Assembly: GCF_028331445.1 (NCBI RefSeq)
Contig: NZ_JAQMHX010000001.1
Location: 372,001 to 436,000 of the forward strand
Source: Candidatus Phyllobacterium onerii
Lineage (GTDB): Bacteria; Pseudomonadota; Alphaproteobacteria; Rhizobiales; Rhizobiaceae
DNA: 64,000 nt
Reading direction: 5' to 3'
Part shown: piece by piece, positions 1-64,000 of the stretch
Position numbering within the stretch: the stretch's first letter is position 1
Layout: each line of letters begins with the position of its first letter
Made by a program: the position numbers and the translations under genes
The notes under the pieces: generated by a model
Database searches by the model: none
What the model was told of the DNA's origin: nothing
What the model saw: only the letters and a program-made list of their open reading frames with translations

Positions 1-620
1 TTCTGCGGGTGACGTTGGCTCCGCCCCTCGCGACACACCTCCTCATGCCGGATTTCGCCGATTTCGCCCGTCTGCATCCGGACATCGAGATGGAAATCTT
101 GTCGTCTGGCGATCTGGCAAATCTGACCAACCGGGAGGCTGACGTGGCGATCCGCGTCGTCTACGACCGCAAAACCCTGCCGCTCAACCTTCACGGCCTG
201 AAGGGACCGGAGCTGTTCGGCGGCGTCTACATGTCCCGCGACCGACTAGCCGCATGGCGTGCGGGCGCGCCTGATCCCATCCGGTGGATCGTCATAAGCA
301 TTCATGGAATTCCGGATTGGGCCAGCGAGGGTGAGGTTCGCACCACGGGGGTTCCATTCAGGACCACGGACGCCGGGGCGCAGATCGTTGCTGTACGGCA
401 AGGGCTCGGGATCACGACACTGCCGTGCTTCGTCGGAGATGCCGACCCCCTACTCGTGAGGGTGCCGGGCACCGAGCTGCACATGTACGGAACGCTCTGG
501 CTTCTCACACAGGGGGAGACACGCAAGACGAAGCGCGTGCGGCTCTTTACGGAGTTCGTATCCCGCAGGCTCGTCGCGTATGCTCCGCTTCTCGCGGGGC
601 TGTCCATATCGCGCGACTGA
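1..620 (+). CDS. LysR-type regulator, C-terminal part (cut by the window edge)
   Basis: The frame is open from the left edge and ends at TGA 618-620, so only about 206 residues of effector-binding domain are visible; the N-terminal helix-turn-helix lies outside the window. The visible start (LRVTLAPPLATHLLMP) matches the first strand of the LysR substrate domain, followed by the usual segments FARLHPDIEMEIL, ADVAIRVVYD and a late VRQGLGITTLPCFVGD stretch, all standard for this fold. Family knowledge: LysR proteins are cytoplasmic DNA-binding regulators that usually control a divergent neighbour, which would lie left of this window. The gene converges on the unknown minus-strand gene at 627 with a 6-bp gap. 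The family call is firm; the target and ligand are unknown. Confidence 0.85.
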   Translation, partial: LRVTLAPPLATHLLMPDFADFARLHPDIEMEILSSGDLANLTNREADVAIRVVYDRKTLPLNLHGLKGPELFGGVYMSRDRLAAWRAGAPDPIRWIVISIHGIPDWASEGEVRTTGVPFRTTDAGAQIVAVRQGLGITTLPCFVGDADPLLVRVPGTELHMYGTLWLLTQGETRKTKRVRLFTEFVSRRLVAYAPLLAGLSISRD

Positions 621-626
621 CGCCGC

Positions 627-1310
627 TCAGCGCATAGGACCACGCAGCATGTGATCCGCCAGGCTGTAGCAGTGGCTCGCCTGATAGGCGTTCCGGCCCC
701 GGTTCATGTGCGTCAGGTTGAACGCCCGGATCGCCTGCAACGCACGGGGCGCCGCGAGGAATTTGCCGATCGAGGAGTGACCGCGGACCTTGATGCCGAA
801 AATATCCTCGCCGCGGGGGAAGAAATAGCTGACGTCTTCCGGCGTCATGACACAGCGCTCGAGGAACGCTTCGTCCACCCGGCCCTGATCGAGTGAATGG
901 TCGGTGGTGAAATCGGAAAGGTGCACCAGGAATAGCGCGCGGATGTCCCCGTCGTCGGCATAGAGCGAGAAGAGCTCCATCCAGCTCGCATTGACGCGAA
1001 CGAGCGCCTTGCCCGGAGTCGACGGCAGACAGGAAACCGACCAGTAATACCGCTCGGTCCGGCGCGGGATCGGGATGCAGTCGCGGCCGTAGCGCCCGAG
1101 AATCTCCAGGACCTCTTGCGCCTGCGGTCGGGTTAGCAGCTTCTCAAATCGCGCAACGTATCTGAGACGCAGTTCCAGGGACTCCGAGCGCTCGTCGGCA
1201 TCGCGCAGGATCGTCTTGCCGTGCATCCAATCGCGCTGCTGCTGGAGATCCAGGAATCGCCGCAGACCAGTGGTGTTTGGGCGGCGAGTCGTGCTCGCTT
1301 CGGATATCAT
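627..1310 (-). CDS. Hypothetical protein of unknown function
   Basis: I do not recognise this 227-residue protein. It is soluble in appearance, with no signal peptide or membrane segment, an Arg-rich N-terminus (TTRRPNTTGLRRFLDLQQQRDW) and a mid section rich in aromatic residues (RYYWSVSC, ASWMELFSLYADDGD, DVSYFFPRGEDIFG). The start ATG has no convincing ribosome site and lies 3 bp from a sequence resembling an IS21-family terminus (1314-1364), so the original 5' end may have been lost and the first residues may be chimeric. It converges on the LysR fragment. Coding looks real because codon use resembles the neighbours and the frame is long. No function is proposed. Confidence 0.55.
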   Translation of the reverse strand: MISEASTTRRPNTTGLRRFLDLQQQRDWMHGKTILRDADERSESLELRLRYVARFEKLLTRPQAQEVLEILGRYGRDCIPIPRRTERYYWSVSCLPSTPGKALVRVNASWMELFSLYADDGDIRALFLVHLSDFTTDHSLDQGRVDEAFLERCVMTPEDVSYFFPRGEDIFGIKVRGHSSIGKFLAAPRALQAIRAFNLTHMNRGRNAYQASHCYSLADHMLRGPMR

Positions 1311-1313
1311 GTC

Positions 1314-1366
1314 TGTTGATTACCCACCGAGAACTGCCCCGGCATTTCCGCCGAGAATTGACCCGC
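1314..1366. mobile_element. Remnant terminus resembling an IS21-family element
   Basis: The stretch begins TGTTGATTACCC and carries two copies of a CCGAGAANTG motif (CCGAGAACTGCCCC at 1327-1340 and CCGAGAATTGACCC at 1351-1364). Multiple terminal repeats of this type are characteristic of IS21-family ends. No istA or istB coding sequence follows, so only one end seems to be left. The remaining sequence up to 1558 shows nothing recognisable apart from the ribosome site of the next gene. Confidence 0.45.
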
Positions 1367-1558
1367 CTTTATGTATGTTCCGGTCTGGGGTGGTGGTCAA
1401 GCTCCTGTTTCTGTCCAAATGCGCGTTGGGCGGCGGGCGGCCCCTGGACCGGCGAGAAAGCGTGTTGGGCTGCCGTCCTCCATGGCGCGGCGGGATGGCG
1501 GCGCTGCTGGCACAGGTGTATGATGGTTGTTTGATATTTCGAGATCAGGGAGGACAGC

Positions 1559-2191
1559 ATGACTTCTTGGGAGATCAAGGGACGCGAACTCGTCAATTGC
1601 ACCTGCGAGTATGGCTGCAACTGTCAATTCAATGCACTGCCCGACAAGGGCCATTGCCATGCCGTTGCGGGCATCCAGATCGATGAAGGTCACCATGGCG
1701 AGACGGTTCTCGACGGCCTGCGGCTTGCTGCAATCTTCAAGTGGCCCGGCGCCATCCACGAAGGCAACGGCGAAGCCATCGCTTTCGTCGATGAGCGCGC
1801 AACCGACCGGCAGCGGGAAGCGCTGCTGCGCATCATGACTGGCCAGGACACCGACCCGTTCGCGACGATGTTCGCCGTCTACGCCTCAACCGTGACAAAA
1901 ATGAATGATCCGGTTTTCACGAAGATCGACCTCGAACTCGACATCGACGGCCGCAGGGGCCGCATTTTCGTCAAGGACTACATCGAAACGGCAGGCGAAC
2001 CGATCCGCAACAAGGTGACCGGCGCCGACTCGCGCGCTCAGATCGTGTTGCCGAACGGCTTCGAATATGCGGTCGCCGAGATTGGTAGCGCTTCGAGCAG
2101 CACCACCGGGCCGGTTCAGGTGGCCATGAAGGACAGCTACGGCCAGTTCGCGCGGTTGCATCTCAACAATCAAGGGGTCGTGCGAGCCTGA
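1559..2191 (+). CDS. DUF1326 domain-containing protein
   Basis: This 210-residue protein has the DUF1326 signature: a short N-terminal strand followed by the Cys-rich motif NCTCEYGCNCQFNALPDKGH at about residues 15-34, then an AVAGIQIDEGHHG segment and a C-terminal beta-rich half. A good ribosome site (GGAGG) lies just before ATG 1559. The biochemical role of the family is unknown. The clustered cysteines (CTC, CNC) suggest metal or thiol chemistry, which is inference. It lies 8 bp upstream of the DUF2182 membrane protein, a pairing known from many proteobacteria, and both are probably co-transcribed. The family assignment is secure. Confidence 0.88.
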   Translation: MTSWEIKGRELVNCTCEYGCNCQFNALPDKGHCHAVAGIQIDEGHHGETVLDGLRLAAIFKWPGAIHEGNGEAIAFVDERATDRQREALLRIMTGQDTDPFATMFAVYASTVTKMNDPVFTKIDLELDIDGRRGRIFVKDYIETAGEPIRNKVTGADSRAQIVLPNGFEYAVAEIGSASSSTTGPVQVAMKDSYGQFARLHLNNQGVVRA

Positions 2192-2199
2192 CGCGCCGC

Positions 2200-3060
2200 A
2201 TGGACAGCGCGTCGCCCCTCGAACGCCTGCTCAGACGCGATCGGCTCATCACGATCGCGGGTCTGGTGATACTGTGCCTGCTGGCCTGGCTTTATATAGT
2301 CGCGGGTGCAGGGCTCGACATGAATGCGTGGGAGATGTCGAGGCTCGCATTGTTCCCACACTTGCAAACCGGCGACACGACCTCCGACATGCCGGGCATG
2401 GATATGAGCGGGATGGCCATGGAGGCGGAACCTCGGATCTGGGGGATGCCAATCTGGACGCTGATGATCGCCATGTGGTGGATCATGATGGTCGCCATGA
2501 TGTCGCCGAGCGCCGCGCCGACTGTCCTGCTCTATGCGCGCGTGCACCGTCAGGCGCTCACGCAGGGTCAGATCCAGGACAAGCTGGCGCCCACCGGCGT
2601 ATTTATGGCGGGCTACCTCCTGGTCTGGCTGGGATTCTCCATTGTGGCAGCCGGCCTGCACTGGCTGCTCGAACGCGAGGCATTCGTCTCAACGACGATG
2701 AGTTCGCAGAGCCGCTGGCTTTCGGGTATCGTCCTAATCGCCGCGGGCCTGTATCAATTGTCGCCGCTCAAGAGCGCCTGCCTGTCGCATTGCCGGGCGC
2801 CGACGGCATTCCTTTCCAGCCACTGGCGTCCCCACGCGCTTGGCGCGCTGCGTTTGGGCGTACTGCACGGGGCCTTTTGTGTCGGATGCTGCTGGATGCT
2901 GATGGCGCTGTTGTTCGTTGGTGGGGTGATGAATTTGGTGTGGATCGCCGCGCTTGCCGTTCTGGTGCTGGTTGAAAAGGTGTTTCCTGCCGGCCAATGG
3001 GTTGGTCGCGCCGCCGGAATCGCCTTGATCGCCTGGGGCAGCGCGACGCTTATCATCTGA
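2200..3060 (+). CDS. DUF2182 integral membrane protein (predicted metal-binding)
   Basis: The protein has 286 residues with about six to seven membrane segments (roughly 14-36, 84-105, 122-148, 165-185, 208-235 and 240-280). Family hallmarks are visible: MMVAMMSPSAAPTVLLYARV, YQLSPLKSACLSHCRAP and LGVLHGAFCVGCCWMLMAL. The loop after the first helix contains a Met-rich stretch, MPGMDMSGMAME (about residues 64-75), like copper(I)-binding segments of periplasmic copper proteins. COG5486 members are called predicted metal-binding membrane proteins, but their function is unproven. Together with DUF1326 it forms a two-gene unit. A copper or related metal role is inferred from Met, Cys and His content only. 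Confidence 0.85.
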   Translation: MDSASPLERLLRRDRLITIAGLVILCLLAWLYIVAGAGLDMNAWEMSRLALFPHLQTGDTTSDMPGMDMSGMAMEAEPRIWGMPIWTLMIAMWWIMMVAMMSPSAAPTVLLYARVHRQALTQGQIQDKLAPTGVFMAGYLLVWLGFSIVAAGLHWLLEREAFVSTTMSSQSRWLSGIVLIAAGLYQLSPLKSACLSHCRAPTAFLSSHWRPHALGALRLGVLHGAFCVGCCWMLMALLFVGGVMNLVWIAALAVLVLVEKVFPAGQWVGRAAGIALIAWGSATLII

Positions 3061-3076
3061 TGACCGGGCAACATCC

Positions 3077-3093
3077 TGCCGCAACCGTATTAC
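3077..3093. repeat. 17-bp direct repeat, left copy (right copy 3604-3620)
   Basis: TGCCGCAACCGTATTAC occurs at 3077-3093 and again in the same orientation at 3604-3620. The copies bracket the NTF2-like gene at 3114-3506, and the right copy overlaps the stop codon of the 33-residue ORF at 3617. The origin is unknown; insertion or duplication by short homology is possible. Confidence 0.7.
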
Positions 3094-3113
3094 AAGGTTC
3101 TAGTGGCGCTGGA

Positions 3114-3506
3114 TCACTTTAAAAGTGTCTCGCTGTGGGCGTGACACTCCCATCCATTCGACCCGCGTATCCAGACAGAACTATCGGCTGCTCTCATATC
3201 TTGCGACTTGCCGTCCATCTTGACGCTCTGCCGAACTGTATATGCAATGAGCGCAATATCCGGGGAGGGTGTGGATACTTCGACATCTTCGAAGACATAG
3301 GATTCGAGGCTCCATTTTCCTTCCTCGGTCATCTTCCCCATTTTCTCTTTCTCGATACGCATAACGCCCTGTGTGCCGGTAACGAGGGCAGTCTTTCCCG
3401 AGAGTTCCGAAGTGCGGCGGCCGTCTTTCGCCTTCATCGCGTCCCAATAGGATTTCTCGAGGGCCACGATTTCGTCCTTCGTTGGCATGGCATGAGCGTT
3501 CATCAC
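3114..3506 (-). CDS. NTF2-like (SnoaL/DUF4440-type) protein
   Basis: The protein has 130 residues and no signal peptide. The N-terminal helix (DEIVALEKSYWDAMKAKD) and the strand order ending in SVWIRGSNGWECHAHSETLL are typical of the cone-shaped NTF2/SnoaL fold with a DUF4440-like layout. Such small proteins often bind hydrophobic ligands or act as stress-related accessory proteins, and no substrate can be assigned. Translation is well supported by TAGGAGGAAGTG directly before ATG 3506. A perfect 12-bp palindrome TACAATATTGTA (3514-3525) sits immediately upstream of the ribosome site and might be an operator. The gene is flanked by 17-bp direct repeats, which may mean it was acquired. Confidence 0.75.
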   Translation of the reverse strand: MMNAHAMPTKDEIVALEKSYWDAMKAKDGRRTSELSGKTALVTGTQGVMRIEKEKMGKMTEEGKWSLESYVFEDVEVSTPSPDIALIAYTVRQSVKMDGKSQDMRAADSSVWIRGSNGWECHAHSETLLK

Positions 3507-3513
3507 TTCCTCC

Positions 3514-3525
3514 TACAATATTGTA
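3514..3525. promoter_or_regulatory. Perfect 12-bp palindrome upstream of the NTF2-like gene
   Basis: TACAATATTGTA is self-complementary and lies 3 bp upstream of the Shine-Dalgarno sequence of the minus-strand gene starting at 3506. Its AT-rich symmetric form fits a regulator-binding site or part of a -10 region. No regulator is assigned. Confidence 0.3.
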
Positions 3526-3616
3526 TTACCGCAAAACGCTCTACATTCGCCTCAAGTTCCAGCAAGGCCGCGCAACGATCCCCTGCAGGTAGCCGGTTTG
3601 ACGTGCCGCAACCGTA

Positions 3617-3718
3617 TTACGAGGGTAGAAAGGAAAAACTCGCCGAGAGAAGCACAACAAGGATGATTGCAAACACAACTATTTCAAGAAGCCAGGATCT
3701 ATTGTCGTTCATTATCAT
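3617..3718 (-). CDS. Putative 33-residue single-span membrane protein
   Basis: The ORF reads MIMNDNRSWLLEIVVFAIIL followed by VVLLSASFSFLPS and a TAA stop. It has one strongly hydrophobic segment (about residues 10-29) after a short polar N-terminus, a plan seen in many bacterial small membrane proteins. The ribosome site is weak and translation is not certain; the second ATG (3712) could be the start. Its stop codon lies inside the right copy of the 17-bp repeat. Apart from this ORF and the repeat, the 420-bp gap 3507-3926 shows nothing recognisable. Confidence 0.3.
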   Translation of the reverse strand: MIMNDNRSWLLEIVVFAIILVVLLSASFSFLPS

Positions 3719-3926
3719 TTCTCGAGCGGCGCTTCACTGCACGGCCCACTGCTGAAAACAGTATAGTCTATCTTCTCGCGTTCCAGCGCACCTTAATTCT
3801 GGCTTGTCATTGAAGCCGGTTCATGGTTCCAAACATAGAAAGCGATGCACGCTTCTGTTCATTTCCCATTCATGTTGACGACTTATTTTTTAAGGCACGG
3901 GGCATGTTGAAAAGGAGGTATCTTGC

Positions 3927-4247
3927 ATGTCACTCAAATCAGGACTTTCTGCACTTGTTTTAATCGGTGGATTGTTCTCGTTCGGTGCGCCAGCCATGGC
4001 GGCTCCGATCACACCCGCGACCGGGTCGCCGGAAGTATCGACTCCGGTCGAGCAGGTGGGTTGGCGTTGTGGTCGCGGATGGCACGTGAACCGGTGGGGA
4101 CGCTGTGTTCCCAACCGAAGAGTTGCGCGGTGCGGCCCCGGTTGGCATGTCAACCGCTACGGAAATTGTGTGCGGAATCGTCCGGTATACCGGGCATGTC
4201 CACGCGGATTTCACTTAACGCCACGCGGATTCTGCGTACCCAACTAA
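3927..4247 (+). CDS. Secreted GCG_CRPN-type Cys-pair repeat protein
   Basis: This is a 106-residue exported protein. Residues 1-26 form a signal peptide (SALVLIGGLFSFGAPAMA, then A). The mature part has three copies of a Cys-pair motif of 14-15 residues: RCGRGWHVNRWGRCVPN, RCGPGWHVNRYGNCVRN and ACPRGFHLTPRGFCVPN. This matches the small family NCBI calls GCG_CRPN prefix-to-repeats proteins, common in Rhizobiales and of unknown function. The paired cysteines probably form disulfides in the periplasm. Translation is strongly supported by a full AAGGAGGT ribosome site. It stands alone with its own upstream region. Confidence 0.75.
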   Translation: MSLKSGLSALVLIGGLFSFGAPAMAAPITPATGSPEVSTPVEQVGWRCGRGWHVNRWGRCVPNRRVARCGPGWHVNRYGNCVRNRPVYRACPRGFHLTPRGFCVPN

Positions 4248-4365
4248 CAACATATCTGCAGCCGGCGTCCTGATGAAGGGCGCCGGCGTTCGCCAGCGAT
4301 CATAGAATTTCGGGGAACCATATTGTCGTTGATCGGTTCATCTTTTACAGTGAAAGGATGGCGCA

Positions 4366-4686
4366 ATGGACAACAAACCTTCAGAATCCCCGGTCCGTGA
4401 AACAACGAATGAAGCGCGCCAGGGGCCACTCGGACGGCCAGTACTAAACGTGCTGATCGTAGCGCTCCTCCTCGCGCTTGTCGCATGGGGCGCGGCTGAA
4501 TTGTATGGCGAGCGCGTCGACAACGCGGCAGGAGTTGGAAGCAACGGCAGCGCAGAGCAGAGCGCACCCCCGGCAGCGTCTTCGACAGATCAGCCTGTAA
4601 CGAACACTCCGGTCGACCCCAACCCCACGCCTCAAACGGGCTCCGGGGGAGATACTCAAACGAAAAACCCGGCCCCGGCGAATTAG
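4366..4686 (+). CDS. Hypothetical membrane-anchored protein with Pro/Thr-rich tail
   Basis: The protein has 106 residues. A polar N-terminus (1-23) is followed by one membrane helix (about 27-46, VLNVLIVALLLALVAWGAAE) and a low-complexity tail rich in Pro, Thr, Ser, Asn and Gly. The likely topology is cytoplasmic N-terminus with a disordered periplasmic tail. A ribosome site (GAAAGGA) precedes ATG 4366. No family was recognised. The neighbours on both sides are unrelated accessory genes, so the context gives no function. Confidence 0.6.
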   Translation: MDNKPSESPVRETTNEARQGPLGRPVLNVLIVALLLALVAWGAAELYGERVDNAAGVGSNGSAEQSAPPAASSTDQPVTNTPVDPNPTPQTGSGGDTQTKNPAPAN

Positions 4687-4754
4687 TCCAGGTACGATTG
4701 TTGACCGACTGTCGGCGAGACGAAACGATCGCTTCGCTTATGAAGGAATGATCG

Positions 4755-5135
4755 ATGACGAAGGATATAACCGAGATTGCCCGCGCCAGCTATGAAGCCT
4801 ACGTCGCAAAGGACCGTGCGGCGATAGAGGCGCTGATTGCCGAGGACTTTCACTTCACCAGTCCACTCGACAACCGGATTGACCGCGCCACCTATTTCGC
4901 GCGTTGCTGGCCGAATAGCGAGATGGTCGAGGGTTTCGAGTTCATTCACCTCGTGCCCTACGCTGACAAGGTCTTTGTTACCTATGAAGGAAGCAACACC
5001 GACGGCCATCGGTTTCGCAACACGGAGATCCTGGTGGTGCGCGATGGCCAAATCACCGATGCGGAAGTCTATTTCGGCTGGTCAATTCCGCACGAGGCAA
5101 AGCATGGCGAATTCATTCGCAGCGAGCAGGCGTGA
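4755..5135 (+). CDS. SnoaL-like (NTF2 fold) protein
   Basis: This 126-residue protein has the classic SnoaL pattern: helix IARASYEAYVAKDRAAIEAL, then the FHFTSPLDNRIDRATYFARCW loop and a curved sheet ending with FRNTEILVVRDGQITDAEVYFG. Related proteins include ketosteroid-isomerase-like enzymes and many uncharacterised accessory proteins. A ribosome site (GAAGGA) precedes the ATG. Substrate and pathway cannot be inferred. It is the second NTF2-fold protein within 2 kb, but the two share little sequence. Confidence 0.8.
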   Translation: MTKDITEIARASYEAYVAKDRAAIEALIAEDFHFTSPLDNRIDRATYFARCWPNSEMVEGFEFIHLVPYADKVFVTYEGSNTDGHRFRNTEILVVRDGQITDAEVYFGWSIPHEAKHGEFIRSEQA

Positions 5136-5150
5136 ACAGAAATCTGCCGG

Positions 5151-5243
5151 TCAATGCAACAACCAGCCGAAACCTACCGCAAGTGCAACGCCGATAAGGA
5201 ACACGGGGCCATAGACATGATATGACCAGTCATTGTGGCGCAT
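5151..5243 (-). CDS. Putative 30-residue membrane protein, overlapping the zinc-ribbon gene
   Basis: The ORF reads MRHNDWSYHVYGPVFLIGVA followed by LAVGFGWLLH and TGA. The first dozen residues are polar and aromatic, then one hydrophobic helix follows. Its ATG (5241-5243) lies 14 bases inside the 3' end of the zinc-ribbon gene (stop 5230-5232), and GGAAG lies upstream, so translational coupling is likely. The amphipathic-then-hydrophobic plan and clean overlap make it look like a real small protein, but no homology evidence is available here. Confidence 0.45.
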   Translation of the reverse strand: MRHNDWSYHVYGPVFLIGVALAVGFGWLLH

Positions 5244-5463
5244 CTCTTGCCGCTTCCCCCATGATTGGTGCGTCACGCATTCCGAACCCTTCATTTTGAC
5301 CGCCATCGGCAATAAAAGAGGCTGCCGTCTGCAGCCAGGTTCCCAGGGTGCTGCCGCACATGCTGCAGTGGATGACCGTTGAGTTTGTTATACCATGGGG
5401 TATGTGGAGATAGATTTCTCCGCAATCAGGGCATGAAAGTTTGAAATTGGGTCTTTGGGGCAT
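5230..5463 (-). CDS. Small zinc-ribbon protein
   Basis: Counting from ATG 5463 the protein has 77 residues, with two CxxC knuckles (CPDC at 11-14 and CSMC at 33-36) spaced as in a zinc ribbon (LSCPDCGEIYLHIPHG...VIHCSMC). I chose 5463 over an in-frame upstream ATG at 5502 because GGTGGGAG sits 7 bases before it. The C-terminal tail is polar and probably disordered. Zinc ribbons of this size usually bind nucleic acid or another protein; the role is unknown. It appears to form a two-gene unit with the 30-residue membrane ORF that overlaps its end. Confidence 0.65.
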   Translation of the reverse strand: MPQRPNFKLSCPDCGEIYLHIPHGITNSTVIHCSMCGSTLGTWLQTAASFIADGGQNEGFGMRDAPIMGEAARDAPQ

Positions 5464-5737
5464 GTCTGTGCTCCCACCTGGCTGGAGCACATGGGCTCTC
5501 AATCGCCGGTATGCCGTTGATTAGTCCAGCGACGCGGCCATTAAAAAACTCATTTCGGGCTCGCGTCAACTCCCTGTCTTGCAGCGGACAGTTGATCGGG
5601 ACCGGAATCGGCTGATAGATGGCGAAACCCCGAAATTGTTTTCGTACCGATTTTTGCTTTGAAAGCCACAGGAGTGGCGATAGTGTCCACACTCTGCTGA
5701 CCAGCAGGGATCCAATCCCGTCAATCGATATGAGATT

Positions 5738-6754
5738 ATGAAGAGTTCGCATAGACGCGTCGTTGTTACCTCGCCTTTCTTCGATGAAGAGGCGCACGCC
5801 TACCTTAAACAGCATGGGTGCGAGGTTGATATCGTCCAATGGCAAAAGGGTGAGGGCGATGGCAGCTTGGCAACGCGGCAATTGGCCAGCCTGCTTGAAG
5901 GCGCATCCGGCTGGATCGTCGGTCAGGCTTATGTCACACGCGAACTGCTGACCGCTCTGCCGGATCTACAGGTTCTGGCGCGGCGCGGGGTGGGTTATGA
6001 CCGGGTCGATGTCAATGCTGTCAGAGACCTCGGCCGTGTCCTCACCATCGGCGCGGGCGGTAACGATGCTTCGGTCGCCGACCACACCATCGGCTTGATG
6101 CTTGCCGTCGCCCGTCGCCTGCGTGAATCGCAAAACCGCATGCTGGCGGGCAACTGGTCCATTCTGACAAGCTCCGACCTTTCCGGGAAAACCGTCGGCA
6201 TCATCGGGCTTGGCCGTATAGGCAAGAGCCTGGTGCAACGCTTGAAGGGTTTTGAAACGCGCATTCTTGTCTGCCACCCCCGTCCCGACCGGGAATATGG
6301 CGAAGGCAACGGCATCACCTATGTCGATATGCAGACGCTCCTCCGGCAGAGCGATGTCGTCAGTGTGCACGCTCCCTTGTCCCCGGAAACGCGGTTCCTC
6401 ATCGATAGTGCCGCGCTTGCGCTCATGAAGCCTACCGCCATTTTGATCAACACCGCGCGTGGCGGGCTTGTCGATGACCGGGACCTTCTGGCTGCATTGA
6501 AGGGTGGCCGGATCGCCGGGGCAGGGCTGGATGTCTATGTCAGTGAAGGCGATCCCGCCTTCAAGCCGGTTTCGGACGAACTTGTCGCACTGGCCAATGT
6601 GATCGCCACGCCGCATTCCGCCGGCTCGTCGGTGGAGGCTCTCGCCCGAACCAACATGATTGCGGCAAAAACCGTCATTTCAGTCTTCGACGGCGAAAAG
6701 CTGCCTGAAGCATGTGTCATCGCCGATGGACGGAAACCCGCAGCAGCAGGGTGA
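5738..6754 (+). CDS. D-isomer-specific 2-hydroxyacid dehydrogenase
   Basis: This 338-residue protein has the two-domain fold of NAD-dependent D-2-hydroxyacid dehydrogenases. The Rossmann motif GLGRIG is at 157-162, and the catalytic triad is visible as Arg241 (INTARGGLVD), Glu270 (DVYVSEGDPAF) and His293 (ATPHSAGS). It reduces a 2-oxoacid or oxidises a D-2-hydroxyacid; phosphoglycerate-, glyoxylate- and D-lactate-dehydrogenase-like enzymes share this plan, so the substrate is open. It is followed closely by the ROK regulator and lies beside the amino-sugar/ABC operon, so it may process a product of that pathway. The ribosome site before ATG 5738 is weak. Confidence 0.88.
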   Translation: MKSSHRRVVVTSPFFDEEAHAYLKQHGCEVDIVQWQKGEGDGSLATRQLASLLEGASGWIVGQAYVTRELLTALPDLQVLARRGVGYDRVDVNAVRDLGRVLTIGAGGNDASVADHTIGLMLAVARRLRESQNRMLAGNWSILTSSDLSGKTVGIIGLGRIGKSLVQRLKGFETRILVCHPRPDREYGEGNGITYVDMQTLLRQSDVVSVHAPLSPETRFLIDSAALALMKPTAILINTARGGLVDDRDLLAALKGGRIAGAGLDVYVSEGDPAFKPVSDELVALANVIATPHSAGSSVEALARTNMIAAKTVISVFDGEKLPEACVIADGRKPAAAG

Positions 6755-6833
6755 CGTTTCGAAGGCGACGTTCGTCGACGGGCGGGACTTCTGTATCGAA
6801 GACATATATTGTAAACTGCCTTACCGAACATCC

Positions 6834-8099
6834 ATGTCGCGTGGCAGTTCATGCGAAGCCTTTTCCGGACAGATTTTGAAACGATATCCCTTGAAAACCA
6901 TTGCTGCCCCGATCGTCCATCAGCCACTTACAGAAAGCGCTCGATCAGTCCTGAAAATGATCTCGCGTTCCGGACCGGTCACGAGGCCGCAACTGAGCGC
7001 CGCGCTGGCTTTTTCCAAGCCAACAATGTCCGCCGCCGTCGGCGAACTCGAAGCCCATGGGCTTGTAGCCTCGAATGGTGTCGCAAGGGGGGCCGTTGGC
7101 CGCACCGCGGTGACGTATGGGCTCGGTGCGGAGGCCGGTTTTGCGATTGGCGTCGATTGTGGCACCACCCAGATCCATGCGATGGCGTCGAAGCTCGATG
7201 GTCAGAATTTTGTCGAGTTGCAGCAGCCGGTCGGCGTTGATGGCGAAAACCCGGTGCAGCGGTTCCGGGCAATCGAAACGGCGATCGAATCTCTCTTGTC
7301 GCAATGCGGGAAAAGCCACGGGCCGCTACGGGTAATCGCGATTGCTCTGCCCAATATAATCTCGCAGACACTCGAGCGGCTTCCAGCACGTGATGATTTT
7401 GCGCAGACGCTACAGAGGCTGCAAGACGCCTACAATGTGCCGATTGTGGTCGAGAACAATGTTAATTGCGCAGCGCTGGCGGAATATCACGAGGGAGCGG
7501 CCAAACATCATTCCTTTGCCATTTATCTGCAGATCGGCGTCAAGGTCGGTGTAGGGATTGTCCTGGATGGCAAGCTGTTTCGCGGGTTTCGCGGCGGTGC
7601 GGGCGAGGTCGGGCATTTGCCTTTCCCCTGGTCCGAAACGGAGAAGCCCCGCTTCCAGCACGTTGAAACCTACCTCGGTTCGGTGCAGCTCCTGCAGCGT
7701 TGCAAGGAGAATTGGCCTGCATCGGAGGGGGAGCCTCCGCTCTCGACGGCAGAGCTGTTTTCACGCGCGCAGACTTCCGGTCATGCCCGGTCCTGCATCC
7801 AACGCCACGCGAACGATATCGGCAATCTGGTTGCATCCTGCGTCAGTATACTCGATCCCGAGCTCGTCGTACTCGGGGGGGGTGTCGGACAGAATGCGAT
7901 CCTGCTCGAAGGTGTCGACAAGGTCGTGAGGGAGCTTTGCTGGCCGGTGGAGATCAGGGTCAGCGAACTTTCAAACCAGGCGACGGTGCTTGGCGCGGTG
8001 CGTCTGGGCGTTGATTTCGCCATGGCCGGTTTGCTCGGGGAAGACAGCAGCGCTGCCTTCCTTTTTCCGGGGACTTTGGCGGAACCTGTCCGCCAATAG
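6834..8099 (+). CDS. ROK-family transcriptional regulator
   Basis: An N-terminal winged helix-turn-helix (RPQLSAALAFSKPTMSAAVG) is fused to a ROK sugar-kinase-like domain (AIGVDCGTT, IVVENNVNCAALAEYHEGA, GGGVG). The ROK zinc motif, usually CxCGxxGCxE after GHxxx, is replaced by GHLPFPWSETEKPRFQHVE, so the cysteines are missing. Family members repress sugar operons until bound by the sugar or its phosphate. The start is uncertain: the frame is open back to 6660 inside the dehydrogenase gene, and ATG 6834 or TTG 6891 are the plausible starts. It converges on the SIS gene and probably controls the facing operon, where a palindrome lies upstream of the first gene. Confidence 0.85.
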   Translation: MSRGSSCEAFSGQILKRYPLKTIAAPIVHQPLTESARSVLKMISRSGPVTRPQLSAALAFSKPTMSAAVGELEAHGLVASNGVARGAVGRTAVTYGLGAEAGFAIGVDCGTTQIHAMASKLDGQNFVELQQPVGVDGENPVQRFRAIETAIESLLSQCGKSHGPLRVIAIALPNIISQTLERLPARDDFAQTLQRLQDAYNVPIVVENNVNCAALAEYHEGAAKHHSFAIYLQIGVKVGVGIVLDGKLFRGFRGGAGEVGHLPFPWSETEKPRFQHVETYLGSVQLLQRCKENWPASEGEPPLSTAELFSRAQTSGHARSCIQRHANDIGNLVASCVSILDPELVVLGGGVGQNAILLEGVDKVVRELCWPVEIRVSELSNQATVLGAVRLGVDFAMAGLLGEDSSAAFLFPGTLAEPVRQ

Positions 8100-8105
8100 T
8101 TTCCT

Positions 8106-9116
8106 TCACGAAACAGCGAGCTTGGTGTCCGGCTGCCGGTAACGGAAGTTGCAGACGGGGAGCCCCGCATCCTCGGAGAGCGTGGCGATAATCAGCTGCG
8201 CCGGAATGGCCTGCAGGATGGCATCGCCAATACCGGGACTGAATGCGGGCACGTTGATGACGACGAGATTGTCGGCGTCAGTCACGTCGCTGCGACTTGT
8301 GATCAACACCGCCGGAATGGCGAAGCCGGCAAGGTCCCTGGCAAGCTGCACTTCCCGGCCATCGCCAAAAAGGATGACGCCGCTATCCTTGTCGTTCGGT
8401 TCCATCGGGCCATGCAGGAAGTTCAGCGTGTCCCAATCCTGGGCCGAAATACGGGCCGCCTCGCGGATCAGCAGCGATATATATCCCGCCGTACCATAGG
8501 CGCAGCCTGCGCCAACGCAGTCGATGGCCTTGCGGTTGCCAAGCATCTTCGCGGCCTTTTCGACCTGCGGTTTGACCGTTTCGAGAACCGATTTTGCGGC
8601 CGAGGGCAGCGCCGTCCAATCGGTACCGGAAGGGCGCCCGGCCTTGTCTGCAAGCAATGCCGCCGTCAGCAACGAGCCAAGATAGCTGGTGGTGTTCGGA
8701 CCGCTATCCATGCCGCTATTCGTCGGGATCATGTGATGAACGACCTTGGAGAGCGGCGTTCCGCTTGCCGTTGCGATACCGTAGGTCGGCTTGTCCGGGC
8801 GCACTTCCATCGCCTTCGCCGGCTCGATACTGCGGCCGGAAGCGGAAAATGCGATATAGGCATCGCCCGCATCGATGGATGGGTCGTAAAGGTCGGTCGC
8901 CGCAAGCGCAAAGGCACGCATCCCTTGATTGCGCATCTGCGCCGCCGCAACGACCGCCGCGTAGAGACTGGCGCCGATGCCTGCGAGGACGATCGTTCCC
9001 GATTTCAGCGGCTCAAGATCGATCGTATCCAGCGTCCTGGAAACGCTGTTCAGGCAGGCTTCGAGAGCGGCGGGCTGCAGGGCGATAGCTTCGCGGTAGG
9101 GGACTCTGTCGGTCAT
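8106..9116 (-). CDS. SIS-domain sugar isomerase/deglycase-like protein
   Basis: This 336-residue protein carries two SIS domains like the isomerase half of GlmS, AgaS and the FrlB deglycases. The phosphosugar loop is IAFSASGRSIEPAKA, and the second half has EAARISAQDWDTLNFLHGP with the conserved Glu and His-Gly-Pro. There is no glutaminase domain, so it does not transfer glutamine amide nitrogen. Likely reactions are aldose/ketose isomerisation with loss of ammonia or of an amino acid from an amino-sugar phosphate. It is the last gene of the operon and is separated from the binding-protein gene by a hairpin. With an amino-acid-type ABC transporter beside it, a fructosamine-type deglycase role is a reasonable inference, not proven. 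Confidence 0.82.
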   Translation of the reverse strand: MTDRVPYREAIALQPAALEACLNSVSRTLDTIDLEPLKSGTIVLAGIGASLYAAVVAAAQMRNQGMRAFALAATDLYDPSIDAGDAYIAFSASGRSIEPAKAMEVRPDKPTYGIATASGTPLSKVVHHMIPTNSGMDSGPNTTSYLGSLLTAALLADKAGRPSGTDWTALPSAAKSVLETVKPQVEKAAKMLGNRKAIDCVGAGCAYGTAGYISLLIREAARISAQDWDTLNFLHGPMEPNDKDSGVILFGDGREVQLARDLAGFAIPAVLITSRSDVTDADNLVVINVPAFSPGIGDAILQAIPAQLIIATLSEDAGLPVCNFRYRQPDTKLAVS

Positions 9117-9146
9117 TTTTCATTCCGTATGCTGATGAGATTTATG

Positions 9147-9173
9147 GGCCGGAAGACGCGATGCCCTCCGGCC
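9147..9173 (-). terminator. Intergenic hairpin between binding-protein and SIS genes
   Basis: GGCCGGA (9147-9153) pairs perfectly with TCCGGCC (9167-9173). There is no T-run, so it is more likely an mRNA-stabilising or attenuating stem-loop that raises binding-protein expression over the downstream SIS gene, as is common after ABC binding-protein genes. Confidence 0.45.
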
Positions 9174-9189
9174 TTGAGAGAAGGCTGCG

Positions 9190-10080
9190 TCAGTCGAGCT
9201 TCAGATAGTCGGCGAAGCGGGCGGCGTCGTTGATGGTGATCTTGTCGAGCTTGTTTTCGCCAAGACCCCATTTGTCGAAGATTTTGGCGTAGGAGCCGTC
9301 ATCGATCATCGATTGAAGCGTGGCGGCGAGGGCGTCGCGCAGCTGGTTGCTTTCCTTGCCGACGAGCACGGCCTGATACCCGACGGCGTATTGCGCACCG
9401 GGAACGAGTTCGATCTTCTTGTTGCCTTCCGGCTGATGCTGCAGGCTGTAGGCGGCAACGCCGGTCGTATCCATGGATAGATCGACGCGCCCGCTCTGCA
9501 GCGCGATCTTGATCTGGTCGTTGGAGGGGAACTGCATGACGTTGAGCGGCTTGTCCGCTGGGCACAGGCCTTTTTGTTTGTCGAGCAGTTCGAGCGGAAT
9601 CGAGCCCTGGACCGCGCCGGCATTCAGACCGCAGGCATCCTTCAACTTGTGGATGTTCTTGGGGTTGCCCTCGAGCACGATGATGCTGGTGCCCTCAAGC
9701 ATGTAGTTGACGATATCCACGATCTTTTCACGCTCGGCGAAATCGCCGAAAGCCGACATGCCGATGTCGAAGCGGCCGGCCTGTATGCCCGGAATGATGC
9801 TGGCGAACTGCGCCGGCATGTCCGTGAACTTCACGCCAAGACGCGTGCCCATCTCGTCGCGCAGCTCGCGCTCCAGTCCGATGATGGTCTTGTTGTCCTC
9901 CCCATAAAAATCATAAGGCGGCGTTTGCGGTTCGGTTCCCACCTTGATCTCGCCCGCGGTCTTGATTTTCTCCGGAAGCATGTCGTGCAGCTTCTGGTCG
10001 GTGCCGGCGGCAAAGCCAGCCGTACCCGCCATGAGGATGGCGATGGTGGCAAGAGACAGTTTCAACAATCTGGTATTCAT
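9190..10080 (-). CDS. ABC transporter substrate-binding protein, polar amino-acid family (SBP_bac_3)
   Basis: Counted from ATG 10080 the protein has 296 residues, starting MNTRLLKLSLATIAILMAGT with a signal peptide ending near AGFAAG. The body follows the SBP_bac_3 plan: EIKVGTEPQTPPYDFYGEDN, then GLERELRDEMGTRLGVKF, FDIGMSAFGDFAERE and a C-terminal DDGSYAKIFDKWGLGE. Family members bind amino acids, opines or similar polar solutes in the periplasm. An upstream in-frame ATG (10104) lacks the signal-peptide register, so 10080 is preferred. It is encoded between the ATPase and the SIS gene in the same operon and supplies substrate specificity to the transporter. Confidence 0.9.
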   Translation of the reverse strand: MNTRLLKLSLATIAILMAGTAGFAAGTDQKLHDMLPEKIKTAGEIKVGTEPQTPPYDFYGEDNKTIIGLERELRDEMGTRLGVKFTDMPAQFASIIPGIQAGRFDIGMSAFGDFAEREKIVDIVNYMLEGTSIIVLEGNPKNIHKLKDACGLNAGAVQGSIPLELLDKQKGLCPADKPLNVMQFPSNDQIKIALQSGRVDLSMDTTGVAAYSLQHQPEGNKKIELVPGAQYAVGYQAVLVGKESNQLRDALAATLQSMIDDGSYAKIFDKWGLGENKLDKITINDAARFADYLKLD

Positions 10081-10146
10081 GGCATTCCCCTTTTCTTGAT
10101 GCACGTGAAAGACGTGCGGCCTTCAGACAAATGGTTGCCGGTCCGG

Positions 10147-10935
10147 TCAGTGCATTCGTCTGAGAAATGTTTTGGTTCGCTCGTGCTGCGGCGCGTCGAT
10201 GACCTGCCGCGCCGGGCCTTCTTCGACCACGACGCCCTGATCCATGAAGATCACGCGGTCGGCGACCTCCCGTGCAAAGGCTAGTTCGTGCGTGACGACG
10301 AGCATGGTCATGCCATCGGCCGCAAGCTTGCGCATGACCGCCAGCACTTCGCCGACGAGTTCCGGATCGAGGGCCGAGGTGGGCTCGTCGAACAGCATCA
10401 GCTTCGGGTTCATGGCAAGTGCGCGGGCAATGGCGACCCGCTGCTGCTGGCCCCCGGAAAGCTGGTAAGGATAGGCATCCTCCCGACCCTCGAGATCGAC
10501 GAGCTTCAACAACTCCCTGGCACGGGAGAAGGCCTGTTCGCGCGATTGGCCGCGGATCAGCATCGGTGCCTGCGAGATATTGGTGAGCACGTCATGATGC
10601 GCGAAGAGATTGAATCGCTGGAACACCATGCCGATGTCCTGGCGCTGCCGAGCGAGTTCCTTGCCGCTCATCTCGTAGAGCAGGCCATGGCGCTCGTTGT
10701 AGCCGATCAAATGGCCGTCAACGAGGATGCGCCCGCCGCTCATGCGTTCGAGATGGTTGATACAGCGCAGGAATGTCGATTTGCCGCTCCCCGACGGGCC
10801 GAGCAGGCAGACGACTTCGCCCTTGCGGATCGTCAGGTTGATCCCCTTCAGGACTTCGTGCGCGCCGAATGACTTGCGAACGTCGAGAGCTTCCACCATA
10901 GCGCCGCTGGTCGTGAATTCTGGTTGCTGGGTCAT
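10147..10935 (-). CDS. ABC transporter ATP-binding protein, polar amino-acid family
   Basis: The protein has 262 residues. All ABC hallmarks are present: Walker [11 protein letters not shown]-loop [11 protein letters not shown], signature LSGGQQQRV, Walker [13 protein letters not shown] and the switch His in VVTHELAFA. It is most like GlnQ/HisP-type ATPases. The start ATG (10933-10935) overlaps the stop of the permease gene by 4 bases, which points to translational coupling. The frame stays open much further upstream through the permease gene, but that part is an overlap artefact. It powers uptake of the solute caught by the 9190-10080 binding protein. Confidence 0.93.
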
Positions 10936-11798
10936 CCATTGCTCCCTTCGGCACGAAGCAGGCGCAGGGCAGCACGCCAGGCCATGGGTGCATCGCTGGT
11001 GGACCGGCCAAGCCGGCGTTCGATCACGTATTGCAAGCTCGAAGCGACCGTCGTCATCACGAGGTACCAGATGCTGGCAACGATCAGCAGTTCGATGATG
11101 AGGAAGTTCTTGGCGTAGATGTTCTGGGCGCGGGTCAGGAGATCCTGCGCCGCCACCACCGAAACCAGTGAGGTCGTCTTCAGCATCGAAATCGTCTGGT
11201 TGCCGATCGGCGGGATGATGACCCGCAGCGCCTGCGGAAAGATGATGCGCAGCATCGACTGGGTCGGCGTGTACCCTAACGCCTTCGCGGCCTCCTGCTG
11301 GCCGCTGTCGACCGCCATCAAGCCGCCGCGCATGATTTCCGCCATGTAGGCCGCTTCGTTGAGGCTGAGGGCCAGCAAGGCGGCGACAAAGGCGGTGATG
11401 ATCGAGTTCGTATCGAAATGGATCGAGCCGATATCGATACTCGGGATGAAGAGCTGGATGTTGAACCAGAAGATGATCTGGACGAGCAGCGGCGTGCCGC
11501 GGAAGAACCAGATGTAAAGACTGGCAAAGCCGCTGACGATCGCGTTCGGCGAGAGACGCATCATCGCCAGCACACCGCCGGCAACGATACTGATCAGCAT
11601 CGAAAGCACCGTGAAAAGGATGGTGAGCTTGATGCCTTCGAGAATGGTTTCGTCGAAAAGATATTGCGGGATCGCCGACCATGTGATGTGGCGGCTCATG
11701 ATGACCATGGCCAGTAGAAAGCCAACGATCGCGATGAGGAGGATGGCAATCACCCATTGGCCCCAGTTGCGCGCAGGAATAATCCTTTGTTCGCTCAT
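10932..11798 (-). CDS. ABC transporter permease, polar amino-acid (HEQRO) family
   Basis: The protein has 288 residues with a short polar N-terminus, a first helix at about 13-35 and a second set of helices carrying the transport core. The EAA loop is visible as [20 protein letters not shown], where the ATPase docks, and [18 protein letters not shown] is typical of the HisM/GlnP family. One permease gene only, so it probably acts as a homodimer. It overlaps the kinase gene upstream and the ATPase gene downstream by 4 bases each, placing all three in one transcript. Confidence 0.92.
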
Positions 11799-12751
11799 GC
11801 CGCCCTCCAGTCGTCTTCGTTAGAGATGGTGCCGGCTATATGGGGAAGCGGCAGATAGGCCGGACGCTCTCCCGCCTGCAGTTGCCGCGCGAGTGCCATG
11901 GCGCCGACCACCGGCGGTTCCCGCAGAAGCGTCAATCTCCAGTCCGGTGCGACGGTCGCGAGTGCCGATTGAAACGCTTCGAAAAGACGAGGCTGGCGCG
12001 TGATGACGCCGCCCCCCGTAACGATATCGTTCCCCGGTGCGCCGCGATCGATCAGGCGCGAGACCAACGCCGCGAGCGCCTTGCCGCCTTGTGCTATGAC
12101 ATCGAGAGCGAGCGCCGATCCGGCATCGGCTGCCGCGAAGACCAGCGGTACGAAACTGCCAATCCTGGCGGCGCTTCCCTGATCGCCGAGCGCACGCCCG
12201 AGTTCAACGGGATTGTCGATGCCAAGTGCCTGAAGCAGGCTGCGGCCCAGCGGCTCCAGAGGTTCGCCCGAATCGAGCGATCTGCGCACTGTGCGTGCTG
12301 CCTCCCGGACCAGACCGGCGGCGCTGCCTTCGTCGCCGAGATACCATCCCCAGCCGCCGGCGGCGATCATGCGCCTGTCATCGCTCCGGGCAACGGCGAT
12401 GGAGCCTGTGCCGCAGATAACAGAGATGCCGACATCCTTGCCTGCCGCTGGAAGAAGCAGTTCTGAATCGTTGAGGACAAGTACAACCGTTGCCGGCAGC
12501 AGCTGCGCAAGCCGCTGTTGAAAAGCCCCGCATTCCTCGTCGGTATCGCAGCCATGCGAACCCGCAACCAGAACTCCGGGCAGTTTGCCTCCGGTCACTT
12601 TCGTCAAGGCTGCAACGAGCGTGGCTGCGTCGGCTTCAGCGTTTTCCCGCGCTCGCCACTCAGAGGTCGGCATCGATATATCGGAGACCGCCAGGCCGTT
12701 GGCCGCCATCATTTGCGTCTTCGTTCCGCCTATATCGATTCCCACGAGCAT
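11795..12751 (-). CDS. BadF/BadG-type ATPase, N-acetylglucosamine-kinase-like sugar kinase
   Basis: The 318-residue protein has the ASKHA fold of the BadF/NAGK group: phosphate-1 motif [13 protein letters not shown], phosphate-2 [13 protein letters not shown], and the NAGK-like [13 protein letters not shown]. These enzymes phosphorylate N-acetylglucosamine, glucosamine or related amino sugars in the cytoplasm. It is the first gene of the minus-strand operon and overlaps the permease gene by 4 bases. In combination with the SIS protein it would supply the phosphosugar substrate for deamination or deglycation. A perfect palindrome 27 bp upstream of its start is the likely control site. Confidence 0.85.
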
Positions 12752-12777
12752 GGATGCGCCTTCACGAAATTCATATT

Positions 12778-12796
12778 ATTAGGTAACTTACCTAAT
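12778..12796. promoter_or_regulatory. Perfect 19-bp palindromic operator candidate upstream of the kinase-ABC-SIS operon
   Basis: ATTAGGTAACTTACCTAAT is an exact palindrome around a central C. It lies upstream of the first gene of the minus-strand operon (start 12751), at a promoter-like distance, in AT-rich DNA. A sugar-responsive repressor such as the ROK protein at 6834-8099 is the natural candidate to bind it; that link is inference. Confidence 0.55.
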
Positions 12797-12980
12797 TAAT
12801 TGAGTTTGGCAAGAAGCGTCTCAAACAAACTTCATGGATGGGTCGACTTGCGGGGCGCAATGCCCGCACCGGCAAACTAATTGCAGCGCAGTTGCAAAAA
12901 GCCGTAATATTTGCGCAATTGGGGTCGCTGATGCCCGCACCGCTGGCCGAATCAGGCAGTGAACACGGTGGAACAATTTC

Positions 12981-13571
12981 ATGACGACAAGCGACGTATG
13001 GACTTTTATTCGCGCCCTGATCACAAATCCATCGCGAGTCAGCGCGATCGCTCCCTCCAGTGCGGCTTTGGCAAGGCTCATCACCAGCGAAATCGGTGCC
13101 GGTTCCGGTCCCGTCCTCGAACTTGGCCCGGGCACCGGCGTTTTTACGGATGCCTTGCTGGCGCGGGGTGTTAGCCCCGGTAACCTGACGTTGATCGAAT
13201 ACGGTGCTGAATTCGCAAGATTGTTGCAGACGCGCTTCCCGGGTATGCGAATCCTGCAGATGGATGCCTCACAGCTCGGCGGACAGGATTTGTTCAAGGC
13301 TGAACCGGCGGGTGCCGTCGTCAGCGGCCTGCCGTTCCTGAGCATGCCCGACAAGGTCGCGGCTATTCTCAACGGAGCCTTCAGCAATCTGCGCAACGAT
13401 GGCGCGTTTTACCAATTCACCTATGGCTTTCGCTGTCCGGTGCCGACAGCTGTATTGGACGAACTTGACCTCGAGGCCGTGTGCATAGGCCGCGCCTTCT
13501 GCAATCTGCCCCCGGCGGCTGTCTACCGCATCACGCGCCGCGGTGTGGAGATCAAGCAGACGATTGGATAA
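12981..13571 (+). CDS. Class I SAM-dependent methyltransferase, PmtA/phospholipid N-methyltransferase-like
   Basis: The protein has 196 residues and no signal peptide. The SAM site is visible as VLELGPGTGVFTDALLARGV (about 45-64), followed by LIEYGAEF and the NPPF-equivalent SGLPFLSMP. This pattern, with the leading NPSRVSAIAPSSAALAR, is that of the Sinorhizobium-type phosphatidylethanolamine N-methyltransferase and its relatives, which are derived from rRNA adenine dimethylase folds. It may help make mono- or dimethyl-PE or phosphatidylcholine at the inner membrane. True PmtA and paralogues are hard to separate from sequence alone. A ribosome site (GGTGGAA) precedes the ATG. It stands alone. 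Confidence 0.78.
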   Translation: MTTSDVWTFIRALITNPSRVSAIAPSSAALARLITSEIGAGSGPVLELGPGTGVFTDALLARGVSPGNLTLIEYGAEFARLLQTRFPGMRILQMDASQLGGQDLFKAEPAGAVVSGLPFLSMPDKVAAILNGAFSNLRNDGAFYQFTYGFRCPVPTAVLDELDLEAVCIGRAFCNLPPAAVYRITRRGVEIKQTIG

Positions 13572-13660
13572 CGATCTGCTCCCCAACCGATCACACAAAA
13601 TCACGTAACGATCAAATTTATTGGCTTGTCACCCGATGACGCGGCGATAATGTCCCGCCG

Positions 13661-14821
13661 ATGATCCAACCTGCCGCATCTCCCGTTCGTTTCGCTCTTG
13701 GCGGTCTGGTGGCCATGGCGGTTGGCATGGGTATCGGCCGGTTCATCTTCACACCGATCCTCCCCGGCATGATGAGCGAGCTTGGCCTGACACCGGGCGA
13801 CGCCGGTCTTATCGCCTCGGCCAATTATTTCGGTTATCTGCTCGGCGCGATCATCGCCGGTTTCGGCTGGGCGTCGGGCATCGAGCGACCTTTGGTCTAT
13901 GTGTCTCTCGCCGCAAGCGCCGCGCTTTGTTTCGCCATGAGCGTCAGCGATGGAGTGATGCTCTTTTCCATCATCCGTTTCTTTGCAGGCGTTGCCAGCG
14001 CCTTCATGCTGGTATTCACCGCAACGATCGTCTTCAGTCATCTCGCCGCCGCAAACCGGCAAGATTTGCAGGCGATGCATTTCGGCGGCGTTGGCACCGG
14101 AATAGCGATTTCATCTCTGCTCGTTGCTTTCAGTTCGGCCACCGGCCATGGCTGGCGGGAAGACTGGATCGGCGCGGCCGTTCTTTCCGCTCTCGGCCTC
14201 ATCGCCGTCTTCGCGCTGATACGGCAAGGCCCGGTGCGCAGCGGTTCGGCTGCAACGGAGCCGCCCATCGTCTGGACGCCGGAATTCATCAAGATCAACA
14301 TTGCCTATGGCCTGTTCGGCTTCGGCTACATCATTACCGCAACGTTTATCATCGCCATCGTTCGCTCAAGCCATGGCAGCCCGTGGATGGAAGCGCTGGT
14401 CTGGTTCGTGACAGGCACTGCGGGCGCCATATCTGTCTGGCTCTGGACACCGCTCTTGCGGCGTGCCGGTCCGTTTGTCGCGCTCGCTCTGGGGTGTGCT
14501 GTTCAGGCGATAGGCGTCGCAGCGAGCGTCGTCCTGCCATCGCCGGCCGGGCCCTTGCTGGGCGGTCTCCTCCTGGGGCTGACGTTCATCGTCATCACCG
14601 CCTTCGGCTTTCAGGCTGGACGGGTGCTTCTGCCGCATTCACAACGCCGCGTCATGGCGGTGATGACCGCCGCATTCGGTATCGGCCAGATCATCGGACC
14701 GCTGATCGGCGGATATGTCGCCAACATCACCGGCGACTTCACCATCGCCACGCTTGCTGCGGCAGCGGGTCTCGTTGTGGCGGCGCTCTTTGCATTTTCC
14801 GCTGGGCGTCAAAAGCGTTGA
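13661..14821 (+). CDS. YbfB/YjiJ-family MFS transporter
   Basis: The protein has 386 residues with 12 predicted membrane segments. The start VRFALGGLVAMAVGMGIGRF with the following FTPILPGMM is the hallmark of YbfB/YjiJ transporters. The C-terminal half has AFGFQAGRVLLPHSQRRVMA and TAAFGIGQIIGPLIGGYVA. Family substrates are unknown; drug or metabolite efflux is often assumed. It stands alone, with the methyltransferase upstream and a palindromic repeat downstream. Confidence 0.85.
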   Translation: MIQPAASPVRFALGGLVAMAVGMGIGRFIFTPILPGMMSELGLTPGDAGLIASANYFGYLLGAIIAGFGWASGIERPLVYVSLAASAALCFAMSVSDGVMLFSIIRFFAGVASAFMLVFTATIVFSHLAAANRQDLQAMHFGGVGTGIAISSLLVAFSSATGHGWREDWIGAAVLSALGLIAVFALIRQGPVRSGSAATEPPIVWTPEFIKINIAYGLFGFGYIITATFIIAIVRSSHGSPWMEALVWFVTGTAGAISVWLWTPLLRRAGPFVALALGCAVQAIGVAASVVLPSPAGPLLGGLLLGLTFIVITAFGFQAGRVLLPHSQRRVMAVMTAAFGIGQIIGPLIGGYVANITGDFTIATLAAAAGLVVAALFAFSAGRQKR

Positions 14822-14856
14822 TAAGCAACTGATTGACCGGATTATTCTAACATTGA

Positions 14857-15009
14857 GCGTGGTTCGACAGGCTCACCATGAGGAGGTTGGGTTGGTTGCA
14901 GGTATAGCCGGCAGGACCCGATGATCTGAAACCTGCAATCTCTGGCTCCTGCAATCTCTGGCTCCTGCAATCAACCCAACACCCTCATGGTGAGCGTGTC
15001 GAACCACGC
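14857..15009. repeat. Long imperfect inverted repeat (about 45-bp arms)
   Basis: The left arm starting GCGTGGTTCGACAGGCTCAC (14857-14901) pairs with the right arm ending GTGTCGAACCACGC (14964-15009) with only a few mismatches. The loop holds two direct copies of TCTGGCTCCTGCAA. Such hairpins with CTCACCATGAGG-type cores recur between genes in rhizobial genomes. It fills most of the 340-bp gap 14822-15161; the rest should hold the bacA promoter, which I cannot define. Confidence 0.75.
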
Positions 15010-15161
15010 ACAGCTGTTGCGCAGCAGTGTTAGCGCCACATAGCCAAATCATTACAGCAATTTAATTACGACGGTTTCTTCTTTGCCCTATTCATGCTGT
15101 TAAAGTCGTGCAACTCGTAACACCACCAAACTGCAGACTTTTCACTCGAGGAACCCGCCAC

Positions 15162-16415
15162 GTGTTTGTCTCATTCTTTCCCAGGCCAAAGCTCTTTTTC
15201 ATTTCCGCGATACTTTGGGCCTTGGCGGCCATCTTCCTCTGGTATTTTGGTGGCCAGCAGTTTGGCGGCAATTTTGGTCTGCCACCCGCCGCGCCGGGTA
15301 CGCCGGCGATTGTCGGCGTTGCACTCTTTGTGTCGAAGCCATTTCTCTGGTTCTACATTTACTACGCCGCCGCAACGTTGTTGTTCTATGCTTTTTGGGC
15401 GTTCTACAGTCCGCATCCATGGCAAAACTGGTCCGTCCTCGGCTCCGCATTGATCATCTTTGCCACCTATTTTTCCGTTCAGGTCAGCGTTGCTTTCAAC
15501 GCGTGGTACGGGCCGTATTATGATCTCATCCAGGCGGCGCTCGCCAAAACGACCCCCGTCACCGCCGAACAGTTATATCTCGGCCTCGTAGATATCTCGG
15601 GTATTGCGTTCGTGGCGGTCACGATTGGCTCGATAAATGCCTTTTTCATCAGCCACTATATCTTCCGCTGGCGCACGGCTATGAACAATTTCTACATGGA
15701 GCATTGGGAACAGCTTCGGCATATCGAGGGTGCCTCGCAGCGCGTTCAGGAAGATACCATGCGATTTTCCACGACCGTGGAAGGCCTCGGTGTCAGTCTG
15801 GTTCGCTCGGTGATGACATTGATCGCTTTCTTGCCCGTGCTGTTCACGCTTTCCAAGGAAGTAACCGAACTTCCGATCATCGGCGAAATACCCTTTGCGC
15901 TGGTATGGGCCGCGGTAGGCTGGTCCCTGTTCGGGACGGTTTTTCTCGCTGTGGTCGGGTACAGATTGCCAGGGCTGGAGTTCCGCAATCAGCGTGTCGA
16001 GGCGGCATATCGTAAGGAATTGGTATACGGCGAGGACGATGAGAGCAGGGCACAGCCACCGACGATGGCCCAGCTGTTTTCGAATGTCAGGAAAAACTAT
16101 TTCCGTTTGTACTTCAACTATCTGTATTTCAATGTCGCCCGCATCCTCTATCTCCAGGCCGACAACATCTTCTCGCTGCTCGTGCTCATCCCTTCGATCG
16201 CCGCGGGCAAACTTTCGCTGGGGTTGATGACGCAGATATCCAACGTGTTCGACCAGGTGCGCGAGTCGTTCCAGTATCTCGTCAATTCATGGTCAACGAT
16301 CGTCGAATTGCTGTCGATCTACAAACGTCTACGCGCCTTCGAATCGGTGATCTACGACGAACCCTTGCCCGAGATTGACCAGCATTATCTGCGGACACAA
16401 GCCGAAGAAGCTTGA
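15162..16415 (+). CDS. bacA: BacA/SbmA-family peptide transporter
   Basis: This inner-membrane protein has 417 residues. From GTG 15162 it begins [12 protein letters not shown] after the initiator, matching the conserved BacA N-terminus, with GAGGA about 9 bases upstream; an in-frame start at 15108 is unlikely. Membrane segments are spread over 14-32, 65-90, 100-120, 150-175, 220-245, 260-285 and 335-360. The family imports proline-rich and other antimicrobial peptides by proton coupling, and in rhizobia and Brucella it affects very-long-chain fatty acids in lipid A and survival in the host. There is no nucleotide-binding domain, so it is the SbmA/BacA rather than the BclA type. Confidence 0.92.
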
Positions 16416-16434
16416 GAGCCGCGTTAGTGGGCGG

Positions 16435-17472
16435 TCAGATACCGCCGCTCGCGGCAGGTTTCACCAGTTCCGCGCCGGCGACCGGCATTGTTCCGCCAGT
16501 CTCCTTCAAATATTCGCTGTAAGTCGTGCAACGCACGTCCGCTTTGACGCAAACCTCGCTGGTGAAACGCTCCAGCGCACGCCAATAAGCATCGCCATTC
16601 ATCAGCGTAAAATGCAGGCCGATCTGGAACGGAATGCGCTTTCCCTCATACTGGCGCTCAAAGGCGCCCTTGAAGGCGTCGTAGGCGCGGTTCTCGAATT
16701 CGTCGAGGTGATCGGGGCGCTCCACTGCCCCCGAATGGCGCACGAAGAGATTATAGTCCATGGCGATGACGGGCTTGTTCTTCGGCCCCTCGTCGATCGT
16801 CGGCAGTCCGAATTGGTAGAGGCCGCCGGCATGCAGCGGCAGAGCCGGACCGCGCGATACACCGCTGCCGTCGAAGACATAGCCCTTGTCCCTCAACGCT
16901 GAAAGCAGTGCGGGACCTTCCGAAAGATAAGGCGCGCGGAACCCGCGTATTTCCGTATCGACGAAGTGCTTCCAGCCTGCTGGCTCCGGGTCGCTGCCAT
17001 ATTTGCTCCAGGCATCGCCGAGCACCTGTTTGTATGTCGTCAATTCATGTTCCCAGTCCGCCTTCGACCAGGTCTTGCCGTCGAAATGCCCGCAGGCATG
17101 GCTGGCGATCTCATTGCCTTCATTGCGAGCCCGCCAGATATTGTCGAGGCGCTGGGCAATATCCTCCTTCGAGGTGGCAAAGCCGATGTTGGAGCGTCCC
17201 GCCGGTTCATTCGGCGCCTGGTAGGATTTGCGGTCGTCGCGATCGATCAAAAATACGCAGGAGAGGAAATAGGTGAATTTGGCGTTTGAACGTTGTGCCA
17301 ATGCCCGGCTGCGGTCCCAAAGTTCGTTGCTGCCGGAATTATCAAACGAGATCAGCACGTATTGCGGCTTGGCGCCAATCGAACCGCGCAGCTCCACCCC
17401 GCTTGTTGCCAGGGCAGGCACAGATAATGAGAACGCGAGGGACGCGGCGAGAACGGTACAGATCGAACGCAT
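16435..17472 (-). CDS. Exported NodB-like polysaccharide deacetylase
   Basis: The 345-residue protein starts with a signal peptide (MRSICTVLAASLAFSLSVPA, cleavage near ALA-TS). The NodB fold is recognisable: a first motif YVLISFDNSGS at about 38-48, the metal motif HACGHFDG with both histidines at about 125-132, and RGFRAPYLSEG later. In canonical enzymes the first motif is TFDDG; here the second Asp is Asn, so one metal ligand appears changed. Family members remove acetyl groups from chitin-, peptidoglycan- or polysaccharide-type polymers in the periplasm. It converges on bacA with a 19-bp gap. Confidence 0.82.
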   Translation of the reverse strand: MRSICTVLAASLAFSLSVPALATSGVELRGSIGAKPQYVLISFDNSGSNELWDRSRALAQRSNAKFTYFLSCVFLIDRDDRKSYQAPNEPAGRSNIGFATSKEDIAQRLDNIWRARNEGNEIASHACGHFDGKTWSKADWEHELTTYKQVLGDAWSKYGSDPEPAGWKHFVDTEIRGFRAPYLSEGPALLSALRDKGYVFDGSGVSRGPALPLHAGGLYQFGLPTIDEGPKNKPVIAMDYNLFVRHSGAVERPDHLDEFENRAYDAFKGAFERQYEGKRIPFQIGLHFTLMNGDAYWRALERFTSEVCVKADVRCTTYSEYLKETGGTMPVAGAELVKPAASGGI

Positions 17473-17621
17473 GATGCGGGATACGCGGCTCCGGGGGAGG
17501 GATGTTTGTGGCTACAGGTGAAATGTGGCGATGATCGGACGCGGCGATCCACCGCAAGCGATACACCTTCTAACCCGTGCCGCATGGGTCTATCTTCCCG
17601 CCAGCATTGAGGGAGGCGGTC

Positions 17622-18203
17622 ATGCTGATACTGATTCTTGGGATCATCGTTTTTCTTGGAATTCATTCGGTACGCATCGTTGCGCCGGAATGGCGTCTCG
17701 CCAGGATGGAGCAGTGGGGCGAGAACACGTGGAAAGGCCTTTACTCGGTCATTTCGCTCGTCGGTTTCGTGCTTCTCGTATGGGGCTATGGCTTGGCCCG
17801 GCCCGACGCTCCGGTGCTCTACGAGCCACCAGTCTGGATGAAGCACATCACCGCGCTGCTGATGCTGTTCGCCTTCATTTTCCTCGGTATATTCATCGCA
17901 AAAGCCGGCCGCATGAAACCCGCGCTGAAACATCCGATGCTGATCGCCATCAAGACCTGGGCGCTGGCACACCTCCTCGCCAATGGCGATCTTGCGTCGC
18001 TCATCCTGTTTCTGTCGTTCCTGGCCTGGGCCGTCGTCGATCGCATCGCCATCAAACGGCAGGAGCGGGCAGGGCTTGCGGCGCCCTATATCGTTCCCGG
18101 CCCGGTCTCCAACGATGTGATCGGCATTGTCATCGGCCTCGTGCTCTACGTGCTCTTCGTATGGAAATTGCATGCGCTTTTGATTGGCGTTCAGCCGATG
18201 TGA
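17622..18203 (+). CDS. nnrU: NnrU-family integral membrane protein
   Basis: The protein has 193 residues with about five to six membrane segments. I start at ATG 17622 because GGGAGGCGGTC precedes it and the protein then begins directly with a hydrophobic helix (MLILILGIIVFLGIHSVRIV). Conserved family features are WGENTWKGLYSVISLVGFVL, the ARPDAPVLYEPP segment and GDLASLILFLSFLAW. NnrU proteins were first linked to nitrite/nitric oxide reduction in rhizobia, but many members lie, as here, with no denitrification genes near them, so the function is uncertain. Confidence 0.85.
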   Translation: MLILILGIIVFLGIHSVRIVAPEWRLARMEQWGENTWKGLYSVISLVGFVLLVWGYGLARPDAPVLYEPPVWMKHITALLMLFAFIFLGIFIAKAGRMKPALKHPMLIAIKTWALAHLLANGDLASLILFLSFLAWAVVDRIAIKRQERAGLAAPYIVPGPVSNDVIGIVIGLVLYVLFVWKLHALLIGVQPM

Positions 18204-18346
18204 ACTGATATAGGGGCTATTTTCAACTTAGCCCTTACATCGCGTCACTTTTCCGACTAAAAGCCCCTGAACTCCATGCGCGGACGGCGAGAGCCGCACC
18301 GCGTTTTATCAATTGATCCGGTGGCACAAGGCTACCCAGAGGCACC

Positions 18347-19027
18347 ATGACTGACGACGGCTTTTTCCGTGAGGTAAATGAAGAACTGCGCTCCGACAAG
18401 GTGAAGGCATTCTGGAAGCGCTATGGCTCGCTCCTGATTGGCGCGGTTGTGGCTCTTGTTGTCGGCACTGGCGTCTTTGCCTTCTACGAGTACTGGACGG
18501 AAAAGCAGGCTTCGCAGTCCGGCGATCAGTTTCTCGCCGCACTCAACCTTGTCCGCGACGGCAAGAACGACGAAGCGCTGAAGACCCTCGACCAGCTCGA
18601 AAAGGATGGTTACGGCGCCTATCCGGTGTTGGCGCGCATGCGTGCGGCCGGTGTCATCGCCCAGAAAGGCGATCTTGCCGGTGCGGTCGTCGCCTTCGAC
18701 AAGGTCTCCGCCGATACATCCATTCCGCAGGCCATCCGCGATCTCGCCAAGCTCCGCGCCGCCTTCATCCTCGTCGATACCGGCTCCTATGATGACGTGG
18801 CGTCCCGCGCCGAGCCCCTTTCATCCGAAAGCAATCCCATGCGCCACTCCGCCCGCGAAGCGCTTGGTCTTGCCGCCTGGAAGGCCGGCCGCGGTGCAGA
18901 TGCGACCAAGCTGTTCCAGCAGATTTCCGATGATCAGGCTGCACCTGCCAATGTGCGCCAGTTTGCCGATACCATGCTTGATCTGTTGAAGAGCACCGGC
19001 GCCACACCTGCCGCTGCCGCCGGCTGA
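18347..19027 (+). CDS. YfgM-like tetratricopeptide membrane protein
   Basis: The protein has 226 residues: a short cytoplasmic N-terminus rich in charge ([19 protein letters not shown]), one membrane helix (about 27-50, [20 protein letters not shown]) and a TPR-type helical domain facing the periplasm. YfgM in enterobacteria associates with the SecYEG/PpiD chaperone network. The gene lies just upstream of der, as in many Proteobacteria, separated by 14 bp, which suggests one transcript. The Ala-rich C-terminus is typical. Confidence 0.83.
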
Positions 19028-19041
19028 AGAACAGGAATTCA

Positions 19042-20511
19042 ATGAGCTTTACCGTCGCAATAATCGGCCGTCCGAATGTCGGTAAGTCCACGCTGTTCAA
19101 CCGGCTCGTCGGCCGCAAGATCGCGCTTGTCGACGACCTGCCCGGCGTCACCCGCGATCGCCGCGTCCATGGCGCCAAGCTTTATGATCTGAAGTTCGAT
19201 GTCATCGATACGGCAGGCCTCGAAGAGGTCGACAGCGAATCGCTCGAAGGCCGTATGCGCGCTCAGACCGAACTTGCCATCGGCGAAGCTGACCTCGTCT
19301 TCTTCCTTGTCGATGCCAAGGCCGGCATCACTCCGACCGACGTGACCTTCGCCGATCTCGTGCGGCGTGCAGGCAAGAAGGTTATTCTGGTCGCCAACAA
19401 GGCGGAGGCGCGCGGCGCTGAATCCGGCATGTACGATTCCTATGCGCTCGGTCTCGGCGAGCCGACGCCGATTTCGGCCGAACACGGCCAGGGTTTCCCG
19501 GACTTGCGCGATGCCATTGTCGAAATCATGGGCGAAGAGCGTGTCTTCCCCGATGAGCACAAAAAGGATGATGCAGGCGATAGCATCGCCGTTACCATCC
19601 CTGCGGTTCCGCGCTCGCTCGATGAACTGATCGGCGATGATATCGATGATCCCGACGCCGACGATATCCCGGCCTATGATGCGTCGAAGCCGCTGCGCAT
19701 CGCGATTGTCGGCCGCCCCAACGCCGGCAAGTCCACTCTCGTCAATACCATGCTTGGCGAAGACCGGCTGCTCACCGGTCCCGAAGCCGGTATCACCCGC
19801 GATTCCATTTCCGTCGATTGGGAGTGGAACGGCCGCAAGATCAAGCTTTTCGACACCGCTGGCCTACGCCGCAAGTCGCGGGTTCAGGGCAAGCTCGAAA
19901 AGCTTTCCGTCGGCGACGCGCTGCGTGCCATCCGCTTTGCCGAAGTCGTCATCATCGTGCTCGACGCGACGATCCCCTTCGAGAAGCAGGATCTGCAGAT
20001 TGCCGATCTGATCATCCGCGAAGGTCGGGCGCCGGTCATCGCGTTCAACAAATGGGATCTCGTCGAAAACCGCCAGATGGTCCTCGCTGACCTGCGCGAA
20101 AAGACCGAGCGCCTCCTGCCACAGATTCGGGGCATCCGCGCCGTGCCGATCTCGGGTGAGCGCAACCAAGGCATCGACAAGCTGATGGCTGCTGTTGCCT
20201 CGACGGACGAGATCTGGAACCGCCGCATCTCGACCGGCCGCCTCAATCGTTGGCTGGAAGGCGTCCTTGCGCATCATCCGCCACCCGCTGTCGCCGGCCG
20301 GCGCCTCAAGATCAAGTACATCACGCAGGTGAAGACACGCCCGCCGGGCTTCGTCATTTCCTGCTCGCGTCCCGATGCGTTCCCGACATCCTATGTGCGC
20401 TATCTCGCCAACGGGATTCGCGAGACGTTCGATATTCAGGGTGTTCCTATTCGTCTTGTGCTCCGCACCTCGGACAATCCCTTCGCCGGACGGGCAAAGA
20501 AGAAGCGGTAG
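19042..20511 (+). CDS. der: Ribosome assembly GTPase Der (EngA)
   Basis: This 489-residue protein has two tandem GTPase domains: G1 motifs GRPNVGKS at 8-15 and GRPNAGKS at 224-231, DTAGL switch sequences in both, and NKxD motifs (NKAEA, changed, in the first; NKWD in the second). The C-terminal KH-like domain is present ([20 protein letters not shown]). Der is essential for maturation of the 50S subunit. The linker between the G domains is acidic ([10 protein letters not shown]), as usual. The full length matches alphaproteobacterial Der. It follows the YfgM-like gene closely. Confidence 0.96.
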
Positions 20512-20615
20512 GGGGAGGATTTTCACTACCGTTCTCCGCACTCCGTTAACCCTCCATCAAGGTTAATGCTTCATTTTTACGACCAGAATTGTTCGGTTGT
20601 GAGTGGGGTATCGGC

Positions 20616-21803
20616 GTGCGTTTCTCTGGATTGTTGCGGGCGTGTTCCCAGCTGAGTAACCGGACAGATCGGAATATCATTGGCCCACTGGTCATCGGAG
20701 CGGCGATTTACTTGCTCTCCCCAACCGTCACCGCCTACCAGGACATGGCGAGCATGCTGTCCGGTTCTGAGTCCGGGCAAGGCCGCTGGACTTCCTATCT
20801 GGAAAAATCTCCGGCCGGCTCCATCCAGAAGGCCAACATGTCCTTCGTTGACGAAAAAGCGATCACGTCCAGCATACCCGCGAGTGGTATCAATGCTCCC
20901 GGCATTGGCCCGATCGTCATCAACGGCTCGCAGAAAGCACCCGGCGCGACACCGGATGAAGATCGTATCAATCGCGCTGAAAAGCAGGGCCGCATCGTCA
21001 CAATCTCCAAAAAAGCACCGCCCAAGGCGTTCAGCGCCGGTTCTATCCTGCAGCGCCAAAGCATGCTGATTCGCCCGAGCCATGGCGTTGAGGTCGAGAT
21101 GGCCTTTGCCAAGCCGAAGATTGCCGGCAAGGAATTCGAGATCGCGCTCGCATTCCACAACCGCGCCCCCGACAAGCCTGAACCGGATCTGCCGCCGATG
21201 CTGGCAAACCTCGTCAACAACAATCAGCCGGACGTTCTGGCACTCGGTTATGCCCCTGCAGCTCCGGATTATTCCAAGACATCTCCGTTCGACACGATCT
21301 TGAATGAGCCGAAACTCCCGGGCCGCTTTATTCCGCAGCTCGGCGCCGGCGACCATGACTGGCTTGCGACGCCCTTGCCCCCCGTCGTATTCACCAAGGA
21401 AGAACAGAAATGCCTGGCAACCGCCATTTATTTTGAAGCGAGAAGTGAAAGCGTCAAAGGCCAGGCTGCCGTCGCACAGGTCATTCTCAATCGCGTCCGC
21501 AACCCGGCCTATCCAAAAACCATCTGCAAGGTCGTCTACCAGAACGATGACTGGATCAACCGCTGCCAGTTTTCCTTTGCTTGCGAAGGACGTAAACTGA
21601 ATGTAACGGAGCCCAAGCAGTGGAAAGTGGCGCAGGAAGTCGCCATGGCCGTCACATCGGGGCGGATTTTCCTGCCCGAGATTGGCTCGGCCACGCACTA
21701 TCACGCGGTCTACGTCCGGGCGATGTGGGCCCACACGATGAAGCGCATCGACAGGATCGGCCAGCACATCTTTTATCGCACCTACGGTGGCGGCTGGATT
21801 TGA
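20616..21803 (+). CDS. SleB-type cell wall hydrolase (Hydrolase_2 domain)
   Basis: From GTG 20616 the protein has 395 residues; an upstream in-frame start at 20589 is possible but lacks a good context. A hydrophobic segment (about 24-42, IIGPLVIGAAIYLLSPTVTA) anchors it or acts as signal. The C-terminal 130 residues form the Hydrolase_2/SleB domain: ATAIYFEARSESVKGQAAVA with the catalytic Glu, then ILNRVRNPAYPKTICKVVYQ, FSFACEG and a final HYHAVYVRAMWAHTMKRI. Related proteins are lytic transglycosylases acting on peptidoglycan. The middle is low complexity. No operon partner is apparent. Confidence 0.83.
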   Translation: MRFSGLLRACSQLSNRTDRNIIGPLVIGAAIYLLSPTVTAYQDMASMLSGSESGQGRWTSYLEKSPAGSIQKANMSFVDEKAITSSIPASGINAPGIGPIVINGSQKAPGATPDEDRINRAEKQGRIVTISKKAPPKAFSAGSILQRQSMLIRPSHGVEVEMAFAKPKIAGKEFEIALAFHNRAPDKPEPDLPPMLANLVNNNQPDVLALGYAPAAPDYSKTSPFDTILNEPKLPGRFIPQLGAGDHDWLATPLPPVVFTKEEQKCLATAIYFEARSESVKGQAAVAQVILNRVRNPAYPKTICKVVYQNDDWINRCQFSFACEGRKLNVTEPKQWKVAQEVAMAVTSGRIFLPEIGSATHYHAVYVRAMWAHTMKRIDRIGQHIFYRTYGGGWI

Positions 21804-21986
21804 TCCTCGGGCGCTTGGAAACAACGCGAAAGCTGCTATATTCGTTCTGGAGTGGGGAACGAGCTTTCGCCCGTCCCCCGTTCCTCATGTGAAGAATTGG
21901 ACCTGGAACACGACTTGCCAGCCTGTCCGGGTCCTCTTCAACATAAGGGTGACGCTAAACGGAAATTTCCGCATAGTGCACCTCCA

Positions 21987-22078
21987 GATTTGAGGGCAGG
22001 GCCATTGCCCAAAGGTCGAAGCGGCCATCCCTCCGATGCATCTGCTGGCTCGGTGCTTTCTGCTTTAGCCCTCAAATC
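21987..22078. repeat. Inverted repeat in the gap before the F0 operon
   Basis: GATTTGAGGGC (21987-21997) pairs exactly with GCCCTCAAATC (22068-22078), enclosing about 70 bases that contain further short stems (GGGC/GCCC). It lies in the 611-bp non-coding gap 21804-22414. Apart from this and the promoter at 22335, I see nothing recognisable there. Confidence 0.5.
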
Positions 22079-22334
22079 GCATGATGCTGTCCGCTTTCAT
22101 TTACGGTTGGAACGATGCGACCCGCAAGAAACGCAGGGTTGAACCATGCTGCGCGACATCTGGAATTGTCGTGTCTCACCACTCGATTGGGCTCCGTTCA
22201 AGCGCCCCACATCTGCACGATCCGCAGGGATTCGACCGCAAAACTTCGATCAAGAGGTGAGACATATAGTCATATTTGGCTAACATATTGAATTTCACCA
22301 CGAAAATTACCCTTGAGAGTCTCGGGTATGCGCC

Positions 22335-22363
22335 TTGACTAGCGTGGACCGTAACAATATGTT
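22335..22363 (+). promoter_or_regulatory. Sigma-70-type promoter candidate for the F0 ATP synthase operon
   Basis: TTGACT (22335-22340) and TATGTT (22358-22363) are separated by 17 bases, close to the housekeeping consensus, and lie about 50 bp upstream of the first gene of the operon. Confidence 0.5.
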
Positions 22364-22414
22364 GCGCGCGACTTCGAAGCGGGGGTGAAGCCTCGCATTC
22401 AGCGTGTAAAGGAC

Positions 22415-22831
22415 ATGCCATTGGCCACGGGTAAGGATCCCGATAAGTCAGGTTCTGTCGGTAGCACGCCGGGTGCAGGGAAGATGCTGACTTCGGAGGA
22501 ACTGGAGAGCCGTCGCCGTGCTCTGGGGGCAAGACTTGCTTCTAGAGGTGCAGCGCGAAAGTCCGGTTCAGACGACAAGGGGACGGAAACCGCCTCCGGT
22601 GTCGCGCAGGCCATGAAGCTGTCGAGCGAGTTTATCGCCGGCGTTCTGGTTGGTGCGGGGTTGGGCTGGTTAGCTGACCGATTTTTGGGTACTTCACCTT
22701 GGGGGCTTATCATTCTGCTCCTCCTTGGTTTTTGTGCTGGAACGCTGAATATCCTGCGCTCTGCGGGACGTGTGGCGGAAAACAGTGGTCTGCAGTCCAT
22801 CAAGGACGCCGAGCGCGACAAACCGGAATAG
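22415..22831 (+). CDS. atpI: ATP synthase accessory protein AtpI (AtpI/AtpZ family)
   Basis: The protein has about 138 residues. A charged N-terminal half (SEELESRRRALGARLASRG) precedes two membrane helices (about 76-95 and 100-121: FIAGVLVGAGLGWLADRFLG and PWGLIILLLLGFCAGTLNIL). This fits AtpI, which helps assemble the c-ring or, with AtpZ, imports magnesium or calcium. The start is uncertain: AAAGGA at 22408-22413 fits TTG 22421 better by spacing than ATG 22415, and GTG 22385 is further upstream. It heads the F0 operon, 49 bp before atpB. Confidence 0.85.
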   Translation: MPLATGKDPDKSGSVGSTPGAGKMLTSEELESRRRALGARLASRGAARKSGSDDKGTETASGVAQAMKLSSEFIAGVLVGAGLGWLADRFLGTSPWGLIILLLLGFCAGTLNILRSAGRVAENSGLQSIKDAERDKPE

Positions 22832-22880
22832 CCTTGCGGGCTGATGCTTGCGGGAATGATGCGAGAGAGACGAGGTTACA

Positions 22881-23633
22881 GTGTCCAACGATCCGATTCA
22901 TCAATTCCATATCACCAAGTGGATTCCCATTGATCTGGGTGGAATTGATCTATCCTTCACCAATTCGTCTGCCTTCATGGTTGCAACGGTTGGCGTTGCA
23001 TCGGCATTTCTCTATCTGACCTCCTCCAATCGCGGTCTCATTCCAACCCGCCTGCAATCCATTTCGGAAATGGCCTATGAGTTCGTCGCCTCGACCTTGC
23101 GCGAATCGGCAGGCAACGCCGGAATGAAGTTCTTCCCGTTCGTTTTCTCGCTGTTCATGTTCGTGCTCGTTGCCAATATGCTCGGCATGTTTCCTTATTT
23201 CTTCACAGTCACCAGCCAGATCATCGTCACCTTTGCGCTTGCTCTTCTGGTGATTGGCACCGTGCTTGCCTATGGTTTTGCCAAGCATGGCTTCAAGTTT
23301 CTCGGCGTGTTCATTCCATCCGGCGTACCCGCGCCGCTGCTTTTGCTGGTGGTGCCGATCGAGATCATCTCGTTCCTTTCCCGTCCGATCAGCCTTTCGG
23401 TTCGTCTTTTCGCCAACATGCTTGCTGGCCACATCACGTTGAAAGTGTTTGCTGGTTTCGTCGCTTCCTTGAGCGCTCTCGGTGCGCTCGGTATAGGCGG
23501 AGCCGTGCTGCCGCTTGCGATGACAGTGGCGCTGACCGGTCTCGAATTTTTGGTGGCTTTCCTTCAGGCCTACGTCTTCACCGTGCTGACCTGCATGTAT
23601 CTGAACGACGCAGTCCATCCCGGCGGTCACTAA
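22881..23633 (+). CDS. atpB: F0F1 ATP synthase subunit a
   Basis: This 250-residue inner-membrane protein starts at GTG 22881 behind a GAGG ribosome site. The essential half-channel arginine is Arg175 in [20 protein letters not shown], and the final helices ([20 protein letters not shown]) carry the conserved Glu and Gln. Subunit a forms the proton path next to the c-ring. Length and sequence agree with alphaproteobacterial AtpB. The F1 genes are not in this window, as is normal for this class, where F0 and F1 form separate operons. Confidence 0.97.
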
Positions 23634-23704
23634 AAAAGACTTCACCGGCGGAGTTCCGCCAAACGCAATCTATCAATGATGAATCGATCTAAAAGGAGTT
23701 TAAT

Positions 23705-23932
23705 ATGGATCCGGTAGCAGCAAAGTACATCGGTGCAGGTCTTGCTTGTTTTGGTATGGCCGGAACGGCCCTCGGCCTCGGCAATATTTTCGGCAGCTAT
23801 CTCTCCGGTGCGTTGCGCAACCCTTCAGCAGCTGATGGCCAGTTCGGCCGTCTGGTATTCGGCTTCGCCGTTACCGAAGCTTTGGGCATCTTCTCGCTGC
23901 TCATCGCTCTTCTGCTTCTCTTCGCTGTTTAA
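23705..23932 (+). CDS. atpE: F0F1 ATP synthase subunit c
   Basis: The 75-residue hairpin protein has two helices around the polar loop [10 protein letters not shown], which contacts F1. The proton-carrying carboxylate is Glu58 ([11 protein letters not shown]) rather than the Asp of E. coli, as usual in alphaproteobacteria. A strong ribosome site (AAAGGAG) precedes ATG 23705, in line with the high c-subunit stoichiometry. It is followed by a pair of palindromic elements inserted before atpG. Confidence 0.97.
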
Positions 23933-23950
23933 TCTGAACGGCGCTTGATA

Positions 23951-24116
23951 CTAGTGGAGCGGATTTGACATTCGCATCCCGCGTGACATCGGTCTCTCAG
24001 GCGAATGTCAAATCCAAAGCTCCACTAGCAAGTTGAATTTGCTAGTGGTCTTTCGATTCTAACATTTGTGAGTGATTGGTATAGGCGGAATGCAAATGTT
24101 AGAATCGGACCACTAG
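23951..24116. repeat. Paired palindromic elements (CTAGTGG...CCACTAG) between atpE and atpG
   Basis: Two hairpins lie side by side: 23951-24028 (CTAGTGGAGCGGATTTGACA at the left, TGTCAAATCCAAAGCTCCAC before the final TAG at the right) and 24042-24116 (CTAGTGGTCTTTCGATTCTA at the left, TAGAATCGGACCACTAG at the right). A 13-bp linker starting CAAGTT joins them. A second pair with the same plan occurs at 32373-32544. The insertion splits the F0 operon with a 267-bp gap. Confidence 0.85.
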
Positions 24117-24199
24117 CTGCGCTTTGCGTGGCCAGTTTCTTATCTGCAGCAAACCATGTTTGCTGATTTGGGAAACGCCCGACTTCAAGGGGATTATAT

Positions 24200-24838
24200 A
24201 TGTTTGTGTCTTCGGCGAACGCCGCATCCACAACGGAAACAGTCGCTCAGACCGACACGCATGGTACACCGGAACCGGCTGTACCGGGCGCGACGCCTGA
24301 CGCCCACGCAGCAGAGACGCACACTGAAACCGGTGTGCCGCATCAGCAAGGTGTTTTCCCGCCCTTCGACTCCAGCCATTTTGCATCGCAGATTCTCTGG
24401 CTGGCGGTAACATTTGCCGCATTTTACCTGTTCCTGTCCCGGGTGGTTCTGCCACGCATCGGCGGTATCATCGAAACCCGTCGTGATCGCATCGCGACCG
24501 ATCTCGATCAGGCTGCTCGTATGAAGCAGGACTCGGATGACGCCTTTGCTGCCTACGAGCAGGAACTGGCCGACGCCAAGAAGAAGGCCGGTGGCATTGC
24601 TCAGACCGCCCGCGATGAAGCCAAGGCAAAAGCCGACGCCGAACAGGCGGACATTTCGGCTGCTCTCGAGAAAAAATTGAGCGACGCCGAAGCCAGCATT
24701 GCCGCCATCAAGGACAAGGCGATGAAGGAAGTCGGTACGATTGCGGAAGATACTGCAAGCGAGATCGTCAAGAAGATCCTCGGCGGTAGCATCGACAAGG
24801 CAAGCATATCCGCCGCGGTCAAAGCTGTTCGGGGCTGA
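24200..24838 (+). CDS. atpG: F0F1 ATP synthase subunit b' (second b-type stator subunit)
   Basis: The 212-residue protein has a Thr/His-rich N-terminal extension (residues 1-55), one membrane helix at about 63-85 ([20 protein letters not shown]) and a long charged helical stalk from 90 to 200 (LGGIIE-like [20 protein letters not shown]). The b/b' pair forms the peripheral stator in alphaproteobacteria and chloroplasts. The gene is separated from atpE by the paired palindromes and lies 11 bp upstream of atpF. Alternative symbols in the literature are atpF2 or atpX. Confidence 0.92.
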
Positions 24839-24849
24839 GGAGAACCACA

Positions 24850-25335
24850 ATGGAATTCGACGCAACATTCTATGCCTTGGTCGGTCTCGTCATCTTCCTG
24901 GCGCTGATGATCTATCTCAAGGTTCCGGCAGTCGTGAACAAATCGCTCGACGGTCGCGCTGATAAAATTCGCGATGAGCTGGAAGAAGCCCGCCGCCTGC
25001 GGGAGGAAGCACAATCCCTGCTTGCGGAGTTCCAGCGCAAGCGTAAGGAAGCCGAAAAGGAAGCGGGCGAGATCGTCGCCGCTGCCGAGCGTGAAGCCCA
25101 TGGCCTTCTCGAGGAAGCCAAGCAGAAAACCGAAGAATATGTGACGCGCCGCAAGAAGCTCGCCGAGCAGAAGATCGCTCAGGCCGAGACCGAAGCCGTC
25201 AACGAGGTTCGGGCTTCCGCCGTCGATATCGCTGTCGCAGCGGCCAGCCATATTCTTGGCAAGAAGGTGGACGCCAAGACATCCGCTGACTTCTTCAAGT
25301 CATCGCTGACCGAAGTAAAATCCCGCCTTAACTAA
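24850..25335 (+). CDS. atpF: F0F1 ATP synthase subunit b
   Basis: The 161-residue protein has one N-terminal membrane helix (about 5-24, ATFYALVGLVIFLALMIYLK), then a long heptad-rich helix with many Lys, Glu and Ala (EEARRLREEAQSLLAEFQRK). This is the stator b subunit, which dimerises with b' and holds F1 against rotation. A GAGGAG ribosome site precedes ATG 24850. It is the last gene of the operon, followed by a good rho-independent terminator at 25366. Confidence 0.95.
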   Translation: MEFDATFYALVGLVIFLALMIYLKVPAVVNKSLDGRADKIRDELEEARRLREEAQSLLAEFQRKRKEAEKEAGEIVAAAEREAHGLLEEAKQKTEEYVTRRKKLAEQKIAQAETEAVNEVRASAVDIAVAAASHILGKKVDAKTSADFFKSSLTEVKSRLN

Positions 25336-25365
25336 AGCTAAGAACGGGAATTTCGAACGTTCACG

Positions 25366-25392
25366 AAGCCGCCGAAAGGCGGCTTTCTTTTT
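25366..25392 (+). terminator. Rho-independent terminator of the F0 operon
   Basis: AAGCCGCC (25366-25373), loop GAAA, GGCGGCTT (25378-25385), then a T-rich tract TCTTTTT. An 8-bp perfect stem with a GNRA-type tetraloop. Confidence 0.9.
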
Positions 25393-25543
25393 AATTCTCA
25401 CTTTGATCTGAATCCCGTAGATATTTTACGCAGGAATCCTTGAATCTCGCACAAGAGTTGGCGATTCCGATGCAAGAAAGTCCGAATCTGGCGCAAGAAT
25501 TTCAACCGATGAGTGAAATCTGGTAGTGCCGAGTTGAAATACG

Positions 25544-25687
25544 AAGGTCTGTTGAGATTCATGTCTGGTCGCGGCAAAAACGGTGGTTTTCGAGTACCGG
25601 AGCGCAGCGTACATTTTGGTACGTGAGCACCGCAGCGCAGAAAAACGCCGTTTGCAGGCCGCCATGGCGTGAATGCCAACAGACCTT
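25544..25687. repeat. Inverted-repeat element ending in the rnhB stop codon
   Basis: Outer arms AAGGTCTGTTGAGATTCA (25544-25561) and TGAATGCCAACAGACCTT (25670-25687) are imperfect reverse complements. Inside, GAGTACCGGAGCGCAGCGTAC and GTACGTGAGCACCGCAGCGC form a secondary symmetric part. The right end overlaps the last two bases of the rnhB stop. It resembles the mosaic palindromic elements spread between genes in rhizobia. The rest of the gap 25393-25543 shows nothing. Confidence 0.7.
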
Positions 25688-26345
25688 AGGCTTGGCGCTC
25701 TTTCAGCGGCGAGAAGCTGAAGCGGTGCAGACCGACCACCGGACCATGTGCCTCCATGGCATTGCGATGGTACTCCGTCCCATATCCGGCGTGCATTTCC
25801 AGACCATAAAGCGGAAAGTATTTGCCGGTCTGTGACATCATCCGGTCGCGTGTCACCTTGGCGAGGATGGAGGCCGCCGCGATCGATACGGAACGTTGAT
25901 CGCCCTTGATCAGCGCCGTCGCCGGGCAGGGAAGCCCCGGGGCGACGTCGCGCCCGTCGATCAGCGCATGACCCGGAACGATTGCCAGACTGCATACAGC
26001 CCGGCGCATCGCTTCGAGCGCAGCTTTCAGAATATCGGTTGCATCGATCACCGGCGCGGAAATGCTCGAAACGGCGCAGGCGAGCGCCGTTTCCGTAATA
26101 ATATCAAATAGTTCCTCGCGTCGCTGGGGTGTGAGCCGCTTCGAATCGTCAAGGCCTTTTGGTATTTTCTTCGGGTTTAAAATAACCGCAGCCGCTACTA
26201 CAGGTCCCGCCAGCGGACCACGCCCAGCTTCGTCTATACCGACGATAAGCTCAATCCCGCTACGCATAAGCTTTCGCTCACTGGCAAAGTCCGGTTTGCC
26301 AGGTTCGATAGGAAGAAGCAGAGAATCAGAACGCGATCGAGCCAT
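25686..26345 (-). CDS. rnhB: Ribonuclease HII
   Basis: The 219-residue protein carries the RNase HII active site: [20 protein letters not shown] with the conserved Asp and Glu near residues 38-39, [11 protein letters not shown] with a third Asp, and [16 protein letters not shown] typical of type 2 enzymes. It removes ribonucleotides and RNA primers from DNA. An N-terminal extension of about 33 residues ([20 protein letters not shown]) is common in Rhizobiales. The stop codon overlaps the end of an inverted repeat, so the last residues (KERQA) may have been shaped by the insertion. Confidence 0.95.
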
Positions 26346-26390
26346 GTTGCGACGAGCCTCGCATTCGCTCTGATTCTCTGCAAGCCCCTG

Positions 26391-26450
26391 GGTAGCTGAT
26401 GGGGTGGGCTACCCAAGGTCACGTCAGGCTAGAGGGGGCATGCCTGACGG
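26391..26450. repeat. Two tandem perfect hairpins between the radical SAM gene and rnhB
   Basis: GGGTAGC (26391-26397) pairs with GCTACCC (26409-26415), and CGTCAGGC (26423-26430) pairs with GCCTGACG (26443-26450). Neither has a T-run. They may end or attenuate transcription from the radical SAM gene towards rnhB, or form an RNA element in the rnhB leader. Confidence 0.45.
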
Positions 26451-26508
26451 AAATAACTTATTGATTTCGCTGATAATTCATCCCGTTATCGTCATAACGC
26501 GTCAAAAC

Positions 26509-27660
26509 CTATAGCAGTGACAATTGTTCGCTTCCGGGGGTGGCCTCGAACAAGTCCGTCCGCAGCCGGCGCTTGTCCACATTGATGCCGAGCCGCTTGG
26601 CTGCTATCTCAAATCGCCTGCCGATCTGCCAGGCATAGGGTCCTTCACCGCGCATGCGTTTACCCCATTCCGCATCGTAATCCTTGCCGCCTCGCATTGA
26701 CCGGACAAGCGAAAGAACGTGGCGATAGCGGTCCGGATAATTGCGTAGCAGCCAGTCTTTGAAGATCGGGCTGACCTCGAGGGGCAGGCGCAAAAGCACA
26801 TAACCAGCCTCCCTGGCGCCCATGGCGTGGGCACTGTCGAGAATACGCTCGATCTCATGATCATTGAGGCCCGGAATGATCGGGGCAACCATCACGCTCA
26901 CCGGAATACCGGCATCCGAGAGACTGCGAAGCGCCTGCAAGCGCCGCGTCGGGGTCGAGGCGCGAGGCTCCATCGTACGTGCAAGCTTGCCATCGAGTGA
27001 CGTCACCGAAAGCGCTACCTTGGCAAGGCCTTTCTCGGCCATGCGTGCAAGAATGTCCTGATCTCGCACAACCAACGCGGATTTAGTAACGATTCCAACG
27101 GGATGTTGGTGTGCCTCCAGCACCTGCAGGATGTCCCGCATGATGCGCCATTTCTTTTCCACAGGCTGATAAGGATCAGTGTTCGTGCCGATCGCAATCG
27201 TCTTTGCGGTATAGCCGGGCTTGGACAATTCCTTGTCCAGCATCTTCGCTGCATCGGGCTTGGCAAACAGTTTGGATTCAAAGTCCAACCCTGCCGATAG
27301 ACCCATATAGGTGTGGGTCGGACGGGCGAAACAATAGATGCACCCGTGCTCGCAGCCGCGATAGGGATTGATCGAACGGTCGAAACTGATATCCGGCGAG
27401 TCGTTACGGGTAATGATCGTGCGCGGCTTTTCCACCTGCACTTCGGTCTTGAAAGGCGGCAGATCCTCGATGGTTTCCCAGCCATCGTCGTAGACATGGC
27501 GGGTTTCTGCTTCGAACCTGCCGGTTGGATTGATACCAGCCCCGCGGCCGCGTCGCCGTTGATGATCAACCCTCAGGCCAGCTTCCTCGATCAGCGCGTT
27601 CGCATGTTGTGCACGGCCCTCACCAAAGGCAGCCTTGTCTGCTTGCACCACAATGTTCAT
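26509..27660 (-). CDS. PA0069-family radical SAM protein (SplB-like)
   Basis: From ATG 27660 (AAAGGAG upstream on the minus strand) the protein has 383 residues; the frame continues upstream to 27705. The radical SAM cluster motif is GCEHGCIYCFARPTHTY (C-x3-C-x2-C), preceded by SINPYR, which is diagnostic for the PA0069/spore photoproduct lyase-like group (COG1533). Further landmarks are IAIGTNTDPYQPVEKKW, IVTKSALVVRD and VMVAPIIPGLNDHEI. The family is widely conserved but its reaction is unknown; a DNA or RNA repair role is often guessed. It lies upstream of rnhB on the same strand. Confidence 0.9.
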   Translation of the reverse strand: MNIVVQADKAAFGEGRAQHANALIEEAGLRVDHQRRRGRGAGINPTGRFEAETRHVYDDGWETIEDLPPFKTEVQVEKPRTIITRNDSPDISFDRSINPYRGCEHGCIYCFARPTHTYMGLSAGLDFESKLFAKPDAAKMLDKELSKPGYTAKTIAIGTNTDPYQPVEKKWRIMRDILQVLEAHQHPVGIVTKSALVVRDQDILARMAEKGLAKVALSVTSLDGKLARTMEPRASTPTRRLQALRSLSDAGIPVSVMVAPIIPGLNDHEIERILDSAHAMGAREAGYVLLRLPLEVSPIFKDWLLRNYPDRYRHVLSLVRSMRGGKDYDAEWGKRMRGEGPYAWQIGRRFEIAAKRLGINVDKRRLRTDLFEATPGSEQLSLL

Positions 27661-27811
27661 TTGCCTTGTCTCCTTTGGCAGGGAGCGAAACGAGTCGCTC
27701 GTCATAGCCGCAACATGAATCTATTCCTAGCAAACTTTGAGAACAAAGCAAGAACAATCTTGGCCGAAAGGAGTGATGGAAATTCTTATAATAATACTAT
27801 ATTGGCTCCTG

Positions 27812-28324
27812 ATGATTTCCGTCCTGATTGAAACCCAAAATTCGGATGAGGCTTTGGCGCGGACGCTCGGCGGTCTGGTCGGCGGCGCCGTCGAAGGTAT
27901 TTTGAGCGATGTGATCATCATCGATCAGGGTTCTGTCGATCAGACCCATCGCGTTGCCGATGCTGCCGGATGCATCTTTCTGCAGGACCAGGCTTTGATC
28001 GATGGTTTCAGGCGGGCCCGCAGCGAATGGTTCCTGTTTCTCGAGCCTGGCGCGCGACTGCTGGATGGTTGGATGGAGCCCGCGGCAGTACACGTAGAGC
28101 GCATGCAGGGGCCTGCTTGCTTCACCCGGTCGCATACTCATCGCAGGCCGTTTCTGAGCCGCGTATTTTCTCCCGGCAACCCGTTGGCAGATGGATTGCT
28201 CATCTCGAAGCGCCAATCGATGGCACTGTTCACTCCCGGAAAAAAGGCCGCCGATATTGCGCGCGGGCTTGCGATGAAACGGCTTCGGGCGGAGATTATT
28301 CCGGCCCCGTCAAAGAAGACCTAG
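27812..28324 (+). CDS. Short glycosyltransferase family 2-like protein
   Basis: Counting from ATG 27812 there are 170 residues: a GT-A-like start MISVLIETQNSDEALARTLG with DVIIIDQGSVDQTHRVADAA, where one would expect the nucleotide-binding D-x-S motif. The DXD region is not evident and the protein is shorter than active family members, so it may be inactive or regulatory. The frame is open upstream to 27737, with AAAGGAG near ATG 27776; that start would add a hydrophobic stretch (ILIIILYWLL). It converges on moaB with a 4-bp overlap. Confidence 0.55.
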   Translation: MISVLIETQNSDEALARTLGGLVGGAVEGILSDVIIIDQGSVDQTHRVADAAGCIFLQDQALIDGFRRARSEWFLFLEPGARLLDGWMEPAAVHVERMQGPACFTRSHTHRRPFLSRVFSPGNPLADGLLISKRQSMALFTPGKKAADIARGLAMKRLRAEIIPAPSKKT

Positions 28325-28872
28325 CCCTTGCCGCCGCGCGTCAGATGTTCATCCAGCCGCGGCATGATCTCGACGAAATTACAAGGCATGTGCCGGTAAT
28401 CCAGCTGGTACTGCAGAATATTATCCCAAGCGTCCCTGCAGGCGCCGGGCGACCCGGGCAGCACGAAAACGAAGGTCGCATTGACGACGCCGCCGGTTGC
28501 CCGTGATTGGATGGTCGAAGTGCCGATCTTGTCGTAGGAAATGCGGTGGAACACTTCGGAAAAGCCGTCCATGCGCTTTTCGAAGATAGGTTCGAGCGCT
28601 TCCGGGGTCACGTCGCGGCCCGTAAAGCCGGTGCCGCCGGTGGTGATGATCACATCGATTTGCGGGTCTTTTGACCATGAAAGCACGCGATCCCGAATTT
28701 TCTCCGTGTCATCGGTGACGATGGTGCGCTCTGCCAATACATGACCTGCTGCGAGAAGCCTCTCGGACAATGTGGTTCCCGATTTGTCATCTTCGAGCGT
28801 GCGTGTATCGGATACCGTCAGAACGGCGATCTTGACCGGCACAAACGGTCGTGTCTCATCGATCCGGGCCAA
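28321..28872 (-). CDS. moaB: Molybdenum cofactor biosynthesis protein MoaB
   Basis: I start at TTG 28872 because GGAGGAG lies 7-8 bases upstream and the protein then begins ARIDETRPFVPVKIAVLTVS after the initiator, as is usual for MoaB. It has 183 residues. The molybdopterin-binding motif is IITTGGTGFTGRDVTPEAL, and LPGSPGACRDAWDNIL is near the end. MoaB/MogA-type proteins adenylylate molybdopterin before metal insertion. Its start overlaps the end of ispE by 17 bases, suggesting translational coupling, although the pathways are unrelated. Confidence 0.9.
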   Translation of the reverse strand: MARIDETRPFVPVKIAVLTVSDTRTLEDDKSGTTLSERLLAAGHVLAERTIVTDDTEKIRDRVLSWSKDPQIDVIITTGGTGFTGRDVTPEALEPIFEKRMDGFSEVFHRISYDKIGTSTIQSRATGGVVNATFVFVLPGSPGACRDAWDNILQYQLDYRHMPCNFVEIMPRLDEHLTRGGKG

Positions 28873-29761
28873 GATCAACTCCTCCATTGTGTGTGGCAAC
28901 AACGAACCAATGCGGCTGAGCCCGCTTGAGCGCCGCTGCCGCAGCTTCGGCCTCTTGGTCGCTGCCGTAAATTGCAAAACAGGTGCCGCCGGAACCGGAC
29001 ATGCGCACCAGTCGAGGATCGGTGTTACGCAACGCCCTCATGGCATCGCCGATTGCCGGAGTGAGCTTTTCAGCGACTGAAAAGAGATGGTTGTCCGTCT
29101 GCCCGAGATAGAGGCAGACGTCGTGGACGGTGGATAGCCTGGGCAGCGCGGGAAGAGATCGGTTGTCGCGGTTTGCAAGCGCCGAAAAGACTTGAGGGGT
29201 TGAGGTTGCTACGCCACTATTGACGAGGACCATCGGCAAATGTGGAAAATCGTCGATACCCTCGATTTCCTCGCCGATGCCCCGTGCAATCAATGGCTGG
29301 CCATACAGACACATTGGGACATCTGCGCCCAAGGTCAGACCGATTGCAGCCAGCTCGTTCGTTTCGATACTCCAGAGCGCTGTCAGCGCCCGCAAGGTGG
29401 CCGCGGCATCACTCGAACCGCCGCCGATACCGGAAGCGATCGGAAGATGTTTTTCAAGATGAATGGCAACAGGGGCGGCCTTTTCGGGAAACCGGGCGCG
29501 CAAAGCATTCCGGGCCTTGAGCACGAGGTTGGTTTCGTCATCGGGCAAGGCACGTCCAAAGGGACCTGACACTTCGAAGGAATCGAGCATCGCGCGCTTC
29601 ACGCTCACCTTGTCGCCCACATGCGCAAACACGACGAGGCTATCGAGCAGATGATAACCATCATCCCTGCGCCCGGTGACATGCAGGGCAAGATTGATCT
29701 TGGCGGGGGCGATCAAGTTGATCGTACGCTCTAGTGCCCTAGGCTCTACACTGTCCAACAT
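28856..29761 (-). CDS. ispE: 4-diphosphocytidyl-2-C-methyl-D-erythritol kinase
   Basis: The 301-residue GHMP kinase has APAKINLALHVTGRRDDGYH at the N-terminus with the conserved Lys and His, and the phosphate loop LPIASGIGGGSSDAAATLRA in the middle. LGADVPMCLYG carries the catalytic Asp, and RMSGSGGTCFAIY completes the family motifs. It phosphorylates CDP-methylerythritol in the MEP pathway; dxs, the first gene of that pathway, is at 59.9 kb. It overlaps moaB downstream and follows a 61-residue membrane protein gene by 5 bp. Confidence 0.95.
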   Translation of the reverse strand: MLDSVEPRALERTINLIAPAKINLALHVTGRRDDGYHLLDSLVVFAHVGDKVSVKRAMLDSFEVSGPFGRALPDDETNLVLKARNALRARFPEKAAPVAIHLEKHLPIASGIGGGSSDAAATLRALTALWSIETNELAAIGLTLGADVPMCLYGQPLIARGIGEEIEGIDDFPHLPMVLVNSGVATSTPQVFSALANRDNRSLPALPRLSTVHDVCLYLGQTDNHLFSVAEKLTPAIGDAMRALRNTDPRLVRMSGSGGTCFAIYGSDQEAEAAAAALKRAQPHWFVVATHNGGVDLGPDR

Positions 29762-29766
29762 TGACT

Positions 29767-29952
29767 TCAGTCTTTGCGCAAACGGTATTCGCCCGTCTCG
29801 GGATCCTGCACCAATGTTCCTTGCGCACGATTCTGCACTTCTTTTTCCGCTTCGCGAACCCGCTCGGAAACGCGCTGCGCCTCTTTCTTGAACGAGCGAT
29901 AGCCGTAAAAGGCAGCACAGCCGACCAGAGCGAAAAAGATCAATTGTGGCAT
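29767..29952 (-). CDS. Small membrane-anchored protein of unknown function
   Basis: The 61-residue protein has one N-terminal membrane helix (about 3-19, QLIFFALVGCAAFYGYR) followed by a charged amphipathic helix (KKEAQRVSERVREAEKEVQN) and an ending TLVQDPETGEYRLRKD. The last part is typical of small rhizobial proteins found next to ispE. Function is unknown. It lies 5 bp upstream of ispE on the same strand, so the two are probably co-transcribed. Confidence 0.65.
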   Translation of the reverse strand: MPQLIFFALVGCAAFYGYRSFKKEAQRVSERVREAEKEVQNRAQGTLVQDPETGEYRLRKD

Positions 29953-29989
29953 CGTCCCAACCTCGAAAACCAGATGTTCTGAGTATTAG

Positions 29990-30258
29990 AGCCTTTCACA
30001 CCTAAATGGAACCAGTTCTGTTTCTCGGATGGCGAGACAATCCACGCGGAAGGCGGCGAGGCCGATGTCTTTCCATCGTCCGATGCCGCCTGACAAAGTG
30101 GGTATCCGCCAGCCGGAAACCCGAAGGGCCGGGTGAATTCGGGCCAAATCCTTCGGGCTTCGGCTTCGTCCGATGGAAAGACATCGGCCTTGTCAAACCC
30201 CTTGACCTTGTCCACGAATTCCCTCCGGCAGAACGGCTCTATTTAGGTGCGAAAGGCT
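29990..30258. repeat. About 270-bp nested inverted-repeat element
   Basis: Outer arms: AGCCTTTCACACCTAAATGG onwards at 29990-30020 pairs with 30229-30258 (ending AGGTGCGAAAGGCT) with few mismatches. An inner perfect 19-bp pair, GGCCGATGTCTTTCCATCG (30060-30078) and CGATGGAAAGACATCGGCC (30171-30189), is nested inside, with GC-rich stems in the centre. It fills most of the 352-bp gap between the 61-residue protein gene and the S49 peptidase gene. Confidence 0.75.
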
Positions 30259-30304
30259 GTTATAGCACGCCACTGCGAGCTTGCCAAAACTCGCGGCGCT
30301 CAGA

Positions 30305-31162
30305 TCATAGCCCAAATCGCGACCAAAGCGCCCGTTCCTCGGCAGCGCTGACTACACCATTGGCCAGATTGGCTCCAAGCGCCGAAATTCTGGTTTCGGT
30401 AGACGGAATCTTGCGTCCGAACATGCCCCGTGGCTGCGTAATCAGTTTTAGCCGGGTCTTTGGGCCGTATTGTGACTGCAGATAAGATCTTATATCGCCA
30501 AGACCATCTACAAGTCCAAGTTCAACGCCCCGCGTTCCTGTCCAGAACAGACCCGTGAACAAGTCGGGATTATCGCTCAGTTTCTCTCCCCGCCGTTCCT
30601 TGACGAGATTGATGAAAGTCTCGTGGATTTCGAGCTGAAGCGCCTTCAAATGCTCGATATCTTCCTTGTTTTCGGGCCGGAATGGATCAAGCGTTGCCTT
30701 GTTCTTTCCCGCTGTGTGGACCCGGCGCTCAACGCCGATTTTCTTGATGAGTTCGGTGAATCCGAAACTTGCCGAGACGACGCCAATGGAACCGACGATG
30801 GAGGAGGGGTCGGCTATGATTTCATCGCCGGCTACAGCGATCATATAGCCTCCCGAGGCCGCGACATCCTCGACGAAAACGTAGACTTTCTTGTTCTTTT
30901 CCGTGGCCAGATCGCGAATGCGCCGGTAGATCAGACGCGATTGAACTGGTGATCCACCCGGGGAATTGATGGAGATTGCGACTGCAGGTGCGTCTTTTTC
31001 TGCAAAAGCTTTCTCCAGAACAGCTGCCGTCGATGCAAGCGAGAGATTTTGCCGGAAGGGACCGCCGCCAGACATGATCACGCCGTGTAGGCGAACAACC
31101 GGAATTTCCTGATAATCGGGGCGCCAGCGACGGGGCAATAGTTTCCGGATAAATCGAGCCAA
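30305..31162 (-). CDS. sppA: S49-family signal peptide peptidase (SppA/SohB-like)
   Basis: The 285-residue protein has the crotonase-like S49 fold. The nucleophile is Ser103 in EDVAASGGYMIAVAGDEI, and the general base is the Lys in TAGKNKATLDPFRP (about 153-155). INSPGGSPVQSRLIYRRI and SIVGSIGVVSASFGF are typical. It is the short single-domain form without a clear membrane helix, so it might be cytosolic or peripherally bound. The family degrades cleaved signal peptides or membrane-protein fragments. Translated alone, with its promoter in 31163-31290. Confidence 0.88.
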   Translation of the reverse strand: MARFIRKLLPRRWRPDYQEIPVVRLHGVIMSGGGPFRQNLSLASTAAVLEKAFAEKDAPAVAISINSPGGSPVQSRLIYRRIRDLATEKNKKVYVFVEDVAASGGYMIAVAGDEIIADPSSIVGSIGVVSASFGFTELIKKIGVERRVHTAGKNKATLDPFRPENKEDIEHLKALQLEIHETFINLVKERRGEKLSDNPDLFTGLFWTGTRGVELGLVDGLGDIRSYLQSQYGPKTRLKLITQPRGMFGRKIPSTETRISALGANLANGVVSAAEERALWSRFGL

Positions 31163-31290
31163 GCGTGTCTCCTGTGGCTATGTGTTGTCAGAACCATGTA
31201 GGCCACATGCAGGAAATCACAATGGTGCTAGAGTGAGATTCGATCATATTGAAACAGAACGGTGCAATATGGTCGACTCTCGCTCTGAGT

Positions 31291-32064
31291 CTAAAAAAGC
31301 GACGCCAATCCATTATTGATGGCAATTGCCCGCTCGGTGAATGCATTTCCAGTTTCATGGTGCAAGACAAGGGCAGGATAGAGCGACAGTCCCGCGCGGC
31401 TTCCCCTGATACCCTTGATGACAATGCGGATGGCGGCGTCCTGCGGTCTTGGCTGCACAGGAACGATGATCAGCCCGCCAAAGCGTCCCTCAAGCGCATC
31501 GAGCAGATCCGTTATCGATGTTGGCCGCGCGATGATCCCGATTGATCCGCCGGGCTTCACGATGGCCGCCGCCGTCCTCACCCATTTTTCCATCATGTCC
31601 TTGGTCATGACGTGCGCCTCAGCCTTTACCGGGTCTGGCGTCGCGCGGTCGCTAGGCTGGTTGAAGGGCGGGTTCATGATGGCGAAATCAAAGCTGTTGT
31701 CGGCAAGTCCGGCGGCAATACGGGCCTTGCCTGTCAATGTTACGTCTGACTGGATTACGTTGGCACGGCCGGAAAATGCGCTGTTTTCAGGCAACGCCAG
31801 CGAACTGCGCGCAAAGTCAGCCATGAAGTCCGATCGTTCGATCAGGACGGCAGTTGAGCCATAACAGCGGGAGAGCACCGCAAGGCCTGCGGCACCGGCA
31901 CCTGCGCCAAGATCGGCGATCCGTCCGGCAAAATCATTCGGCACCACGCTGGCGAGGATCATCGCGTCCACACCGGAGCGGTGCCCTTTTGCCGCGGGTT
32001 GCAACAGGTAAAATCTGCCGCGATGAAACGCGTCCTTCGTCTGTGAGGCGTCTGTTGGAAGCAT
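31291..32064 (-). CDS. TrmN6-like methyltransferase (tRNA1(Val) adenine-N6)
   Basis: The 257-residue class I methyltransferase has the SAM motif ADLGAGAGAAGLAVLSRC and the amino-methylating motif NPPFNQPSDR. YLLQPAAKGHRSGVDAMILA near the N-terminus is diagnostic for the TrmN6/YfiC group (COG4123), which methylates A37 of tRNA1(Val). Rhizobial members may have other RNA or protein substrates. It lies 3 bp downstream of the DUF2007 gene, forming an operon. Confidence 0.85.
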   Translation of the reverse strand: MLPTDASQTKDAFHRGRFYLLQPAAKGHRSGVDAMILASVVPNDFAGRIADLGAGAGAAGLAVLSRCYGSTAVLIERSDFMADFARSSLALPENSAFSGRANVIQSDVTLTGKARIAAGLADNSFDFAIMNPPFNQPSDRATPDPVKAEAHVMTKDMMEKWVRTAAAIVKPGGSIGIIARPTSITDLLDALEGRFGGLIIVPVQPRPQDAAIRIVIKGIRGSRAGLSLYPALVLHHETGNAFTERAIAINNGLASLF

Positions 32065-32067
32065 AAA

Positions 32068-32289
32068 TCAGTCGCGAAGCTCCTGTTCGATACCGGCGTC
32101 TATGAGCAATTGTCGCACTTCTTTTTCGCGGTCGCCATCAACCATGATGCGGCGTCCGAGAATACCAAGCGAACCCTCGAGAATGCTCATGTTCGAATCG
32201 GCAACGAAGTGGTTTATCTTCGCTTCCTTCAGCAGGGATTCGACAAAAGAGATTAAAACCGGATCATTTGTGCGCAGTATTTCAATCAT
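32068..32289 (-). CDS. DUF2007 domain protein (putative signal-transducing protein)
   Basis: From ATG 32289 the protein has 73 residues, MIEILRTNDPVLISFVESLL at the start and IMVDGDREKEVRQLLIDAGI at the end, which is the DUF2007 ferredoxin-like fold. The frame continues upstream to 32349, but the added residues do not match the family. Members are thought to be small regulators related to PII-like folds; no ligand is known. It is translated just upstream of the TrmN6-like gene. Confidence 0.82.
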   Translation of the reverse strand: MIEILRTNDPVLISFVESLLKEAKINHFVADSNMSILEGSLGILGRRIMVDGDREKEVRQLLIDAGIEQELRD

Positions 32290-32372
32290 TTTGACTACCG
32301 TTGCAGGGTAGCGCAAAGCGCCTTCCCCTGATTGTATGAAGCAGTGCATGGCCTTATCACGAATTTGTCACC

Positions 32373-32544
32373 CTGGTGGTCCGATTCTGACATTCGCATC
32401 CCATTTTTGCAGGACGCTCTTTGCGAATGCCAGAATCAAAGGACCACTAGCAAGTTATTGGTTTCTAGTGGAACCTTGAATTTGACATTTGAGTATGAGC
32501 ATTGCTGCCCCGCAGGACTCAAATGTCAAATTTCGTTCCACTAG
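32373..32544. repeat. Second copy of the paired palindromic elements
   Basis: Hairpin 1 is 32373-32450 (CTGGTGGTCCGATTCTGACA at the left, CCAGAATCAAAGGACCACTAG near the right end). Hairpin 2 is 32465-32544 (CTAGTGGAACCTTGAATTTG at the left, CAAATTTCGTTCCACTAG at the right). The linker again begins CAAGTT. Compared with 23951-24116 the order of the two hairpin types (TGGTC... and TGGA...) is reversed. It fills half of the gap 32290-32637; the rest carries the upstream region of the polyprenyl synthase gene. Confidence 0.85.
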
Positions 32545-32637
32545 TACAAATTTTGCGCGCCAATTCGCCGCTTGCGGGTTACAGGCTGTCAAAATAAGGT
32601 GTCGCCGCATCAGGCCAGAACCGCAGGGAGTTTCGTT

Positions 32638-33654
32638 TTGGGCGTCGTTGTCAGTCTTGACGATAAGAAAAACAATACCGGATCGGTACAGCCGCTGATC
32701 GATTTGACGGGCGCCGATATGGCCCGCGTCAACGAGCTCATCCTGTCGAAAGCCGGCTCTGACGTCGAGATGATTCCGGAGGTTGCGAACCATCTGATCT
32801 CTTCCGGCGGCAAGCGTTTGCGCCCGATGATCACGCTCGCCGCTGCCCGCATGTTCGGCTACCACGGCGATGGCCATCTCAAGCTTGCGACCAGCGTCGA
32901 ATTCATGCACACGGCGACATTGCTGCACGACGATGTTGTCGACGAAAGCGACCTGCGCCGGGGAAAGCGTACGGCGCGCATGATCTGGGGCAACCAGGCG
33001 AGCGTTCTGGTCGGTGATTTTCTCTTGGGCCAGGCTTTCAAGATGATGGTCGAGGTCGGCTCGCTGGACGCACTTGATGTGCTCGCGACGTCGGCGTCGG
33101 TGATTGCCGAAGGCGAAGTAATGCAGCTTGCAGCTGCAAAAAATCTCGAAACCACCGAAGACGAATACCTTGCCGTCATCAAGGCGAAGACGGCAGCGCT
33201 TTTTTCTGCGGCCGCTGAAGTCGGACCGATCATCGCTTCCGCGTCACGGACCGACCGTCAGGCGCTGCGTTCCTATGGGCTCAATCTCGGGCTCGCCTTC
33301 CAGCTAGTCGATGATGCTCTGGATTATGGCGGCAACGCCAAGGATCTTGGCAAGAACACTGGCGACGATTTCCGTGAAGGCAAGATTACCCTGCCGGTGG
33401 TCCTCACCTACCGGCGCGGAACACCCGAAGAGCGGCTTTTCTGGAAAGACGCGCTGGAAAACGGTGCAAATGACGACAAGGGCCTGGAAAAAGCCAAAGG
33501 ATTGATGACACGCTATGGTGCATTGAGTGATACAATACAGCGCGCCCGGCATTTTGGCGGCATCGCCCGGGATGCACTCGCTCCACTCGATCAGTCGCCG
33601 CAGAAGGATGCGCTTCTCGAAGTCATCGACTTCTGCATCAGCCGGGTCAATTAA
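32638..33654 (+). CDS. ispB: Long-chain polyprenyl diphosphate synthase (octa/decaprenyl type)
   Basis: From TTG 32638, with CAGGGAG 7 bases upstream, the protein has 338 residues and starts GVVVSLDDKKNNTGSVQPL after the initiator. The two Asp-rich motifs of trans-prenyltransferases are DDVVD at 98-102 (LLHDDVVDESD) and DDALD at 225-229 (QLVDDALDYGG). It makes the C40-C50 side chain for ubiquinone; ubiA at 43.4 kb attaches it to 4-hydroxybenzoate. In alphaproteobacteria the product is usually decaprenyl diphosphate. An upstream start at 32572 is not supported. Confidence 0.9.
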   Translation: MGVVVSLDDKKNNTGSVQPLIDLTGADMARVNELILSKAGSDVEMIPEVANHLISSGGKRLRPMITLAAARMFGYHGDGHLKLATSVEFMHTATLLHDDVVDESDLRRGKRTARMIWGNQASVLVGDFLLGQAFKMMVEVGSLDALDVLATSASVIAEGEVMQLAAAKNLETTEDEYLAVIKAKTAALFSAAAEVGPIIASASRTDRQALRSYGLNLGLAFQLVDDALDYGGNAKDLGKNTGDDFREGKITLPVVLTYRRGTPEERLFWKDALENGANDDKGLEKAKGLMTRYGALSDTIQRARHFGGIARDALAPLDQSPQKDALLEVIDFCISRVN

Positions 33655-33788
33655 TGGGTTCTTACGCTGCGTAAAGGCCCAAAACTCGGAACATTCGATC
33701 AACCTTGAGCGAAAACCGTAAAAAGGCCATGGTTTCCTTGAGGATTCGGACAATCATCTCAATTCGGGAACACAAAGAGGGTTTTGTT

Positions 33789-35591
33789 ATGCAGCGTAGT
33801 AAATTGCTTGGCTCGGTCATGGGCGCAACGCTCGCTGCGTTAACGGTGGGAGCTGCGTCCGCTCAAGCCGCGACCAACAACACTCCGACATTGAATGCCG
33901 GCACTCTTTCCGGCGCGTTCCTTTCCGCGCGTACTGCGGAGCGCAGCAATGATTTCGACAGCGCAATCTCGTTCTACCGGCAAGCGCTGGCGTATGATCC
34001 GAAGAACACGGAGCTGCGCCAGAGCCTGATGCTGGTGCTGTTGACTAACGGACAGTTCAAGCAAGCACTGCCGTTAGCAGAGGAACTGAAGGCCGTTCCG
34101 GAAATCGAACGGTTTTCGCGGCTGGCTCTCGGTATCGACGCTCTCAACAGGAAACAATACCGGCAGGTCGACACCCTGATGATGCTGTCGCTCCAGTCCG
34201 ATCTTGACCGCATGATAACCGGGTTGGTTGCTGCTTGGGCCAAGGCGGGCGCTGGCAAGCCGAATGAAGCGCTTTCGATGATCGACAAGTTGCAGGGGCC
34301 GGAAGGTTTCACACTGTTCAAGACGTACAATTCTGCACTGATCGCGGATATGGCGGGCCAGAAGGATAAGGCTGCAACGTTCTACCAGAGCGCGATCGAC
34401 GACAAGACAAATGTTGCGGCAGCGCCTGACACCTATGAACGTCTCGTTGAAGCCTATGCGTCATTCAAGATGCGCTCGGGCGATAAGGACGGTGCCCAAG
34501 CCTTGGTCAAGGAAGCCTCGGAAGTGCTCTCCGGCCGCATGGTGCTCGCTGAATTCGGCAAGCAGATTGCTGATGGCAAGACGGTAAAACCACTCATCCA
34601 AACGCCGCAACAGGGCGCGGCCGAGGTGCTTTATACGGTGGCGACAGCCATCAACCGCAATGGCGGCGAAGCCTTTTCCAAGCTCTATTTGCAGATGTCT
34701 TTGCCACTTCGCCCAGATCATGACGCGACGCTGTACCAGCTCGGCGACATCAGCGCCAAGCTCGAACAGTCAGACAAGGCGATCGACTATTTCGGCAAGA
34801 TTTCTGCGGATTCTCCCTATAGCCGCGACGCCGAGATGCAACTCGCCATCAATCTGGCAATCCTGAAGCGCAATGACGAGGCCATCCAGCACCTCAATGG
34901 CCTGCTAAAGAGCGAACCCGAAGATATGCGTACCTATCTCGCGATCGGGAGCATCTATTCGCAAGACAAGAATTATCAGAAGGCTGCGGAAACCTACGAT
35001 CAGGCTGTTGCAGCGCTGAAGGACCCGACCCGTGGGGACTGGACCATTTTCTATCAACGCGGGATCGCCTACGAGCGCCTGAAGCAATGGGACAAGGCCG
35101 AGCCGAATTTCCTCAAGGCGCTTGAACTTTATCCGGATCAGCCGCAGGTACTGAACTATCTCGGTTATTCGTGGATCGACATGAACACCAAACTCGAGCA
35201 GGGGCTTGATCTGATCAAGAAGGCCGTCGCAGCTCGTCCACAGGACGGTTACATCGTTGATTCCCTTGGCTGGGCCTACTACCGCCTTGGCCGTTATGAT
35301 GATGCGGTGACGCAGCTTGAACAGGCCGTGAAACTACGGGCGGAAGATGCGACGATCAACGACCATCTGGGCGATGCCTATTGGCGGGCCGGCCGCAAAC
35401 TGGAAGCAACGTTCCAATGGGCGCACGCACGGGATTCCAAGCCCGAACCGGAAGACCTGGTCAAGATCGAGGAAAAGCTGAAGAACGGCCTTCCCGATGA
35501 CAAGGATCCCGGCGTTGCCAAGAATGGCCCCGATGCACCGAAGCCACCTGTTGCACCAGCGCCCGCAGCGGCTCCCGACAAGAAGGGCTGA
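33789..35591 (+). CDS. Exported TPR-repeat protein
   Basis: From ATG 33789 (AAAGAGGG upstream) the protein has 600 residues. The signal peptide is MQRSKLLGSVMGATLAALTV with a cleavage site after ASAQA. The rest is built of at least ten TPR-like helical pairs, for example RSNDFDSAISFYRQALAYDP near the start and LGRYDDAVTQLEQAVKLRAE near the end. The C-terminal 30 residues are Pro/Ala/Lys-rich and probably disordered. It is probably a periplasmic or outer-membrane-associated scaffold of unknown partner. The frame is open back to 33705, but those residues would precede the signal peptide. Confidence 0.85.
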   Translation: MQRSKLLGSVMGATLAALTVGAASAQAATNNTPTLNAGTLSGAFLSARTAERSNDFDSAISFYRQALAYDPKNTELRQSLMLVLLTNGQFKQALPLAEELKAVPEIERFSRLALGIDALNRKQYRQVDTLMMLSLQSDLDRMITGLVAAWAKAGAGKPNEALSMIDKLQGPEGFTLFKTYNSALIADMAGQKDKAATFYQSAIDDKTNVAAAPDTYERLVEAYASFKMRSGDKDGAQALVKEASEVLSGRMVLAEFGKQIADGKTVKPLIQTPQQGAAEVLYTVATAINRNGGEAFSKLYLQMSLPLRPDHDATLYQLGDISAKLEQSDKAIDYFGKISADSPYSRDAEMQLAINLAILKRNDEAIQHLNGLLKSEPEDMRTYLAIGSIYSQDKNYQKAAETYDQAVAALKDPTRGDWTIFYQRGIAYERLKQWDKAEPNFLKALELYPDQPQVLNYLGYSWIDMNTKLEQGLDLIKKAVAARPQDGYIVDSLGWAYYRLGRYDDAVTQLEQAVKLRAEDATINDHLGDAYWRAGRKLEATFQWAHARDSKPEPEDLVKIEEKLKNGLPDDKDPGVAKNGPDAPKPPVAPAPAAAPDKKG

Positions 35592-35632
35592 CTGTTTGGT
35601 TCTACTTGACCGGCTGGAGTGCAGGTCTTAGA

Positions 35633-35678
35633 GCATGGTCCCGAAAAGTTGCTCGACTTTTCGGATAAGATCATGCTT
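35633..35678. repeat. Short palindromic repeat upstream of glyQ
   Basis: AGCATGGTCCCGAAAAGT (35633-35650) and ACTTTTCGGATAAGATCATGCT (35657-35678, imperfect) form a hairpin. GAGCATGATCCCGAAAAG-type palindromes are very frequent in Rhizobiales intergenic DNA. Confidence 0.75.
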
Positions 35679-35752
35679 CCAAACAAAAATATGCACTTCA
35701 TTCCTTGTCGTCATAAAAGGCCTGTCCGGTGACCGTTTCACTTCCCGATCAT

Positions 35753-36688
35753 ATGCAGCCGACCCGCTCGTTTCAGGGTCTTATCCTCACGCTTCACAGT
35801 TACTGGGCCCAGCATGGCTGCGTCATCTTGCAGCCCTACGACATGGAAGTCGGCGCCGGCACGTTCCATCCGGCAACAACCTTGCGCTCGCTTGGACCAA
35901 AGCCATGGAAGGCAGCCTATGTGCAGCCTTCGCGCCGCCCCAAGGACGGCCGCTACGGTGAAAACCCGAACCGGCTGCAGCATTATTACCAGTACCAGGT
36001 GATCATGAAGCCATCGCCGCCCAATCTGCAGGAGCTTTATCTTGGCTCTCTGCGGGCGATTGGTCTTGATCCGCTGCTGCACGATATCCGTTTCGTCGAG
36101 GACGACTGGGAGAGCCCGACCCTCGGAGCCTGGGGCCTTGGCTGGGAATGCTGGTGCGACGGCATGGAAGTCTCGCAGTTCACCTATTTCCAGCAGGTCT
36201 GCGGTATTGAATGCGCCCCGGTTTCAGGTGAGCTGACCTACGGTCTCGAACGCCTCGCCATGTATGTGCAGGGTGTCGACAATGTCTATGACCTGAACTT
36301 CAATGGCCTCGAAGGCGATGAGAAGGTCACCTATGGCGACGTGTTTCTGCAAGCCGAGCAGGAATACTCGCGGCACAATTTCGAACACGCCAACACTGCG
36401 ATTCTGCTGCGGCATTTCGAGGATGCCGAAGCCGAGTGCGAGGCACTCCTGCGCGCCGGTGCCCCCAAGGCGGGCGACAACAGCCCGCTGCACAAGATGG
36501 TCCTGCCCGCTTACGACCAATGCATCAAGGCCTCGCATGCCTTCAATCTTCTCGATGCGCGCGGCGTCATTTCGGTGACCGAGCGCCAGAGCTATATTCT
36601 GCGGGTCCGCAACCTCGCCAAGGCATGCGGCGAGGCCTTCCTGCTGACGGAAGCCGGCGGCGCCAATCTTAAAAGCGAGTCCGTGTAA
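35753..36688 (+). CDS. glyQ: Glycyl-tRNA synthetase alpha subunit
   Basis: From ATG 35753 the protein has 311 residues and starts [20 protein letters not shown], the family N-terminus; GTG 35729 would add eight residues. Class II core motifs are [40 protein letters not shown] and the C-terminal [20 protein letters not shown]. It forms an alpha2beta2 enzyme with GlyS and charges tRNA-Gly. Its stop codon TAA shares one base with the ATG of glyS (TAATG), giving translational coupling. Confidence 0.97.
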
Positions 36689-38982
36689 TGCCTGATCTTT
36701 TGCTCGAACTTCGCTCGGAAGAAATACCAGCGCGCATGCAGCGCAAGGCCGCGGGCGATCTGAAAAAACTCGTGACCGACGCGTTGGTCGAGGCTGGCCT
36801 CACCTATGAAGCCGCCGGTGATTACTGGACACCGCGCCGCCTGACACTGGACATACGTGGGCTGAACGCGCGTTCCAAGGACGTGCATGAAGATCGCAAG
36901 GGCCCAAGCGTCACCGCTCCGGATCAGGCGATTGCAGGCTTCCTGCGCTCTGCGGGCCTTGCCGATATATCCGAGGCACATGTCCATACCGATCCAAAGA
37001 AGGGCGATTTCTATGTCGCTCATCTGACCAAGCCCGGCCGCGCCGCTGAAGAGATCATCGCGGAAATCATGCCGAAGATCGTCAGCGCGTTTCCCTGGCC
37101 GAAATCCATGCGTTGGGGTAGGGCATCGTCAAAGCCTGGCAGCCTGCGCTGGGTGCGTCCGCTGCAGTCGATCCTCTGCACCTTCGGCCCCGAAACCGAA
37201 GAGCCTGTCGTTGTAGACTTTGAGATCGATGGTTTGCGCGCCGGCAATGTGACCTACGGCCATCGTTTCCTGAGCGACGGCGAACCGATCACCGTTCGCC
37301 GTTTCGACGACTACGTCGCCAAGCTTGAAAAAGCCAAGGTCGTTCTGGACGCCGACCGCCGTAAGGAAATCATCCTGTCGGATGCGCAGAACATCGCATT
37401 CGCGTCCGGTCTCGAGCTGGTCGAAGATGAAACGCTGCTCGAAGAAGTGTCGGGCCTGGTTGAATGGCCGGTTGTGCTGATGGGCGAGTTTGAGGAAGAG
37501 TTTCTGGCTATTCCACCAGAAGTCATCCGCCTGACGATCAAGACGAACCAGAAATGCTTCGTCACGCGCAAACAAGGCGAGAGCGACAGGCTCTCCAACA
37601 AGTTCATTCTCGTCTCCAATATCGAGGCGACAGATGGCGGCCGTGAGATCGCCCACGGCAATGGCAAGGTCGTGCGCGCGCGCCTTTCCGATGCGCTGTA
37701 TTTCTGGAACACCGACCAGCACGATCTGCCGGACATGCACACCCTGGCGCCTGCCGCGATCAAGTTCGATCTTGATCTCAAGAAGCCGCTCGACCAGCGG
37801 ATGGCGCGACTCGATGCTCTCAATGTCACCTTCCATGCCAAGCTCGGCACACAGGGCGAACGCGTCACCCGTATCAAGAATCTTGCGCGCGAAATCGCCC
37901 CGCTGGTTGGCGCTGATCCAGCGCTGGCAATGCGCGCCGCTGTTCTCGCGAAGGCGGATCTTACGACCGAAATCGTCGGCGAGTTTCCCGAACTTCAGGG
38001 TGGCATGGGACGCAAATATGCGTTGCTGCAGAAGGAGCATCCTTCCGTCGCGGCTGCTATCGAGGAGCACTACAAGCCGCAAGGTCCGTCCGATTTTGTG
38101 CCGGCCGATCCAGTTTCGATCGCGGTCGCGCTCGCTGACAAGCTCGACACACTCGTCGGCTTCTGGTCCATCGATGAAAAACCGACCGGCTCGAAAGATC
38201 CTTTCGCGTTGCGACGTGCGGCACTCGGCGTCATACGGCTCCTCCTTTCCAGTGAATGGAAAATCGAACTGCTGCCATTGTTTCAATCGGCCTTCATTCA
38301 GCTGCGCGAAGAAAAGATCGAACAGCGCATCGAACATTTCGAGGAGGACCAGGCGGCACAGGATTCGGGCGACGTCGACGGCGAGGAGGATGTCACCAAT
38401 GCCATCTCCGGCTTCGAGAAGCGCATACGTGGCCAGCTCTCCGAGCGGTCCCAGCCCATTCTCCTCGATTTGCTCAGCTTCTTCCATGAACGGCTGAAAG
38501 TGCATCTTCGCGAACTCGGTGCCCGCCACGATCTGATCGACGCGGTGCTGACGGAAGGCGCTGACAACCTGTTGCTGATCGCGCGCCGGGTTGAAGCGCT
38601 GGTGGTTTTCCTCAACACGGAAGACGGCAAGAACCTTCTTGCCGGCACCAAGCGTGCCGCCAACATTCTGAGCGCCGAGGAAAAGAAGGGAACGCCGATT
38701 TCCCCGGTTGTCGACGCCGCGCTTTTCGCACTGGAAGAAGAGCGGGAGCTTTCAGCGGCGGTGAATCAAGCTGAGAGCCAGGCGGCGCAAGCGATTCAAA
38801 ACGAAGACTTTTCCGGCGCCATGATCGCACTTAGCGCTTTGCGTGAACCAGTTGATTCATTCTTTGAAAAAGTGCTGGTTAACGACGACAATCCGGACAT
38901 TCGCGCAAACCGTCTGGCGCTGCTCTCCCGTATCAGGACCGCAACGAACACGGTTGCGGATTTCTCAAAAATCGCGGGATAA
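36688..38982 (+). CDS. glyS: Glycyl-tRNA synthetase beta subunit
   Basis: The 764-residue beta subunit begins [20 protein letters not shown], the family start, and contains [11 protein letters not shown], the central HD-like fold ([20 protein letters not shown]) and a C-terminal anticodon-binding DALR-like region ([20 protein letters not shown]). An acidic insertion ([20 protein letters not shown], about 553-572) is extra to the core. It is somewhat longer than enterobacterial GlyS, as is usual in Rhizobiales. It is coupled to glyQ and followed by a hairpin terminator. Confidence 0.97.
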
Positions 38983-38991
38983 CAGGAAGAT

Positions 38992-39011
38992 AGGCGCTGT
39001 TCTTAGCGCCT
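38992..39011. terminator. Bidirectional hairpin between glyS and the convergent secreted-protein gene
   Basis: AGGCGCT (38992-38998), 6-base loop, AGCGCCT (39005-39011); 7-bp perfect stem. There are no long T-runs, but its position between two convergent stops fits a shared terminator. Confidence 0.5.
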
Positions 39012-39013
39012 GT

Positions 39014-39391
39014 CTATTGCACGCCGGCGCGCAGCGGCGTTTCGCCAACATCGGCAATGACCTTTTCAGGTGCCGGCTGGCCGGGCTGCGCAAGCGGCGC
39101 TGCATTGGCGGCCATCATCGAGTCAGATCCTGTACCGTTGCCCTGTAGACGCGCCATATACTGGCGCGAACGTTCGCGCCGTTCAGCATAGGCTTTCAGC
39201 TTGGCTGCCTCTTTTGCCTTTTGCGCCAGGCAAGGTGAGCAGATCGGATTGCCGTTCGCATCGAAGCTGTCATAGCCGACATATGAGACGGAATTTGGCT
39301 TGGCCAACCCGCTGACTTCGTCGATCGAGCCAGCTTGGGCGGATACCGTAAATAGCGCAATCGTCGTTGCGGCAATGATTTGGCGAAGCAT
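39014..39391 (-). CDS. Secreted hypothetical protein
   Basis: The 125-residue protein has a signal peptide (MLRQIIAATTIALFTVSAQA, cleaved before GSIDE). The mature part contains a CxxC (SPCLAQK preceded by ICSPC), a charged helix (KEAAKLKAYAERRERSRQYM) and a Pro/Ala-rich tail. Cysteines PICSPCLA may form a disulfide. Family not recognised with certainty; it looks like a rhizobial periplasmic protein. It converges on glyS. Confidence 0.6.
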   Translation of the reverse strand: MLRQIIAATTIALFTVSAQAGSIDEVSGLAKPNSVSYVGYDSFDANGNPICSPCLAQKAKEAAKLKAYAERRERSRQYMARLQGNGTGSDSMMAANAAPLAQPGQPAPEKVIADVGETPLRAGVQ

Positions 39392-39572
39392 GGCAAACCG
39401 TCCCTGTTCTTTTCTTGGCCGACTGTTAACAGCGATTTATTGCCAAGCCTTATTCAGGATGGATTCAATTTTATGCATGATGTCATTCGGCGTGTTCATC
39501 AGGCATTAGAGGCTCTGGACTTGCGGCAAGTGTTCTCCATCGTGTAGGCAATGCACGCGATCGGAGAAAGCC

Positions 39573-40565
39573 TTGGCACTAATCCTTGCAGCAGATGAGC
39601 AAGCAATTCTGACGGCAGCTTCTGCGCTTGCCGAAGGCAAGCTCGTCGCCATCCCGACCGAGACCGTTTATGGGCTCGCGGCCGACGCAACCAATGGCGA
39701 TGCAGTGGCCAGAATTTTTGAAGCAAAGGGCAGGCCGCATTTCAACCCGCTGATCTGCCATGTTTCCGATATCGCCATGGCGGAACGTTACGCCCTGATC
39801 GATCCCCTATCGCGAAGCTTGATCGATGCGTTCTGGCCGGGCCCACTCACGCTGGTCCTTCCCCTGAAGCCGGATGCGGGAATTCATCCCCTCGTGGCGG
39901 CAGGTCTGGACACCATAGCCCTGCGGATGCCGCGCGGGATTGCCGGAAAGATCATTGCCGCGCTCGATCGGCCGCTCGCGGCTCCTAGCGCCAATACGTC
40001 TGGGAAGATCAGCGGCACGAATGCTGAAGCCGTCGCCGACGATCTTGGTCAAAAGATTGCGCTCATCCTCGATGCCGGGCCATCGGAAGTCGGACTGGAA
40101 TCGACAATTGTCAAAGTACAAGGGGATGCGATCCTGTTGCTGCGTCCGGGCGGGCTTGCTGCTGAAGAGATAGAGGCGGTTATCGGCCACAAGCTGGAAC
40201 GCCTGGATCAGCGTGCCGCCATTCAGGCGCCTGGCATGATGGCTTCGCATTATGCGCCGTCGGCGAGCGTCCGGCTCAATGTGCTTGAAGTGCGGGAAGG
40301 GGAGTGCTTGCTTGCTTTCGGCCCGCTGCGTGCAATGCGCGCCGAACTTGCCACGGCCAGCCTCAACCTTAGCGAGACTGGCAATCTGCGCGAGGCCGCC
40401 GCCAACCTTTTCGACTTCATGAAACGCCTCGATAGCTTCGGCGGCACGGTGATCGCTGTTGAACCTATTCCCTTTAGCGGACTGGGCGAAGCCATCAATG
40501 ACCGGCTCGTCCGTGCTGCCGCGCCCCGCTCGCTTTCGACTGACGAGATGGAACAGATAAAATGA
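39573..40565 (+). CDS. tsaC: L-threonylcarbamoyladenylate synthase (Sua5/YwlC type)
   Basis: The 330-residue protein starts at TTG 39573 with CGGAGAAAG upstream. The N-terminal YrdC/TsaC domain has GKLVAIPTETVYGLAADATN, FEAKGRPHFNPL and LAAPSANTSGKISGT. The C-terminal Sua5 domain (about 210-330) includes the linker APGMMASHYAPSASVRLNV. The enzyme makes threonylcarbamoyl-AMP for the t6A37 modification of tRNA. The two-domain form is the Sua5 type. It overlaps the FAD dehydrogenase gene by 4 bases (ATGA). Confidence 0.93.
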   Translation: MALILAADEQAILTAASALAEGKLVAIPTETVYGLAADATNGDAVARIFEAKGRPHFNPLICHVSDIAMAERYALIDPLSRSLIDAFWPGPLTLVLPLKPDAGIHPLVAAGLDTIALRMPRGIAGKIIAALDRPLAAPSANTSGKISGTNAEAVADDLGQKIALILDAGPSEVGLESTIVKVQGDAILLLRPGGLAAEEIEAVIGHKLERLDQRAAIQAPGMMASHYAPSASVRLNVLEVREGECLLAFGPLRAMRAELATASLNLSETGNLREAAANLFDFMKRLDSFGGTVIAVEPIPFSGLGEAINDRLVRAAAPRSLSTDEMEQIK

Positions 40566-41977
40566 CCCTGACACTGGAATTGATCGAACGCTTTACGGCG
40601 ATTGTCGGTGAGAAATATGCACTGCGCGATAAACAGGACATTGAACCTTATCTCGTCGAGCCGCGCGACAAGTTTGGTGGCAAGACATCGTTGGTGCTGC
40701 GTCCGGCGCAGGTTGAAGAGGTTTCGGCCGTTCTCAAACTGGCGACTGAAACCGGCACGGCCATTATTCCCCAAGGCGGCAATACGGGCCTTGTGGGGGG
40801 ACAGGTACCTGATGAAAGCGGCGACCAGATCATCCTGTCGCTATCCCGGTTGAACGCAATTCGTTCCATCGACACATCGGGCAACCTTGCCATCGTCGAG
40901 GCTGGCGTTGTCCTGCAGAAACTCCAGGAAGCGGCTGAACAAGCTGGCCGTTTATTTCCCCTATCACTCGGCTCGGAGGGCTCGTGCCAGATTGGCGGCA
41001 ATCTCTCGTCCAATGCGGGTGGAACCGCAGTACTCGCCTACGGAAATACGCGCGAACTCTGTCTTGGGGTGGAGGTTGTGCTTCCCACGGGCGAAATCCT
41101 GAACGATCTTCGAACCGTCAAGAAAGACAATACCGGCTATGATCTGAAAGATCTTTTTATCGGCGCGGAAGGCACGCTCGGCGTGATCACCGCCGCGGTC
41201 ATGAAGCTCTTCCCGCTGCCGAAGGGCAAGGGCGTCGCCTACGCAGGTCTTGCCAGTCCGGATGATGCATTGAAGCTGTTGAGCCTGGCGCAGATCCATG
41301 CAGGGTCGTCCTTGACCGGCTTCGAACTGATGCCACGTATCGGCGTCGAGTTTTCGGTCGCCCACACCGATGGCGTACGCAACCCTCTGCAGCAACCGCA
41401 CAAATGGTACGTGCTGATCGATATTTCTTCGTCACGCTCGGCCGAAGATGCCCGCGAGACCATCGAAACGATCTTGACCGAGGCGTTCGAAGCAGGTCTC
41501 GTCGAAGATGCGACGATTGCGGAAAGTACGGCGCAGGAGAAATCATTCTGGCACATGCGGGAGGCTATGTCCGACGCCCAAAAGCCGGAAGGCGGCTCAA
41601 TCAAGCATGATATTTCCGTTCCGGTTGCTCGTATCCCTGACTTCATCGCCGAGGCTGACGCCGCCGTTCTCGATATCATCCTGGGCGCACGCATCGTTTC
41701 CTTCGGCCACATGGGTGATGGCAATTTGCACTATAATATTTCCCAGCCGGTAGGCGCCGACAAGCAGGCGTTTCTCGATCGCTGGGTCGAAGTCAACAAG
41801 AGTGTGCACGATATCGTCCGTGCCTATGGAGGTTCGATCTCCGCAGAGCATGGTATCGGGCAATTGAAGCGCAGGGAGCTTTCCGAGACGAAATCCCCGG
41901 TGGCTCTCGATCTCATGCGCCGGATCAAGAAATCCTTCGATCCGGCGGGTATCATGAACCCCGGAAAAGTCATCTGA
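40562..41977 (+). CDS. FAD-binding D-2-hydroxyacid dehydrogenase (GlcD/D-2-hydroxyglutarate type)
   Basis: The 471-residue flavoprotein has an FAD_binding_4 domain (residues about 40-180: TGTAIIPQGGNTGLVGGQVP, LGSEGSCQIGGNLSSNAGGT) and a FAD-oxidase_C domain with FGHMGDGNLHYNI and the final HGIGQLKRRELSETKSP and FDPAGIMNPGKVI. This is the architecture of D-2-hydroxyglutarate and D-lactate dehydrogenases. No iron-sulfur domain is present, so it is the single-subunit type. Its start overlaps the tsaC-type gene by 4 bases, so the two are co-expressed. Confidence 0.9.
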   Translation: MTLTLELIERFTAIVGEKYALRDKQDIEPYLVEPRDKFGGKTSLVLRPAQVEEVSAVLKLATETGTAIIPQGGNTGLVGGQVPDESGDQIILSLSRLNAIRSIDTSGNLAIVEAGVVLQKLQEAAEQAGRLFPLSLGSEGSCQIGGNLSSNAGGTAVLAYGNTRELCLGVEVVLPTGEILNDLRTVKKDNTGYDLKDLFIGAEGTLGVITAAVMKLFPLPKGKGVAYAGLASPDDALKLLSLAQIHAGSSLTGFELMPRIGVEFSVAHTDGVRNPLQQPHKWYVLIDISSSRSAEDARETIETILTEAFEAGLVEDATIAESTAQEKSFWHMREAMSDAQKPEGGSIKHDISVPVARIPDFIAEADAAVLDIILGARIVSFGHMGDGNLHYNISQPVGADKQAFLDRWVEVNKSVHDIVRAYGGSISAEHGIGQLKRRELSETKSPVALDLMRRIKKSFDPAGIMNPGKVI

Positions 41978-42197
41978 TTCCGTCAATCATCTGTTCATAC
42001 CCCTTACCGGAATCTTGGTGCCGGTTGGGTTTCGATAACCATTCCACCTAATCAGAAAGAGTTAACCCCGTTCGTTAAGCGGGATTGGGAGAGTTGGCGC
42101 CTATTGTTGCCCTAACGAGACCGGAAAATGGTCCGCACTACAGGGAAATACAGAGAAGACCGGAAAACCGGCTCTCAGGATCGACAGAAGGCGTCAC

Positions 42198-42770
42198 ATG
42201 AAGAAAACCGGAGCCAAGCCGGTTTGGGCAGGTCGGGAATTCCGGCTTGACCCATTCCATCTGCCACAGACGGTCACTTACGCCACGCGCGACGACCGTG
42301 ACGATATCACTTTCACGCTGCACGAACGCGGCGCGGTGGTGAAGCGTTTGCTGCCGGCAAGTCATCTGCCCGTTTCGCTCGCCTTGCCACCTTGTGCCTT
42401 TCTCGGCGTGACAGCGCGCGCAGCTGAGGACGAGATTGGGGATATCACGGTAACTCTGGAACTTATGCACACGGACCCGCATCTCTCTGTGCCGCTGCTG
42501 GTTGCGCATGATCTCAACGATATCGCTGCGGATTGGCGTGCCTGGTCGGCGCTGTTCAAACTGCCGATGATGCTGGTCGAGGAAGACGGTGTCGCACGGC
42601 AGCTGGAACAGAGCATCGGGCCGGTTGCTGTTGCAGCGCCAAAAGAGCGCCGTCAGGGCCGCGAGCCGCGCCGCCGCCGTCCACGCTTTCTTGCTCGCCG
42701 CAAGATGGGTGATCTCGGCCTGCGGCTCGTGATTGGCGGCGAGGAAATCATCGCTCAGGGCGGGAAATAA
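42198..42770 (+). CDS. DUF6101 family protein
   Basis: The 190-residue protein is a Rhizobiales-restricted family of unknown function. The N-terminal part has FRLDPFHLPQTVTYATRDD, the middle VAHDLNDIAADWRAWSALFK, and the C-terminal third is strongly basic (KERRQGREPRRRRPRFLARR), suggesting nucleic-acid or membrane-phosphate contact. No membrane segment or signal peptide. It lies near ubiA, as in related genomes. The 220-bp gap before it (41978-42197) shows nothing beyond a short GACCGG/CCGGTC-type stem. Confidence 0.8.
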   Translation: MKKTGAKPVWAGREFRLDPFHLPQTVTYATRDDRDDITFTLHERGAVVKRLLPASHLPVSLALPPCAFLGVTARAAEDEIGDITVTLELMHTDPHLSVPLLVAHDLNDIAADWRAWSALFKLPMMLVEEDGVARQLEQSIGPVAVAAPKERRQGREPRRRRPRFLARRKMGDLGLRLVIGGEEIIAQGGK

Positions 42771-42814
42771 CCGACAAAAAAGCGCCGAAGTGGGATAAGT
42801 TTGGGTGCAATCCA

Positions 42815-42982
42815 GAAGACCCCCTCCCTGCTGCTACGCAGCCTCCCTCCCCACAAGGGGGAGGGCAACAGCGCTTTATCCTGCAGCGCCTCCTGTTTGA
42901 CCTGTGCAGCATGACAGTTGCAACGGTCTCACCCTCCCCCTTGTGGGGAGGGAGGCTGCGTAGCAGCAGGGAGGGGTTCTTC
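42815..42982. repeat. Inverted repeat with 51-bp near-perfect arms
   Basis: The arms at 42815-42865 and 42932-42982 are reverse complements with a single mismatch. Each contains CCCTCCCTGCTGCTACGCAG and CCCCACAAGGGGGAGGG, a repeat core common in rhizobial and brucella intergenic DNA. The 66-bp spacer is unremarkable. It follows the DUF6101 gene by 44 bp and could also act as a transcription terminator. Confidence 0.85.
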
Positions 42983-43001
42983 TCATAACTTCCGTTATTC
43001 C

Positions 43002-43028
43002 AAAAAAAAATCGTGGCTGTTTATCCAC
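43002..43028 (-). terminator. Rho-independent terminator on the minus strand
   Basis: Read on the minus strand: CGTGG, 8-base loop, CCACG, then A and nine T (positions 43028 down to 43002). It ends either a long ubiA 3' untranslated region or a separate RNA (see 43002-43352). Confidence 0.7.
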
Positions 43029-43352
43029 GCCCCCAAAACCTCGCTTATTCTATTCCCGTCCTCTTCACGGGAACTGCTTCCGGAGCCGTTCGAAGTGGGG
43101 AGAGGAGCGGCGCCTCCGATGGCGGGTAACGGACCCGCTGTCCGGGGAAGTTCTGTCCAAGGGTTCCCCTGCCGGTACTACGACTGGCGTGTGCTGGACG
43201 AGCACTTCGAAAGGGGCTTTCGGCAACGGGTGAAGCAATTCACCCAACGTCAAGGCCTCCCAAGCGGAACGGACGGGATCAAAAGACGCCGGACGGGCGG
43301 TCTTCGGATCGCATTACTTATCTACAAAGACGCGCTTCGACGACCGCCCGTC
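43002..43352 (-). ncRNA. Candidate structured RNA downstream of ubiA
   Basis: On the minus strand the region shows a series of perfect stems: GACGGGCGGTC/GACCGCCCGTC (43292-43352), GGGTGAA/TTCACCC (43228-43245), a long-range stem around CGAAGTG/CACTTCG (43090-43210, with flanking AGCC/GGCT pairs), inside it GTGCT/AGCAC, GGGGAA/TTCCCC, GCGGGT/ACCCGC and GGAG/CTCC hairpins, then TTCCCGT/ACGGGAA and the terminator. A multibranched fold closed by a terminator points to a functional RNA. I recognise no known RNA family in it; RNase P, tmRNA and common riboswitch signatures are absent. The 5' end is undefined. It could also be a cluster of palindromic repeats or a 3' untranslated region of ubiA. 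Confidence 0.35.
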
Positions 43353-43437
43353 TTCCCAGCATGCAAGCAATGGCCAGGCGCGAAAGCGGGCGTGGCAAGG
43401 GGGAACCATACCCGGTTCTTTGAAATCAGGATGAAGC

Positions 43438-44433
43438 TCAGAACAGCGGCTTGACCACCGTCCACAAGCCACCAAACACGAGGCCGAGAAAGATCAACCA
43501 GCCAACCACGGTATTCGACTTGAACAGCCTGAGGCATTCGTTCGGGTTATCGATGTCGAGTGTCATGATCTGGCGATACATATGCGCGCCCGCAGCCAGC
43601 AGTCCGGCCACCGCGGGCATCGGAACCTCCGCCACGGCAAAGGCTCCAAGAAAGAGGGCCAATGCGCCGCCATAAAGCACGATCAGCGCTTCTCGGGTGC
43701 GGCTGCCGAACAGCCTGGCGGTTGAATGCACGCCAACCAGCGCGTCATCTTCCTTGTCCTGGTGGGCGTAGATCGTGTCATAGCCGATGACCCACAGGAT
43801 CGATCCTGCATAAAGCAGGACAGCTGGCCAGTCGAGCGAACCAAAGTGCGCGGACCATCCCACAAGCGCACCCCAGGAAAAGGCAAGTCCCAGAACAAGT
43901 TGTGGCCAGTTGGTTATTCGCTTCATGAAAGGATATACGGCGACGATAACCAATGATCCGATGGCAAGGAATACCGTGAACAGGTTGAACTGCACCACGA
44001 CTGCCAACCCCGCAAGTGCCTGCAGAACGAGAAAAACCTTCGCCTGTTTACGGGTCACCTGACCCGACGGAAGCGGCCGCGAACGCGTTCGTGCGACCTT
44101 GTTGTCGATATCTTCGTCGGCGAGGTCATTATAGGTGCAGCCAGCACCCCGCATGGCGATAGCGCCGATCAGAAAGAGCACCAAGTGATAGGGTGAAGGC
44201 AGCACCGACCAGAGCGGAGTGCCGACCTTCGCACCGGCAGCTGCCGCGAGGGCCGTCGCCCACCAGCACGGCCATAGCAGGAGCCACCAACCGATTGGCC
44301 GGTCCCAGCGTGCCAGCTGGGCATAGGGCCAAAGCCAGTTCGGCAATGTCCGGTAGACCCAATGACCTGACGGGGCATCGAAAACCCTGCCGCGGGCCTG
44401 CGTAGACTGGATAATGTCTTTTTCTGAAGTCAT
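43438..44433 (-). CDS. ubiA: 4-hydroxybenzoate polyprenyltransferase
   Basis: The 331-residue membrane protein has about eight to nine helices and both Asp-rich motifs of UbiA enzymes: NDLADEDIDNKVARTRSRPL (about 120-139) and DTIYAHQDKEDDAL (about 220). The N-terminus SEKDIIQSTQARGRVFDAPS is typical of rhizobial UbiA. It attaches the polyprenyl chain made by the synthase at 32.6 kb to 4-hydroxybenzoate in ubiquinone synthesis. Downstream lies the hairpin-rich region 43002-43352. The divergent gene is purD. Confidence 0.94.
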   Translation of the reverse strand: MTSEKDIIQSTQARGRVFDAPSGHWVYRTLPNWLWPYAQLARWDRPIGWWLLLWPCWWATALAAAAGAKVGTPLWSVLPSPYHLVLFLIGAIAMRGAGCTYNDLADEDIDNKVARTRSRPLPSGQVTRKQAKVFLVLQALAGLAVVVQFNLFTVFLAIGSLVIVAVYPFMKRITNWPQLVLGLAFSWGALVGWSAHFGSLDWPAVLLYAGSILWVIGYDTIYAHQDKEDDALVGVHSTARLFGSRTREALIVLYGGALALFLGAFAVAEVPMPAVAGLLAAGAHMYRQIMTLDIDNPNECLRLFKSNTVVGWLIFLGLVFGGLWTVVKPLF

Positions 44434-44568
44434 GCTTTGACCTTGCAGCGCTGGGCAATACAGTCAAGCGGTTTAGGCGTTTTTCAGGGCAAATCCGTGG
44501 TGCGCGCTTGACCCTGAGAGCATCACACCATACCGAGACGACAGTTTTCAAAGCGGAGCTCAAATTCG

Positions 44569-45849
44569 ATGAACGTCTTGCTGATAGGTTCGGGTGGCCG
44601 CGAACACGCTCTTGCCTGGAAGATCGCCGCCTCGCCGGTGTTGTCGACGCTCTATTGCGCGCCCGGCAATCCAGGCATTGCGAGCGCTGCAGAATGCGTT
44701 GCACTCGATCCGACAGATCACGAAGCGATCATTGCCTTCTGCCGGCAAAGGTCGATTGAGTTTGTTGTGGTTGGCCCGGAAGCACCCTTGGTCGCAGGCA
44801 TCGCCGACGATCTGCGCGCCGCCGGGATTTCGGTATTCGGGCCCTCAAAGATGGCCGCACGTCTTGAGGGGTCGAAAGGCTTCACCAAGGACCTTTGCGC
44901 CCAGTTCGATATTCCTACTGGCAGGTATCAGCGTTTCACTGAGGCTGAAGCGGCCAAGACCTATATCCGCCAGGAGGGCGTGCCGATCGTGGTCAAGGCG
45001 GATGGGCTCGCGGCAGGCAAGGGCGTCGTCGTCGCGTTCGAACTTCAGGAAGGGCTCGATGCTGTGGACGCCTGCTTCGATGGAGCATTTGGCGGAGCTG
45101 GTGCCGAAGTCGTTGTGGAAGAATATCTTGAAGGCGAAGAGGCCAGTTTCTTTTGCCTGTGCGATGGGAAGACAGCATTGCCATTCGGCACCGCCCAGGA
45201 TCACAAGCGTGTTGGCGATGGCGATACCGGCGCGAATACTGGCGGCATGGGAGCCTATTCGCCGGCCCCGGTGATGACGCAGGCGATCATCGGCCTCACC
45301 ATGCGCGACCTGATCGAACCGACGATGCGCGGCATGGCCGAGATCGGCGCACCCTTCAGTGGCGTGCTGTTTGCTGGCCTGATGATCACCAGAGACGGGC
45401 CGAAACTGATTGAATACAACACGCGGTTTGGCGATCCGGAAACGCAGGTGCTGATGTTGCGTCTGAAGGATGATCTGTTGCTGCTGCTGAAGGCCGCGGC
45501 TGACGGCGCACTCGATCAGATGTCCGTTCGCTGGAACGACGATCCGGCACTGACGGTGGTCATGGCTGCCAAAGGCTACCCGGCGGCACCGGAAAAAGGC
45601 AGCGTGATAAGAGGCGTTGACACCGCCGGCCATGATGAAAACGTCGAGATTTTCCACGCGGGAACTAAAGACAGGAATGGAGAACTGATCGCCATTGGCG
45701 GCCGGGTTCTAAACATCACGGCAAGCGGCAAGACGGTTCAGGAAGCGCAGAAGGCAGCTTATGCCGCGATTGCGAAGATCGATTGGCCGGAGGGTTTTTA
45801 CCGCCATGATATTGGCTGGCGCGCCATCGAACGAGAAAAGGCGCTATAG
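44569..45849 (+). CDS. purD: Phosphoribosylamine-glycine ligase
   Basis: The 426-residue ATP-grasp enzyme starts [20 protein letters not shown], the diagnostic PurD N-terminus. ATP-grasp residues are in [45 protein letters not shown] and [15 protein letters not shown]. It catalyses the second step of purine synthesis. The length matches the family. It ends with a 6-bp overlap with the convergent GH25-like gene. Confidence 0.97.
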
Positions 45850-47013
45850 GAAAGGCGTCAAGGCAGGGTAGCGGATGCGATCGGGCGCATCGGCTGCCAT
45901 GCTGGTTCTCTTCAAACATGCGGCCGTGATCCCGAAGGGCAGGGTCTCATAGAAGTGATCGAGCTGACGCGAGACCGATTGGCTGAGTGCGAGAGACAGC
46001 GCGTCTACGGTGAGGGTCCTAGCCCTCAGTTGGCCCCTAGGCTGCTCCACCACCGAAGCGGTTATTGTGCTGTCTACCGCCCCCTTGACCGGAGGGAGCA
46101 AAGGTTCAGTAGAGGCGACCAGTATGGGTTGCTGGTATGGCGGCTTGTCGCGGGGCGTTGGCAGATTGTCCGGCGGGATAGCGTCGACCAGACCACCGAA
46201 CGGCCACGTCCTTTTCAGCTCAGTCACCGTCATATCGGCGACGTTGACGTCGATGTCCCGGCTGGTCCCGGGCGGGCGATAGGGGCAGCGGCGCTCGGTG
46301 CAATTGTTCTGCGAAGTGAACTGCCAAAGCACATAATCCTGCCAGTTGCCCTTGGGAAAATGCGGAGCGATGTCCGATTGATAACGCGCGTACCAAAGCG
46401 GCAGACGTGACAGGATGGGGAGCTCCAGACGGTGATCAGCAATATATCGCGCTGTTATGCCGTTCGTGTACAGAACCGGATAGCGCCCGGTGCGGAACCT
46501 GATATGCTCGGCAAAAATCTGCGCATCCTGCAATGACATGAACTTGTTAGGGTCGTTGTCCTCGATATCGATCGCCATCAACTCATCGTCAGCCGGATCG
46601 GTGTAGTCGATGAAATGATTGGCCTGCTCGATAGGATTGCCGGGACGGCCGAGATGATAGGCTCCCCATTTGAGCCCCAGTGCTTTGGCGAGCTGGCGGC
46701 GCGTCTGGTATAGCTCGCGCGAGACGGAATAATTGCGCCATATGCGTTTGCACAATTCCTGTTGCATCGCATCGACGATACGGTTGCAATGGTAATTGGC
46801 GGGCATGCCGTCGGAGCCTTTGTGGATGAAGGCGGCAACACGCGGGTCCTTGGCGATTTCCATGAGGTTGAAGGAGTTGTGTTCGTATCCGTCGAGTATG
46901 ATCGCGCGCTCTTTGTTGGCCCAGGGCGAGCGGAACTCTGACTCCGCATGGACGAGGCCGCCAGACATGAGGGCGGCAACGAACATGGCAAAAGCACGTA
47001 CGCGGATTGTCAA
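45844..47013 (-). CDS. Exported GH25-like (lysozyme-type) protein
   Basis: From TTG 47013, with GAGGGAA 7-8 bases upstream on the minus strand, the protein has 389 residues and begins with a signal peptide ([20 protein letters not shown], cleaved near HA-E). The middle has GH25 traits: [39 protein letters not shown], where the two acidic residues sit in the expected DxE-type position, [12 protein letters not shown] and LPLWYARY. Members cleave peptidoglycan. The last 100 residues are not part of the domain and lack similarity I recognise. The frame extends upstream to 47076, but that start would break the signal peptide. Confidence 0.8.
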
Positions 47014-47166
47014 ATGGGTGTTCCCTCGCACCTCGCGAACAAGTCTCTCAATCTGATAGTACCCAATGATGGTCACCGCATCGCGGTTAATAAACGGTTA
47101 GCCACCGTTAATTGCGCTCTGAATGGCTTCTCTGGAACGGGATTTTGAAGCCACTATAGCAATATC

Positions 47167-47180
47167 TTACGTTTACGTAA
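47167..47180. promoter_or_regulatory. LiuR-like palindrome upstream of the acyl-CoA dehydrogenase gene
   Basis: TTACGTTTACGTAA is a near-perfect palindrome (TTACG/CGTAA) about 80 bp upstream of the start at 47260. It resembles the published TTACGT-N2-ACGTAA-type sites of the MerR-family regulator LiuR, which controls branched-chain amino-acid and fatty-acid catabolism in Proteobacteria. The regulator gene is not in the window. Confidence 0.5.
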
Positions 47181-47259
47181 AAATAAGCTTGCCTCGAGCA
47201 CGCACGAAGTTGCAATGTGCAGCCCGCAACGAGCATCAGCTGATGAGGAGACATGATCG

Positions 47260-49035
47260 ATGTACCGCGCGCCCGTCGATGAAATCGCCCATACTCTGAA
47301 GACAATCGCCGGACTCGACGAAGTCATCGCGCAAGGACGTTTCGCTGATTTGTCGGATGACCTGGTAGACGCCATTCTGGAAGAAGCGGGTAAATTTGCA
47401 TCCACCCGTGTGGCACCGCTGCTCGAGGTTGGCGACAAGTATGGTACTCCGTTAGAGGATGCAGAAGTTACCATGCCGCCGGGCTGGAAAGACGTTTACG
47501 GAGAGTGGATCGCCGGTGGCTGGAATGCCTTGACCGGTTCGCACGAGTTCGGCGGGCAGGGGTTGCCGATGATGCTGGCGATCGCGACGTTTGAAATGTG
47601 GAATTCCGGCTCGATGGCCTTCGGCATCGGACCGACGTTGACACTCGGCGCCATCGAAGCGCTTGAAGCGCATGCTACCGACGAGTTGAAGCGCACCTAT
47701 CTGCCAAAGCTCGTATCCGGCGAGTGGATGGGAACGATGAACCTCACCGAGCCGCAGGCTGGTTCCGACGTTGGCGCCCTGCGCACCAGAGCCGAACGCA
47801 TCGATGATGGTACCTATCGCATTTTCGGCACGAAGATATTCATCACCTACGGCGAGCACGACCTCACAGAGAATATCGTTCATATGGTTCTGGCCCGCCT
47901 GCCCGACGCACCGGCGGGCACCAAGGGCATTTCGTTGTTTCTCGTGCCAAAGTTTTTGGTGAAGGAGGACGGGTCACTTGGCCCTCGCAACGACGTCTTT
48001 TGTGGCGGCATCGAGCACAAGATGGGCATTCACGGCTCGCCCACTTGCACGATGATCTACGGCGACGGTTTCGCAAAGGACAAGGAACCGGGCGCCATTG
48101 GTTGGCTCATCGGCGAGGAAAATCGGGGGCTCGCCTGCATGTTTACCATGATGAACAATGCACGCCTCGCGGTCGGCATTCAGGGTGTCGCCGTGGCGGA
48201 GGCTGCTTATCAGAAGGCATTGGGCTATGCGCAGGAGCGCCGTCAGATGCGCGCGCCGGGCTGGACGGGCGAGGGTATGAGCCCAATCATCGAACACCCG
48301 GATGTGCAGCGTAACCTGTTGACGATGAAGGGTTTGACCGGGGCCGCACGGTCCATTGCTTATGCCTGCGCGCACGCACTCGACATGGCAAAAACAGCGT
48401 CGGAAGACGATGCGCAGCACTGGGCAGACCGTGCCAATCTGTTGACGCCGGTCGCCAAGGCATTTTCCACCGATATAGGCGTCGATGTGGCGTCGATCGG
48501 CATCCAGGTCCATGGCGGGATGGGTTATATTGAGGAGACTGGCGCTGCACAATTTCTGCGCGACGCTCGTATTGCACCCATCTATGAAGGAACAAATGGC
48601 ATCCAGGCCGTTGATCTCGTCCAGCGTAAATTGCAGTTGGGCGAGGGTGAGCACATCAGGACCTATATCGCTGAACTCCGCGCCGTAGCAGAGGCCGTGG
48701 CGGCATCGAATAGTGTAGATTTCGGACAGACTGGGCAACGTCTGCTGGCGGGTTTGGATGATCTGGAGGCGGCGAGCCTTTGGCTGCAGCAGGCGCTGGC
48801 CAGCGGTGAGATCAGCGCGGCATTCGCCGGAGCGACGCCCTATCTGCGGCTTTTCGGTCTCGCTGCCGGAGCGACATACCTTGCAAAAGGTGCACTGGGC
48901 AGCGAGCATGCTGGACGCACAGCGTTGGCGCGCTTCTTTGCGGAAAACCTCCTGTCCGAAACTTCAGCGCTAAAAGACCGCGTCATTCATGGTGCGGCCA
49001 GTTTACTCGACGCGCGTTCGGCCCTCGCTTCATAA
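47260..49035 (+). CDS. Acyl-CoA dehydrogenase (long form)
   Basis: The 591-residue flavoprotein has the long-chain FadE-like layout: an N-terminal extension MYRAPVDEIAHTLKTIAGL, the FAD/substrate core with GTMNLTEPQAGSDVGALRTR and FITYGEHDLTENIVHMVLAR, and the catalytic end IQVHGGMGYIEETGAAQFLR with RIAPIYEGTNGIQAVDLVQR. The extra C-terminal domain (about 460-591) is that of the DUF5667/ACDH_C group. It oxidises acyl-CoA to enoyl-CoA. It precedes the enoyl-CoA hydratase gene by 8 bp in one operon behind a LiuR-like site. Confidence 0.93.
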   Translation: MYRAPVDEIAHTLKTIAGLDEVIAQGRFADLSDDLVDAILEEAGKFASTRVAPLLEVGDKYGTPLEDAEVTMPPGWKDVYGEWIAGGWNALTGSHEFGGQGLPMMLAIATFEMWNSGSMAFGIGPTLTLGAIEALEAHATDELKRTYLPKLVSGEWMGTMNLTEPQAGSDVGALRTRAERIDDGTYRIFGTKIFITYGEHDLTENIVHMVLARLPDAPAGTKGISLFLVPKFLVKEDGSLGPRNDVFCGGIEHKMGIHGSPTCTMIYGDGFAKDKEPGAIGWLIGEENRGLACMFTMMNNARLAVGIQGVAVAEAAYQKALGYAQERRQMRAPGWTGEGMSPIIEHPDVQRNLLTMKGLTGAARSIAYACAHALDMAKTASEDDAQHWADRANLLTPVAKAFSTDIGVDVASIGIQVHGGMGYIEETGAAQFLRDARIAPIYEGTNGIQAVDLVQRKLQLGEGEHIRTYIAELRAVAEAVAASNSVDFGQTGQRLLAGLDDLEAASLWLQQALASGEISAAFAGATPYLRLFGLAAGATYLAKGALGSEHAGRTALARFFAENLLSETSALKDRVIHGAASLLDARSALAS

Positions 49036-49043
49036 GGAAATCC

Positions 49044-49796
49044 ATGTCAGACCATATTCAAATCGAGCGCCATGGCGCTGTCCAGATTATCCGCATGAAC
49101 CGGCCGGACAAGAAGAACGCTCTTACCCGTGCAATGTATACGACGATGACCAAGGCGATCGTCGACGGTGACGTCGACGCCTCGATTCGCGCCCACGTGT
49201 TCTTTGGCGTGCCGGGAGCCTTTTCGTCCGGCAATGACCTGCAGGACTTCATGGCCTTTGCCACCACTGGCAATATGGGCAGCGAAGTCATTGATTTTCT
49301 GATTGCGCTGGTCAACGCGAAGAAGCCACTTCTGGCAGGCGTGGACGGCCTTGCGATTGGGGTCGGCACCACGATTCATTTCCATTGCGATCTGACGTTC
49401 GCTACACCGCAATCTTACTTCAAGACGCCCTTTGTCGATCTCGGACTGGTACCGGAAGCGGGCTCCAGTTTGCTGGGTCCGGTATTGATGGGCCACCAAA
49501 GGGCTTTTGCTTTCCTGGCCATGGGCGAAGGATTGCACGCGGTTGAAGCCAAGGAAGCGGGGCTGGTCTACAAGCTGGTCGATACAGAGGAACTGGAAAG
49601 CACAGTCCTGAGTGTGGCGGCCGAGATTGCGGCAAAGCCACCGGAAGCCATGCAGATTTCACGCGATCTTCTGCGGATGCCGCGAGAGGATGTTGTCGAA
49701 CGCATCAAGCTGGAGGCAAAATTTTTCGCCGAGCGCCTCCAGTCCGAGGAGGCGCGGGGCGCGTTGATGGCCTTTCTCACGCGAAAGAAAGGCTAA
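49044..49796 (+). CDS. Enoyl-CoA hydratase/isomerase (crotonase family)
   Basis: The 250-residue protein has the crotonase fold: [20 protein letters not shown], the oxyanion loop [16 protein letters not shown] and [20 protein letters not shown]. The usual hydratase glutamates are partly replaced ([17 protein letters not shown] retains one Glu), so it might be an isomerase or hydratase. It follows the acyl-CoA dehydrogenase gene and acts on its product. The end overlaps pdxH by 4 bp on the opposite strand. Confidence 0.9.
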
Positions 49797-50404
49797 GGAT
49801 AGAGCCTTGTCTTGCCCCAGTCGCCTTCCGGCGTCAGGCGGCTGAAGACCACCCGGTCATGCAAGCGAAACGGCCGATCCTGCCAGAACTCGATAGATGT
49901 TGGTCGAATGCGAAACCCCGACCAATAGTCGGGTCTGGGAATTTCACCAATTGGATAACGTGCAGTGTATTCGGCGACGGCCTTTTCCAGCGCAAACCGG
50001 CTTTCAAGGGGACGAGATTGTTTTGATGCCCAGGCGCCGATACGACTACCGCGAGGGCGCGTTGCATAGTAGGCGTCGGCCTCTTCTCTGCTGACGATCT
50101 CGACAGGCCCGCGAATACGGACTTGACGACGAAGAGATTTCCAGTGAAAGCACATCGCCGCTTTCATGGATCCCAGAATTTCCTGACCCTTTTGGCTCTC
50201 AAAATTTGTATAGAAAACAAAGCCTTGGCTGTCGAATCCCTTAAGGAGAACCATGCGGACATCTGGCAATCCTTCGTTGTCCACTGTTGCCAGCGCTACA
50301 GCATTGGGATCATTGGGTTCGGTCTTACTCGCCTCCGCCAGCCATTCATCGAAAAGCGCGAACGGCTCGGAATTCTCCGTGAAGTCATCTGTTGTTAACT
50401 TCAT
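49793..50404 (-). CDS. pdxH: Pyridoxamine 5'-phosphate oxidase
   Basis: The 203-residue protein has the FMN-binding split barrel of Pdx[61 protein letters not shown] and the C-terminal PLP-binding [18 protein letters not shown]. The last part is preceded by GGFRIRPT-equivalent [12 protein letters not shown]. It makes pyridoxal phosphate. It ends in a 4-bp overlap with the convergent enoyl-CoA hydratase gene and has its own promoter in the gap to 50455. Confidence 0.95.
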
Positions 50405-50454
50405 TTAATCCATAGTCCCATAGTCATTTCGGATTGACCTTGTTAAAGAGAGAT

Positions 50455-50925
50455 ATGTGTTTGGCGTTTCTACGATCTGATAGCAAGAAATTTGGTGCAA
50501 AAAAACAGCATTGGCACGGGCCTTATCCGGGCTTTGCCGTTGGTGTTGCCCTTTGCTTGTTGTCGGGCTGCGCCATGAACGATTTCAGCATCGAGAAAGC
50601 GGCTCCAGACCAGGCAACAGTAACAGGGTCGGTCGCTCCTGCACAACCTGTCGACGCCAAGGGCTCGTCAGACCAATTGACAGTGCGCAACATCGTCTCG
50701 GCGCTGAATTTCACCCAATGGGGCAACAAGCCGGTTCCTTGGTCGAATCCCGAGACGGGCAGCCAAGGTACAATAACGACCATTGCTGAAAAGAAAGACG
50801 ACGCCGGTCTTTGCCGCGAGTTCCAGACTTCGCGCGAGTCATTTGACGGGGTCATGATTTACAAGGGCGAGACCTGCATGCAAAATGGCGGGCAGTGGAC
50901 GTTGAAATCTTTCGCGCCTATGTAG
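50455..50925 (+). CDS. RT0821/Lpp0805-type surface lipoprotein
   Basis: From ATG 50455 the protein has 156 residues. A charged N-terminus is followed by a lipoprotein signal with lipobox LLSGC (GFAVGVALCLLSGCAMND), so it is probably anchored to a membrane at Cys. The C-terminal domain SALNFTQWGNKPVPWSNPET with GLCREFQTSRESFDGVMIYK and ETCMQNGGQWTLKSF resembles the 17-kDa antigen/RT0821-Lpp0805 surface proteins. Its role is unknown. It begins 30 bp after pdxH's start on the other strand and shares that divergent promoter region. Confidence 0.8.
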   Translation: MCLAFLRSDSKKFGAKKQHWHGPYPGFAVGVALCLLSGCAMNDFSIEKAAPDQATVTGSVAPAQPVDAKGSSDQLTVRNIVSALNFTQWGNKPVPWSNPETGSQGTITTIAEKKDDAGLCREFQTSRESFDGVMIYKGETCMQNGGQWTLKSFAPM

Positions 50926-51050
50926 CACATGAAGAATCTGGGCCATTTTTCAACTTTTTCGTCTCAAATCTCTGGAATTTCTTCCTATTCGTGAGCATAT
51001 AGCAGCGGAATCCCAAGACATCTCGCTCCGTTGCGAAGAAAGGCAGACAC

Positions 51051-51974
51051 ATGCGCGATCCCTATAGCGTGTTGGGCGTCGCCAAGACGGCGAAGCCCGA
51101 GGAAATTAAATCGGCGTTTCGCAAACTCGCGAAGAAGTATCATCCCGACCAAAATCAGGATGACCCGAAAGCACAGGCAAACTTCTCCGAAATCAATCAG
51201 GCTTACGAAATTGTTGGTGACAAGGAACGTCGCGGCCAGTTTGACAGGGGCGAGATCGATGCCGAAGGCAAGCAGCGCGCACCGCAGGGTTTTGAAGGTT
51301 ACTCGAGCGCCGGCGGCGACCCGTTTGCCGGTTTCGGCGGCGGGCGTCGCCCGGGCGGTTTCGAGTTCCGTAGCGGCGGTACATCTGGCCTTGGTGCCGA
51401 AGACATACTGAGCAGCCTGTTTGGCGAGACCGGCGGCATGGGCGGCTTTGGCGGGGCCACGCGTCGCGCGGGGCCACGCAAAGGTGCGGACTTACAGGCA
51501 ACTATAGATATCAGCCTTGAGCAGGCAGCGGGCGCCGAAAAGGTTGAAGCAATATTTCCCAACGGCAAGAGGCTGGCGATCAAACTGCCCGCACAGGTGG
51601 AAAACGGTCAAACGATTCGCTTGAAAGGACAGGGAGAAGCCGTTCCTGGTGGCACCGCTGGTGATGCTTTAGTCACAGTGCGGTTCAAACCGCATCCGAA
51701 ATTTCGGGTCGAGGGAAGAGACCTTCATGTCGAACTTCCGGTTTCGTTGAGCGACGCTGCCCTCGGTTCGCGGCAGGAAGTCGAAACCCTCAATGGCCGC
51801 GTAGCGGTCAAAGTCGCGCCGTGGACCAGTTCCGATAGGGTTTTACGGTTGAAAGGCAAGGGTTTGCCAAAGAAGCCAGATGGCCATGGCGATCTGTTCG
51901 CTCACGTCCGCATCATGTTGCCGGAACATGGGGATCCAGCTTTGGAAGCCTTTTTACGCGATTCCAGTCATTGA
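51051..51974 (+). CDS. DnaJ C-terminal domain protein (CbpA-like co-chaperone)
   Basis: The 307-residue protein has a J domain (residues 1-70, HPD at 31-33 in [11 protein letters not shown]), a Gly/Phe-rich linker ([20 protein letters not shown]) and a DnaJ C-terminal domain from about 140 ([20 protein letters not shown]). The zinc-finger CxxCxGxG repeats of DnaJ are missing, so it is the CbpA type that stimulates DnaK and can bind DNA. It is followed by fabI, with a 92-bp gap. The ribosome site is AAAGG before the ATG. Confidence 0.92.
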
Positions 51975-52066
51975 AAATCCAAAACCAGATTAGATACCGC
52001 GCTTGAAGCCCGGCGCGGGCTGTGCGATACCCCACATCAATCATAAGTCTCATGAAGGGTTGGTAT

Positions 52067-52885
52067 ATGACCGCCAAAACTGGTTTGATGCAGGGTAAAC
52101 GCGGCCTTATAATGGGTGTCGCCAACAATCGGTCGATTGCCTGGGGCATTGCCAAGGCAGCGCACGACGCAGGTGCCGAACTTGCATTTACCTATCAGGG
52201 CGATGCTTTGAAAAAGCGCGTCGAGCCCCTTGCACAGGAACTCGGCGCTTTTTTATGCGGACATTGCGATGTTTCCGATGCGTCGACCATCGACGCCTGC
52301 TTTGCTGCGCTTGAGCAGCATTGGGGCAAGATCGATTTTCTGGTCCACGCGATCGGTTTCTCCGACAAGGATGAACTCACGGGTCGCTACGTCGACACAT
52401 CGGAAGCCAATTTCACAAAGACGATGCTGATTTCCGTCTTTTCGCTAACGGCGGTTGCCAAGCGGGCGGAAAAGCTGATGACGGACGGCGGCTCTATCCT
52501 GACGCTGACGTACTACGGTGCAGAAAAGGTCATGCCGAACTATAATGTCATGGGCGTTGCCAAGGCAGCGCTTGAGGCGAGCGTCAAATATCTGGCTGTC
52601 GATCTTGGCCCGGACAATATTCGGGTCAACGCAATTTCCGCAGGTCCGATCAAAACCCTTGCCGCATCCGGCATCGGTGATTTCCGCTACATCCTGAAGT
52701 GGAACGAGTACAACGCACCGCTGCGGCGTACCGTGACGATCGAGGAAGTCGGCGACGCTGGTCTTTATTTCCTTTCTGACTTGTCGCGCTCCGTCACAGG
52801 CGAGATCCACCACGCTGATAGCGGTTATCATGTCGTAGGAATGAAAGCAGTCGACGCACCGGATATCTCTGTCGTCAAGGATTGA
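52067..52885 (+). CDS. fabI: Enoyl-[acyl-carrier-protein] reductase FabI
   Basis: From ATG 52067 the protein has 272 residues: MTAKTGLMQGKRGLIMGVAN as in rhizobial FabI, with the cofactor loop GVANNRSIAWGIA and the catalytic pair Tyr159 and Lys166 (NYNVMGVAKAALE). An upstream in-frame ATG at 52022 is less likely. The enzyme reduces enoyl-ACP in type II fatty acid synthesis and is the target of triclosan. It lies between the CbpA-like gene and the phosphatase gene, 7 bp before the latter. Confidence 0.95.
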   Translation: MTAKTGLMQGKRGLIMGVANNRSIAWGIAKAAHDAGAELAFTYQGDALKKRVEPLAQELGAFLCGHCDVSDASTIDACFAALEQHWGKIDFLVHAIGFSDKDELTGRYVDTSEANFTKTMLISVFSLTAVAKRAEKLMTDGGSILTLTYYGAEKVMPNYNVMGVAKAALEASVKYLAVDLGPDNIRVNAISAGPIKTLAASGIGDFRYILKWNEYNAPLRRTVTIEEVGDAGLYFLSDLSRSVTGEIHHADSGYHVVGMKAVDAPDISVVKD

Positions 52886-52892
52886 ATTTCAA

Positions 52893-53489
52893 GTGATTCT
52901 GCCTGGCTCGGTGATCTACTTTTCGCGTCATGGCGAGACGGATTGGAACGTCGCGGAGCGCATTCAAGGCCAAGCAGATGTCGATATGAATGCGCGTGGC
53001 CGTGCCCAGGCCGATCGCAATGGTGATCTTCTGAAATCATTGATCGGCGACGGGGCCGGCTTCGAATTCGTTGCCAGCCCCTTGCGGCGCACGCGCGATA
53101 CAATGGAGCGAATCCGTACCCGCATGGGTCTCGATCCCAAGAACTACCATACCGATCCACGCCTGATGGAAGTGAGTTTCGGAGATTGGCAGGGCTTCAT
53201 GATTGAAGACATCGCAGCCAAGACGCCGGAGCTTGTAGAAGAACGGGGGCGGGACAAGTGGAATTTCGTCCCACCGGGGGACACCGCCGAGAGCTATGCG
53301 ACATTGAGTGTTCGTGTTGCAAGTTGGTTAGCCGAGATAAAGGGACCCACGGTTTGCGTAACCCATGGCGGTTGCCTGAGAACGATATTCCGTATGGTCG
53401 AGAAACTTGACGGCCACGATGCTGCCAATCTTCTTATCACACAGGATCAACTTCTGCGTCTGGAGGATGGCCACCTTACCTGGCTGTAG
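52893..53489 (+). CDS. Histidine phosphatase family protein
   Basis: The 198-residue protein starts at GTG 52893 and has the phosphoglycerate-mutase-type motif YFSRHGETDWN with the catalytic His, then SPLRRTRDTMERIRTRMG with Arg pocket, and VCVTHGGCLRTIFRM with the second His. This is the plan of broad-specificity phosphatases such as GpmB/PhoE. It overlaps little with fabI (7-bp gap) and may be translated with it. The substrate is unknown. Confidence 0.88.
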   Translation: MILPGSVIYFSRHGETDWNVAERIQGQADVDMNARGRAQADRNGDLLKSLIGDGAGFEFVASPLRRTRDTMERIRTRMGLDPKNYHTDPRLMEVSFGDWQGFMIEDIAAKTPELVEERGRDKWNFVPPGDTAESYATLSVRVASWLAEIKGPTVCVTHGGCLRTIFRMVEKLDGHDAANLLITQDQLLRLEDGHLTWL

Positions 53490-53744
53490 CTATTCCGTGG
53501 TCTCTTCGATGTCGGTAATGAAGCGTTCCTTGTTGACCACGTCGAACATCAACGTAACCTTCATACCCTGCTCGATAACGCTCAGGTCAAATTCGCCGGG
53601 CAATTTATAGACCTTGCCATCGTCGAGGGTAATGGTCGAATTGTCTTCATCGATCTTGGTGATTGTACCTTGCGCATCGTCCGCAAGAGCGCCGACCGGA
53701 AGCAGGGAGGCGATGAACATGAACGTTGCTACGATGAAGCGCAT
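53490..53744 (-). CDS. DUF1344 exported protein
   Basis: The 84-residue protein has a signal peptide (MRFIVATFMFIASLLPVGAL, cleavage near ALA-DD) and the DUF1344 body QGTITKIDEDNSTITLDDGK with YKLPGEFDLSVIEQGMKVTL. It is an OB-like small beta protein common in Rhizobiales; function unknown. It ends on the base after the convergent phosphatase gene. Confidence 0.88.
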   Translation of the reverse strand: MRFIVATFMFIASLLPVGALADDAQGTITKIDEDNSTITLDDGKVYKLPGEFDLSVIEQGMKVTLMFDVVNKERFITDIEETTE

Positions 53745-53913
53745 TTGAATTCCCCTATTATCAAATCTGTATGCCGGTCAATGACGCAAGTTAGAGCTTC
53801 CATTTGTGGCAAAACAATTGCTTTTTTCGTGTGGGATAAAGGAATTTCAACGGCGGGTTTGACCACAGGAGTAAACGCTCATAAAACCCCCTGACAAAAC
53901 GTCGGATACGCTT

Positions 53914-55008
53914 ATGTCGCACAATACTTTCGGTCATCTTTTTCGCGTCACCACATGGGGTGAAAGCCATGGAATTGCGCTTGGATGCGTGGTCGATGGC
54001 TGCCCTCCGGGTATTTCCTTCACAGAGGCGGAGATCCAGTCGTATCTCGATAAGCGCAGGCCCGGGCAGTCGAAATACACGACGCAACGTCGTGAGCCTG
54101 ATCAGGTCCGCGTGCTTTCCGGCGTTATGCTACAAGATGACGGCCTTACCATGATTTCGACGGGGACGCCGATCTCGATGATGATCGAGAACACCGATCA
54201 GCGCTCGAAGGATTATGGGGATATTGCTCGCCAGTATCGCCCAGGTCACGCCGATTATACCTATGATATCAAATATGGAATCCGCGACTACCGGGGCGGT
54301 GGGCGGTCTTCGGCACGAGAAACCGCTGCGCGCGTTGCCGCTGGCGCCATAGCGCGGAAGGTGGTGCCCGGTCTCGTCGTGCGTGGAGCGCTGGTTGGGA
54401 TGGGAATACATACCATCGACCGCGGCCGCTGGGATTGGGATGAGGTGAACAACAATCCATTCTTCACACCGGATCCGGGATCGGTCGACATATTCGCGGA
54501 CTATCTGGATGGCATTCGCAAGGCTGGTTCATCTATCGGTGCTGTTGTTGAAGTGGTGGCGGAGAACGTTCCTACAGGTCTCGGTGCTCCGGTCTACGGC
54601 AAGCTTGATCAGGATATCGCCAGCTACCTCATGTCGATCAATGCCGTGAAAGGCGTAGAGATTGGCGATGGTTTCGACACTGCCAGACTCACCGGTGAAG
54701 AAAACGCTGACGAAATGCGCATGGGGAACGACGGAAAGCCAATTTTCCTGTCCAACCATGCCGGTGGGATTCTGGGCGGCATTTCCAGCGGCGCACCGAT
54801 CGTCGCGCGCTTTGCCGTCAAGCCGACATCATCGATTTTGACGCCGCGCCGGAGTATTGATGCGGATGGCAATCAAGTCGATATCATGACCAAGGGCAGA
54901 CATGACCCATGTGTCGGTATCCGTGCCGTGCCGATCGGTGAAGCAATGGTGGCGTGCGCCATCGCAGATCATTATCTCAGACATCGCGGCCAGACGGGCC
55001 GTATCTAA
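53914..55008 (+). CDS. aroC: Chorismate synthase
   Basis: The 364-residue enzyme begins [20 protein letters not shown] with the family motif GESHG, then [27 protein letters not shown], the flavin site [20 protein letters not shown] and the C-terminal [17 protein letters not shown]. It makes chorismate from EPSP with reduced FMN. It is followed closely by the ribB gene, which also feeds flavin synthesis; the aroC-ribB pair is common in rhizobia. Confidence 0.97.
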
Positions 55009-55024
55009 GCAAGGGGACGCTCAT

Positions 55025-56128
55025 ATGGCCTATAATCAAAAACGGGTCGTCGATGCCCTACGCGCTTTCGAACGCGGTGAAATCGTGGTTGTCATGGACG
55101 ATGACGGCCGCGAGAACGAAGGCGATCTGATCGTCGCCGCAGTTCACTGTACGCCCGAAAAGATGGCCTTTATCGTTCGCCACACTTCAGGCATTGTCTG
55201 CACGCCGATGACCCGTGAGCACGCCAAACGTTTGAATCTCGCGCCAATGGTGGCGGACAATGATGCGCCCCATTCGACGGCGTTTACTGTCACTGTCGAC
55301 TACAAACATGGGACGACGACGGGTATCTCGGCTGAAGATCGCACGTTGACAGCCAGAAACCTTGCCAATCCAAATGCCGGTGCTATCGATTTCGTGCGTC
55401 CCGGTCATATTTTTCCGCTGGTGGCCCGCGAAGGGGGCGTACTGATGCGTTCCGGCCATACAGAGGCCGCTGTTGATCTTTGCAAGCTGGCGGGACTGCC
55501 GCCTGTCGGGGTTATTTGCGAGTTGGTGAACGACGACGGTTCGGTTATGCGCGGTCCGCAGGTTGCAAGCTTTGCCGAAACTCATAAGCTGCACCAGGTA
55601 ACGGTCGCCGATCTCATTGCCTATCGCCAGCGCAAGGAAACCCTGATCGAGCGAATTGGCGAGTATGAGATCGATACCTGCGCCGGACGCGCCAAGGCAA
55701 TAACATACGCGCTGCCTTGGGAGCCGATGCACCATGCCGCGATCGTCTATGGCGATATTCGCGATGGCGAGGATGTTCCCGTTCGCCTGCAGCGTGAGGA
55801 TGTGCTGAGCGATGTATTCGGCGCCCGCAATACGCTGGACAGTATCATGAAGCGCATCGCCGAGGAAAAGCGCGGAGTTATTGTCTATCTGCGCGAAGGA
55901 TCGGTCGGTGTTGGCCGGGATGATGACCGCAATCGTGCAGCATTGCAGGAGCGCGAAGTCCATGCGGAAGCGCGCGTGCGCGAAGAGGAATGGCGTCAGA
56001 TCGGGCTTGGTGCCCAGATATTGAAGGATCTCGGCATCACATCGATACGCTTATTGTCTTCGCGCGAACGGCACTATGTCGGGCTCGAAGGCTTCGGCAT
56101 CCAGATCACCAAGACCGATATTATTTGA
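55025..56128 (+). CDS. ribB: 3,4-dihydroxy-2-butanone-4-phosphate synthase with degenerate GTP cyclohydrolase II domain (RibBX type)
   Basis: From ATG 55025 (AAGGGGAC upstream) the protein has 367 residues. The N-terminal RibB domain has VVVMDDDGRENEGDLIVAA, the TTGISAEDRT motif and HIFPLVAREGGVLMRSGHTE. The C-terminal 160 residues are GTP-cyclohydrolase-II-like, but the zinc cysteines (canonical C-x10-CxC, as in RCDCG) are absent: VRLQREDVLSDVFGARNTLD holds no Cys. It should make the 4-carbon unit of riboflavin, while the C-terminal half is probably not a GTP cyclohydrolase. Family knowledge calls this form RibBX. An in-frame ATG at 54902 lies in aroC and is not used. Confidence 0.9.
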   Translation: MAYNQKRVVDALRAFERGEIVVVMDDDGRENEGDLIVAAVHCTPEKMAFIVRHTSGIVCTPMTREHAKRLNLAPMVADNDAPHSTAFTVTVDYKHGTTTGISAEDRTLTARNLANPNAGAIDFVRPGHIFPLVAREGGVLMRSGHTEAAVDLCKLAGLPPVGVICELVNDDGSVMRGPQVASFAETHKLHQVTVADLIAYRQRKETLIERIGEYEIDTCAGRAKAITYALPWEPMHHAAIVYGDIRDGEDVPVRLQREDVLSDVFGARNTLDSIMKRIAEEKRGVIVYLREGSVGVGRDDDRNRAALQEREVHAEARVREEEWRQIGLGAQILKDLGITSIRLLSSRERHYVGLEGFGIQITKTDII

Positions 56129-56232
56129 AAACTGGCTCTCGCTTGTTGCGAAGGCCGCTGCAAAATAGCAAGGAATGGTCGTTGGATTTGCTATAATCTC
56201 GCTGGATAGGTTCATTCAGCGAGGACACTGCC

Positions 56233-57516
56233 ATGACCGCTCCCCATCCCTCCAAGACACATATCGGCAATCATGAACTGCATCCTGAGACGCTGATGCT
56301 GAACTACGGCTACGACCCGGAACTGTCCGAGGGGGCTGTCAAACCACCTGTATTCTTGACCTCGACCTTCGTATTCAAGTCCGCTGAAGAAGGCCGGGAT
56401 TTCTTCGATTTTGTCTCTGGTCGCAAGGAACCGCCGGCCGGTACGGCGGCTGGTCTGGTCTACTCACGTTTTAATCATCCCAATAGCGAAATCGTTGAGG
56501 ACCGGCTTGCCGTCTATGAGCGCACGGAAAGCTGTGCGGTTTTTTCCTCGGGAATGTCGGCGATTGCCACGACCCTGTTTGCATTCGTCCGTCCGGGCGA
56601 CTCGATCCTGCACTCGCAGCCGCTCTATGGCGGCACCGAAACGCTGCTCGCCAAGACGTTCCTCAACATGGGCGTTGCAGCGGTCGGCTTCGCCGATGGC
56701 GTGAACGAAGCTTCGGTACAAGCTGCCGCTGACCAGGCAATGCAGAAGGGCCGTGTCTCCGTGATCCTGATCGAAACGCCTGCCAATCCAACCAACAGCT
56801 TGGTCGATGTGGCAATGATCCGCCGGATCGCCGAGGCCATTGGCGAAAAGCAGGGCCACCGCCCGATAATCGCCTGCGACAACACGTTGCTTGGACCGGT
56901 ATTCCAACGGCCCATCGAGCACGGCGCGGATATTTCGCTGTATTCGCTGACAAAATATGTCGGCGGCCACTCCGATTTGATTGCGGGAGCAGCGCTCGGA
57001 TCAAGAGCCGTGATGAAACAGGTCAAAGCGCTGCGTGGCGCGATCGGCACGCAACTCGATCCTCATTCCTGCTGGATGCTCGGGCGCTCGCTCGAAACCC
57101 TCAGTATTCGCATGGAAAAGGCCGACAACAACGCCTTGGCTATTGCCAATTTCCTTCGGGATCATCCGAAGGTCGAGAAGATACACTATCTGCCGTACCA
57201 CGACGCGTCTTCACCCCTTGGTAAAACGTTTGCCGCTCAATGCACTGGAGCTGGCTCGACCTTCTCATTTGACATCGTGGGTGGACAGCCGGCGGCCTTC
57301 AAGTTCCTCAACGCATTGCAGATACTGAAACTGGCCGTGAGCCTTGGGGGTACGGAATCGCTGGCCAGCCATCCGGCAACGATGACTCACTCGGGCGTCC
57401 CCATTGACGTGCGCCAGCGCATTGGCGTGCTGGATTCAACAATAAGATTGTCGATCGGCATCGAACATCCGGATGACTTGATTGCCGATCTCACGCAGGC
57501 ATTAAGCATCGCTTGA
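56233..57516 (+). CDS. Cystathionine gamma-synthase/methionine gamma-lyase family PLP enzyme
   Basis: The 427-residue protein has the Cys/Met-metabolism PLP fold. The Schiff-base Lys is in [15 protein letters not shown], and [20 protein letters not shown] with [20 protein letters not shown] forms the cofactor pocket. C-terminal [20 protein letters not shown] is typical. It belongs to the branch annotated as cystathionine gamma-synthase family protein, so synthase, lyase or O-acetylhomoserine sulfhydrylase activity remains open. A TATAAT box lies at 56192-56197, 36 bp before the start. Confidence 0.88.
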
Positions 57517-57637
57517 GCAATCAACACGTGCGGTAGAATTCGCTGACTTGTCTCTTGTACAACAGCGAGTAGCTAGTGCAATTTAATACGGCCCGCCTGG
57601 TCATGCTCATGCCCTTTTGCTGTTGCAGAAAGCTTTC

Positions 57638-58564
57638 ATGGTAACTCGTCTTTATTCGCATCCGATTTATCTGGAACATTTGACACCTCCGGGGCATCCC
57701 GAACGGCCGGATCGATTGCGTGCGCTCAACAAGGTGCTGGAGGATAGCGCCTTCGATGCACTGGACCGTGTCCAGGCACCAACGGGCGACGAAACAACCA
57801 TCCTTTATGCGCATCCCCAAACGTTTATTGAACGTGTCCGCAATACCGTCCCAGAAGAAGGGCTGGCGCGAGTCGATTCGGATACGACTGTGAGCCCCAA
57901 GAGCTGGGAAGCGGTGTTGACCGCAATCGGCGCAGCGAACGCCGCTGTGGATGACGTATTCACCGGTGTCGCGGACAATGTCTTCGTGGCTTCGCGTCCC
58001 CCCGGCCACCATGCAGAGCGGGACAAAGCCATGGGCTTTTGTCTGTTCAACAGCGCCGCGATCGCCGCCAGGCACGCCCAAAAAGCTCATGGCGTCGAAC
58101 GTGTTGCAATCGTCGATTGGGACGTGCATCACGGCAATGGTACGCAGGACATTTTCTGGGATGATCCGTCGGTGCTCTATTGTTCGACGCATCAGATGCC
58201 CCTCTATCCTGGCACCGGAGCCAAGGACGAAACTGGTGCTGGCAATATCATCAATGCGCCTCTCAGCGCGCAAACTGGTAGCGACCATTTCAGAGAAGCA
58301 TTCAACACGCGTATTCTCCCCGCTATCGATGAGTTTCGGCCCGAGCTGATTATCGTTTCTGCCGGTTTCGATGCCCATCACCGCGACCCGTTGGCGGAAA
58401 TAAATCTGAACGAGGACGATTTTGACTGGGCGACCGGGACCCTGATGGAAAGAGCTGGGAGCTATGCGTCAAACCGCCTTGTCAGCCTTCTGGAAGGCGG
58501 TTACGACCTCAAGGGTATGTCGCTCTCGGCGGGCGCGCATATTAGACGCTTGATGGGAGGCTGA
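57638..58564 (+). CDS. Histone-deacetylase-family (acetylpolyamine/acetoin amidohydrolase) protein
   Basis: From ATG 57638 the protein has 308 residues. The class II HDAC fold is visible: PGHPERPDRLRALNKVLED, the charge relay RPPGHHAERDKAMGFCLFN with the His pair, and the zinc-binding VDWDVHHGNGTQDIFWDDPS. Further conserved ISAGFDAHH-type sequence is IVSAGFDAHHRDPL. Bacterial members deacetylate polyamines, acetoin-related or protein substrates; the true substrate is unknown. It lies 3 bp upstream of xseB, giving an operon as in other rhizobia. Confidence 0.9.
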   Translation: MVTRLYSHPIYLEHLTPPGHPERPDRLRALNKVLEDSAFDALDRVQAPTGDETTILYAHPQTFIERVRNTVPEEGLARVDSDTTVSPKSWEAVLTAIGAANAAVDDVFTGVADNVFVASRPPGHHAERDKAMGFCLFNSAAIAARHAQKAHGVERVAIVDWDVHHGNGTQDIFWDDPSVLYCSTHQMPLYPGTGAKDETGAGNIINAPLSAQTGSDHFREAFNTRILPAIDEFRPELIIVSAGFDAHHRDPLAEINLNEDDFDWATGTLMERAGSYASNRLVSLLEGGYDLKGMSLSAGAHIRRLMGG

Positions 58565-58567
58565 AGC

Positions 58568-58822
58568 ATGGCCGATGTACAGAACAATTCCGATATCGCT
58601 GCCATGAGCTTCGAGCAAGCGCTCGATCAGCTGGAAAAAATAGTCGATGATCTCGAACGTGGTGACGTACCACTGGAACAATCGATCCGGATCTATGAGC
58701 GGGGCGAAGCCCTCAAGAAACATTGCGATACTCTCTTGAGCGCCGCTGAAGACAAAGTGCAGAAAATCCGCCTTGGCCGTAACGGTGAACCCGTCGGCAC
58801 AGAGCCGCTCGATCCGGAGTGA
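58568..58822 (+). CDS. xseB: Exodeoxyribonuclease VII small subunit
   Basis: The 84-residue protein has the XseB plan: [40 protein letters not shown] and the tail [20 protein letters not shown]. Two helices form the coiled hairpin that assembles with XseA to degrade single-stranded DNA. xseA is not in this window. It is translated just after the deacetylase gene. Confidence 0.95.
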
Positions 58823-58891
58823 GGCACCAACGCTGTTCAGCACGGCGGTCAACCGCTATGCTAAGGCATAGACACTTCCGGAGTAGCGCGC

Positions 58892-59830
58892 ATGAGTTTT
58901 TCCCCCTGCCCAGATCCCAAGATAGGTGACTTATCAGCAATCGATGCAATCGAGACGCTAATTATCCCGCGCACCAGCGATATTGGTGGGCTCGAAGTTC
59001 GGCGTGCCCTGCCGAGCGCCAAGCGCCGACTCGTCGGACCCTTCATTTTCTTCGACCGAATGGGCCCGGCAATCCTTCGCCCAACCGACGCGCTTGATGT
59101 GCGGCCGCATCCACATATCGGCCTTTCGACTGTCACCTATCTTTTCGACGGGAACATACGCCATCGCGACAGCCTCGGCACGGAGATGGTCATCAAACCT
59201 GGTGACGTCAATCTTATGACGGCGGGCCGCGGAATCGTTCATTCAGAACGTTCACCGGAGGAGTTGCGGACCGAGCCGTTGCCGATTTCGGGGCTGCAGA
59301 CCTGGCTCGCGCTGCCAGATCATCTGGAGGAAATCAATCCAGCCTTTGCCAATACAGGCGTAGGTGAACTGCCGGTACTGCGCGAAGCAGGTATGGAGGC
59401 GCGTATTGTCATGGGCAAGTTTCATGGTGCTGGTTCTCCTGTCAAACAGCATGCGGAGACGCTGTACGTGGACGTTCGGCTTGACCCAGGGAGCCATATC
59501 CAGTTGCCAGCTAACATTGCCGAGGAGCGGGCCATCTATACGCTGGATGGCTCGGTAGAAGTTGCAGGAGAGAACTTCCCGGCGGACCGTCTGTTGGTGT
59601 TTCGCGCCGGTGACGAGATCATTGTCCGTGCACCGCAAGGCGCGCACTTCATGCTGTTTGGAGGTGCTGCTCTGCCGTCCAAGCGCTATATCTGGTGGAA
59701 TTTCGTGTCTTCATCCCAAGAGCGGATCGAGCAGGCAAAAGAGGAATGGCGCACGGGCCGTTTCGATATCGTTCCTGGCGACGAGGAAGAATTCATACCG
59801 CTGCCTGAAAACCGACCCATGGAGCGGTAG
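58892..59830 (+). CDS. Pirin family protein
   Basis: The 312-residue bicupin has the pirin N-terminal metal site: DVRPHPHIGLSTVTYLFDGN followed by HRDSLGTEMVIKPGDVNLMT and GRGIVHSE. The second cupin starts near GAGSPVKQHAETLYVDVRLD. Pirins bind iron; some bacterial members are quercetin dioxygenases or redox-sensing proteins. The closing WWNFVSSSQERIEQAKEEWR motif is standard. No operon partner is evident. Confidence 0.9.
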   Translation: MSFSPCPDPKIGDLSAIDAIETLIIPRTSDIGGLEVRRALPSAKRRLVGPFIFFDRMGPAILRPTDALDVRPHPHIGLSTVTYLFDGNIRHRDSLGTEMVIKPGDVNLMTAGRGIVHSERSPEELRTEPLPISGLQTWLALPDHLEEINPAFANTGVGELPVLREAGMEARIVMGKFHGAGSPVKQHAETLYVDVRLDPGSHIQLPANIAEERAIYTLDGSVEVAGENFPADRLLVFRAGDEIIVRAPQGAHFMLFGGAALPSKRYIWWNFVSSSQERIEQAKEEWRTGRFDIVPGDEEEFIPLPENRPMER

Positions 59831-59905
59831 ACTCAGCTTCTTGCTGGTCGGCTGGTTTTCCTTTAGGGAACGGCAAGAATTGAGCTTGGAATTGGAACCT
59901 GCGCT

Positions 59906-61825
59906 TTGGCCAAGAATTTTGAAACACCACTGCTTGATCGCGTTAAAGTTCCTTTGGATTTGCGCCAACTGCCGGAATCCGATCTGCCTCAACTGACGCA
60001 GGAACTGCGTACCGAACTGATTGATGCGGTTTCGACCACGGGTGGCCATCTCGGCGCCGGGCTTGGTGTCGTCGAACTAACAGTCGCCCTGCATCACGTT
60101 TTCGATACGCCGCATGACCGGATCATCTGGGACGTCGGCCATCAGGCCTATCCGCACAAGATATTAACCGGCCGGCGAGATCGTATCCGCACCCTGCGGC
60201 AGGAGGGCGGGCTTTCCGGATTTACCAAGCGCAGCGAAAGCGAGTACGACCCCTTCGGCGCTGCCCATTCGTCCACCTCCATTTCCGCAGGGCTAGGAAT
60301 GGCGGTTGCCAGCGATCTTTCCGGCACGAAGCGCAATGTGATCTCGGTGATAGGCGATGGAGCGATGTCGGCAGGCATGGCCTATGAGGCGATGAACAAT
60401 GCTGGAGCTCTCGATGCTCGTCTCATTGTCATTCTCAACGATAACGATATGTCGATTGCACCTCCGACTGGCGCTATGAGCGCCTATCTGGCGCGCCTTG
60501 TCTCCGGGCGTGCTTACCGTTCATTTCGCGAAACCGCCAAGCAGCTTGCCAAGAAACTGCCGAAATTCCTGCAGGAAAAGGCGCGCCTGTCGGAAGAATA
60601 TGCGCGTGGCTTCTGGACCGGCGGAACCATGTTCGAAGAGCTGGGCTTCTACTACGTCGGACCGATCGACGGGCACAATCTCGACCATCTGTTGCCTGTA
60701 TTGAAGAATGTCCGCGATACGATGGACGGCCCGGTTCTGATCCATGTCGTTACCCAAAAGGGCAAGGGCTACGCTCCGGCGGAGGCAGCTGCGGACAAAT
60801 ATCACGGTGTTAACAAATTCGACGTCATCACCGGAGCGCAGGCGAAGCCGCCCGCCAACGCGCCAAGCTATACGAAGGTCTTTGCCACGAGCCTGATCGA
60901 GGAAGCGCGCCACGACGACAGGATCGTAGCCGTAACGGCAGCGATGCCGGGCGGAACCGGTCTCGATCTTTTTGGGGAGGTTTTTCCTGAACGCACCTTC
61001 GATGTTGGTATCGCGGAACAGCACGCAGTGACCTTCGCCGCTGGTCTGGCAAGCGAAGGGTTAAAGCCGTTCGCCGCGATCTATTCGACGTTTCTGCAGC
61101 GTGGTTACGACCAGGTGGTACATGATGTGTCACTGCAGAACCTGCCGGTACGCTTTCCCATAGATCGGGCGGGGCTGGTCGGTGCTGACGGCGCGACCCA
61201 TGCCGGCTCATTCGATACGGGTTTCCTGGCTGCGTTGCCGGGCTTTGTCGTCATGGCCGCAGCTGATGAGGCCGAGTTGCGCCATATGGTGCGAACGGCG
61301 GCTGAGTATGATGAAGGGCCGATCTCGTTTCGCTATCCTCGCGGTGACGGCGTCGGTATCGATTTGCCCGAGCGGGGAAAGATTCTGCAGATTGGCAAAG
61401 GCCGGGTTGTCCGTGAAGGGTCGAAGATCGCATTGCTCTCGTTTGGCACCCGCCTGCAAGAATGTTTGGCTGCAGCCGAAGAACTCGATGCTGCTGGCCT
61501 TTCGACGACCGTTGCCGACGCACGGTTTGCCAAGCCGTTGGACGAGGATTTGATTCGTCGTCTGGCGCGAGAACACGAGGTCTTCGTTACGGTGGAGGAG
61601 GGGGCCATCGGGGGCTTTGCCTCACACGTTCTGCATTTCTTGAGCCGCGACGGGTTGCTGGATAACGGCCTTCGTGTCCGCACATTGACATTGCCTGACC
61701 TCTATCTCGACCACGCCAAACCCGAAGCAATGTATGCCCGTTCAGGTCTCGACAGTGCAGGCATCGTGCGAACTGTCTTTGGCGCACTTGGTCGCGAGCA
61801 CATTATTTCGCCAGCCCGCGCGTAA
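59906..61825 (+). CDS. dxs: 1-deoxy-D-xylulose-5-phosphate synthase
   Basis: The 639-residue thiamine diphosphate enzyme starts at TTG 59906 with GGAACC upstream. The ThDP motif is [20 protein letters not shown], with [17 protein letters not shown] before it, and the transketolase centre [20 protein letters not shown] and [15 protein letters not shown]. It condenses pyruvate and glyceraldehyde 3-phosphate at the entry of the MEP pathway, upstream of ispE. It is followed by tlyA with only a few bases between, as usual in Rhizobiales. Confidence 0.95.
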
Positions 61826-61830
61826 CGTTG

Positions 61831-62574
61831 ATGCGGCTCGATCAGCTTCTGGTTGATAAGGGGCTTTTTGCTAGCAGGTCACGGGCGCGCGACGCCATTA
61901 TACGCGGTACGGTGCAAGTCAATGGTTTTGTCATCACCAAGCCGGGCACCACGGTTTCCATCGACGCAGCAATCCTGGCTGACGATCCCGCCAGTAGTTA
62001 TGTCTCGCGCGCAGCGTTGAAGCTCGTCGCCTGCCTCGATCATTTTGCCATCGACGTGAAAGGTTGCACTGCTCTCGACATTGGTGCGTCGACGGGTGGG
62101 TTCACGCAGGTCCTGCTGGAAAGAGGCGCGGACCACGTCATTGCCGTCGACGTTGGCCATGGCCAGTTGCACGACAGTTTGCGCCGCGATACGCGCGTCA
62201 GCAACATCGAGACTTTGAATGCGCGAGATCTCTTGCGCGAGCACCTGAGCGGTAAATCTGTCGATCTCGTCGTCTCCGACGTCAGCTTCATTTCACTAAA
62301 ACTTGCGCTGCCACCAGCCTTGGATCTGGCAGAGCCTGGCAGCCACTGTGTTCTTCTCGTCAAGCCGCAATTCGAGGCCGGACGTGAAGCGATCGGCAAA
62401 GGTGGCATTTTGCGCGATCCGAAGGATGGTGAACGCGTCGCAAATGATCTAAGGAACTGGTTGGATGGATTGCCGGGCTGGAAAGCCCTTGGGTACTGCC
62501 CTTCGCCCATAGAGGGCGGCGACGGCAATCGCGAGTTTCTGCTGACCGGCCTGAAAGCCACGATTGAGAAGTAA
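61831..62574 (+). CDS. tlyA: TlyA-family rRNA methyltransferase
   Basis: I use ATG 61831, preceded by an in-frame TTG at 61828. The 247-residue protein combines an S4 domain (MRLDQLLVDKGLFASRSRAR) with a FtsJ-like methyltransferase domain: TALDIGASTGGFTQVLLERG as SAM motif, and VVSDVSFISLKLALPPALDL with VKPQFEAGREAIGKGGILRD. TlyA 2'-O-methylates cytidines in 16S and 23S rRNA and can have haemolytic properties. It lies between dxs and the RNA methyltransferase gene in one cluster. Confidence 0.92.
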   Translation: MRLDQLLVDKGLFASRSRARDAIIRGTVQVNGFVITKPGTTVSIDAAILADDPASSYVSRAALKLVACLDHFAIDVKGCTALDIGASTGGFTQVLLERGADHVIAVDVGHGQLHDSLRRDTRVSNIETLNARDLLREHLSGKSVDLVVSDVSFISLKLALPPALDLAEPGSHCVLLVKPQFEAGREAIGKGGILRDPKDGERVANDLRNWLDGLPGWKALGYCPSPIEGGDGNREFLLTGLKATIEK

Positions 62575-62580
62575 ATTCTT

Positions 62581-63810
62581 ATGAGTATGCGCGTAACGAT
62601 CGAACGGATGGGCGCCGGGGGCGACGGCATTGCCGCCACTTCGGCGGGAAGCGCCTATGTGCCGTTTTCGTTACCCGGCGAGGTTGCCAATGTGGCGCTG
62701 GAAAATGGCCGTGCTACGCTTGTGGCGCTACTGGAACCATCGCCGGAGCGCATTGCGCCCGCCTGCCGCCATTTTGAGGAGTGTGGAGGCTGCACCTTGC
62801 AGCATTGGCAGGACAGCGCGTATCGCGATTGGAAAAGATCACTCGTCCACGATACGCTTGCGGGCAGAGGGTTCGCGTTCACGCTCGATCCGCTTGTGCC
62901 GTGTGCCCCGCAGACCCGTCGCCGTGCCGTTTTTGCCGTCCGCACGAGTGAGAGGGGCGCCGTACTCGGTTTCAACAAGCATCTCAGTCACGAACTGGTA
63001 GATATCGTGGAATGTCCGGTAACAGTGCCGGAAATCGTTTCGCGTCTTGACGATCTGCGCGAACTGGTTGCCGTTCTTGGCGGCGGTATGAAACCCTTCA
63101 AGCTGACAGTCACGTCGACGGCTTCAGGCCTCGATATCATGGCTTCAGGATGTGCCGCACCCGACGCAGCCAAACGTCAGGCGCTGACGGCGCTGGTCAT
63201 CAAAAAGGATTTTGCCCGACTGAGCTTTGAAGGCGAAATCATCGTCGAGCCACGAAAGCCTATCGTTCATTTTGGCAAAGTTCCAGTATTCCTGCCCGCC
63301 GGCGGTTTTCTCCAGGCGACCCTGGAGGCCGAGATGGCCATGTCTGCATTGTTGACAGGTCATTTGGCCAAGGCAAAGAAGACGATCGACCTTTTTAGTG
63401 GGTCGGGCACCTTCACATTCAGGATGGCAGAGAAATCAGCCGTCCACGCTGTTGAGGGCGAGCAGTCCGCCGTTGATGCGATGGATCGCAGTATCCGGCA
63501 TGTGCAGGGCCTCAAGCCTGTCACGGTGGAGCGCCGTGATTTGTTCCGGCGGCCTTTTCTGGCACGGGAACTGAAGCCGTACGCAGGTCTCGTCTTTGAC
63601 CCGCCGCGTGCGGGCGCGGAAGCACAGGCTATAGAGATCGCGAAATCCACCGTGTCGAAAGTTGCGGCTGTCTCGTGCAACCCCGTCACCCTCGGCCGCG
63701 ACCTGAGCATCCTCATCAAGGGTGGCTATAAAATCGACCGCGTCGTGCCAATCGATCAGTTTCTCTGGTCTTCGCACGTCGAAGTGGTGGCTTTGCTCAG
63801 CAAAAAATAG
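62581..63810 (+). CDS. Class I RNA methyltransferase of the TrmA/RlmC/RlmD family (uracil-C5)
   Basis: The 409-residue protein has an N-terminal TRAM domain (MSMRVTIERMGAGGDGIAAT), an iron-sulfur cluster motif CRHFEECGGCTLQHWQDSAY with the fourth Cys in LVPCAPQTRRRA, and the methyltransferase centre IDLFSGSGTFTFRMAE. The catalytic Cys and its context are VAAVSCNPVTLGRDLSILIK. It makes 5-methyluridine in 23S rRNA or tRNA. The gene starts 6 bp after tlyA, so they are co-expressed. Confidence 0.92.
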   Translation: MSMRVTIERMGAGGDGIAATSAGSAYVPFSLPGEVANVALENGRATLVALLEPSPERIAPACRHFEECGGCTLQHWQDSAYRDWKRSLVHDTLAGRGFAFTLDPLVPCAPQTRRRAVFAVRTSERGAVLGFNKHLSHELVDIVECPVTVPEIVSRLDDLRELVAVLGGGMKPFKLTVTSTASGLDIMASGCAAPDAAKRQALTALVIKKDFARLSFEGEIIVEPRKPIVHFGKVPVFLPAGGFLQATLEAEMAMSALLTGHLAKAKKTIDLFSGSGTFTFRMAEKSAVHAVEGEQSAVDAMDRSIRHVQGLKPVTVERRDLFRRPFLARELKPYAGLVFDPPRAGAEAQAIEIAKSTVSKVAAVSCNPVTLGRDLSILIKGGYKIDRVVPIDQFLWSSHVEVVALLSKK

Positions 63811-63814
63811 CGAC

Positions 63815-64000
63815 CTACACCGCCGTCCCGCCTACGGTCATCTGATCCATGCGCAGATGTGGTTGGCCGACACCCACGGGCACCCATTGACCGCCCTTGC
63901 CGCAATTGCCTATGCCCGTATCAAGCTGCAGGTCATTGCCGATCATTGAGATGCGTTGCATCGCGTCGGGTCCATTGCCGATCAGCATGGCGCCTTTGAC
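63815..64000 (-). CDS. tldD: Metalloprotease TldD, C-terminal end (cut by the window edge)
   Basis: Read from the right edge on the minus strand the frame is [20 protein letters not shown], then [20 protein letters not shown] and [21 protein letters not shown] before TAG at 63815-63817. This is the highly conserved end of TldD (ISMIGNDM...[17 protein letters not shown]). TldD/TldE form a zinc protease that processes peptides such as microcin B17 and modified antibiotics. Only 61 residues are visible; the N-terminus, with the HExxxH site, lies beyond the window. Confidence 0.92.

Follow-up and report, generated by a model that had tools for sequence, protein, structure and literature searches.

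Composition and occurrence of the element behind ubiA

In the window, as we call the whole 64,000-nucleotide stretch of Candidatus Phyllobacterium onerii DNA analysed here, ubiA occupies positions 43438-44433 of the minus strand (Pfam UbiA, 3.6e-59) and adjoins a hairpin-rich stretch in which the stems listed in the original prediction are present as described. A DNA search of the own genome, complemented by a second one with a longer query, identified positions ~43011-43400 as one of 11 copies, the other ten being 90-97% identical over most of their length; the same sequence is thus scattered as dispersed repeats, an outcome that the original prediction had itself named as speaking against a new structured RNA. 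Most probably, it belongs to a composite interspersed repeat of ~390-430 bp, specific to Phyllobacterium, that is structured, BOX-like and homogenised by gene conversion. It is neither a single RNA gene nor the 3' end of ubiA. Among the three options offered originally, a cluster of palindromic repeats comes closest in that the stretch is a repeat, but it is one composite element and not a set of small palindromes.

On the plus strand, the inferred strand of the fold, the element (43011-43400, with a type A centre) consists of end Y (~43044-43131, ~85 nt), an exchangeable centre (43138-43293, 156 nt) and end X (~43288-43395, ~110 nt). End Y as aligned (43044-43131) is predicted to form a long stem with arms at ~43058-43068 and ~43095-43108 and shorter stems inside it, and a small predicted hairpin, CGGGT/ACCCG (43123-43137), lies at its border with the centre in the alignments of both centre types, A and B. 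The predicted main hairpin of end X spans 43292-43352 (arms 43292-43302 and 43342-43352) and includes pairs made by the first two bases of the centre, and a predicted terminal hairpin follows at 43374-43395 (CCA/TGG with CGC/GCG here, CTC/GAG in other copies). Some copies only, as judged from alignments of the own copies and of 27 type A copies, have a long form with 25 further bases beyond X (43401-43425). The only terminal inverted repeat seen in the sequence of the window copy, CCACGCCC/GGGCGTGG, is short and imperfect, with CCACGCCC at 43388-43395 and its inverted copy at 43025-43032, and is altered in many copies.

Sequence searches assign the adjoining positions 42821-42976 to a second, separate dispersed family, a large inverted repeat with arms of ~50 bases that was the source of most of the 88 own-genome match rows obtained with the longer query; similar palindromes follow several of the other own copies. 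Past this palindrome in the window lies ACTTATCC, inverted to the GGATAAG of the element, which is found 90-344 bases downstream in 11 of 61 copies. As a partner of GGATAA it was rejected.

No Rfam or Pfam family was found to account for the element. Rfam returned no family at gathering score in the whole window, and sub-threshold matches inside the element had E-values of 3.7 to 6.9; the below-threshold matches to MIR1846 and mir-8927 are located on the neighbouring palindromic repeat. In 11 relative loci, seven Rfam matches at E <= 1 were obtained, none within an element. Near an element copy in genome G016, positions 1708-1864 of locus L187 carry a 6S RNA (74.8 bits, Rfam gathering score 46.4). 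ARAGORN found no tRNA or tmRNA gene in the window. The earlier view that no protein explains the stretch holds as far as tested, in that three overlapping open reading frames matched no Pfam family at E <= 0.1; copies differ by one-base indels, and a coding sequence was rejected. Phage origin was likewise rejected, there being no match in phages and none in viral contigs (searched with one exact pattern), as was plasmid origin, the five plasmid records matched being all from Phyllobacterium and all predicted to be non-mobilizable. In the open-licence literature searched with related terms, no report of such a Phyllobacterium family was found.

To describe the distribution we used R1, a covariance model of end X (108 positions), which matched 18 of 20 Phyllobacterium genomes and none of 19 genomes of other genera. 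At E <= 0.001 there were 2 to 43 matches per genome having any, and none in the Phyllobacterium genomes G004 and G005. The own genome had 22 matches passing 0.001 and 11 passing 1e-4. In a sample of the order, with stricter filters, the own genome was the only one matched among 297, again with 11 matches. A DNA search of the 39 genomes at E <= 0.001 gave matches in 19. Eighteen of these are among the 20 Phyllobacterium genomes, and the other is G027, a genome of another family with a weak match (1.2e-4) that R1 does not find. A pattern of the Y end retrieved 43 stretches from the genome collection, of which 39 were titled Phyllobacterium, three 'Rhizobiales bacterium' AFS078673 and one Sphingomonas. 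The last (Sphingomonas ursincola, L072) is a single exact pattern match outside Rhizobiales and possibly due to chance. The element is restricted to Phyllobacterium in the genomes searched.

Centres at shared sites and likeness of the copies

Within the clade of the window two centre types occur, A, which is 156 nt long here, and B, of 189 nt in G007; when they were compared at E <= 1, nothing but an inverted match of 10 bases was obtained. Hairpins common to A and B adjoin the borders of the exchanged part. Some pieces are common to the centres of G012 ('D') and G016 ('F'), and D has pieces in common with A as well. In G010, which has 43 R1 matches, the copies among the 12 stretches fetched have the same ends and yet another centre, except for L168 (below).

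For 63 fetched element loci we compared the flanks, joining loci if one flank matched over 350 bases; the comparison was made without the contig-end pieces L009, L011, L012, L027 and L030, without the weak G027 match L019 and without most copies of G003, G010-G012 and G014-G016, and L020 duplicates L031. Five loci stood alone, and the others formed 14 site groups, each represented in two or more genomes. Centre type was assigned in 57 of the 63 (37 A and 20 B, six not being assignable), and in 10 of the 14 shared site groups both types were present, A in some species and B in others. Behind ubiA, for example, A was found in the own genome and G014 and B in G006, G007, G008, G013 and G018, while in G009 a contig end truncates the copy and in G019 only a first piece is left. 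In this G019 locus (L102), the first part of the element is followed by a stretch that by eye looks like an insertion sequence. At the rnhA site, the own genome has A, G013 and G009 have B, and G007 has a decayed A-type remnant; in seven further genomes inspected by eye, the first 390 bases show no element. One site is common to G006 (A) and G016 (F), with flanks 82% and 85% identical. All 11 own copies have centre A, and when the own genome was searched with the B centre plus Y end, the 11 matches were to the shared part only.

At the site of L031, the own genome has a full copy, that of G009 runs into a contig end and the element of G008 looks decayed. In G007, G018, G013 and, in diverged form, G005 (L151, L152, L153 and L155), this site holds a piece of ~30 bases resembling the Y end and no other part of the element. 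These stubs suggested a recurrent excision scar; a scan of 19 genomes, weak in that the pattern catches 7 of the 11 own copies, found a lone stub only in G007 and G018 at this same site, and the idea was dropped. Locus L168 of G010 is without a centre and has a Y end nearer to type B (92.9% identity over 56 bases, compared with 74-89% for the others); it is perhaps an unconverted relic.

Identity was calculated, like the RNAalifold indices and the type A stem counts below, from the copies with recognisable borders, 35 of 37 of type A and 17 of 20 of type B. Type A copies of one genome were 0.933 identical on average (90 pairs), against 0.858 for the same site (39 pairs) and 0.831 for different sites (466 pairs) in different genomes; for type B the corresponding values were 0.960 (26 pairs), 0.905 (15 pairs) and 0.905 (95 pairs). 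Orthologous and non-orthologous means hardly differed between the own genome and G006 (0.815 and 0.808), G014 (0.785 and 0.785) or G013 (0.922 and 0.926), while orthologs were nearer in some close pairs, such as own-G007 (0.962 and 0.935) and own-G009 (0.934 and 0.914), and one G007-G018 ortholog reached 0.992 against 0.913. Across species, sharing a site thus adds little or nothing to the likeness of two copies, and copies within a genome are more alike; the family evolves in concert. This pattern fits gene conversion among sites, and as a source of the A/B distribution, exchange of whole sites between strains would be less simple than conversion.

Fold and strand of the conserved ends

The original prediction placed the fold on the minus strand. 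Folding of the whole stretch 42995-43437 gave z = -1.9 on minus (2 of 100 shuffles as good) and z = -3.5 on plus (0 of 100), a modest excess of folding on minus, the strand originally given, and a clearer one on plus. For the RNAalifold consensus structures of 35 type A copies, the folding indices of plus and minus were 0.675 and 0.471, with 10 and 4 pairs of compensatory type, respectively, and for those of 16 distinct type B copies 0.844 and 0.768, with 2 and 5 such pairs; a separate minus-strand fold of 27 type A copies had 6 pairs with compensatory types. Two stems were followed through the 35 type A copies. The 11-bp hairpin GACGGGCGGTC/GACCGCCCGTC is entirely Watson-Crick in 32 of them, whereas the long-range stem CGAAGTG/CACTTCG, although fully paired in 19 with G.U allowed, has one pair as A.C in 15 and belongs to some copies, not to the family.

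Wobble pairs also distinguish the strands. We counted them in 31 named pairs of the two ends, aligned over several types with 20 distinct rows for X and 26 for Y, and on plus the cells comprised 59 G.U and 8 A.C. The stems had been chosen after the plus fold was known, 14 of the G.U cells fall in one mostly-G.U pair of X, and a single pair of Y accounts for seven of the A.C cells. An RNA of the minus strand is expected to show the reverse pattern. At one pair of the main X hairpin, 7 of 20 distinct rows have G.U on plus, which is A.C on minus. Pairs predicted on plus only had 43 G.U and 5 A.C in type A and 26 and 2 in type B. Those predicted on minus only had 9 G.U and 19 A.C in type A, leaning towards minus, and 9 and 6 in type B, with no such lean; pairs predicted on both strands leaned slightly to plus (6 and 3 in A, 5 and 3 in B). 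From wobble polarity and consensus folding, the fold is probably on the plus strand of the window, and the strand originally given is probably wrong.

The compensatory changes sought in related copies were found in both ends, in pairs of the plus-strand fold. In end X, aligned from 21 of 24 stretches (alignment A2, leaving out L014, L016 with its long loop insert, and L176), 96.9% of cells were paired (94.0 in shuffled alignments) and covariation was 0.125, against a shuffled mean of 0.071 with 0 of 500 shuffles as high; three pairs were changed on both sides, a number reached by 19 of the 500, in 10 cells against 1.5. One such change, from G-C to U-A, occurs in the terminal hairpin in 3 of 20 distinct rows. 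In end Y (alignment A3, 26 of 33 stretches, leaving out a chance place in L016 together with L037, L146, L177, L180, L184 and L186), 89.4% of cells were paired (88.4 shuffled) and covariation was 0.148 (0.128 shuffled, 0 of 500 as high), and three pairs changed on both sides, which 89 of 500 shuffles reached. Slid versions of the X and Y structures gave far less pairing in both. Support for the predicted fold is thus good for end X and weaker for end Y. The compensatory changes, few at three per end and drawn from copies that are not independent, support a conserved structured nucleic acid, and the covarying stems together with their wobble polarity support its plus-strand form.

These results bear on the proposal of a stable non-coding RNA of the minus strand, or a long regulated 3' end of ubiA, terminating at the T-run. 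The stem with nine T on which it drew is present on minus at 43029-43012, as part of a terminator-like feature at 43002-43029, but this is not conserved in the family, a perfect hairpin of at least 5 bp followed by TTTT being found in 12 of 61 copies; each strand of the region holds one terminator-like site, two in all where shuffled sequence would give 0.9. Fold and wobble polarity favour plus, the sequence is a dispersed repeat whose copies neighbour varied genes in both orientations (mechanical ORF calls), and in 11 of 20 Phyllobacterium genomes, the own among the 20, no element lies in the first 530 bases behind ubiA (by eye). An intrinsic terminator or ubiA 3' UTR element was rejected on the same copies, and we regard a minus-strand RNA of either kind as very improbable.

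The polarity also weighs on a purely DNA-level element, in which single-stranded hairpins would be used by a transposase in the manner of REP or MITE sequences and the G.U excess would reflect strand-biased mutation. The window copy carries CCACGCCC, as a short inverted repeat, at each end, and palindromic repeats lie beside several own copies, both of which would suit such an element; polarity of 59 to 8 in the named stems, the lack of a recognised target duplication and the overlapping reading frames without a Pfam match speak against it, and we think it rather unlikely.

Proposed history and comparison with known systems

No clear target-site duplication and no clean gain were recognised when sites with and without the element were compared by eye, and past mobility is therefore something we infer, as are gene conversion as the mechanism, transcription and selection on an RNA. 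The family would once have been a non-autonomous mobile element and have spread as such, and its copies may now mostly stay put and overwrite one another by homologous recombination (gene conversion). The conserved ends would serve as homology arms, through which a new centre B may have replaced an old A at many fixed sites. A putative plus-strand transcript would fold into stacked hairpins, and selection on this fold, for upkeep of the element or for a role in the host, could explain the compensatory changes. A further-reaching reading, which we put forward only tentatively, is that of a structured RNA specific to the genus and encoded by many copies, dispersed over the genome at fixed sites, that undergo concerted evolution as rRNA genes do; gene conversion by way of the conserved end domains would have exchanged its entire central domain for an unrelated one at many of these sites.

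Unlikely in our judgement is a multi-copy family of functional RNA genes, each copy giving the same plus-strand RNA, conserved for dosage and evolving in concert as rRNA genes do, with the centre as an exchangeable functional domain. Covariation and polarity, shared positions and homogenisation would all agree with it, as would the number of R1 matches, 2 to 43 per genome in the 18 of 20 Phyllobacterium genomes having any. However, no sigma-70-like promoter, the one promoter type searched, was seen near the window copy, gene contexts are diverse, G004 and G005 have no match, and copies that are decayed or shortened are tolerated.

The usual way to follow small dispersed repeats is by their place of insertion, whereas here the places are fixed and the inner sequence is replaced and kept alike per genome. 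If conversion is the mechanism, as we propose, gene conversion among short (~400 bp) intergenic bacterial repeats becomes directly measurable, and the family would offer a natural experiment on which parts, such as the folded ends, conversion needs. If the plus-strand RNA is made, it would represent a family of RNAs that Rfam does not contain and in which one domain can be exchanged.

Among known systems, MITEs and Correia elements, as presented in PMC3049150, resemble the Phyllobacterium element in being small, non-autonomous-looking and structured; they have short inverted terminal repeats, to which the short repeat of the window copy, imperfect and altered in many copies, may correspond. 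MITEs are called AT-rich in the same text (PMC3049150), while the Phyllobacterium element is GC-rich and has long conserved structured ends, and no target duplication was recognised for it. The GC-rich element may also be set beside the RIME repeats of rhizobia. These are reportedly palindromes of ~100-130 bp. By its title, the likeness being limited to this, the description of Rhizobium-specific intergenic mosaic elements (Osteras et al. 1995, as an entry in PMC2873474) also concerns a rhizobial intergenic mosaic repeat. In the order sample, none of the other 296 genomes matched the Phyllobacterium family, which is set apart from RIME by description only.

The BOX elements of Streptococcus pneumoniae and S. 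suis, in which boxA and boxC surround a variable boxB, have predicted folds and are described as currently dormant (PMC3049150). They are composite interspersed repeats with conserved end modules, a variable middle and extensive predicted RNA secondary structure, and they cluster with other small repeats (PMC3049150), all of which recalls the element described here. Types A and B share their ends, and the element thus has the BOX-type trait of conserved ends round a variable middle. The two are likened by design alone, no tandem boxB-like array being seen in the ~400 bp of the Phyllobacterium element. Unlike in BOX, its centre is replaced by unrelated sequence at the same orthologous site, and its copies are alike within each genome.
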